NCBI GenBank assembly: GCA_001792305.1
Contig: MGGH01000023.1
Location: 1-34,346, forward strand
Direction: 5' to 3'
Source: Candidatus Woesebacteria bacterium RIFCSPHIGHO2_01_FULL_39_23
GTDB lineage: Bacteria; Patescibacteriota; Microgenomatia; UBA8517
Length of the DNA: 34,346 nucleotides
The position numbers and the translations under genes were made by a program. Numbering within the stretch: the first letter of the stretch is position 1; each line of letters starts with the position of its first letter. The notes below the pieces were generated by a model. It worked only from the letters and a program-made list of their open reading frames with translations, did not search any database and was not told the origin of the DNA. Below, one piece after another: positions 1 to 34,346 of this stretch.

Positions 1-356
1 TCCTGAACAAAGTCCCAAATCTTTTGGTAAAGAGTTTGGCGGTCAAAATCGAACCGAGACTTTCCAGTTTCTTTTAAATGACGCTCAAATGTAATTTGCG
101 TTTCAAAGCCCGCGTGGTCGGTACCAGGTACCCAGAGGGTACTAAACCCTTGCATCCGCTTCCACCTAATCAGCAAGTCTTCAATGGCTATCATTAGCAC
201 GTTGCCGGTGTGCATTTTCCCGCTTGCGTTGGGGAGAGGAAGGACTATCGTATATGGTTTTGTATTTTTATCGACTTTTGGAGTAAAAGCTCCGGATGCT
301 TCCCAGAGTTCATAAATTTTTTCCTCGTACTTTTTGTGGTTGTAAACTTTGTCCAT
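1..356 (-). CDS. valS: Valyl-tRNA synthetase, N-terminal part (partial)
   Basis: Class I aminoacyl-tRNA synthetase that charges tRNA-Val. Only the first 118 codons are inside the window; the gene runs off at position 1. The visible part starts MDKVYNHKKYEEKIYELWE and carries the nucleotide-binding HIGH-type signature as KMHTGN (residues 48-52) in the context PLPNASGKMHTGN. It is followed by the family block WVPGTDHAGFETQ (residues 76-88). The last residue of the HIGH motif is Asn rather than His. The ATG at 356 is the only sensible start and lies 11 bases after a TATAAT box. tsaD ends 107 bases upstream in the same direction, but valS appears to have its own promoter. Identification is secure from these blocks; editing and C-terminal domains cannot be seen. 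Confidence 0.93.
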   Translation of the reverse strand, partial: MDKVYNHKKYEEKIYELWEASGAFTPKVDKNTKPYTIVLPLPNASGKMHTGNVLMIAIEDLLIRWKRMQGFSTLWVPGTDHAGFETQITFERHLKETGKSRFDFDRQTLYQKIWDFVQ

Positions 357-367
357 GTTATTGGGAT

Positions 368-396
368 ATTATACCGTCTTTAACTCTGAATCACAA
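368..396 (-). promoter_or_regulatory. Promoter of valS
   Basis: On the minus strand TTGTGA (396-391) and a perfect TATAAT (373-368) are separated by 17 bases. The end of the -10 box is 11 bases from the valS ATG, so the predicted 5' leader is only a few bases. Confidence 0.6.
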
Positions 397-463
397 AAGC
401 TATATTTTGATTCTAACACGTGTAATACTATAAGTCCTAAGTCGCTCCAAAAGGAAAGCTCTA

Positions 464-1525
464 CTATTCCCAAGCAAATTTTTCGTCGACCTTTGCTCTT
501 GGAACTCTGTCAATCAAGTCAAGGTTAGTTGATGTTACAATTTCTCCTCTTTGGAATTTAAAGTGAGCGGCTATACCAATCATTGCTGCATTATCAGTGC
601 ATAATTTTTTAGAGTAGGGGATAGATAAAATAATTTTTCTTTCTTTGCAAATTTTTCTTATTCTTTTTCTTAAGTTTATGTTAGCAGACACTCCTCCCGT
701 CAAAAAAAACTCCTTGACTTTATGTGCATCTAATACCTTTCGAACAAGTCTTTCGACATGTTGAAATGTTTTGTCTTGAAAAGAGGCGGCAAGGTTATGA
801 ACCTTCTCTTTAGTAAGAGGTTGCTCGCTTTGTACCAGTTTGTACATTGCTGTTTTTATTCCTGAGTAACTGAATCTTAGTCTGTTTTCTTTGCCCAGCA
901 TTGGTGTGGGTAAATTATAAGTTTTTGGATTGCCTTCTTTCGCCATTATTTCAAGAACAGACCCTCCTGGATAACCCAAGCCCAGCATTCTGGCGGCTTT
1001 ATCAAGTGCTTCTCCTAAGGTGTCATCTACTGTGTATGCAATAATTTCATAAGTTCCTACTTGTTTTATTAAAACTAGCTGGGTAGTTCCTCCTGAGGCA
1101 ACCAAACCAATTGCTGGAAATCCGACAACTTCATTTGGTTTTTGTTGCCGTGAAGTTTTAGGTCTCGCAAGGACGCTTAATAAATGACCCTCTACATGAT
1201 TTATTGCAATAAAAGGCTTGTTAAGGAGTAAACTAATCTCTTTTGCCTTGTTGAGGCCCACTTCGATAGCTATGGCGAGCCCTGGCCCAGTGGCGGCGGC
1301 TATGGCACTAATACTGCCCATATCACACTTGGCGATTGATATGGCTTTTGATATAACCCAATCTATGTGCTCTTGATGGGCTCTTTTAGCAAGGGAAGGG
1401 TAGACACCGCCCCATTTGGCGTGAAGCGAAGCTTGTGACCAAATAATATTTGACAAAACTTTAGTTCCTTGCGTTACAGCTGCGGCTGTCTCGTCAGTAG
1501 ACGTGTCTATTGCAAGAATTTTCAT
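464..1525 (-). CDS. tsaD: tRNA threonylcarbamoyladenosine transferase TsaD
   Basis: TsaD (Kae1/Qri7/YgjD family) transfers the threonylcarbamoyl group to A37 of ANN-decoding tRNAs, working with TsaC, TsaB and TsaE. The protein is about 353 residues, the usual length. It shows the N-terminal MKILAIDTSTDETA ASKHA phosphate-binding strand, the metal-binding HVEGH (about 110-114), ASGGTTQLV, DDTLGEALDKAARMLGLGYPGG, SYSGIKTA, GGVSAN and the late CTDNAAMIG aspartate motif. The family's SGGHT block reads SGGTT here. The frame could be extended to a TTG at 1537, but the ATG at 1525 forms a 4-base ATGA overlap with the stop of the upstream tsaC-tsaE gene and begins exactly at the conserved N terminus, so it is preferred. 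tsaC-tsaE and tsaD form a translationally coupled t6A operon; no TsaB is present in the window. Confidence 0.94.
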   Translation of the reverse strand: MKILAIDTSTDETAAAVTQGTKVLSNIIWSQASLHAKWGGVYPSLAKRAHQEHIDWVISKAISIAKCDMGSISAIAAATGPGLAIAIEVGLNKAKEISLLLNKPFIAINHVEGHLLSVLARPKTSRQQKPNEVVGFPAIGLVASGGTTQLVLIKQVGTYEIIAYTVDDTLGEALDKAARMLGLGYPGGSVLEIMAKEGNPKTYNLPTPMLGKENRLRFSYSGIKTAMYKLVQSEQPLTKEKVHNLAASFQDKTFQHVERLVRKVLDAHKVKEFFLTGGVSANINLRKRIRKICKERKIILSIPYSKKLCTDNAAMIGIAAHFKFQRGEIVTSTNLDLIDRVPRAKVDEKFAWE

Positions 1526-2577
1526 AAAGTACCCCAAGAAACGATTCTCTCATTATCTCCTCTAGCGTATTCTATTTTGACCCATATGATTATTGCTTCT
1601 TCACTATGTTTTCTAACCTCATCGGCAACTCTGTCGGCCCATTCGACCACAATAACACTTTTGTCTGTAATTTTTTTTCCAAAGCCCAGATTTACAAGCT
1701 CTTTATCTGAAGACATTCTCCAACAATCAAAGTGAAGTAGTTTTCCGTGGTCATATTCTTCTTCAAGATTATAAGTGGGGGATACGACCTCATCCTTTAT
1801 CCCCATTGCGCGAGCTAGCCCTTTTGTAAAGACGGTTTTTCCTACCCCCATTGGTCCCTCTAAGGCAAAGACCAATGCTCTTTGCCCGAAGTACTTTTCA
1901 ATTTTTTGCCAGAGTTCTTTCCCTATATTTTGGGTACTTTCTTCGCTTCTACTTAGTACTTCGTTTTTGTCTTTTAGTCTGATTTCTCCCTGTCGCAGTA
2001 TTGCTGGATCGTCGATTGTCGTGTCAATGACAGTAGAAGCTTCCCGGTAAGGAATCTCGCCGACATCAACAATCAGATCAATCAGCCCTTTTTGTTTAAT
2101 TGAGAGAAAATCTAACAAGTCATTAATTTTAAAAGGCCTTTTTTGGTAACTTGCATTTGCTGAAGTGGTAGTAATGGGCTTGCCCAACCTTTTTATTACA
2201 TCCAGAGTCAATTTGTGGTCTGTTATAAATATCCCCAAGGTCCCAATGTCGGATTCTATTCCAAGGGCAACTTTATGTTTACCATTGCAAACAATTGTGA
2301 CTGGTCCGGGGTAAAAGTTTTTATAAAGATTAAGTGCGGTTTGATTCATTTTGACGAAACCTCGCGCCATTTTAAGGTCGGCAACGCCGACTGAAAACGG
2401 CTTTCCAAACGGCCTATTTTTATATTTAATTAATTTTTGGACTGCTGCATAGTTTGTTGCATCGACAGCTGCTATATAGACAGTCTCAGTCGGCATAATA
2501 ACAAGCCCACCATTTCTTAAATTATCTACAATTTTGACTGTATTTATTTGATTTTTTTTAAGTACTTTCATTTTCAC
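1522..2577 (-). CDS. Fused TsaC (Sua5/YrdC) - TsaE protein
   Basis: A 351-residue fusion of two t6A enzymes. Residues about 10-200 are a YrdC/TsaC domain that makes threonylcarbamoyl-AMP: MPTETVY (28-34), KNRPFGKPFSV (53-63), PGPVT, TTTSANAS (137-144), ASTVID and RQGEIR. Residues about 215-351 are a TsaE P-loop ATPase: Walker A GPMGVGKT (241-248), SPTYNLEEEYDHGKLLHFDCW and VVEWADR, all TsaE hallmarks. The usual TsaC block PTETVYGL reads PTETVYIA, a substitution near the active site. The start is GTG 2577 or ATG 2571; they differ by two residues. The stop overlaps the tsaD ATG (ATGA), so it is cotranscribed with tsaD. Each domain is individually certain; the fusion is directly visible as one uninterrupted frame. 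Confidence 0.9.
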   Translation of the reverse strand: MKMKVLKKNQINTVKIVDNLRNGGLVIMPTETVYIAAVDATNYAAVQKLIKYKNRPFGKPFSVGVADLKMARGFVKMNQTALNLYKNFYPGPVTIVCNGKHKVALGIESDIGTLGIFITDHKLTLDVIKRLGKPITTTSANASYQKRPFKINDLLDFLSIKQKGLIDLIVDVGEIPYREASTVIDTTIDDPAILRQGEIRLKDKNEVLSRSEESTQNIGKELWQKIEKYFGQRALVFALEGPMGVGKTVFTKGLARAMGIKDEVVSPTYNLEEEYDHGKLLHFDCWRMSSDKELVNLGFGKKITDKSVIVVEWADRVADEVRKHSEEAIIIWVKIEYARGDNERIVSWGTL

Positions 2578-2749
2578 AATGTCTAATTAATATTAACCTT
2601 TTTGACATAGACTTCCTTGATTTTCGTTACAACCGTAAACTCCGGTTTTAAGCAATAAAGGTTAACTTAAGATAAACTATTTTACTCGTTGCGAATTTTG
2701 TCTTAGAAAGTAAATATTACACAATTTTACCACGAAAGCTCTTTATTTT

Positions 2750-3130
2750 TTATATTTTGTTCCAGTCGTCAAGTTTTAAGCCTTTTATAAAAGAGTAGTG
2801 TTTGACGTTTGAAGTGACCAAGGTTAAATCTTCTTCTACAGCAGTCGCCGCTATTAAAGCATCGGGAATTTGAAGCCCGTGCGAAAGAAAATACTTTTTC
2901 ATCAAGTTAAACATTGTGACTCCGATCTGAGGGTTAAGTGGCACGAGTTCAATTTTTGATAGCAATTTTTCTACGTTTCTTTGTTCATTTTTATTTCGGG
3001 AACCCTGGATGAGTTCTGCAGCGGTGATGACCGAGCAAGGCAAGGTGGTTTCACTTTGAAGGAATTGCTGTGCCCGAGGAACCTTCCTGTAGTAGTCAAC
3101 AAAAACAGTGGTGTCAAGGAGTCGGTTCAT
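2750..3130 (-). CDS. PIN-domain toxin, VapC family
   Basis: A 126-residue PIN-domain ribonuclease of the VapC type, expected to cleave RNA when not held by its antitoxin. It opens with MNRLLDTTVFVDYYR, giving the first acidic residue of the PIN site. ITAAELIQGSR supplies the conserved Glu, and GLQIPDALIAATAVEEDLTLVTSN supplies the third and fourth acidic positions. The frame could reach a GTG at 3148, but the ATG at 3130 matches the usual VapC N terminus. This start lies inside the end of the upstream Phd-like gene (17-base overlap), the classic antitoxin-toxin coupling. RNA target unknown. Confidence 0.86.
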   Translation of the reverse strand: MNRLLDTTVFVDYYRKVPRAQQFLQSETTLPCSVITAAELIQGSRNKNEQRNVEKLLSKIELVPLNPQIGVTMFNLMKKYFLSHGLQIPDALIAATAVEEDLTLVTSNVKHYSFIKGLKLDDWNKI

Positions 3131-3383
3131 ACCTGTTTTTCCACTCACTTCTTATTTTGGTGACCCATTTTGCCGAATCTTGCATATCCCTTCTATTTGC
3201 CCACATGCCAAATCCAGGGAAATCTCTCCTTTTTTTTGTTGGGGTTACACTCTTACTTACTGGGACAAGTTGAGCTTTAGCCTTCCCGAATTTTGTAATG
3301 ATAAAAGTTTTATTTCCCACAGCGACTTTTTCAATTATTTCAGCTAAATTATTTCTAGTTTCTTTAATAGTTATTGTTTGCAC
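3114..3383 (-). CDS. Phd/YefM-type antitoxin
   Basis: An 89-residue partner of the downstream VapC-like toxin. The N-terminal half (TITIKETRNNLAEIIEKVA, then FIITKFGKAKAQLVPV) is the Phd/YefM DNA-binding fold: short strands around 'I...ETR.NL.E.I..V' and 'I.TK.GK..A.LVP'. The C-terminal half, rich in charged and aromatic residues, would wrap the toxin. The start is a GTG at 3383, only 6 bases after a consensus-spaced promoter, so the mRNA is probably leaderless. Such antitoxins usually repress their own operon; short palindromes and a repeated 8-mer around the -35 box (see the promoter entry) are candidate binding sites. Family call from pattern recognition, not a database search. Confidence 0.82.
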   Translation of the reverse strand: MQTITIKETRNNLAEIIEKVAVGNKTFIITKFGKAKAQLVPVSKSVTPTKKRRDFPGFGMWANRRDMQDSAKWVTKIRSEWKNRYEPTP

Positions 3384-3389
3384 AAGATG

Positions 3390-3437
3390 ATAATAAAATA
3401 TTTTGTGAACTTTGTCAACGTTGTAACTTTGTACAAA
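3390..3437 (-). promoter_or_regulatory. Toxin-antitoxin promoter with operator-like repeats
   Basis: On the minus strand TTGACA (3418-3413), a 17-base spacer, then TATTAT (3395-3390), 6 bases before the antitoxin GTG. Overlapping or next to the -35 box are the palindromes CAACGTTG (3416-3423) and TTTGTACAAA (3428-3437) and two copies of aactttgt (3408-3415 and 3425-3432). These are plausible sites for autoregulation. The promoter is seen in the sequence; the operator role is inferred. Confidence 0.65.
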
Positions 3438-5171
3438 CTATTGAGCAGGAGCAATACCGCGAAGAAATACTGCTTGCCAAGGCCTATAATTACTTACAAA
3501 TTGTTTTTTGTAAATTTCCTCTCCGTTTCGCTCGACAGAATAGTCAAAAACAACTTTAGCTCCCCAGGCCTTGTGTTCTATTTGTTTGACAACTCCCGAG
3601 GGAAGTGTCGGGTCATCTTGGTAAAGGTCCACGGGAGGAGCTATCGAACTTAATATTACTGGTTTTGTAGTTGTTGCAATTCTGCCGTCGTTGGTACCGT
3701 AAAACTCGAACCTTAGAGTCATATTTTTTGTGTCGGTGAATGCTTGTATAAGAATGTGCCCCGGCGTGTCGTTTTTGACCTTTAAGTCTGTTGTTGGAGT
3801 ATAAACGGTAGCATCGAGTCCAGGTTTGCTATCCTGCTCGTAATAGTAAACTCTATAAGAATGAGCACGGCGCTCGATAATGGGAAGACCTGAGTTCAAG
3901 GCAGCTCTGAAAAAAGTTGTTGATACCTGGCATACTCCTCCGCCGTCACCCAAAATTGTCTTTCCGTCTTTGATTACATAAGCGGACTTATATCCGGTGT
4001 ATCGCGATACGTCGCCAAGGGCTTCATTGAACGAAAAAGTTTCTCCGGGCGCAATTAAAACGCCGTTGAGGCGGCTTGCAGCCAGGTCGATATTGTGGAC
4101 TCTCCCTGGAATTGAACCTTTGAATTTTGATGTTCCCACCCCAAGAAGCTCTTTGATACCGAGATTATTTATATCTTCTGTTTTTATAGAGGGTACTGTA
4201 GTTTTTACAGGTATACTTAAAGTGGTTACTGTTTTTTCTGTTGTCTCAAATTCCTCCAACACCTTAATCAAACTTGAAAGAAAATCTTCAGTTTTAACTC
4301 CGACCCCCTCCTTGGAGGGTTTGAATTCTTTTACTTTTTCCTCGCTTTCGATAAACACAGGGTTTTGAGGTTCTCGTTCAATGTATTTGGATATTTCGGC
4401 AATCTTCTGAGATATCTTTTGAGTGTCAAAACTACCTTTTTCAAGGAAGGGAATAATGTCTTTATCTTCAAGTACCATTTTAAAATTTTCAAACTCAATA
4501 TCGATACTTTTGCCACTCAAGCTTTCAGCACGTTTATAGAGAACTTTAGATTCCTCATCACTTAGGCTTGGGTCAATTGAAAAGGTTTTTATTACAATCG
4601 GGCCGAAATTGTTGAGGGAGAAACTGTCTTGTATTTCCTTTTCGATTTCCACTTGATTTATTTGAGTGCCTGGTTTTCCTTTATTTACAACAATCACGCC
4701 GTTGTCAGTTTTTTGAACGTTGGGGTAGACAGGCTCAATTGTGACTTGCTCTGCGATAACACCAAGATTTTCTTTAAGTTTTATGTGGTCTAAACTGTAC
4801 ATAAGAGAAAAGTCATGTTTAACAAAAGGGGCTTTTATAATATCTAGAAGATCTGTTCCTACTTTTCCGCTTCTGCCGAATCTAAATGCTTTTTCGACAG
4901 ACCTATCAAGATCGTAAGAAAAATTTATTGATGAAAGCGGTATTTTGTAGGATTGTGATTGGTGCAAAAATGTGATTTCGGAAGGATATACAAAGTTGTT
5001 GACAATTTTCTCTTTTGCTTCACTAGTCGTCAGGCCAGCCATGTCAATGTTATTGACAGATATCCCCGGATATATTTTCTCGGAATAGCCGATTGTGTAG
5101 AGTGAATACAAAGAAAAAGTTGAAACCAGAACAATTAAGGGTGGTAAAAGATAGTTTTTTATTTTTTTCAT
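3438..5171 (-). CDS. VanW-family cell-surface protein (YoaR-like)
   Basis: A 577-residue protein with one N-terminal membrane segment (about residues 8-28), so the bulk lies outside the membrane. Residues 30-330 contain two putative peptidoglycan-binding-4 type modules (YPGISVNNIDMAGLT...EAKEKI and a second region with EGVGVKTEDF). Residues about 340-470 form the VanW domain: GSIPGRVHNI, LIAPGETFSFNEALGDVS, GGGVCQVSTTFFRAAL (410-425), RRAHSYRVYYY and GLDATVYTPTTDLKVKND. The last hundred residues resemble a short beta module. Biochemical role is unknown for the family; a function in wall binding or remodelling is inferred. It starts 34 bases from the divergent solute-binding protein gene. Confidence 0.88.
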   Translation of the reverse strand: MKKIKNYLLPPLIVLVSTFSLYSLYTIGYSEKIYPGISVNNIDMAGLTTSEAKEKIVNNFVYPSEITFLHQSQSYKIPLSSINFSYDLDRSVEKAFRFGRSGKVGTDLLDIIKAPFVKHDFSLMYSLDHIKLKENLGVIAEQVTIEPVYPNVQKTDNGVIVVNKGKPGTQINQVEIEKEIQDSFSLNNFGPIVIKTFSIDPSLSDEESKVLYKRAESLSGKSIDIEFENFKMVLEDKDIIPFLEKGSFDTQKISQKIAEISKYIEREPQNPVFIESEEKVKEFKPSKEGVGVKTEDFLSSLIKVLEEFETTEKTVTTLSIPVKTTVPSIKTEDINNLGIKELLGVGTSKFKGSIPGRVHNIDLAASRLNGVLIAPGETFSFNEALGDVSRYTGYKSAYVIKDGKTILGDGGGVCQVSTTFFRAALNSGLPIIERRAHSYRVYYYEQDSKPGLDATVYTPTTDLKVKNDTPGHILIQAFTDTKNMTLRFEFYGTNDGRIATTTKPVILSSIAPPVDLYQDDPTLPSGVVKQIEHKAWGAKVVFDYSVERNGEEIYKKQFVSNYRPWQAVFLRGIAPAQ

Positions 5172-5184
5172 TAACCTTGTTGCT

Positions 5185-5195
5185 TATGATATCAT
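5185..5195. promoter_or_regulatory. Palindromic element in a divergent promoter gap
   Basis: The 34 bases between the divergent starts at 5171 and 5206 contain the perfect palindrome ATGATATCAT (5186-5195). It includes a -10-like TATGAT on the plus strand (5185-5190) and TATCAT on the minus strand. No clear -35 was found for either side. A shared promoter or operator is inferred. Confidence 0.35.
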
Positions 5196-5205
5196 GTAAG
5201 AAAAT

Positions 5206-6501
5206 ATGCTAAGGCTTCCAAAAAAGATTTTGCTTCTACCCATAGTAATAATAATCGTCCTTCTCGTCTTACTCGTTATAAGATCTCTGGGAGGAGGAAC
5301 TCCGGGTGGCCAGGAAGGTAAAGAGATTGTTTGGTGGGGTAATACAATGGATGAAAGCTTGGCAAGGTTTTTAATTGAGGAATATACCCAGGACCATTCG
5401 GATATAAAGATTACTTATGAGAAAAAACCAGCTGACGATTACAGAGAAAGGTTGACTAACGCCATTGCAAAGGGTGAAGGGCCGGATATCTTTCGACTTC
5501 ACAACACTTGGATACCTATGTTTAAAAAAGATCTTGATCCTATGCCGGGTAACGTAATGACTGCAGAAGAGTTTTCAAAAACTTTTTACCAAGTGGCTTC
5601 AGCCGACCTCTCTAGCGGCAATGGAATGCTGGGTATGCCTTTGGAGTTTGACAACTTGGGACTTTTTATAAATGAGGATATATTTGCTTTATCAGGTCTT
5701 TCTGTTCCCGAAATCTGGGATGATTTTAGAAGCATAGTGCCGTCTTTTATAGTCAGAGACAATAGAAACAGAATCCAGCAGTCGGCTATCGCTTTGGGTG
5801 AAACAGAAAATGTAGACCACTGGCCGGAGTTTGTAGCTACTTTAATGCTTCAAAACGGAGTCCGTCTTTCAAACCCAGTTGGAGGTAATGCCGAGGACGT
5901 TCTGACTTATTACAATACTTTCCAAACCAGGGAGAGAGTTTGGGATACAGCCTTGCCTCGCTCGACCGAGTATTTTGCCCAAGGAAAGCTTGCCATGTAT
6001 TTTGGCCCCGCTTGGCGAGCCTTGCAGATAAGAAATATTAATCCCGACCTGAAGTTTAAAGTTGTGCCTGTTCCGCAGTTACCTACAGATGAACTCGTTG
6101 AGAGACCTACTGCGACGTACTCCGTGTATTGGGTTGAGGGTGTGTGGAACAGGAGTCAGTCAAAACGTGCTGCTTGGGAGTTTTTGAAATTTATTTCATC
6201 AAAAGAGATAATGGATGCTCTTTACCAAAAAGCGCTTAATGAAGGCCATGTAATTTCTCCTCCGTCTAGGGTTGATATGGGAGGGGAATTTGAAGACCAT
6301 CCATACTTTGGTACGGCTATTAAACAGTCTTCTTTTGCACAGACGTGGTATTTAGCAGATAATACCAACGATGGGCCGACAGGGATAAATACGCAACTTA
6401 ACACTTTTTTTAAAGAAGCCTTGAAAAGAGGGTCGATCGGAAATCTCCCGAGTGAGATAACTAAAGTTCTAAGTCAATATGGCCTCAATCCCCAAAAGTA
6501 A
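5206..6501 (+). CDS. Membrane-anchored extracellular solute-binding protein (family 1)
   Basis: A 431-residue relative of sugar-binding proteins of ABC importers. An uncleaved-looking N-terminal hydrophobic segment (about residues 7-26, no lipobox Cys) is followed by EIVWWGNTMDES at the start of lobe 1. GEGPDIFRLHNTWIPMF, the ligand-site block GMPLEFDNLGLFINEDIF, KLAMYFGPAWRALQIR and AAWEFLKFISSKEIM follow; these are typical of this family. No permease or ATPase gene is nearby, so if it feeds an importer the partners are elsewhere. The start ATG at 5206 is close to the divergent VanW gene. The last 23 bases overlap the next gene. Ligand unknown. Confidence 0.85.
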   Translation: MLRLPKKILLLPIVIIIVLLVLLVIRSLGGGTPGGQEGKEIVWWGNTMDESLARFLIEEYTQDHSDIKITYEKKPADDYRERLTNAIAKGEGPDIFRLHNTWIPMFKKDLDPMPGNVMTAEEFSKTFYQVASADLSSGNGMLGMPLEFDNLGLFINEDIFALSGLSVPEIWDDFRSIVPSFIVRDNRNRIQQSAIALGETENVDHWPEFVATLMLQNGVRLSNPVGGNAEDVLTYYNTFQTRERVWDTALPRSTEYFAQGKLAMYFGPAWRALQIRNINPDLKFKVVPVPQLPTDELVERPTATYSVYWVEGVWNRSQSKRAAWEFLKFISSKEIMDALYQKALNEGHVISPPSRVDMGGEFEDHPYFGTAIKQSSFAQTWYLADNTNDGPTGINTQLNTFFKEALKRGSIGNLPSEITKVLSQYGLNPQK

Positions 6502-6970
6502 GCTTGACCAGGTTGTAAAAAAGATAGCGAAAAAACTTTCCAGCCAGCAATATGCAATAAGAGGCACGGCGAGCGCTGTTTTGCAAGGATTTGATATGGA
6601 GGTTGATGATATTGATGTAATTGGTAACAAGGAAACTGTACTTTTTTGCAATCAAGCTTTTAGGAATAACTTGATCGACAAAGTTAGCTATAAAAAGTCA
6701 GAAAAGTTTAAATCTTATTTTGGCAAGTTTGAAATAAGTAATGTTTTAGTCGAAATATATGGAAATTGGCAAATAAAGAATGAAAATGGTAAATGGAGTG
6801 ATATTTTTGATGCTTCGATCGATGAAGTTGATATGGTAAATGTAACTGGGTTGGAGGTTAAGGTCACAAAAATAGAGACGGAACTAAAAATGTTTTCATT
6901 AATGTCGCGTTGGAGCGCTTATTGGAAATTAAAGAAACAAGCAGACAATAAACAGGCGAGGCTTATGTGA
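6479..6970 (+). CDS. Small nucleotidyltransferase-like protein
   Basis: A 163-residue protein that looks like a minimal nucleotidyltransferase-fold (MNT/DUF-type) domain. YAIRGTASAVLQGFDMEVDDIDVIGNK (about residues 25-51) gives a G-T/S-x-A...D-D-I-D-V pattern, matching the acidic pair that binds metal in this superfamily. The later stretch NVLVEIYGNWQI may supply the third acidic residue. The ATG at 6479 lies inside the end of the solute-binding protein gene (23-base overlap), suggesting translational coupling. No HEPN partner follows. It could be an orphan MNT-like antitoxin or a modifying enzyme; substrate unknown. Confidence 0.6.
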   Translation: MASIPKSKLDQVVKKIAKKLSSQQYAIRGTASAVLQGFDMEVDDIDVIGNKETVLFCNQAFRNNLIDKVSYKKSEKFKSYFGKFEISNVLVEIYGNWQIKNENGKWSDIFDASIDEVDMVNVTGLEVKVTKIETELKMFSLMSRWSAYWKLKKQADNKQARLM

Positions 6971-6997
6971 ATCAAGTGGTCTGTACCGATTTACTAC

Positions 6998-7027
6998 TTG
7001 ACAAGATTAGGCATCTATTATTACAAT
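6998..7027 (+). promoter_or_regulatory. Promoter of groES-groEL
   Basis: TTGACA (6998-7003), an 18-base spacer and TACAAT (7022-7027). The predicted transcription start (about 7033-7035) falls inside the inverted repeat listed next, and 51 bases separate the -10 box from the groES ATG. Confidence 0.65.
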
Positions 7028-7052
7028 AGCAGTCGATGTTGACGACTGCCAA
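7026..7052. promoter_or_regulatory. CIRCE-like operator upstream of groESL
   Basis: The inverted repeat reads aTAGCAGTC (7026-7034), nine bases (7035-7043), then GACTGCcaa (7044-7052). The classical CIRCE element bound by the heat-shock repressor HrcA is TTAGCACTC-N9-GAGTGCTAA. Fourteen of the 18 half-site bases agree, the spacer is exactly nine, and the main change (C to G at 7032, G to C at 7046) is symmetrical so pairing is kept. It overlaps the predicted start point of groESL transcription, as CIRCE usually does. HrcA itself is not in the window. Confidence 0.68.
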
Positions 7053-7078
7053 CATCAAATTGCATTTTTAAGACTTTT

Positions 7079-9844
<2,766 letters not shown>

Positions 9845-9852
9845 GCGTACAT

Positions 9853-10374
9853 TTATTTTGTATTCTTTGGTTTAAATCTTGTCACAATATCGATTTTGGA
9901 ATTGGGGATGTAGATTCTATTACCGCTGGCGTCTTTGAGAACTGTCGAGCGAATAGTTACTTTGGTTACTTTTCCTTCAAAAGCTCCTATTTTAACTGTA
10001 TCACCCACACCAAACACATCTTCTAAAATAATGAAAAAGCCACTTATGAAATCTTTTACCATTGACTGCGATCCAAACGATAATCCGACACCCAAAACTC
10101 CCAACCCAGCGAGTAATGGTCCAATATTCACTCCCCACTGGCCTAGAACCATCAGGGTGGCTATAAGCAAAATTGCAAAATTTATCACGTTAAGAAGTAG
10201 TGAGCGGATTGTTTTTGTCTTAGCAAGGCGTCTTTCACTAAGCCTTCCCGAAACTTTGGCAAAAACAATTTTTAAAGCATTTTTTATAACAAATCTGACG
10301 ATAAACGTTGCCAGAATAATACCTAAAGAAATGGCGATTTTACTGGCATTTTCGACCATGAAACCGGTATTCAT
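9853..10374 (-). CDS. mscS: Minimal MscS-type mechanosensitive channel
   Basis: A 173-residue membrane protein of the MscS family, which opens under membrane tension to release osmolytes. There are two hydrophobic segments (about 12-32 and 62-85), then the pore-lining helix rich in Gly/Ala (GPLLAGLGVLGVGLSFGSQSMVKDFISGF). The beta domain follows (FGVGDTVKIGAFEGKVTKVTIRSTVLKDASGNRIYIPNSKI). It is much shorter than the E. coli protein (286 residues): the first membrane helix and most of the C-terminal alpha/beta vestibule are missing. The ATG at 10374 lies 6 bases after an extended -10 box, so the mRNA should be leaderless. The nucleotidyltransferase gene follows 8 bases after its stop. Confidence 0.9.
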   Translation of the reverse strand: MNTGFMVENASKIAISLGIILATFIVRFVIKNALKIVFAKVSGRLSERRLAKTKTIRSLLLNVINFAILLIATLMVLGQWGVNIGPLLAGLGVLGVGLSFGSQSMVKDFISGFFIILEDVFGVGDTVKIGAFEGKVTKVTIRSTVLKDASGNRIYIPNSKIDIVTRFKPKNTK

Positions 10375-10389
10375 GCTATTATTGTACCA
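10374..10389. promoter_or_regulatory. Overlapping divergent extended -10 promoters (mscS / truB)
   Basis: Plus strand: TG (10374-10375), one base, TATTAT (10377-10382), six bases, ATG of truB at 10389. Minus strand: TG (10389-10388), one base, TACAAT (10386-10381), six bases, ATG of mscS at 10374. Both are TGn-extended -10 elements, they overlap by two bases, and each start codon region provides the TG of the opposite promoter. Confidence 0.65.
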
Positions 10390-11069
10390 TGGTGCACGGC
10401 ATTCTTCCGGTTTGTAAACTTCCAGGAATGTCTACTTACGACGTAATTAGAGTTTTTAAAGAAAAGACTGGCTTTGAGGGAAAAGTAGGCCATGGGGGAA
10501 CCTTGGACGTTTTTGCAAGTGGAGTGGTATATCTTCTTCTGGGTGAGGCAACGAAATGGTTCGATGAGCTTTTGAAGCTTCCGAAAACCTACATAGCCGG
10601 AGTAAGACTTGGTGTCAATTCGTCTACTTTAGATGTTGAAGGGAGCTTTGAAAGTGATTTAAATCCCAGTAGATTGGAGATCTCAGATATTAAAGCTAAT
10701 TTGGCTAAGTTCAAGGGTGAAATACTTCAGACAGTACCTGCTTTTTCAGCAGCAAAGCACGAAGGTAAGCCTTTATACAAACTAGCAAGAGAAGGAATTG
10801 ACATAGGTAAAAACAGACTTATCACTATTTACTCATTAGACATCGTTTCTTATAAGTTTCCTTTAGTAACGCTGTCAGTCACCTGCTCTTCGGGGACGTA
10901 TATAAGACAACTAACCTATGACATGTTTAAATCATTAAACCAAAAAAGCTTTTTGTATTTTTTGGAAAGGGCAAAAGTTGGAACGATAAGTGTAAATCAG
11001 TGTATTCGGATAGTAGATTTTGCTCTAAAATGGAAAAAGCATCTTTTAGATTTAAACCAAGTTTTGTAA
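10389..11069 (+). CDS. truB: tRNA pseudouridine(55) synthase TruB
   Basis: Converts U55 of the tRNA T-loop to pseudouridine. The 226-residue protein has GILPVCKLPGMSTYDVIRVF at the start, the catalytic block GHGGTLDVFASGV with Asp40, KTYIAGVRLGVNSSTLDVEGSFE, VPAFSAAKHEGKPLYKLAREG and CSSGTYIRQLTYDM. It is shorter than E. coli TruB (314 residues) and ends after the catalytic domain, so the C-terminal PUA domain is absent. Divergent from mscS over a 14-base gap with a shared overlapping promoter. A LytR_C-domain gene follows after 9 bases and is probably in the same transcript. Confidence 0.93.
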   Translation: MVHGILPVCKLPGMSTYDVIRVFKEKTGFEGKVGHGGTLDVFASGVVYLLLGEATKWFDELLKLPKTYIAGVRLGVNSSTLDVEGSFESDLNPSRLEISDIKANLAKFKGEILQTVPAFSAAKHEGKPLYKLAREGIDIGKNRLITIYSLDIVSYKFPLVTLSVTCSSGTYIRQLTYDMFKSLNQKSFLYFLERAKVGTISVNQCIRIVDFALKWKKHLLDLNQVL

Positions 11070-11078
11070 TATTTAACT

Positions 11079-11732
11079 ATGGAGAAAGAAAAACTTAAAA
11101 GGAAAAGTAAAAGGCACGTAAAAGCTATAGTTGAGGAAACAGTTCCCTTGGAAAGTGCCGTAGAAACTTCAGAACAACCGCATGGCATTATCGGTGAAGA
11201 GGTTAAGAAAGAAGAAATTAGAGAAGCAGAAAAAGAGCAAGGGAAAAATGTCCTTAAACTTTTTACAATCGCGTTTTTATCAATGATTTTTGTGGCAATA
11301 GTAACTGGTGGGGTTTATACTTACCTTAGCGGAGTTAGCTTGTCCAAAAATGAAATTAAGATAACTCCAGTGCTTACACCTACCCCTCCCGGTACTCCCG
11401 AGCCAAGTGCAGCACCCGAAACGACGCCGGAGGCTACTAAAAAACCAGACATTACACCTTACAAGGTTAACGTATTAAACGGCAGCGGGAAAATAGGAGT
11501 TGCAAGCCAAATAAAGACAGATCTTGCCACCGGAGGTTTTAAAAAAATAACTACAAACAACGCAAATTCTTTTGATTATCAGGAGACCTTGGTATCAGCT
11601 AAAGAAAATGTTCCTGAAACGGTTACGAATCTGATTAAAGAGATTCTTTCCAAAAAATATACAGTTGCCGACGGAGAGAGCTTGAAGGAAAGTTCAAGTT
11701 TTGATATAGAGATTATTCTAGGATTGAAGTAG
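11079..11732 (+). CDS. Membrane-anchored LytR C-terminal-domain protein
   Basis: A 217-residue protein in four parts: a charged Lys/Glu-rich cytoplasmic region (1-60); one membrane helix (about 63-86, LFTIAFLSMIFVAIVTGGVY); a Pro/Thr linker (about 100-125); and an extracytoplasmic LytR_C domain (about 126-217) with the block YKVNVLNGSGKIGVASQI, typical 'V.VLNGSG..G.A' of this family. LytR_C domains accompany wall-polymer ligases but stand alone here; a wall-associated role is inferred. Its last 20 bases overlap the end of the convergent M23 peptidase gene. Confidence 0.82.
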   Translation: MEKEKLKRKSKRHVKAIVEETVPLESAVETSEQPHGIIGEEVKKEEIREAEKEQGKNVLKLFTIAFLSMIFVAIVTGGVYTYLSGVSLSKNEIKITPVLTPTPPGTPEPSAAPETTPEATKKPDITPYKVNVLNGSGKIGVASQIKTDLATGGFKKITTNNANSFDYQETLVSAKENVPETVTNLIKEILSKKYTVADGESLKESSSFDIEIILGLK

Positions 11733-12384
11733 GGTTGGCAGCGACTCCGTTTTCAATAATTTCAAAATGCAGGTGGTCCCCGAAAGCGCGTCCGCTGGAC
11801 CCCATTTCACCAATTTTTGTGTCCAAATCCACTTCTTGTTTTTCGCTTACTTCGATTTTGGATAAGTGGGCGTAGCGCGATTTTACGCCGTTGCTGTGAT
11901 TAATGATGATAGAATTGCCGTAGCCGATCCTGGAAAAGGTAATACTTTCGACGACGCCTGCCATAACGGGTCTGATTGTGTCTCCTGTTACCCCGTCAAA
12001 GTCAATTCCGGGGTGGAAGAAGCGATATCCTTGAGTAATTTTGATAGCCTCGATGGGATATTGAATGCCGCTTTTGGTAACAAGTGGTTCCCGGCTGGTT
12101 ATGTACAAGTCTTCTTTGGTAATCGTAGACAAGGTGCCATTGGTAGTAAAAAGCGATCCTGCAATGAGTGCGAAAGCGATATTTCCACCAAGAAGTTTAT
12201 TAATTTTGCTGTGCTCAAAAATGTGCCTGAAAAACCTCGAGACAATGTTGCCTCCATGAAATCTTCGAAGATGCTTCATTTTTGGAATTAAGGGAAATTC
12301 GCGTACGCGGACCTTTCGCCTTTTAATTACCTTTAAGTTTAAGGTAAGGCGATAATGTGGCAGATTTAGGGCAAAATTATACAT
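11713..12384 (-). CDS. M23 family metallopeptidase (LytM-like)
   Basis: A zinc peptidase of the lysostaphin/LytM type, expected to cut peptide cross-links in peptidoglycan outside the membrane. The C-terminal domain (about 135-223) has both metal motifs: FHPGIDFDG (His and Asp ligands) and HLHFEI, plus NSIIINHSNGVKSRYAHLS. A membrane segment lies at about residues 68-86, after a strongly basic N terminus. The start is uncertain: ATG 12384 gives 223 residues, but ATG 12279 (188 residues, MKHLRRFHGG) is attractive because the 105 bases between them contain a hairpin (12316-12352) and a 10-base palindrome (12300-12309), which look like leader sequence rather than coding. It ends inside the convergent LytR_C gene. 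Confidence 0.88.
   Translation of the reverse strand: MYNFALNLPHYRLTLNLKVIKRRKVRVREFPLIPKMKHLRRFHGGNIVSRFFRHIFEHSKINKLLGGNIAFALIAGSLFTTNGTLSTITKEDLYITSREPLVTKSGIQYPIEAIKITQGYRFFHPGIDFDGVTGDTIRPVMAGVVESITFSRIGYGNSIIINHSNGVKSRYAHLSKIEVSEKQEVDLDTKIGEMGSSGRAFGDHLHFEIIENGVAANPTSILE
12300..12352 (-). promoter_or_regulatory. Hairpin and palindrome at the M23 gene start
   Basis: TCGCCTT (12316-12322) pairs with AAGGCGA (12346-12352). Inside it the 19-base near-palindrome 12328-12346 pairs TACCTT with AAGGTA. Just downstream in the gene direction is the perfect palindrome CGCGTACGCG (12300-12309). If translation starts at 12279 these form a structured 5' leader; if it starts at 12384 they are inside codons 12-29. 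Confidence 0.45.
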
Positions 12385-12410
12385 GATTGGGCAGACTAGT
12401 GACGGTGAAA

Positions 12411-12433
12411 TAAAAAATCCCGATTATCTCGGG
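12411..12433 (-). terminator. Terminator-like hairpin ahead of the M23 gene
   Basis: On the minus strand CCCGA-N5-TCGGG (12433-12419) is followed by ATTTTTTA (12418-12411), the form of an intrinsic terminator. It points towards the M23 gene and begins within a few bases of the predicted start of the minus-strand transcript. It may be an early attenuator or simply block antisense transcription. Confidence 0.5.
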
Positions 12434-12442
12434 AAGTGGCCA

Positions 12443-12489
12443 ATTATATCCTATAATAACTTGAAAAGTCAAGTTTAAAGCTATAAAAT
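12443..12489. promoter_or_regulatory. Divergent promoter pair sharing one inverted repeat
   Basis: The inverted repeat AACTTGA-N4-TCAAGTT (12458-12475) contains a -35 box for each strand. On the plus strand TTGAAA (12461-12466), 17 bases, TAAAAT (12484-12489) lead to the gene at 12505. On the minus strand TTGACT (12472-12467), 18 bases, TATAAT (12448-12443) lead to the M23 gene. A dimeric regulator bound to the repeat would control both. Confidence 0.55.
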
Positions 12490-12504
12490 CTAGTACTCTT
12501 ATAT

Positions 12505-13929
12505 ATGACCAGGGAAGTAAATTTGATTAGGCCATTACGCGCTCTTTATGCGACGCATGGATATGACCCCGATGCAGATTACTGGGGAGTAAGTCACCCG
12601 GCAGACAGAGCTCGAGTGATTACGGAAAGGAATGTAAGCCATACCGAAGTATTATCGGCATTACCATATACGATAGCCGCAACTTATGGAGGTGGCACAG
12701 ATGAATTTTATGCTGCTGAAATTTTTTCCATACTTGGGCAAAATGCTAATATTATTGCGGCGGATCAGCTTCGCGGTGGACTTGACGGTAGGAATGGTTC
12801 TTGGGAGTACTATAGTCCTGAAGCTACCAGAAAGATAGCCTGGGGTATAAGATATATGCTTTCAGCAAAAAGATATTCACGATTTTTTGACAGGTGCCCC
12901 GAGTTCCGGGAGACTCTTTTGGCACTTTACGATTTGAAAGAAGAGACTGACCCAGATATTCTGCTTGAAAAAGCTTTGAAAATTGAGCATTTGGCTGCTG
13001 CCGGGCACGTTAGGGGCCAACCTGTTCTGTTTGCGGATTTAGACACCTCTTACCTAATTGGTGACCAGAAACTGGGAGAAAAGTGGCCAATGTGGCTTAT
13101 GAACTTGCTGTTGGTTTATAGTTTACCCTCAGAGCTTAAATCTTTTGCAGACAGGGTAAATGAAGACGCATGGCAAACTGCATGTGAGGCCTATGACGTC
13201 GGGTCTAACTTGAAAAGACCCGATAACATTATTGGATTTAAAATAGGCTCTGGTTTTGAGTTGTTTTCCGAAATGATGGGGATGTCGCTTCGTAAAAAAG
13301 GTGTATTTATTGATTGGTCAATGTTGGCCAAGCATGTAAAAAGATGGGGAATAACTTCAAGGTTATTCGGGACAAGTGGTACCGAAGAAATGTTTTCCCC
13401 ATATTTCTGGGCGATGCAGGTACACGAGAATGGGCATTTTGTGCGTGAATCAACGAGAGATAACAATTCTCCACCCACCACGCAGATTTTTGAAGAAGTA
13501 CTTCAAGATGCTTTTTCTGTTTCTGGAGTCTTGAGAAAAATTGCTTCTGGCGGCTATGCTGACCCGAGGTCATTTAACAGGATATTTCAACCACTTCCGA
13601 CAGTCGCTGTGATGGTGTCAGAATTTGTGGATGGACTGCCTTGTGAGGGTGATGCTGTGGGAATGGGGATCTATGATGGATATAAATTGTCGGCTGCGGT
13701 TGTTTTAAATGCTCTTACGCAAAATGGGGTTGTTAGGGTAGGAGGGGAAAGAAGTATTCTTGGGGTAGATGCTTCTCCCGAAAAATTAATAAGAGCTGCG
13801 AATTATCTTAGCAGTATTTTTTCTGGCCTTTTAAGAAACGACCCGAATGTTTCTGGGGCAGTGTTAACCGAAAGAGCTAATAGGGTTTCTCAAAGTATAG
13901 CTATGCTTTTTAGTAACGACAGGAGTTAA
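12505..13929 (+). CDS. Uncharacterised protein with HExxH metal-binding motif
   Basis: I do not recognise this 474-residue protein. It has no signal peptide or membrane segment, so it is probably cytoplasmic. Residues 307-311 read HENGH, a HExxH motif. It is followed 18-24 residues later by FEEVLQDAF (E330, E331, D335), the spacing at which gluzincin-type zinc peptidases carry their third ligand. This makes a divergent metallopeptidase plausible, but the flanking helices were not matched to any family. The protein is rich in Arg, Asp and Gly compared with its Lys-rich neighbours. It starts 15 bases after a TAAAAT box and is divergent from the M23 gene; its last four bases overlap the convergent L,D-transpeptidase stop. 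Activity unproven. Confidence 0.6.
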   Translation: MTREVNLIRPLRALYATHGYDPDADYWGVSHPADRARVITERNVSHTEVLSALPYTIAATYGGGTDEFYAAEIFSILGQNANIIAADQLRGGLDGRNGSWEYYSPEATRKIAWGIRYMLSAKRYSRFFDRCPEFRETLLALYDLKEETDPDILLEKALKIEHLAAAGHVRGQPVLFADLDTSYLIGDQKLGEKWPMWLMNLLLVYSLPSELKSFADRVNEDAWQTACEAYDVGSNLKRPDNIIGFKIGSGFELFSEMMGMSLRKKGVFIDWSMLAKHVKRWGITSRLFGTSGTEEMFSPYFWAMQVHENGHFVRESTRDNNSPPTTQIFEEVLQDAFSVSGVLRKIASGGYADPRSFNRIFQPLPTVAVMVSEFVDGLPCEGDAVGMGIYDGYKLSAAVVLNALTQNGVVRVGGERSILGVDASPEKLIRAANYLSSIFSGLLRNDPNVSGAVLTERANRVSQSIAMLFSNDRS

Positions 13930-14621
13930 CTTTTGTACTTCCCATAGATAACAATTTCTGTACCGGGGTTGTCGGATGAGGCTCGAATTGAGCTTTTACC
14001 ATTAAGTTGCGGCTCGGCCCAATAGAAAAGTTTTTCAGCATCTTCTGTCCGCAAATTCACACAGCCATGACTTTTTGGGCGACCGAAATCGTTGTGCCAG
14101 TATGTGCCGTGCAGTCCAAATCCTCGCCAGGCAGGAACTTGATCGTTGTAAAAATACATCGTGTAGGGGACGTTTGGCAGATAATAGTAAGTGCCCAGTG
14201 CTTTGTTTCCACCTGCCATTTTGGTATAGCGGAGTTTTATCCAAATTCTAAAATTTCCTCTCGGTGTCCAGTCATAAAGGCCAGACGAAATTAAAAAATC
14301 ATAAATTTTTTGATCGTTTTCAAACGCATAAAGTCGCTGATTTGTAAGGTCGATTTCGATTCTTTTATTTCCGGTTTTTTGCCCCAATACTTTTGTGTCT
14401 GTGGGTTTGTCCGCAAGCTTGACCGAATCTGCACTTACACCATGCCAGATTCCGACAGTATCAAATGGATCATAAAAATCGCTAGTTATGTCAGTTTCTT
14501 TTGGCTGGTGCTGATTGGGGAAGCGCGAAGGAAGAATGTTTTGGTAAAAATAAACAACTATGATTGTCGCTATTGCGATTGAAATAGCCAGAATATGAAT
14601 CTGCTTCCCAAAAAACTTCAT
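13926..14621 (-). CDS. L,D-transpeptidase (YkuD domain)
   Basis: An envelope enzyme that makes 3-3 peptidoglycan cross-links or attaches proteins to the wall. One N-terminal membrane segment (about 8-28) anchors it. The YkuD domain covers about residues 85-230: RIEIDLTNQRLYAFEN, then GLHGTYWHNDFG and the catalytic SHGCVNLR with Cys187 (counting from the ATG at 14621). The frame extends five codons to an ATG at 14636; the downstream ATG is preferred because TGGTAAATT ends five bases before it, but the choice is uncertain. It lies downstream of the JAMM-motif gene on the same strand and overlaps the convergent HExxH gene by four bases. Confidence 0.88.
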   Translation of the reverse strand: MKFFGKQIHILAISIAIATIIVVYFYQNILPSRFPNQHQPKETDITSDFYDPFDTVGIWHGVSADSVKLADKPTDTKVLGQKTGNKRIEIDLTNQRLYAFENDQKIYDFLISSGLYDWTPRGNFRIWIKLRYTKMAGGNKALGTYYYLPNVPYTMYFYNDQVPAWRGFGLHGTYWHNDFGRPKSHGCVNLRTEDAEKLFYWAEPQLNGKSSIRASSDNPGTEIVIYGKYKS

Positions 14622-14642
14622 ATTTAAATTTACCATAAATAA

Positions 14643-15350
14643 CTAGGCACTTTCGCGGTGAGCTATATTTTCTTCAGCTGGACAGGAAAATAGTTGTATA
14701 TCAAAATGTTCTCGTAAGAATCTTAGAAACCGGTGCTCAACTACTCCAGCAATACCATCCAGCTGATCCCGGGTCATTCCGGGTTTAGTTTTACGTTGTA
14801 TTTGGTCAAGGATTTCTCTGGTCCATTTTTCATTCATCCTTTTCCGTTTCTCCTGGTCCCACTCCGGGGTTTCTTTACCTCTAAAGCCTAGCATCTTTCT
14901 TTCAGGTGTAATTGCTAACACTGATACAGGAGAAATAATGTCGTTTCTGGGTCTGAATAAACCAATAACATCATCGGGTGAGAAAGGTAGATTGTTGGGT
15001 CCATGAGTGTGAAATTCCATCGCGTAATGTCGGTCTGGTTGTCCTGTGCTTAACAACTGATATCGAAAAGGTCTCGGTTGAGCTAGAGTTCTGGTTCCTA
15101 TTGTATCTTCACTATCTATGGAAAGTCTTCTCACGTAATCAACCTCCACGGTTCTTATTCTTTCTCTGCCTTGGGGGTCAGCCAGGGATCTATCAAGCAT
15201 TTCTTCTGCAGTCAGCCCGATTTCTCCTAAATCTATGCTTCTTACTGTGTCAGGGATTGCCTTATCAGTTGAAAAGGTCAATGTTATTAGTAAAGCTTCC
15301 AAGCCTACATGGGATGGGTTTTCGTGAGTTTCAGGATTTGGCTCGTTCAT
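14643..15350 (-). CDS. Uncharacterised JAMM/MPN-motif protein
   Basis: A 235-residue soluble protein that I cannot place in a named family, but AMEFHTHGPNNLPFSPDD fits the JAMM metalloprotease signature H-x-H-x(7)-S-x-x-D exactly (H113, H115, S123, D126 counting from ATG 15350). JAMM domains cleave isopeptide bonds of ubiquitin-like modifiers or act on other amides. The catalytic Glu should lie upstream; several Glu residues are available and I cannot choose. The frame can start at a TTG two codons earlier; the ATG is 6 bases after an extended -10 box (TG, one base, TAAATT at 15362-15357). The L,D-transpeptidase gene follows within a few bases. Composition is Arg-rich like the HExxH and kinase-fold proteins nearby. 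Confidence 0.6.
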   Translation of the reverse strand: MNEPNPETHENPSHVGLEALLITLTFSTDKAIPDTVRSIDLGEIGLTAEEMLDRSLADPQGRERIRTVEVDYVRRLSIDSEDTIGTRTLAQPRPFRYQLLSTGQPDRHYAMEFHTHGPNNLPFSPDDVIGLFRPRNDIISPVSVLAITPERKMLGFRGKETPEWDQEKRKRMNEKWTREILDQIQRKTKPGMTRDQLDGIAGVVEHRFLRFLREHFDIQLFSCPAEENIAHRESA

Positions 15351-15400
15351 GTACAAAATTTACCAATTTGACGGGGATTTGGGAAGGGTATGTTTGGACT

Positions 15401-15427
15401 ATGGACGAGACCAGATTTGAAATATAA
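15401..15427 (+). pseudogene. Remnant start of a second kinase-like gene
   Basis: ATG at 15401 encodes MDETRFEI followed by a stop. The kinase-fold gene at 15920 starts MDETRFEV. The first seven codons specify the same residues but differ at third positions (GAC/GAT, GAG/GAA, ACC/ACA), as expected for diverged coding copies rather than a recent copy. The DinB-like gene lies between the two. Confidence 0.5.
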
Positions 15428-15428
15428 T
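15423..15428 (+). promoter_or_regulatory. -10 box of the DinB-like gene
   Basis: A perfect TATAAT lies 6 bases before a GTG at 15435, the same geometry as other starts in the window. No good -35 box is visible. It overlaps the stop codon of the MDETRFEI remnant. Confidence 0.45.
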
Positions 15429-15434
15429 ATAACT

Positions 15435-15914
15435 GTGGTTAAAAGAATAGTTCAAGATTTAAAGAACTCTTGGAGAAACACAAATTCTTCAACAATTGAT
15501 TTTGCTAATAAAATTCCAACAAAAATCTGGGATGAGAAGCCTTTTAAACTAAGATTTAGAAGTTTTGCATGGGAATTTTCTTGTTTGGTAAGAACACGAA
15601 TGTGCTATCTAAAAGGGCTGAGAATTGGGAAGTTATCTTTTTCATCACAAGAAGACATTCCTAATAAAGGGGAAATAGTTAAATATTCTAAAAAGGTAAT
15701 CTTTGACCAATTAACGAAATTATCGAGAGAAATACTGATAGAAATTGAAAAAGTTGACGAGAATAAAGTTAACATGGTTTTGTGGCTAATCCAGCACGAA
15801 AGATTACATCAGGGTAAATTAATGCTTTATCTAAGCAAAGAAAACCTTGCTCTTCCAACATCTTTTGTAAAAACATGGGGAGAAAGCAACTTTAGAAAAC
15901 AGCAAGAAATGTAG
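15435..15914 (+). CDS. DinB-like four-helix protein
   Basis: A protein of about 159 residues of the DinB/YfiT-like fold, a metal-binding helical bundle found in thiol transferases and many uncharacterised proteins. Recognisable parts are FRSFAWEFSCLVRTRMCYLKGL in the first half and IQHERLHQGKLMLYLSKENLALP near the end; the HERLHQGK stretch matches the DinB 'HE..H.GQ' metal-site helix. The frame extends upstream to an ATG at 15390, but that reads out of frame through the MDETRFEI remnant. The GTG at 15435 fits both the -10 box spacing and the start of the fold. The kinase-fold gene follows after 5 bases and is probably cotranscribed. Substrate unknown. Confidence 0.72.
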   Translation: MVKRIVQDLKNSWRNTNSSTIDFANKIPTKIWDEKPFKLRFRSFAWEFSCLVRTRMCYLKGLRIGKLSFSSQEDIPNKGEIVKYSKKVIFDQLTKLSREILIEIEKVDENKVNMVLWLIQHERLHQGKLMLYLSKENLALPTSFVKTWGESNFRKQQEM

Positions 15915-15919
15915 GAAAT

Positions 15920-16696
15920 ATGGATGAAACAAGATTTGAAGTAATAAGAAAGTCGCCGCAGGCTATTGTTGCCAGGGACATTAAGACAGAAGGAAGGGGT
16001 TATGTAGTCAAAAGTGTTTCTAGGAGTGAACCCCTTCATGCCAATATTTGGGTAGAGAAAAGTGCCAGAGAAGTTGCCAACAATTACAGAAAGGCTTTAA
16101 AGATACTACGAAGACCCGATTTTGGACTAGCGGAGTATGTCCCAGCGTCTAGGGTACAGGAGGTTAATGAAGACACAGTCAATGTTGTGCAAAAAGAGAT
16201 CGTTGGAGTAACACTTCGCAAACACTTAAGAGGTTTAGGTGAACAACAAGCTGATTATGAAGAGACGGGTAGGGTAGTTGTTCCACCAGAAGTTATGAGA
16301 CAGCTGAATGATATCCTGCTTAAATCGTTGCAAATGGCCATTAGAACGACTAGTTTCCCTAGAGAGGACTTACCTTACGGGATTACTTACAGAAGAAGCG
16401 AGAAGCTTCCGGAAATGAGACAACCGCAGGAAGGAGAAGGGGTCATGCCGGAGGTAATCGGCGAAAACGCTTTAGATAATATTATGGTGGGAGAGGACAA
16501 TCGGCTTTGGTTAACAGATTGTGCGGCTGTCTGTGTCGCAGATAAAGATTTGGCGGAGGATGGAACTTGGAGGCAACTTCACAGAGGTCTTTATCAATAC
16601 GGAACAGATAAATTATTAAGCGATGAAGTTCGTCAATATACCCATGAATTGGATAGAGCGCTTAAAGGAGAGCCACTGCGATTTTTGAATGCGTAG
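15920..16696 (+). CDS. Kinase-fold protein with degenerate catalytic loop
   Basis: A 258-residue soluble protein that resembles the kinase/aminoglycoside-phosphotransferase fold, though I cannot name a family. YVVKSV (Lys31) and EKSAREVANN (Glu51) could be the beta-3 Lys and helix-C Glu. IGENALDNIMV (180-190) sits where HGDxxxxNI is expected, with the catalytic Asp replaced by Glu182 but Asn187 kept. LWLTDCA (196-202) supplies the Asp of the DFG position. The protein may be a weak enzyme or a pseudokinase. It follows the DinB-like gene by 5 bases. A remnant with the same N terminus lies upstream at 15401. Arg/Glu-rich composition sets it apart from Lys-rich neighbours. Confidence 0.5.
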   Translation: MDETRFEVIRKSPQAIVARDIKTEGRGYVVKSVSRSEPLHANIWVEKSAREVANNYRKALKILRRPDFGLAEYVPASRVQEVNEDTVNVVQKEIVGVTLRKHLRGLGEQQADYEETGRVVVPPEVMRQLNDILLKSLQMAIRTTSFPREDLPYGITYRRSEKLPEMRQPQEGEGVMPEVIGENALDNIMVGEDNRLWLTDCAAVCVADKDLAEDGTWRQLHRGLYQYGTDKLLSDEVRQYTHELDRALKGEPLRFLNA

Positions 16697-16731
16697 CCTA
16701 GCTTTTTTTACCCCAACTTACTCGTGCCTTC

Positions 16732-16760
16732 TTGTTAAAAAAATTCTGAAAATCTAAACT
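16732..16760 (+). promoter_or_regulatory. Promoter of comM
   Basis: TTGTTA (16732-16737), a 17-base spacer and TAAACT (16755-16760), ending 9 bases before the GTG start of comM. Confidence 0.5.
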
Positions 16761-16769
16761 GGATTTATA

Positions 16770-18308
16770 GTGCTAACAAAGATCTTGTCTGCGGCGCATT
16801 TTGGACTTAAAACTATTCCCATTGAAGTTGAAGTAAATATCGCCACAAAAGGCTTTCCGGGTTTTAATATAATAGGTCTTCCCAGCAAAGCTGTAGAGGA
16901 AGCCAGAGAACGTGTAAAAACTGCAATAATTAATTCCAACATAAAGTTTCCCGATGCAAAGATTACTGTTAATCTTGCTCCGGCCGACATTCCCAAAGAA
17001 GGATCTAATTACGATTTGCCAATTGCCGTTGGGATTCTAAATGCTTTGGAAGTAGTTTCTCTTCCAAAAGAAAAGTCATACTTTTTTGGTGAACTCTCGC
17101 TTGATGGAACACTTCGCCACACTAAAGGTGTTTTTCTGCTCGCTGTCTCTGCCAAAGAAAATAGTGTTAAAAATTTGTTTGTACCGAATGAATCCGCGAA
17201 CGAAGCAGCAGTCATTAAGAGTATCAGTGTTTACCCAATCACCTCGCTGAATGACCTTGTTATGCATCTAAATGGTACAAGAGTAGTAAAAAAAACGAAG
17301 TATGTAGAGGCTGTCGATTTACTCGAGGAAACCCCGGTTGAGTTTGACTTTTCTGAGATTATCGGTCAGGAGTCGGCTAAAAGGGCAATTGAAATTGCCT
17401 GTGCAGGAGGACACAACCTTTTTATGCAGGGGCCTCCTGGAGCTGGTAAAACTATGCTGGCTCGCGCTATTCCCGGGATACTGCCTTCCTTAGGTGAAGA
17501 TGAAAGTTTAGAGGTGACCAAGATATATTCTGTGACAGGAAACATTCCTCCCGGAGGGTCGTTAATTCGCGCTAGGCCTTTTAGAGTTTGCCATCATACT
17601 GTTTCTAAAATTGGACTTGTCGGCGGCGGAAGCGATCCCCACCCCGGGGAAATAAGTCTCGCACACAACGGTGTGTTGTTTTTGGACGAATTTCCCGAAT
17701 TTCCAAGATCCACTCTTGAGGCGCTTCGACAGCCAATGGAGGACGGAGTTGTTTCAATTGCCAGGGCAGCCGGAAGTGTTAAATTTCCGGCTAATTTTAT
17801 GCTTGTGGCAGCTGCCAACCCGTGTCCCTGCGGATATCTAGGCGATCCAAAGAGAGAGTGCCGTTGCAGCCCAAGGCAAATTATGAATTATCAAAATAGG
17901 CTTTCTGGACCCTTGATGGACAGGATTGATATTCACCTTAATGTACCGACCGTAGATGTTGAAAAACTTGCAGCGAGGTCAAAGGTAAAGATTAATGCCG
18001 AGAAGTCGGAGAGTATCCGTGAGAGAGTAGTTAGAGCTCGTCAGATTCAACTAAGAAGATTTAAAAGCGAGGGGATTTATAGTAATGCTTCAATGAAAAA
18101 TAAACACATCAAAAAATACTGCCATCTGGATGAGGATGCACAGCTGCTTTTGAAACAGGCAGTCAGTAATTACAGCTTGTCAGCCCGTACTTATTTTCGC
18201 TTGATTAAAGTGTCGCGAACTATTGCAGACATTGCGGGTGAATCAAAAATTATTTCTTCCCACATCGCCGAAAGCTTGCAATACAGAATCCGATCCACAG
18301 ACGAATGA
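16770..18308 (+). CDS. comM: ComM-family AAA+ ATPase (YifB / Mg-chelatase-like)
   Basis: A 512-residue hexameric helicase-like ATPase that promotes branch migration during natural transformation. The N-terminal Lon-protease-like fold has FPGFNIIGLPSKAVEEARERVKTA and NLAPADIPKEGSNYDLPIA. The AAA+ core has Walker A GPPGAGKT (221-228) and Walker B GVLFLDEFPEF (301-311). The Cys-rich block NPCPCGYLGDPKRECRC and the C-terminal SARTYFRLIKVSRTIADIAG complete the family pattern; length is normal. It starts with GTG at 16770, 9 bases after a promoter. yraN and dprA lie downstream on the same strand, a common partnership, though a toxin-antitoxin pair and an unknown gene on the opposite strand separate them here. 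Confidence 0.93.
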   Translation: MLTKILSAAHFGLKTIPIEVEVNIATKGFPGFNIIGLPSKAVEEARERVKTAIINSNIKFPDAKITVNLAPADIPKEGSNYDLPIAVGILNALEVVSLPKEKSYFFGELSLDGTLRHTKGVFLLAVSAKENSVKNLFVPNESANEAAVIKSISVYPITSLNDLVMHLNGTRVVKKTKYVEAVDLLEETPVEFDFSEIIGQESAKRAIEIACAGGHNLFMQGPPGAGKTMLARAIPGILPSLGEDESLEVTKIYSVTGNIPPGGSLIRARPFRVCHHTVSKIGLVGGGSDPHPGEISLAHNGVLFLDEFPEFPRSTLEALRQPMEDGVVSIARAAGSVKFPANFMLVAAANPCPCGYLGDPKRECRCSPRQIMNYQNRLSGPLMDRIDIHLNVPTVDVEKLAARSKVKINAEKSESIRERVVRARQIQLRRFKSEGIYSNASMKNKHIKKYCHLDEDAQLLLKQAVSNYSLSARTYFRLIKVSRTIADIAGESKIISSHIAESLQYRIRSTDE

Positions 18309-18731
18309 TTATGATGAGCTTCTGAGGTACTGGAGAAAATTACCTGGTTTTATTACCTTTATTCCGAGATCAGAGTTAATTTTATTTACGTTATAGTGCT
18401 TGATATTATGAGTGAGAAGAAATTTCGATTTCGATTTTTTAGCTCCGGCAACAACGTGCGAGTCCTCTCTGTCAAACACATATTCTTGATAGCTTTTCAA
18501 GACATCCTCCTTTGTGGCATTTACAGAGACGATTTTCAGATTTTTATAAAGCTTTTTAGGTTCATGGAACAGCCCGAGTCTTTTTGCAACTTCTTCTATC
18601 TCATTTTTAACGATCTTTGAGATGACCTTGATAACTTTCGTTCTATTTATTATTTCGTACGAAGCGCCTGTTTTTGAGAGTAAAGATGAAATTATTACGT
18701 CGGCATCTAGAAAGACTTGGATTTTCCCCAT
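18309..18731 (-). CDS. PIN-domain protein (probable toxin)
   Basis: A 140-residue PIN-domain nuclease. The N terminus MGKIQVFLDADVIISSLL gives the first acidic pair, IVKNEIEEVAKRLG supplies the middle Glu, and FDREDSHVVAGAKKSKSKFLLTHN supplies the later acidic residues. It ends in the common VIKPGNFLQYL. Its start lies 25 bases inside the upstream HTH gene, the arrangement of antitoxin-toxin pairs. It is a different PIN subgroup from the one at 2750 (closer to the COG2405/PIN_3 type). It ends one base after the comM stop, convergent. Confidence 0.8.
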   Translation of the reverse strand: MGKIQVFLDADVIISSLLSKTGASYEIINRTKVIKVISKIVKNEIEEVAKRLGLFHEPKKLYKNLKIVSVNATKEDVLKSYQEYVFDREDSHVVAGAKKSKSKFLLTHNIKHYNVNKINSDLGIKVIKPGNFLQYLRSSS

Positions 18732-18982
18732 ACACTTTTGCGAACTTCCCTCAAGGTTTTCGCGATCGGCTTGAGATTCTTCTCATCCTCCATTTGTGCC
18801 TTGTAGACATCATCATCCATTCCTGTAAACACAAAAGAAATTGAGCTTTGGGGAATCCTGTATACTTTTCCTAGTTTTTTGGCAATAATTTCCCCTTTGT
18901 TTATGAGTTCATAAACAGTATTTTTGCTTAATTGAAGGATTTGGGCAACTTGCTCCGGTGTATAAGTTCTAGGTTGTAACAT
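18707..18982 (-). CDS. Excisionase-type HTH protein (probable antitoxin)
   Basis: A 91-residue DNA-binding protein of the helix-turn-helix/excisionase (MerR-like) family. TYTPEQVAQILQLSKNTVYELINKGEIIAKKLGKVYRIP (about 7-45) is the canonical domain. The C-terminal half is charged and probably holds the PIN protein encoded by the overlapping downstream gene. The ATG at 18982 is 10 bases after a TTGACA-17-TATAAA promoter, so the leader is at most a few bases. As with other antitoxins it may bind its own promoter; no clear operator repeat was found. Confidence 0.82.
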   Translation of the reverse strand: MLQPRTYTPEQVAQILQLSKNTVYELINKGEIIAKKLGKVYRIPQSSISFVFTGMDDDVYKAQMEDEKNLKPIAKTLREVRKSVWGKSKSF

Positions 18983-18992
18983 ATTGGTCTAA

Positions 18993-19021
18993 TTTATAGC
19001 AAACATTACTATTTGTGTCAA
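18993..19021 (-). promoter_or_regulatory. Promoter of the HTH/PIN operon
   Basis: TTGACA (19021-19016), a 17-base spacer and TATAAA (18998-18993) on the minus strand: a near-consensus promoter ending 10 bases before the ATG at 18982. Confidence 0.68.
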
Positions 19022-19037
19022 GGTGTTACTGAAAGTG

Positions 19038-19054
19038 ACAAGCCGAGAGCTTGT
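19038..19054. other. Hairpin between 19080 gene and HTH promoter
   Basis: ACAAGC-N5-GCTTGT forms a six-pair hairpin just upstream of the HTH promoter and 26 bases after the stop of the gene at 19080. There is no following T-run on the minus strand, so it is at best a weak terminator; an operator is also possible. Confidence 0.35.
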
Positions 19055-19079
19055 AAAACAGAATTAGGACTCCGCAGGA

Positions 19080-19712
19080 TTAGATAAGTTTAAACTTTAT
19101 AATCAAAGCCCAGGCTCCCAGCAATAGCAAGATGAACCCAATTATTACCAAAATTGCCAAAATTGGAGAAATGTTTTTGTTATGACTGGTTATTGGGTCG
19201 ATCAAGACTTTAGACGAACGAATATTCTCGGAAATATCTACACCTTGGGATTTGTAATAATTAAAAACTGTCTCTAGCACAATATTACAGTTTTTGGTGA
19301 GGATACCTCTCTCGGCGATTTGAGGCCTTAAGAAATATGAACTTATTACAATATATTTGTCTGTTGGCGATAGTTCTTTGAGAACTACTATGGTAATCTG
19401 TGGCCAGTTGGGATTCCAGAATGAGGGTTTGTCATTAAAAAATGCAATATAGAATTCATTTTCCGAAATTTGAGTACTTAGTTTAGTATCACCCGTAATT
19501 ATTGGAAAATTTGAAGGATCTGAGTTGTCTATGAGATGCCAAAGTTTTTCTGTTTGACCTATTTGAGAAAGCTTGTTTTTGAGATTAATCTGATTTGTAT
19601 TTTCAGGTAACTTAAGAATTATACTTCTGTAAACCTTTATTTTACTTATCATACTCTCCACGACCTGGGGAGCTACAGCTTTGACAAGTGTGTAAACAAA
19701 GAGGTCTTTCAT
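19080..19712 (-). CDS. Uncharacterised C-terminally anchored membrane protein
   Basis: I do not recognise this 210-residue protein. It is mostly soluble with one strong hydrophobic segment at the very C terminus (about 183-205, ILAILVIIGFILLLLGAWAL) followed by the basic tail IKFKLI, a tail-anchored arrangement. The soluble part (alternating strands such as ITIVVLKEL and KYIVISSYFL, then helices) has no motif I can name. The start ATG at 19712 is 8 bases after an extended -10 box. It is divergent from yraN. Confidence 0.55.
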   Translation of the reverse strand: MKDLFVYTLVKAVAPQVVESMISKIKVYRSIILKLPENTNQINLKNKLSQIGQTEKLWHLIDNSDPSNFPIITGDTKLSTQISENEFYIAFFNDKPSFWNPNWPQITIVVLKELSPTDKYIVISSYFLRPQIAERGILTKNCNIVLETVFNYYKSQGVDISENIRSSKVLIDPITSHNKNISPILAILVIIGFILLLLGAWALIIKFKLI

Positions 19713-19720
19713 TGGTAAAC

Positions 19721-19729
19721 ATTATATCA
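19721..19729 (-). promoter_or_regulatory. Extended -10 promoter for the 19712 gene
   Basis: On the minus strand TG (19729-19728), one base and a perfect TATAAT (19726-19721), ending 8 bases before the ATG at 19712. No -35 box is needed for a TGn-extended -10. Confidence 0.55.
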
Positions 19730-19752
19730 ACAAAGTTTATACTGGTATATAA

Positions 19753-20154
19753 ATGCCAAAAGGCCTAAATAAAGAAATCGGGAAGAGGGGGGAAGAGATT
19801 GCGGCTGAGTATTTGCGTGGGCATGGGTACAGGGTAATTGAGAGAAATTACAGGACTAGATTTGGAGAGATTGACTTAATATTAGAGGGTCCTTCGACAA
19901 ACTTCAGATCTTCGAGACTTATTTTTGTCGAAGTAAAGCTTAAAGTTGGAGAAAAATTTGGGTCGCCTGAGGAAATGATTACCAAAAGTAAAGTCTGGCA
20001 AATAAGAAGGACTGCTGAAGGATACCTGCTTGAAAATTCGCAAATGAAAGAAAAATTCTCCAAATATCAAATAGACGCAGTTTGTATCGTGACCGGAGGA
20101 AAAGATTCAATCGATAGAATTAGTCATTATGAAAATATCGAGTCGGATCTTTGA
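19753..20154 (+). CDS. yraN: YraN family protein (UPF0102, endonuclease fold)
   Basis: A 133-residue member of the UPF0102/YraN family, a small restriction-endonuclease-like fold often encoded beside dprA and comM. It shows GKRGEEIAAEYLRGHGYRVIERNYRTRFGEIDLI, then LIFVEVKLK and KFGSPEEMITKSKVWQIRRTAEGYL; Glu, Asp and E-V-K form the putative PD-(D/E)xK site. Function in the cell is not firmly known; a role in handling incoming or recombining DNA is inferred from its company. The ATG at 19753 follows a TATACT box by 9 bases. The next gene starts 20 bases after its stop. Confidence 0.9.
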   Translation: MPKGLNKEIGKRGEEIAAEYLRGHGYRVIERNYRTRFGEIDLILEGPSTNFRSSRLIFVEVKLKVGEKFGSPEEMITKSKVWQIRRTAEGYLLENSQMKEKFSKYQIDAVCIVTGGKDSIDRISHYENIESDL

Positions 20155-20174
20155 TATAATGAAGATAAGAAAAT

Positions 20175-20651
20175 ATGAAAAATTTTAATATCAAGAGAGT
20201 GTTGGCGGTTGTATTTGCTGTTGTTTCCCTAATCATTTTATTTTTTATCTTAAGATTGTTCAGACCGAATTATAAATTAGGAAACTCGCAAGTTGTTGCA
20301 GATTTAACTTTTAGGTATCCATATTTACAAAATCTCAGTGGCCCAGTCTCTGCTCAAACTAGTAGAACGTTGCTTGCCACAAGTGTTAAAGAGCTGGGGA
20401 AATTTGAACTCTTACTTATGATAGATGACTTAATCAGAGCTGGTTATCTTACGGCCTCGACCTTTAACCAATCGTCCGTGATTGTAAGAAGAGGAATAAC
20501 TGAGGCCGAGGAGGGGATAATTATCTCTAATTATGTGTCGGCTAGAGTAATAAATGACGTAGGACCTTCAGATTGGCAGAGTTATGAATATGTGGTTGAT
20601 TTCTTCTACAACAAGTCAACTGGCGAGATATATGTTATCTCTTCAAATTAG
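20175..20651 (+). CDS. Uncharacterised protein with N-terminal membrane anchor
   Basis: A 158-residue protein with one hydrophobic segment (about 8-27, VLAVVFAVVSLIILFFILRLF) and an extracytoplasmic remainder without recognisable motif. It sits between yraN and dprA with gaps of 20 and 6 bases, so it is probably translated from the same mRNA as dprA. Whether it takes part in DNA uptake is unknown. The start ATG at 20175 (MKNFNIKR) gives the expected basic residues before the anchor. Confidence 0.6.
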   Translation: MKNFNIKRVLAVVFAVVSLIILFFILRLFRPNYKLGNSQVVADLTFRYPYLQNLSGPVSAQTSRTLLATSVKELGKFELLLMIDDLIRAGYLTASTFNQSSVIVRRGITEAEEGIIISNYVSARVINDVGPSDWQSYEYVVDFFYNKSTGEIYVISSN

Positions 20652-20657
20652 TTTTAA

Positions 20658-21533
20658 ATGAACTGGAAAGATTGGGAAGTTAAAGAGATTAACTTAGATG
20701 AGCGAGGATTTCCGACTAATCTCCAAAAAATAAAAAATCCTCCAAAGCAAATTTACTTTCGCGGTAACCTGAATGATTCGGTATTGAGTAAATCAATTAC
20801 GGTTGTCGGAAGTAGAAGGATGACCACTTACGGCAGGGAAGTGGTAGATCGGTTTGTATCCTTGTTCGTGACAAATAAGGTCGCTACAATTTCAGGGTTT
20901 ATGTACGGAGTGGATACAGAGGTTCATAAAAAGACAGTGGAATTCGGAGGCGTGACGATTGCAGTTTTTGGATGTGGTATTAACATTTGCTATCCAGTTG
21001 AAAACGATGATCTTTACTCTGAAATTCTGGAGAAAGGCGGATCTGTTATTTCCGAATATCCGCCAGATAGCAAGCCGCAACTATGGAAGTATCCTCAAAG
21101 AAACAGAATCGTTGCCGGGCTGTCTTCAACGGGGGTGTTGATTGTGGAAGCGGGAGAAAAAAGCGGATCTTTGATTACCGCCGATTTTGCCATAAAACAA
21201 GGCAAAAAAGTGTATGCAGTTCCGGGGCAAATTACTTCCAAAGTTTCCCTGGGAACAAACTATTTAATTAAACACTCAAAAGCGTTTTTGGTTACAGACC
21301 CTTCTGATATTCTTGGGGGGAGAGCAGTTGATAGGGAGACAAATTTTAAGGAAAACTTAAGCGAAATTGAAATTAAAATTTGTAAAACCTTGGAGCTTGA
21401 ACCTATGACAACGGACGAGATCGCAATTAGTGTTAATATGTCGGTTATCGACGTGACGAAAACAATATCTTTAATGTCGCTTAAAGGCCTAGTGACAGAA
21501 GCTATGGGAAAGTTTCATTTAGTTAAAAATTGA
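20658..21533 (+). CDS. dprA: DNA-processing protein DprA
   Basis: DprA binds single-stranded DNA taken up during transformation and loads RecA on it. The 291-residue protein has the Rossmann-like core: ITVVGSRRMTTYGREV (about 47-62), ISGFMYGVDTEVHK (about 78-91), VFGCGINICYP, ISEYPP, PQRNRIVAGLS, VEAGEKSGSLITADFA and YAVPGQI. A C-terminal winged-helix region follows (about 230-291, LELEPMTTDEIAISVNMSVIDVTKTISLMSLKG). The N-terminal SAM-like extension of longer homologues is absent. It is at the end of the yraN cluster; comM lies upstream. The stop is TGA. No Shine-Dalgarno sequence is evident. Confidence 0.94.
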   Translation: MNWKDWEVKEINLDERGFPTNLQKIKNPPKQIYFRGNLNDSVLSKSITVVGSRRMTTYGREVVDRFVSLFVTNKVATISGFMYGVDTEVHKKTVEFGGVTIAVFGCGINICYPVENDDLYSEILEKGGSVISEYPPDSKPQLWKYPQRNRIVAGLSSTGVLIVEAGEKSGSLITADFAIKQGKKVYAVPGQITSKVSLGTNYLIKHSKAFLVTDPSDILGGRAVDRETNFKENLSEIEIKICKTLELEPMTTDEIAISVNMSVIDVTKTISLMSLKGLVTEAMGKFHLVKN

Positions 21534-21544
21534 AATATAAACTC

Positions 21545-21604
21545 CACTTGCTCGAATATGCCACAGATATGTGAACTGCTTGTGGTTTGCAACTCTCGCA
21601 AGTG
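21545..21604 (+). other. Structure-rich non-coding segment after dprA
   Basis: CACTTGC (21545-21551) pairs with GCAAGTG (21598-21604), seven pairs. Inside, CCACA (21561-21565) pairs with TGTGG (21581-21585). A transcript through dprA would fold here. No T-run follows, so it is not a plain terminator. Confidence 0.3.
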
Positions 21605-21614
21605 ATTTTGATCC

Positions 21615-21676
21615 CCCAAAATGTTATTTTTAGATGCAAATGAATAACAGCGGATTGCCGCTAAAAGTATTTTGGG
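21615..21676 (+). ncRNA. Candidate three-helix junction RNA element
   Basis: Three helices abut with no gaps on the 5' side. P1 is CCCAAAAT (21615-21622) with ATTTTGGG (21669-21676). P2 is GTTATT (21623-21628) with AATAAC (21643-21648). P3 is AGCGG (21649-21653) with CCGCT (21658-21662), closing an ATTG loop. The TATAAT box of the next gene begins at 21677, right at the end of P1. It could be a 3' UTR element of dprA mRNA, a small RNA, or a DNA-level operator. No known RNA family recognised. Confidence 0.4.
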
Positions 21677-21682
21677 TATAAT
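21677..21682 (+). promoter_or_regulatory. -10 box for the 21690 gene
   Basis: Perfect TATAAT 7 bases before the ATG at 21690, with TTGCCG (21655-21660) at a 16-base spacing as a possible -35. Predicts a leaderless mRNA. Confidence 0.5.
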
Positions 21683-21689
21683 TAAAAGT

Positions 21690-22019
21690 ATGAAGGACGC
21701 ACCTGTAAAGACTTTAAATGGAATCGGGGTAACTCTCGAAGTTTATGAAAACAAAATTGTTATAAAACGAAATCTTATTACTAAACTTTTGGAGGGTTTC
21801 AGAGGCGACAAGACAATTAATTTTAAAAACATATCAAGTATTCAACTTCAAAAAGCAAACCCGTTCATAAGTGGGTATTTGCAATTTTCGATTGCAGGGG
21901 GAATAGAGAGTAGCGCTGGCGTGGTAGATGCTTCAAGAGACGAAAATACAGTTATGTTTTCACCAAGCCTCAACGACCTGGCAGAGGAGATTAAAGACTT
22001 CATTGAATCTCGAAGCTAA
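21690..22019 (+). CDS. Small PH-like domain protein (DUF4429-like)
   Basis: A soluble protein of 109 residues made mainly of beta strands with a C-terminal helix: TLNGIGVTLEVYENKIVIKR, then GDKTINFKNISSIQLQKA, GYLQFSI, DENTVMFSPSLNDLAEEIKDFIE. This strand order and the 'I.F..I..IQ' and 'N.V.F' positions resemble the DUF4429/bacterial PH-like family. The frame extends to a TTG at 21672, but that would lie before the TATAAT box, so ATG 21690 is used. The last four bases overlap the stop of the convergent membrane-protein gene. Function unknown. Confidence 0.6.
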   Translation: MKDAPVKTLNGIGVTLEVYENKIVIKRNLITKLLEGFRGDKTINFKNISSIQLQKANPFISGYLQFSIAGGIESSAGVVDASRDENTVMFSPSLNDLAEEIKDFIESRS

Positions 22020-22360
22020 CTTTCTTTTTTGCGGGTTGTAAAGTAGGCTGGTATCAAAAGGCCAATTAACGCCCAACCCGAAAGCGCAAGGAGAATAGAT
22101 AAAAGCCCAAAGCTTAAAAAGTTCAGATTTTTTAGTAATTTTTTTTCTTTCAGCAATTTATATACCAGGAAAGAAGTAATAGCGGTTGTAAAAAGTCTTA
22201 CTAACCTTGACCAAAGCTCGAATGTCAAAAGAGATAGATTGGACAAAATTCCCTGGATTACTGCTCCAAGAAGAATAATAAAAACCAAGTAGGAAACATA
22301 AAAACCCACCGCTTCTTTTTTGTCTCTTCTGTAACCAAAGTTGGTTAATTTATTAAACAT
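22016..22360 (-). CDS. Small multi-span membrane protein
   Basis: A protein of 114 residues with three hydrophobic segments (about 19-40, 50-66, 82-103) and basic ends; no family recognised. The open frame continues upstream to 22444, but those extra residues come from reading through the tRNA-Cys gene, so the ATG at 22360 (MFNKLTNFGYRRDKK) is the real start. It follows tRNA-Cys by 19 bases on the same strand and could be expressed from the tRNA promoter. Confidence 0.55.
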   Translation of the reverse strand: MFNKLTNFGYRRDKKEAVGFYVSYLVFIILLGAVIQGILSNLSLLTFELWSRLVRLFTTAITSFLVYKLLKEKKLLKNLNFLSFGLLSILLALSGWALIGLLIPAYFTTRKKES

Positions 22361-22379
22361 TTTTGTGTCACTTCTTTGA

Positions 22380-22450
22380 GGTCTCGGAGGGAATCGAACC
22401 CTCGCATAGCTGTTTTGCAGACAGCCGTGTTTCCACTTCACCACGAGACC
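22380..22450 (-). tRNA. tRNA-Cys (anticodon GCA)
   Basis: A 71-base cloverleaf on the minus strand: acceptor GGTCTCG with CGAGACC (7 pairs); a short D arm (GTG/CAC); anticodon stem GCTGT/ACAGC with loop CTGCAAA, anticodon GCA; five-base variable region; T arm GAGGG-TTCGATT-CCCTC. CCA is not encoded, so it must be added after transcription. All arms pair perfectly. Confidence 0.95.
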
Positions 22451-22469
22451 AAAAATGCCTGTCGTTGGT

Positions 22470-22475
22470 ATTATA
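22470..22475 (-). promoter_or_regulatory. -10 box for tRNA-Cys
   Basis: TATAAT on the minus strand ends 19 bases before the tRNA 5' end, giving a short precursor leader. No good -35 was found. Confidence 0.5.
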
Positions 22476-22502
22476 CATCATTTTCTGTTAAACTTGTGGC
22501 TA

Positions 22503-23456
22503 ATGAAGCATAAACTGAAAATTTCCTTGATGGTCGTTTCGGGCATTGGGATACTTATAACAATCTCGTTTTTGGTGCTTCGCTTAATTAAACCCCCCAA
22601 GGCAGCACTTCTTATTGAAAGCACGCCAAATTCCACGGTTTTTGTCAATGGTGAGCAGGTGGGTCGCACGCCCTACGAGGGCGAATTCAAAGCCCAAGAA
22701 GTTGTAATAAAGCTGATACCTGATTCATTTGAAACACCTCTTGCCCCATATCAATCAAAAGTGAACTTGGTAGCGGGGATAAAGACTGTCATTCGAAGAA
22801 TGTTTGGAGATACCGATGACACTTCAGCAGGAGAGGTGGTTTCCTTTGAAAAAATTGGAGGAAACTCGGCTAACTTGTCGGTTATTTCTATCCCCGATGG
22901 TGCACAAGTGACACTGGATTCTGAGAGTAGAGGTAGAACTCCGATCAAAATAAGTGAGCTTGAGACTAAGGAATATCATCTTGAGATATCGGCCGTTGGA
23001 TACTTAAAAAGAGATTTTATAGTCAAAGCGGTTGAGGGGTATTTACTGACTGCTGAAGTTAAGCTTGCATCAGAGCCCGGCAAAGTTGAAGGCGTTGTAA
23101 TAGAGGAAGTCCCAGAGGAGATGAAAGAGGAAGTGGTGGATAAAGTAAAAATTCTTTCGACTCCAACAGGGTTTTTGCGAGTCCGGGAAAAACCATCAAC
23201 TCAAAGTGCAGAAGTCGGCAGAGTCGCGCCCGGAAGGGAATATATTTTGCTTGAAACGGATGAGAAATCGGGATGGTTTAAAATTGAGTATGAAGCGGGA
23301 AAAGAAGGCTGGGTAACTAATCAATATGCAAAGAAAGTTGAAGAATCAGCTTCACCGACACCCAGTTTTACACCGAGCCCGTCACCAAAGCCTTCACCGT
23401 CACCGACGGCGAAATCGTCACCAACTCCAAAAGCAACTCCTACTACCACACCTTAA
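22503..23456 (+). CDS. PEGA-domain and SH3-domain surface protein
   Basis: A 317-residue surface protein. After a basic N terminus and one membrane helix (about 8-28) come two PEGA-type repeats: AALLIESTPNSTVFVNGEQVGRTPYEG, and ANLSVISIPDGAQVTLDSESRGRTPIKI followed by the HLEISAVGYLKRDF strand. An SH3-like domain (LRVREKPSTQSAEVGRVAPG...GWFKIEY...GWVTNQYA) and a low-complexity Pro/Ser/Thr tail follow. The frame reaches back to an ATG at 22455, almost at the tRNA; ATG 22503 is preferred because MKHKLK directly precedes the helix and an extended -10 (TG, one base, TAAACT at 22489-22494) ends 8 bases before it. A wall-binding role is inferred from the domains. Confidence 0.83.
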   Translation: MKHKLKISLMVVSGIGILITISFLVLRLIKPPKAALLIESTPNSTVFVNGEQVGRTPYEGEFKAQEVVIKLIPDSFETPLAPYQSKVNLVAGIKTVIRRMFGDTDDTSAGEVVSFEKIGGNSANLSVISIPDGAQVTLDSESRGRTPIKISELETKEYHLEISAVGYLKRDFIVKAVEGYLLTAEVKLASEPGKVEGVVIEEVPEEMKEEVVDKVKILSTPTGFLRVREKPSTQSAEVGRVAPGREYILLETDEKSGWFKIEYEAGKEGWVTNQYAKKVEESASPTPSFTPSPSPKPSPSPTAKSSPTPKATPTTTP

Positions 23457-23465
23457 AAATAGTGC

Positions 23466-24404
23466 TTAAACTCCGGTTACGGAAACTCCGCTGTAGAGGA
23501 TAAACACCAAAGAAATGGTCCAAAGAATGACTGATGCAACCAGAGGAATATCGGTCAAAAACAGTTTTTCCGGTGCTTCGCTTCTGCCTTCAAAAATTAA
23601 CTTTTGATATCTCATAATTCCAAAAATAACAATAGGGGTAGTTATCATCAGTAGCTTATTTATCGTTGTTGTCTTTGATATTTCAGCTAAAAGAAGCCAT
23701 ATGGGTAACGACGCTTTTGGTGACTCAAAAAAAGTAAAAAGTGCCCAGCTCATCCAAGAGGCATTACCAAACATTGTAACGTAAGAGTTGAGTAACTCTC
23801 TTTGGTAGTGGCTTAGACTTTTTCTCGTAACGAGTTTGGAGCTTATGATAAGGTTTAACTCCGCTCTTCTTTTGCCAGACGCTAAAAATAAAGCAGTGGA
23901 GACTACACACAAAAGAAACCAGACTGAAAGGTGAGCATCAATCACAACAGCCCCTGCGTAGACTCTTAAAATAAAACCCGAAGCGATGATAAGAATATCG
24001 ACAACTGCGATGTTTTTAAGGCCCAGAGAATATAAGAACTGCATAACAAGGTAGCTTAGGATAAGAATAAAGAAGAGATTTGACAGTATAGCGGCAGAAT
24101 ACAAGGAGACGAAAGCTAGAATAGTTGCTATAGATAGGGCAAGAAGGGGGTGTATGGATCCTGAAGCAACAGGGCGATGTTTTTTAATGGGGTGAAGTCT
24201 GTCGCTACTTGCATCAATGAGGTCGTTAAAAACGTATGTGGCGCTTACGGCAACACTAAAGACGACAAAGGCATAAAGAGACAAATTAAAAAGGTCTCTG
24301 TTGAAGAGGGATCCGCTAAAAAGAAGTGCCGCAAAAACTGAGAGATTTTTGACCCAGTGGACAGGACGTGTGATTTTTATGATTTCGATCGGTAGGTAAG
24401 CCAT
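23466..24404 (-). CDS. UbiA-family prenyltransferase (polyprenyl-P phosphoribosyltransferase-like)
   Basis: A 312-residue membrane enzyme with about eight hydrophobic segments. The first aspartate-rich motif is NDLIDASSDRLHPIKKHRP and the second region is LGLKNIAVVDILIIASGFILR. The surroundings (RPVHWVKNLSVFAALLFSG near the N terminus, ASGKRRAEL) resemble the subgroup that transfers phosphoribose from PRPP to decaprenyl phosphate (Rv3806c type) rather than quinone or haem enzymes. That would supply a lipid-linked pentose. The gene is last in the minus-strand glycan operon and overlaps the WecA/MraY-like gene by 28 bases. UbiA family certain; substrate inferred. Confidence 0.8.
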   Translation of the reverse strand: MAYLPIEIIKITRPVHWVKNLSVFAALLFSGSLFNRDLFNLSLYAFVVFSVAVSATYVFNDLIDASSDRLHPIKKHRPVASGSIHPLLALSIATILAFVSLYSAAILSNLFFILILSYLVMQFLYSLGLKNIAVVDILIIASGFILRVYAGAVVIDAHLSVWFLLCVVSTALFLASGKRRAELNLIISSKLVTRKSLSHYQRELLNSYVTMFGNASWMSWALFTFFESPKASLPIWLLLAEISKTTTINKLLMITTPIVIFGIMRYQKLIFEGRSEAPEKLFLTDIPLVASVILWTISLVFILYSGVSVTGV

Positions 24405-25414
24405 AGTAAAATTCCCCCCAGAGCAAATGTAACACCAACAATTGTATATAACTTTAGGCTTGCGTTCAAACTCAAAGATATAATACCCAAGAAAGCTGTA
24501 ACCAGCCAGTAAAATAAAGCAACTTTCCTTTTGCTCCAGCCAATGTCCAGAAGTTTATGATGCAAATGTCCTCGGTCACCCCAAACAGGTGACTTGCCAG
24601 AGACAATCCTTCGAATTATTGTATATCCGGTGTCTATTATTGGCACTCCTAGTACAACTGCTAAAGTTCCCACCTTAGTGGTTGTTAGGATTGAGAGAAT
24701 GGCTAGCATAAATCCGCCAAGGTTCGCTCCCGAAAAAGACGGCATGATTTTTTGCGGGAATATGTGCCATGGAAGAAACCCCAGGAATGATCCTGCGGTG
24801 ATTGAAGCAAGAATTATTACTGGCCACTGGGCAATGTCTGCCGAGAACTTTAGAGATAAAATTCCGATTACAACTGCCGCGACCGCGACAGTACCACTTA
24901 GCTGCCCGTCGACTCCTTTGGCACCCATGTTCAAAATGTTCATTAAAAAGACTATCCAAAAAAGGGCAAACAGATCTGCTATGAATGGAGTTTTTGACAG
25001 GTCAACTATACCCTCTCCTAGGGGGTTGTTTATAAAGTCTATTCCTATGCCTGCACTTATCGGAATAAGAGCAACTAGGAATTGACAAACTAAACGGATA
25101 TAGGGGTTTATATTGAATTTGTCGTCAAGTATTCCAAGTATTGTGATAAACGTCGTTGCAGTCAGTATTGATTTTATGTGAATGTCTAAAGGAAGGAATA
25201 AAATTATTGTAGAAGCAAGTGCTACAAAAATCGATAGTCCTCCGCCTCTGGGGACAGGATAGGTATGAATTACTTTTGGATGTCTGGTTTTTTGTGGATC
25301 GTCAACTAGTCCAATTTTCCATGCAATTTTTATGACCACGGGGGTAGTTAAAAAAGCTACGCCGGAGGAAACGATAATTGGGCCCAAAAAAAGTTTAACA
25401 AAGTCTTGAAACAT
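24377..25414 (-). CDS. WecA/MraY-family phosphosugar-lipid transferase
   Basis: A 345-residue polytopic enzyme that moves a sugar-1-phosphate from a UDP-sugar to polyprenyl phosphate, starting a cell-surface glycan. Diagnostic blocks: DDPQKTRHPKVIHTYPVPRGGG, GILDDKFNINPY, NMGAKGVDGQLSG (usually N..N..DG.DGL) and the WecA-type cytosolic loop GDRGHLHHKLLDIGWSKRKVAL. The HLHH motif favours WecA/TagO over MraY. It begins directly at the end of the 118-residue membrane-protein gene and overlaps the UbiA-like gene, so the three are translationally linked. Actual sugar not known. Confidence 0.87.
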   Translation of the reverse strand: MFQDFVKLFLGPIIVSSGVAFLTTPVVIKIAWKIGLVDDPQKTRHPKVIHTYPVPRGGGLSIFVALASTIILFLPLDIHIKSILTATTFITILGILDDKFNINPYIRLVCQFLVALIPISAGIGIDFINNPLGEGIVDLSKTPFIADLFALFWIVFLMNILNMGAKGVDGQLSGTVAVAAVVIGILSLKFSADIAQWPVIILASITAGSFLGFLPWHIFPQKIMPSFSGANLGGFMLAILSILTTTKVGTLAVVLGVPIIDTGYTIIRRIVSGKSPVWGDRGHLHHKLLDIGWSKRKVALFYWLVTAFLGIISLSLNASLKLYTIVGVTFALGGILLWLTYRSKS

Positions 25415-25771
25415 CTAAAAATTTCCAACAAGAGAAAAAGTTTTATAAACAGAATACGCTGCCATTATGGAAATTATGAGAATTATTCCTGAGAGAAGTT
25501 TCTGTAGGAATTTATCCGAGATGATGTGAACAAAGATTATGTTTATGATTGTAATAGCCAGTGCTATTGAGGGCGGGATGACCAGATACGTTTTTTGGGA
25601 AAGTTGTTCTATCCCTCTGGGTTTGCCGTAGAAAAGCGGTATTTCGGGAGGCAGGTTGTTTTGAAAGACTAGGGTGATACCAATGGTGATTAAATTGATG
25701 AGCAAACTTACAACAACAACTTTCTTAAATGGGAGCGACCCAGGGATTAAATTGCGGCCATACTTTTTCAC
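25415..25771 (-). CDS. Small three-span membrane protein
   Basis: A 118-residue protein with hydrophobic segments at about 17-37, 62-82 and 90-110. Between the first two is PPEIPLFYGKPRGIEQLSQKTYLVIPP, reminiscent of the DUF1648-type loop, though I would not assign the family firmly. Its stop adjoins the start of the WecA/MraY-like gene and it follows the glycosyltransferase gene by 17 bases; it belongs to the glycan operon. Function unknown. Confidence 0.58.
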   Translation of the reverse strand: MKKYGRNLIPGSLPFKKVVVVSLLINLITIGITLVFQNNLPPEIPLFYGKPRGIEQLSQKTYLVIPPSIALAITIINIIFVHIISDKFLQKLLSGIILIISIMAAYSVYKTFSLVGNF

Positions 25772-25788
25772 AATTAGGAAATTTTACC

Positions 25789-27267
25789 TCAACGGCGCAT
25801 TAAGTGCCAAATTTCGGCATTGTCTATTGTCTTAATTCTTAAATAATTGTCTATCAAAAAATTTTTTAGTTGTGGAAAGTTATCTGCTTCAGGAAGTAAA
25901 ACAATTACAAACGGCGGGCTTGTCGCTAAATCTTTTAAAACAATCTCGGGAGAATAAAAATCTTTTACGTGATAATCCGTGACGTACTTAATTGGAGGAA
26001 GCCGTTTTGACAGGGCGTAGATAGTTGAAGTGCTCCCCCAAACAAAAACTCTATCATCTGGTTTAGTCATTGTTGTGAGGAATTCCGCGATTTTATAGTT
26101 ACGAGGAAGTTTTGTGTCAAATTTTTTGAAGTATTCCTCGATAGTCACTCTGCCTGTGGCAAATTCTAGAAATCGGTTATAGTAGCTTGAAGTAGGGTAA
26201 TACCAGAACTTAAAGTAGAAGGGAGTGACACCAAAAATGAAAAGGGGGATTATGGAGAAAACCTGCTCTTTGTTGGATGTTGTAAAAAGAATTGCGACCA
26301 AAATGGATAGTGGGGGTACAGTTTGCATTAGATAATGCGGATAAGGCCTTTCGGAAAGTGTCGCTGCAAAAAGAGAAAGCAGTAACCAAATGGTTGCAAA
26401 AATAAAAGTTGGGGAGAGTTTTTTGCGGTAAATATAAAGAATGGTCACAGTCGCAAAGACTATAAAACCTCGAATAAGGAGAGGTAAATTCCGGTCAATG
26501 AAAGATTTTTGGATATCGTCCGGTCTCCATGATGATAAGTAGCCTACATTTTGAACAAATGCTGCACCGATGTATTCGCTTAAACCATTTCTTGAAAAGT
26601 ACCAGACAAAAGTTAGAAGAATTGGCGCAATAAAACCCAAAAGCAAGATAATAGTTTTTTTAGATACTTTAATCAAACCCCCGAGATTAAACTTTTCCTC
26701 GAATAACCAGAGAATGACTATTATTGGCATCTCAAAAGCTGCGGGTACTTTAAACAACGTCGCAATAGAGAACATTATCCCTGCTCCAAGTATTTTATTT
26801 GTATTCAGATTATTGGAAAGTAGTATTAAAAACGCTAAGATGCTAAAACCTATCATGAATACTTCAGAGTTGGCTATTTGACCTTCAAATAAAGGTATTG
26901 TGGAAAGTATGGCAAAGATGAAAGTTCCGACCTTTTGGCCCTTGGGGTTTTTTGGAAGAAGTCTTTTAAGTAATACCCAGAAAATTACTATATAAATAAT
27001 ATTCCAGAAGGCCAGAATCGCTCTAAACCAGAAAACGTTCCCTGCAATTGCGGCTAAGATGTAAAGAAGCGGTGGTTTGTTATCGTGAATATCGCGGTAT
27101 AAGACCAATCCTTGGCGAATTGCCTCACCCAAGGTCAAATAGATCATTTCGTCGCCATAACTAAAAGGCTCAAAAAAAGAAGGGATACGAAGAATAAAAA
27201 CCAAAACAAGCATTGCTATTAACCAATTAGGTAGAGAGAAGTTAATTATCTTTTTAAGAAGATTCAT
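25789..27267 (-). CDS. GT-C glycosyltransferase (GT39/ArnT-like)
   Basis: A 492-residue polytopic glycosyltransferase that would use a lipid-phosphate sugar on the outer face of the membrane. Near the N terminus SYGDEMIYLTLGEAIRQGLVLYRDIHDNKPPLLY carries the acidic pair in the first external loop and the downstream PPL block typical of PMT/ArnT-like enzymes. About ten to twelve hydrophobic helices follow, then a soluble C-terminal domain (from about 380) with DDRVFVWGSTSTIYALS. It is the middle gene of the minus-strand operon, 22 bases after the preceding GT-C gene. Acceptor and donor not known. Confidence 0.82.
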   Translation of the reverse strand: MNLLKKIINFSLPNWLIAMLVLVFILRIPSFFEPFSYGDEMIYLTLGEAIRQGLVLYRDIHDNKPPLLYILAAIAGNVFWFRAILAFWNIIYIVIFWVLLKRLLPKNPKGQKVGTFIFAILSTIPLFEGQIANSEVFMIGFSILAFLILLSNNLNTNKILGAGIMFSIATLFKVPAAFEMPIIVILWLFEEKFNLGGLIKVSKKTIILLLGFIAPILLTFVWYFSRNGLSEYIGAAFVQNVGYLSSWRPDDIQKSFIDRNLPLLIRGFIVFATVTILYIYRKKLSPTFIFATIWLLLSLFAATLSERPYPHYLMQTVPPLSILVAILFTTSNKEQVFSIIPLFIFGVTPFYFKFWYYPTSSYYNRFLEFATGRVTIEEYFKKFDTKLPRNYKIAEFLTTMTKPDDRVFVWGSTSTIYALSKRLPPIKYVTDYHVKDFYSPEIVLKDLATSPPFVIVLLPEADNFPQLKNFLIDNYLRIKTIDNAEIWHLMRR

Positions 27268-27289
27268 TGCAGGTTAAGTTTATCAGAAC

Positions 27290-28642
27290 TTATTTGGTCA
27301 GCAAAATATATTTCAGCTCTCCGAACTCCTTTATTTCGCTTAGTTTAAAACCCGGGACTTTTACCTCCTCTCTCTTTCCGCTGGTTATGACTCCCACACG
27401 GAAAGCTTTTTTGGGAATTTCGCTTACAATATCGTTTGAAGTCATTTGCGCAGTTCCCACATAAAACGGAAGCTCTTTTCCCTCTGGCACATATAGCGGA
27501 GCTTCAAGACCGTAATACTTAGTTTCCCAGATGTGATGAGCAGCAGCATTCCAATTGATAAGAAAATCATCGCCTCTTTTTACTTCAATAACATAAGCTG
27601 CAAGGTCTTTAAATGGTCTTTTAGTGGGATTAACAAAATACTGGTAGTCGGTATAGATGAAAAGGGGTAGTAGTATTGTCAGGATGATCCCCGAAAGCTT
27701 ACGCCCATTGCTTGCAAGAAGTATCATCGCGGCGGGGATAGTGTAGAGAAGATATCGGTCAAAAAAAATCGACTGGAATTTTTGCGAAACAACCCAAGTT
27801 AGTGTAATTGGCCCTAAAAACCAAGATGCTAGAAACAGAGACCTGGTGATATTTATCCCCCAGCGTCGTACAATGTATCCGGCGTAAGTTAAATACAAGG
27901 TGTATCTCGACAATTTATTTGGTAAGCCTTCAGCTAAGTATTTCTGTAAAAGCTCGCGCAAATTGGTTAAGTTGGGTGTTTGAAGCCAGAAACCGGAGCC
28001 CACAAGAGTTGTTTGGTAATAAAGAGCCGGTAGCCAGGGTGCATAAATTACGCCAATCGCAAGATACGACTTAAATATGTCAAAAGCGGTCTTTCTATAT
28101 CCCCAGATTAGTTCTTTGATGAACCACAAACCTTGGATGATAACCGCAAAAATGGCAAAATGGTGGCTATACAGAGCCCACGAAGTGCCAATAATGTACC
28201 CTAGATAATCTTTAAAATTTGCTCTTTTTCGAATTTTTCCATTGGAATCAGTTTTTGGGAAAATTATTTTTGCAAAAAAATACATCGATATTGTTACCCC
28301 TGCCGCAAGTGTCGAATACATGCGGCCTTCGAATGCATATTGAAAGAAAAAGGGATTGAAAAAAGTAAAAACCGCTGCAACTAGACCTGTTTTCCGGTTC
28401 CAAAGATGGTTCGCGATTTTATAAACAAAGAGTATTGCGATTAAATAGTAAAAAAATGAAAGTGACCTTATGGCAACTTCCGAATCTCCAAACAGCTTGT
28501 ACCAATAATGAAGTGTGATGTTGTAAAGCGGTGGACTGGTGTCTCTAGATATTATTTCCAAAATTTTGGGAACGGAGTTTCGTGATAAAACCGCCGAAAA
28601 TGCTTCATCTCCCCACAAACTTGTTGTAAATTGATTTTCCAT
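27290..28642 (-). CDS. GT-C glycosyltransferase (GT39-like), short N terminus
   Basis: A 450-residue relative of the neighbouring GT-C enzyme. SLWGDEAFSAVLSRN holds the first-loop acidic pair and RDTSPPLYNITLHYWYKLFGDSEVAIRSLSF is the matching downstream block. Many membrane segments and a C-terminal soluble part (from about 360) follow. It begins only about 10 residues before the GDE motif, so the first membrane helix that normally precedes it is missing. Either the upstream part was lost or the start is unusual; no in-frame alternative before 28642 was found. It starts 2 bases after the stop of the 271-residue membrane protein gene. Confidence 0.8.
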   Translation of the reverse strand: MENQFTTSLWGDEAFSAVLSRNSVPKILEIISRDTSPPLYNITLHYWYKLFGDSEVAIRSLSFFYYLIAILFVYKIANHLWNRKTGLVAAVFTFFNPFFFQYAFEGRMYSTLAAGVTISMYFFAKIIFPKTDSNGKIRKRANFKDYLGYIIGTSWALYSHHFAIFAVIIQGLWFIKELIWGYRKTAFDIFKSYLAIGVIYAPWLPALYYQTTLVGSGFWLQTPNLTNLRELLQKYLAEGLPNKLSRYTLYLTYAGYIVRRWGINITRSLFLASWFLGPITLTWVVSQKFQSIFFDRYLLYTIPAAMILLASNGRKLSGIILTILLPLFIYTDYQYFVNPTKRPFKDLAAYVIEVKRGDDFLINWNAAAHHIWETKYYGLEAPLYVPEGKELPFYVGTAQMTSNDIVSEIPKKAFRVGVITSGKREEVKVPGFKLSEIKEFGELKYILLTK

Positions 28643-28644
28643 TT

Positions 28645-29460
28645 TTAAAGGCCTTCAAAATCAAAAGATTTTATCCTGGTTAGACCTCCTGTTGGTATAA
28701 AAACTACAAACTGATAACTTTTAAGTTTCAAACTCGGAGCGGATTCAAGCCATTTTTCGAAAACAACCTCAAAATCATATTCTCCTGGATATAAAAATTC
28801 GTGTTGAGCCCTTTGGTTATAAGTTTGGAAATCCGAACTATTACCAACTGAGCGGTATTTTACGTTTACTCGATCGATATAAATGGCAGTGGCTCTTTCG
28901 TCTTTCCCCTCATATTGTAGGTGTATATCCTCTTTGTCTAGGATGCCAAAGTTAACGTCAGAAAAACTTACTTTTTCTTGCTCAATTCTTACTTTGACGT
29001 TAGTTTCGATATTATAATATTTTGTATCGTGAGGCGTAACTCTGAAACTAAAGTCCGATGCACCGACGTTATTCTGCAAATTTTGAACCCTTTTTGTTTG
29101 CGAGGTTCTGATAGATCTTTTGGAGAAGTACACGCCAGATCCTAGAAGCAACCAAAACATGATCCCTGGCAAGAGCGTTATTATAAGTGTCTGAAAGAAT
29201 TTTAAGTGATAAAACTTTCGAAAAAACAAAGTTGTTGCTAATACTATAAAAAGATATGTTCCCCAATAAATTACGTTTGCAGAAGAATATGAAGCTTTAG
29301 CTCCACCAAGACCAGCGAGTATCCAAGCAAATCCTGCGATTACAAACCAGCCTATTGAGACAGTCGTGGATAAAAGAAAAACAAAAAGATATTTTCTTTT
29401 AGAAACTTGAATGGAATCGGCCTCGTTTTTTACCTTGCTGGACAGAGGTGTTTTTACCAT
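28645..29460 (-). CDS. Uncharacterised membrane protein, first gene of the glycan operon
   Basis: A 271-residue protein with three hydrophobic segments (about 24-50, 60-80, 85-110). An extracytoplasmic beta-rich domain (about 120-271) follows, containing the strands FSFRVTPHDTKYYNIET, AIYIDRVNVKYR and SYQFVVFIPTGGL. I do not recognise a family. The start ATG at 29460 lies 6 bases after TG, one base, TAAACT (29475-29467), so this gene probably opens the operon that runs to the UbiA gene. Possibly an assembly partner of the GT-C enzymes, by position only. Confidence 0.58.
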   Translation of the reverse strand: MVKTPLSSKVKNEADSIQVSKRKYLFVFLLSTTVSIGWFVIAGFAWILAGLGGAKASYSSANVIYWGTYLFIVLATTLFFRKFYHLKFFQTLIITLLPGIMFWLLLGSGVYFSKRSIRTSQTKRVQNLQNNVGASDFSFRVTPHDTKYYNIETNVKVRIEQEKVSFSDVNFGILDKEDIHLQYEGKDERATAIYIDRVNVKYRSVGNSSDFQTYNQRAQHEFLYPGEYDFEVVFEKWLESAPSLKLKSYQFVVFIPTGGLTRIKSFDFEGL

Positions 29461-29466
29461 AAATTC

Positions 29467-29475
29467 AGTTTAGCA
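29467..29475 (-). promoter_or_regulatory. Extended -10 promoter of the glycan operon
   Basis: On the minus strand TG (29475-29474), one base, TAAACT (29472-29467) and six bases to the ATG at 29460. The hexamer is a 4/6 match; the TG extension and the spacing shared with other starts raise its credibility. Confidence 0.42.
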
Positions 29476-29627
29476 TGAAGAAAGGAAACTAAAGAAAAAT
29501 CCCTGAATAAAAGTAACTGTTGAGGAGATCTAGCTATTAGCAAAATTGGCAAGGGTATCTTCTACCCACAGGATTTCCAAAAGATAAAAAGACAAGAAGC
29601 CGAATAATTCCTACTAACGAGGTTATA

Positions 29628-30470
29628 TCATCCTAACTCAAATGTGGTTACCCCATACCATCTTTGGAGAGGAAATTTAGGCTGTCCTTTTGTATAAATT
29701 CGCCCGGTCGCAAATACTTTTTTCATTTTATATTTTCTGACAATTTTAAGAGCATTCTTGTTTACCTCAGGAATATCAAAGAACACCTTTTCTTTTTTAT
29801 CTACACTTCCGATTAGTGAATCGAATAATTCATTGGCAACACTATCATTGTCGGCAAACAAAGGACCAATCTTGTATCCTTCAAAACATTTTCTTAGAAC
29901 ACTGTATCCTAAGAGTTTACCGTTTTTTACTAGGCCGCAAGCAAAACTTTCAGATTGATTAATCCAGCATTTTAAAAAGGCATACCGCTTGAAACCAAAG
30001 ACTGAATCGTCATATTTAGCTACTTTTCTGAAATCTATGTTTCTCAAATTCTCTATATTAGGACCGATTTTTCTGCTCCCAGTGCCGAAGCCCTGATAAC
30101 GAGCATTATAATGTGCAAGTTTAAATCCGATCCTTGCGTATTTTTTGAGGTTTTCCAAAACTCCGTCGCCACCTTTGTTCCTGTTACCTAAATAATCCCA
30201 TGCTTTTTGGAAAAGCTTCATTCCATACCCCTTTTTTCGATATTTCGGTTTTACAATATAAAACCCCATGAATCCATAATTCTTACCGTATTTAACCGCT
30301 GAGACAGTGGCTATTATTTGGTTTCCAAGAACACTAACAAAAAAGCCATTTGGATCGTGTGTGTAAAAACATTTAGCGTCGTAGATCCCGGGATTCCAGC
30401 CCTCCTTTGCCGCCCATTCGACCATTGCGCCAACTTCTTTTCCGGTTGCTTTACGAATTTTATATTCCAT
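29628..30470 (-). CDS. GNAT family N-acetyltransferase
   Basis: A 280-residue two-part acetyltransferase. The N-terminal GNAT domain (about 1-135) has MEYKIRKATGKEVGAMVEWA, FVSVLGNQIIATVSAVKYG, GFYIVKPKYRKKGYGMKLF (the acetyl-CoA binding R/Q-x-x-G-x-G/A motif) and an amphipathic helix. The C-terminal half (about 150-280) is a second domain of the YitH/DUF1248 type with CGLVKNGKLLGYSVLRKCFEGYKIGPLF. The frame extends to a TTG at 30506, but that codon is part of the TTGCAA -35 box; ATG 30470 is 7 bases after the -10 and is used. Divergent from the DNA glycosylase gene. Substrate unknown. Confidence 0.85.
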   Translation of the reverse strand: MEYKIRKATGKEVGAMVEWAAKEGWNPGIYDAKCFYTHDPNGFFVSVLGNQIIATVSAVKYGKNYGFMGFYIVKPKYRKKGYGMKLFQKAWDYLGNRNKGGDGVLENLKKYARIGFKLAHYNARYQGFGTGSRKIGPNIENLRNIDFRKVAKYDDSVFGFKRYAFLKCWINQSESFACGLVKNGKLLGYSVLRKCFEGYKIGPLFADNDSVANELFDSLIGSVDKKEKVFFDIPEVNKNALKIVRKYKMKKVFATGRIYTKGQPKFPLQRWYGVTTFELG

Positions 30471-30477
30471 ATTTGCA

Positions 30478-30506
30478 ATACTACTATTCGTTGGTGAGGT
30501 TTGCAA
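30478..30506 (-). promoter_or_regulatory. Promoter of the GNAT gene
   Basis: TTGCAA (30506-30501), 17 bases, TAGTAT (30483-30478) on the minus strand, ending 7 bases before the ATG at 30470. Confidence 0.55.
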
Positions 30507-30524
30507 TCTTTCCGATTTCTATTG

Positions 30525-30552
30525 TTGACTTCGGTTAACTTTCGGATATATT
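30525..30552 (+). promoter_or_regulatory. Promoter of the DNA glycosylase gene
   Basis: TTGACT (30525-30530), 16 bases, TATATT (30547-30552). The GTG at 30563 lies 10 bases downstream; the alternative TTG at 30551 falls inside the -10 hexamer. Confidence 0.58.
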
Positions 30553-30562
30553 GTTAGTTATA

Positions 30563-31519
30563 GTGTATAAAGCTTACAAAGTTCCGATTCCAGAAAAATC
30601 TCGGCCTTATAATTTTGATTTTTTCCTAACGCATTATGTATTTGCACCCTGGGTTGTCGAAGGAAAGACACTAGTTAGGTTATTTAAGGTGGACTCCGGA
30701 AAGTTTGTGTTGGCAAAGGTTGGGTTTGAGGAAGAACCGAAGCCGATTTTGATGATCAATCTCCAATTTAATACAAAAGTTTCAAAAGCCGAGCAGGAAA
30801 GTCTTGTAAATTTAATCTCATGGATTTATGCAGTAAATGAAGACGTTAAATACTTTTACGAAGTAATTTGCAAAAAAGACCGAATCTTGAGGGCAGCATC
30901 TGAAGAAATTTATGGAGGACATTTGAGGACCGATCCTTATGTTTTTGAGTCAGTTCTTGGTGTAATTGTTGCGCAGAACGTTTTCTTCAAAAGAATATAT
31001 GAAATGACCCGACTTCTTTGCGAAAATTTTGGAGAGAAACAGAGCTTCGACAATCGGATTTATTACACCTACCCTACCCCAAAAAGGCTTGCCAATGCTA
31101 CTTTGCCCGAAATTCGAGCTTGTAAAGTTGGTTACAGGGATAAATATATAAAAGGAGTAGCAGAGAAAATTGTCAAAGAAAAAATAAATCTGGATGACTT
31201 ACGTAAAGTTGATGACATAGAAAAAATAAAGGAAAAACTTATGGAATTGCCTGGGGTTGGTCCTTATACTGCGGATTTAACTGTAGCAATCGGATTTCGA
31301 CTGCCAACCTTTCACTTGGACCTTTTTAGTCGCGAAGCAATGTACCAATTTTATTTTAATGGTAATAAAGTTCCCGACAAGGAAATTATTAGATTTGTTG
31401 ACAATAAATGGGGTAAATGGAAACATTACACAATGCTTCTTTTGACTACGAATACCGACACTTGGGCTAAAAAGTTGGGAAAGCCATTTCGTTTGAAATC
31501 CGGTGCAAAGAGTGTTTAA
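30563..31519 (+). CDS. HhH-GPD DNA glycosylase (AlkA/OGG1-like)
   Basis: A 318-residue base-excision repair enzyme. An N-terminal region (about 1-110) resembles the AlkA/OGG beta domain. It is followed by the helical core: DPYVFESVLGVIVAQNVFFKRIYEMTRLL, CKVGYRDKYIKGVAEKI, the helix-hairpin-helix LPGVGPYTADLTVAIGF (about 229-245) and HLDLFSRE with the catalytic Asp253. No 4Fe-4S Cys cluster is present, so it is not a Nth/MutY-type protein, and I see no clear OGG1-type catalytic Lys. The start GTG 30563 is preferred over TTG 30551, which lies in the promoter. Damage specificity not determined. Confidence 0.85.
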   Translation: MYKAYKVPIPEKSRPYNFDFFLTHYVFAPWVVEGKTLVRLFKVDSGKFVLAKVGFEEEPKPILMINLQFNTKVSKAEQESLVNLISWIYAVNEDVKYFYEVICKKDRILRAASEEIYGGHLRTDPYVFESVLGVIVAQNVFFKRIYEMTRLLCENFGEKQSFDNRIYYTYPTPKRLANATLPEIRACKVGYRDKYIKGVAEKIVKEKINLDDLRKVDDIEKIKEKLMELPGVGPYTADLTVAIGFRLPTFHLDLFSREAMYQFYFNGNKVPDKEIIRFVDNKWGKWKHYTMLLLTTNTDTWAKKLGKPFRLKSGAKSV

Positions 31520-31531
31520 TTGAGTGGGTAG

Positions 31532-31537
31532 TATAAT
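31532..31537 (+). promoter_or_regulatory. -10 box of the peptidase E gene
   Basis: Perfect TATAAT 6 bases before the ATG at 31544; no clear -35. Confidence 0.48.
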
Positions 31538-31543
31538 TTATTT

Positions 31544-32200
31544 ATGAAGTTACTTCTTACATCCGGTGGTTTTACAAATAAATCAATTGCTAATTCTTTG
31601 TTGAAATTAACCCAAAGACCATTTAAACGTCTTAAACTTGCCTTTATTCCCACCGCTGCAAATGTTGAAGAAGGGGGAAAGGATTGGTTGATTGACGATC
31701 TTGTTAATTGTAAAAAACTAGGATTTAAGGAAATTGACATAGTTGACATCTCCGCTCTGCCTAAAGAGATGTGGCTCAAAAAATTGAAAGATGCTGATAT
31801 TTTAATGTTTGGAGGCGGAAACACTTTTCATTTGATGTATTGGCTGAAAAAATCTGGATTAATTAAAATTTTAAGAAGTCTTTTAAAAACCAAAGTTTTT
31901 GTTGGTATAAGTGCAGGAAGTATGATTACCGCCGATAATTTTAATTTAAGTATGTCTCAAAAGTTGTACTACGAGGACATTGGAAAGTACAAAGATAATC
32001 AAGGTTTGGGTTATGTGAATTTTCATATTAGACCACATTTTAACTCACCCGACTTTCCCAAATTAAGAACCAAGAATCTGGCGAAGATCGCCAAAAACAT
32101 GCCGGAGCCGATTTATGCAATTGATGATCAGTCGGCAATAAAATTTGACAACGGGCAAATTTCTGTGGTGTCCGAAGGGAAATGGAAAAAGTTTAATTAA
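31544..32200 (+). CDS. Peptidase E (S51 family) serine peptidase
   Basis: A 218-residue cytoplasmic peptidase of the S51 family (aspartyl dipeptidase/cyanophycinase-like). MKLLLTSGGF, LAFIPTAAN, DADILMFGGGNTFHLMYWL and VGISAGSM (nucleophile Ser123) follow the family order, and the C-terminal NFHIRPHFNSPDF and PIYAIDDQSAI contribute the rest of the site. Length is normal. It starts 24 bases after the glycosylase stop but has its own TATAAT. It is convergent with the GT2 gene (6 bases between stops). True substrate within S51 not certain. Confidence 0.88.
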   Translation: MKLLLTSGGFTNKSIANSLLKLTQRPFKRLKLAFIPTAANVEEGGKDWLIDDLVNCKKLGFKEIDIVDISALPKEMWLKKLKDADILMFGGGNTFHLMYWLKKSGLIKILRSLLKTKVFVGISAGSMITADNFNLSMSQKLYYEDIGKYKDNQGLGYVNFHIRPHFNSPDFPKLRTKNLAKIAKNMPEPIYAIDDQSAIKFDNGQISVVSEGKWKKFN

Positions 32201-32206
32201 ATAATA

Positions 32207-33700
32207 TCAGACCTTATCAGTTACGCGATACTCTATATATTTTCCAAGCATGAGCCTGGTGTGTGCATCAAGTCCGGGAAGAGCTGAAAAGAAAAATCCT
32301 GCTACAGGCATTAGTACAAACTCCAAAGGCATCAATATTGCTCGCCAAAGTGGAAAATCCTTAGGCCGTTTGGGTTTATAGATATTGTCAAAAATAAGCA
32401 TGACAATCAAGAATCCTAAAGAAAGAGTTAGAATAAAGGAAGAAATTTTTGGTAACATAAATCCGATTGTTGTCCTTCCAAAGGTAGGGTTTAAGAATGT
32501 CGGGATGGTTAGTCCTAATGTGATAATGAACCAGTTAACGGGCCACATAAAATGCGACCAAGTGACGTGAATTAAGCGCATTGTTTTTGAAAAAAATGGA
32601 ACACCAGGCTTTATTAGGAAGTCTCTGAAAATCCAAGGATAGTCCGATACGCCCCAAGCCCACCTTTTATATTGCTCGTATTGGTTTTTTAAAGTTTTCC
32701 AAAAGCTTGTTGACTCTGCGGCGTCGATATATAAAGGGAGATAAATTGGTTCGACTTCCACCTCACCCTTTTTAGCATAGAAGGCTTTAAAAAATATGCC
32801 CCAGTCTTCAGGAATTTTATCTGGATCCCAATAGCCGGACTCGTGCAAGAGTTTAAGCGATAAGCTGTAATTGGCTTGGTTTAATAATCTGTCGCGGCGC
32901 GGTAGAACAGACAGATTCCAAATAGACCCCATTGTATTTTGGATGCGAGTAATTGCTGGTATTCGCCAGATATTATTGTAGTAAAGTATTGCTGCTTGCC
33001 AAAACATTAAATGTCTTTTAGGGTTATCCAGGAACTTATAAGTCAAGCAAGCAAAGTGATTAGGATGGTAAACATGATCGGCGTCGCAACTTGATACAAC
33101 AAAGTAATCTATGTTTTGCTTAAAGTTATCAATGTATTTTTGTTTCATAACCACCGCCGCGTATCGCTCATTTGAAGCTTTTCCAATTAACTCTCCGGGA
33201 GCAAGTTTATGTAAAGTTACTTCAAGATTTGGCAACAACTTTTTGTACCTTTTGTATAGCCGGTTTATTTTGTCGATTTTGTGCTCAATAGGTGCCCGGT
33301 CCTCCTGGGCAAGTACTGGCATTAGTTGGTTTTTGGGAAAGTCTTGAGCGACAAGGGAGTCAAGCACTCGCTCTAAAGTATGTTCGGGCTCTTTGTAGGT
33401 AACAATGATAACAATATGTTTCACTTTTTTCCAGTCTGGAAATGTTTTAATGTCTTGCAACCAGTCAAATTTCATTGCTGCTTGGATTCGAAAGTGAGAA
33501 ATAAAAGAAGTTGCTGCAATTTGAAAAGATTGGTAAAACCAGTAAATATCGAAGAATAATACATAATATGCAGTGATATAAGGAATAACAAGAATTCCCC
33601 AATATGGGAAAAGGATTAAGTTCCAAGAAACGAATCCTGGGACTATCTCAAAGAAACGCAGAAAACGCCTTTCATGTTTGCTTATTAGCTTTTTGACCAT
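32207..33700 (-). CDS. Membrane GT2 glycosyltransferase (BcsA-like)
   Basis: A 497-residue processive-type family 2 glycosyltransferase. Two hydrophobic segments lie near the N terminus (about 22-60). The catalytic domain follows: HIVIIVTYKEPEHTLERVLDSLV, SSCDADHVYHP (the DxD-type metal site), PEDWGIFFKAF (the general-base ED) and QYEQYKRWAWG (Q-x-x-R-W). Further membrane segments run to the C terminus. This motif set is that of cellulose or polysaccharide synthases, but the product is unknown. It lies 10 bases after metG on the same strand, probably cotranscribed, and apart from the other glycan genes. Confidence 0.87.
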   Translation of the reverse strand: MVKKLISKHERRFLRFFEIVPGFVSWNLILFPYWGILVIPYITAYYVLFFDIYWFYQSFQIAATSFISHFRIQAAMKFDWLQDIKTFPDWKKVKHIVIIVTYKEPEHTLERVLDSLVAQDFPKNQLMPVLAQEDRAPIEHKIDKINRLYKRYKKLLPNLEVTLHKLAPGELIGKASNERYAAVVMKQKYIDNFKQNIDYFVVSSCDADHVYHPNHFACLTYKFLDNPKRHLMFWQAAILYYNNIWRIPAITRIQNTMGSIWNLSVLPRRDRLLNQANYSLSLKLLHESGYWDPDKIPEDWGIFFKAFYAKKGEVEVEPIYLPLYIDAAESTSFWKTLKNQYEQYKRWAWGVSDYPWIFRDFLIKPGVPFFSKTMRLIHVTWSHFMWPVNWFIITLGLTIPTFLNPTFGRTTIGFMLPKISSFILTLSLGFLIVMLIFDNIYKPKRPKDFPLWRAILMPLEFVLMPVAGFFFSALPGLDAHTRLMLGKYIEYRVTDKV

Positions 33701-33710
33701 GAAGTTAGAT

Positions 33711-34346
33711 TTATTTTAGTCGAGGGAACAATATTTCTCCACTTTTTATCTCTGGCCCCTTAAAGATTTCTTCAATTCTATTTGATGTTTCAGGTAAGAA
33801 AGGCCTCAGATTAAAAGCGATTATTTTTAATTCTGAAACTAAACTCTTTAGTATTTCTTTGAGTTTTCGGTTCTTTAACTCCCAAGGTTTTGTTACGTTT
33901 ATACCCTTATCCTGGTTGCTTATTTTGTTCCAAATAACGTCGAGAGCTAGATCAAAACGAAACTCATTAAGATATTTTTGTACACTTTCGTCAAATGAAG
34001 TAACCCCTTGGGTTAGAAAGTTGTAGCCAGATTTTTCACAAAGTTTAGCAACTCTTGAGACCAAATTCCCGAGCCCGTTTGCAAGGTCAGCATTATATTT
34101 TTTCGTAAGGCGAGCCCATGTAATGTCAGAATCGTTGATATAAGGAAAGTTGCTTAAAATAACGTATCTTGCTCCATCCACGCCAAATTTGTCTATAAGT
34201 TCTTTGGGAGTAATAATGTTTCCTTTGGATTTGCTGATTTTCTCGCCAGCAATGATAACAAAGCTGTGAACGAAAGTTCCTTTAAAAAGCTGGTGTTTCG
34301 CCGAAAGAAGCAGAGCAGGCCAAATTACATTATGGAACCAGCTGAT
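33711..34346 (-). CDS. metG: Methionyl-tRNA synthetase, C-terminal part (partial)
   Basis: The 211 codons visible encode the end of class I MetRS. Near the window edge KISKSKGN is the KMSKS motif, followed by IITPKELIDKFGVDGARYVIL and the anticodon-binding helical bundle (LANGLGNLVSRV, then FRFDLALDVIW, INVTKPWEL and FLPETSNRI). The frame is open to position 34346 and the N-terminal half with the HIGH motif lies beyond. It ends LFPRLK, without a C-terminal tRNA-binding EMAP-like domain. The GT2 gene follows in the same direction. Confidence 0.92.
   Translation of the reverse strand: MSWFHNVIWPALLLSAKHQLFKGTFVHSFVIIAGEKISKSKGNIITPKELIDKFGVDGARYVILSNFPYINDSDITWARLTKKYNADLANGLGNLVSRVAKLCEKSGYNFLTQGVTSFDESVQKYLNEFRFDLALDVIWNKISNQDKGINVTKPWELKNRKLKEILKSLVSELKIIAFNLRPFLPETSNRIEEIFKGPEIKSGEILFPRLK

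Follow-up and report, generated by a model that had tools for sequence, protein, structure and literature searches.

A probable compact, recurrent bidirectional promoter with predicted leaderless starts between mscS and truB in a Woesebacteria genome

How are two divergent genes transcribed when their start codons are separated by 14 nt? The question arises from a window of 34,346 nucleotides, the whole stretch of DNA that was analysed, which belongs to a 0.85 Mb genome in 37 contigs. The host is a Woesebacteria-like member of the Patescibacteria (CPR); its GroEL shares up to 84% identity with that of Candidatus Woesebacteria (Microgenomates, Patescibacteria). On the minus strand, the mscS open reading frame (9853–10374, with its ATG at 10374–10372) encodes a small mechanosensitive channel of 173 aa (Pfam MS_channel_2nd, 1.7e-17; MS_channel_1st, 1.4e-10). 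On the plus strand, the truB open reading frame (10389–11069) encodes a tRNA pseudouridine synthase of 226 aa with the TruB_N domain only (Pfam, 5.3e-43). Each is closely followed by a further open reading frame. A nucleotidyltransferase-like gene (9023–9844, minus strand; Pfam Adenyl_transf, 3.9e-09) lies 8 nt downstream of mscS and is probably on the same transcript. A LytR_C-domain gene (11079–11732, plus strand) lies 9 nt downstream of truB, an order kept in a second genome of the same genus (G001), and probably shares the truB transcript.

The gap, GCTATTATTGTACC, occupies positions 10375–10388 and is flanked by CAT (10372–10374) on the left and by ATG (10389–10391) on the right. Read on the plus strand, TG (10374–10375) and one further base (10376) form the extension TGC (10374–10376), followed by the putative truB −10 hexamer TATTAT (10377–10382), a 6-nt spacer and the truB ATG. 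On the minus strand, TG (10389–10388) and one further base (10387) form the extension TGG (10387–10389), followed by the putative mscS −10 hexamer TACAAT (10386–10381), a 6-nt spacer and the mscS ATG at 10374. The two hexamers share positions 10381–10382, which read AT on either strand. The motifs, the spacings and the two-base overlap had been described in a first-pass annotation of this DNA, and the description was exact on re-reading. That annotation also had each start codon double as the TG of the opposite promoter. This holds for the T of each TG, which pairs with the A of the opposite ATG, but not for the G, which is the outermost base of the gap. With both start codons included, the whole two-way module is CATGCTATTATTGTACCATG (10372–10391).

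Both ATG codons are forced, since neither mscS nor truB has another in-frame ATG, GTG or TTG after the upstream stop codon, and M1 is a plausible start common to the same-genus orthologues of both proteins. Direct reading of the 14-nt gap found no purine-rich stretch resembling a Shine–Dalgarno sequence on either strand. No −35-like hexamer was found in register with either −10 hexamer, as expected for extended −10 promoters. With six bases between the end of a −10 hexamer and an ATG, +1 falls on the A, and both mRNAs are therefore predicted to be leaderless, a property that the first-pass annotation missed. The predicted start sites, from the −10/+1 distance, are 10389 for truB and 10374 for mscS, 15 bp apart.

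We consider, with a probability of about 0.8, that the start codons of mscS and truB and the gap between them, 20 bp in all, are one symmetric bidirectional promoter, leaderless both ways and used by polymerase in one orientation at a time. Read on either strand, the core TATTATTGTA would offer a −10 hexamer of acceptable quality (TANNAT), with the last two bases common to both. Each start codon and the adjoining G of the gap would jointly supply TG at −15/−14 of the opposite promoter and so replace a −35 element. The housekeeping holoenzyme would bind in one of two orientations and melt the shared AT, and transcription would start at the A of the ATG, 7 bp downstream of the last base of the hexamer. 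The product would be a leaderless mRNA of mscS (with the nucleotidyltransferase-like gene) or of truB (with the LytR_C gene), read by the ribosome from its 5′ AUG. While one orientation is bound, we infer, the other would be excluded.

The components of this scheme have precedents. Bidirectional promoters of bacteria are reportedly the subject of Warman et al. (2021) in Nat Microbiol. In two later papers, the start sites of such promoters are 7–25 bp apart, with 18 bp the commonest distance and 10 and 23 bp also common (Middlemiss et al., 2023, PMC10268837; Warman et al., 2026, PMC12825309), and steric constraints bar simultaneous binding of polymerases (PMC12825309). The mscS–truB gap resembles these Warman/Grainger promoters in its pseudo-symmetric, overlapping −10 hexamers on opposite strands (10377–10382, plus; 10381–10386, minus), in a predicted start spacing that falls within the 7–25 bp range, and in the predicted steric exclusion of a second polymerase. 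The geometry of the overlap and the published work (PMC12825309) both favour the earlier proposal that polymerase could serve only one side at a time. The gap differs from the E. coli promoters in its predicted spacing of 15 bp versus the preferred 18 bp. It differs also in that the predicted +1 positions coincide with the start codons, so that neither side would have a 5′ UTR, and the promoter is the whole intergenic region.

Leaderless genes elsewhere have a TANNNT −10 element approximately 12 bp before the start codon (Zheng et al., 2011, PMC3160421; M. tuberculosis, PMC3898074; Deinococcus-Thermus, PMC12340547). Both hexamers here likewise begin 12 bp upstream of an ATG, with no Shine–Dalgarno sequence and with +1 predicted on the A. 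Known leaderless cases concern one gene, whereas two predicted leaderless promoters interlock here in 14 bp. As in extended −10 promoters, TG stands one base ahead of the hexamer on both strands and there is no −35-like site in register; unlike in those promoters, the start codon of the opposite gene lends half of each TG. No description of leaderless genes in Patescibacteria, or of double-leaderless bidirectional promoters, was found in the openly licensed literature. The locus appears to be a very compact form of two known promoter types, the bidirectional and the leaderless TANNNT type, and, as judged from sequence comparison, one that is real, conserved and recurrent.

Evidence of conservation comes from G001, which has the same gene order and an identical 20-mer (L003, 1117–1136). 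Both TGn motifs, both hexamers and both 6-base spacings are intact there, a comparison that had been set beforehand as a test of the promoter proposal; the sequence and this same-genus comparison together support two overlapping extended −10 promoters. The identical run of 24 bp at 10368–10391 is the longest within the 1217-bp mscS–truB region. Protein identity to the orthologues in G001 is 65% for TruB and 80% for MscS, which is of equal length. The two genomes are well diverged, since third codon positions are 45% identical in mscS and 39% in truB. At third-position identities of 39–45%, all 14 gap bases being unchanged has a probability of ∼2e-6 to 1.4e-5. The perfect identity could stem in part from several constraints that overlap on the same 20 bp. 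Conservation of this gap rests on one comparison, because the mscS–truB adjacency was found in two genomes, both of one genus. No relatives of mscS or truB were found near groEL in 80 Microgenomates loci. TruB relatives are present in 21 of 50 family genomes and outside the genus are mostly 33–41% identical, and a MscS of this type is absent outside the genus among the same 50 genomes. A scan of genome contigs for TruB matched nothing.

The spacing between hexamer and start codon was also surveyed genome-wide, in 325 kb of the same genome as the window and 361 kb of the same-genus genome, with genes called by a simple codon-score script. Among divergent genes, TANNNT lies 6–8 nt before the first ATG in 35 of 75 cases in the first sample and in 32 of 72 in the second, versus 3.6 and 3.3 expected from internal ATGs. 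TG stands ahead of 19 of 64 such hexamers. This concentration just ahead of divergent start codons suggests that leaderless −10 promoters are an ordinary mode of expression in the lineage. In both samples the distance tends towards maxima at 6 and 8 nt, with fewer cases at 7 nt; for divergent genes with longer gaps the counts at 6, 7 and 8 nt are 10, 5 and 13 in one sample and 12, 5 and 7 in the other. Since there are two peaks, some starts may have a leader of 1–2 nt.

Recurrence of the design was examined at two levels of stringency. In 50 family genomes, the wide pattern CATN{2,4}TANNATNNTAN{2,4}ATG has 51 sites versus 33–34 in controls. Thirteen of 49 such sites lie exactly between divergent open reading frames (at least 50 aa), versus none of the 22 sites examined for the control with swapped core. 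Because the wide pattern is only mildly enriched in the family, the stricter double-TGn pattern was used together with gene context. In 380 Patescibacteria genomes the 14-nt double-TGn form CATGNTANNATNNTANCATG, with the symmetric motif CATGnTAnnATnnTAnCATG, has 22 sites, versus two when the core blocks are swapped and none for the reversed pattern. Sixteen of these sites are flanked by divergent open reading frames whose start codons are precisely the two ATGs of the motif; the remaining six do not separate two genes. Of the two swapped-control sites, one is also two-sided, with open reading frames of 81 and 52 aa. In viral contigs, taken as a comparison of context only, six of 82 sites are two-sided among the matches listed.

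The gene pairs at these sites are unrelated to one another. Pairs identified by Pfam are seryl-tRNA synthetase/DprA and TsaE/Mur ligase and, in the family, GDSL lipase/NAD-binding oxidoreductase. Four more sites have one partner identified by Pfam, a superoxide dismutase, glycosyltransferase, methyltransferase or DsbD-like protein, and further pairs, read from sequence, include glycyl-tRNA synthetase/ABC transporter and UvrD-like helicase/LytR-like. In two genomes of another genus, the glycyl-tRNA synthetase/ABC transporter gap is equal in 18 of 20 bases, with both changes at "n" positions, and third codon positions there are 34–49% identical. Since the motif recurs at unrelated pairs and this gap has changed only at "n" positions, it is the skeleton, rather than any gene pair, that is kept by selection.

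The alternative that survives best is that one hexamer only is a working promoter. The other would be a by-product of −10 symmetry, and its gene would be transcribed either from within the adjacent coding sequence or only very weakly. Symmetric −10 elements do arise easily (PMC10268837), and TACAAT and TATTAT are each one mismatch from consensus, so that neither is clearly dominant. We regard this reading as unlikely: the same-genus genome has kept both hexamers with their TGn extensions and spacings, and the motif sites elsewhere mostly have gene context on two sides. Moreover, no other promoter-like site stands out above shuffled sequence in 9800–11200, and mscS and truB are both without an alternative start or a leader resembling a Shine–Dalgarno sequence. 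A second alternative, in which a dimeric regulator of both genes binds the symmetric 20-mer as its operator and the promoters are secondary, would fit a strongly conserved near-palindrome. It is highly improbable, as other genomes have this skeleton between many gene pairs that are unrelated, and the letters kept are those of the −10 hexamers, TG and start codons while inner and outer n positions vary, unlike in a single operator. That two loose TANNNT matches in an AT-rich 14-nt gap arose by chance and were kept through too little divergence is scarcely credible, for although loose matches are frequent, as the modest excess of the wide pattern in the family illustrates, the genome comparison largely refutes this with its degree of third-position divergence, the excess of the strict motif between divergent start codons and the lineage-wide leaderless spacing peak.

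The bidirectional promoter can also be considered in terms of size. By counting, 14 nt is the shortest gap that fits both hexamers and both TGs when the start codons contribute only one base to each TG. In a gap of 12 or 13 nt, TG would land on letters of CAT that are unable to be TG; at 13 nt, the shared base would need to be T on both strands. A histogram of divergent gap lengths (1.9 Mb, 200 pairs; genes called by a simple codon-score script) has no ATG-to-ATG gaps of 7–13 nt and four of exactly 14 nt, two of which are the mscS–truB pair and its orthologue. A lower edge at 14 nt is suggestive, the numbers being small. The description of this promoter as the smallest possible was nevertheless too strong: one can conceive of shorter gaps in which a hexamer lies within a coding region, and published start sites can be 10 bp apart. 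Hexamers that share AT can both match the consensus in full (TATAATTATA), a possibility that the 18-bp arrangement rules out. Across the 380 Patescibacteria genomes, an 18-bp double-TGn pattern of equal specificity has eight sites, one of them two-sided, versus one in its control; the 15-bp form, with 22 sites, is the commoner.

Since relatives reuse the design between unrelated genes, the gap looks like a compact promoter serving two directions and not like a dedicated link between mscS and truB. The functional coupling of tRNA modification with osmotic release that had been suggested is not supported, given this reuse and the occurrence of the pair in one genus. In addition, traffic at five E. 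coli bidirectional promoters is too low for competition at basal activity, so that opposing promoters hardly compete (PMC12825309). The mscS–truB coupling is probably incidental, and the design most likely serves the compact packing of head-to-head genes. On balance, the gap is most plausibly a minimal bidirectional leaderless promoter of recurrent design, with predicted start sites. A more specific proposal is made tentatively and is doubtful in its full extent: CATGnTAnnATnnTAnCATG may be a distinct 20-bp module of Patescibacteria that evolved recurrently, in which letters common to start codons and promoter elements fuse the starts of transcription and translation on both strands and make expression of the gene pair mutually exclusive, limiting noise.

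Such a promoter would show how small the space between bacterial genes can become, with two promoters in 14 bases and start codons serving as promoter letters. It provides a sequence-level, testable case for common leaderless expression in Patescibacteria, which are mostly unculturable, and a naturally occurring minimal construct with which to test how polymerases compete at bidirectional promoters. It may also aid the annotation of such genomes, where start codons are easier to pin down because a −10 hexamer six bases before an ATG marks the start.

Several minor observations were made. In other Patescibacteria, a 14-nt double promoter of this type lies between a housekeeping gene, for example that of seryl- or glycyl-tRNA synthetase, and an unrelated neighbour (L228, L230/L236, L231, L229 and L225). 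Locus L223 has at 1501–1528 (G245:C1:126332–126359) two overlapping copies of the motif, CATGGTAACATGTTAACATGGTAACATG, with no long open reading frames on either side, and is possibly a repeat rather than a promoter. A contig labelled Zixiibacteriota (L196) has a Microgenomates-like GroEL with 68% identity to that of the window, which suggests that it is mis-binned. Finally, the nucleotidyltransferase-like gene at 9023–9844 (minus strand) stands between groEL and mscS in the window and is absent from this place in G001, where the end of mscS adjoins the end of groEL. The mscS transcription unit has either gained this gene by insertion or lost it.
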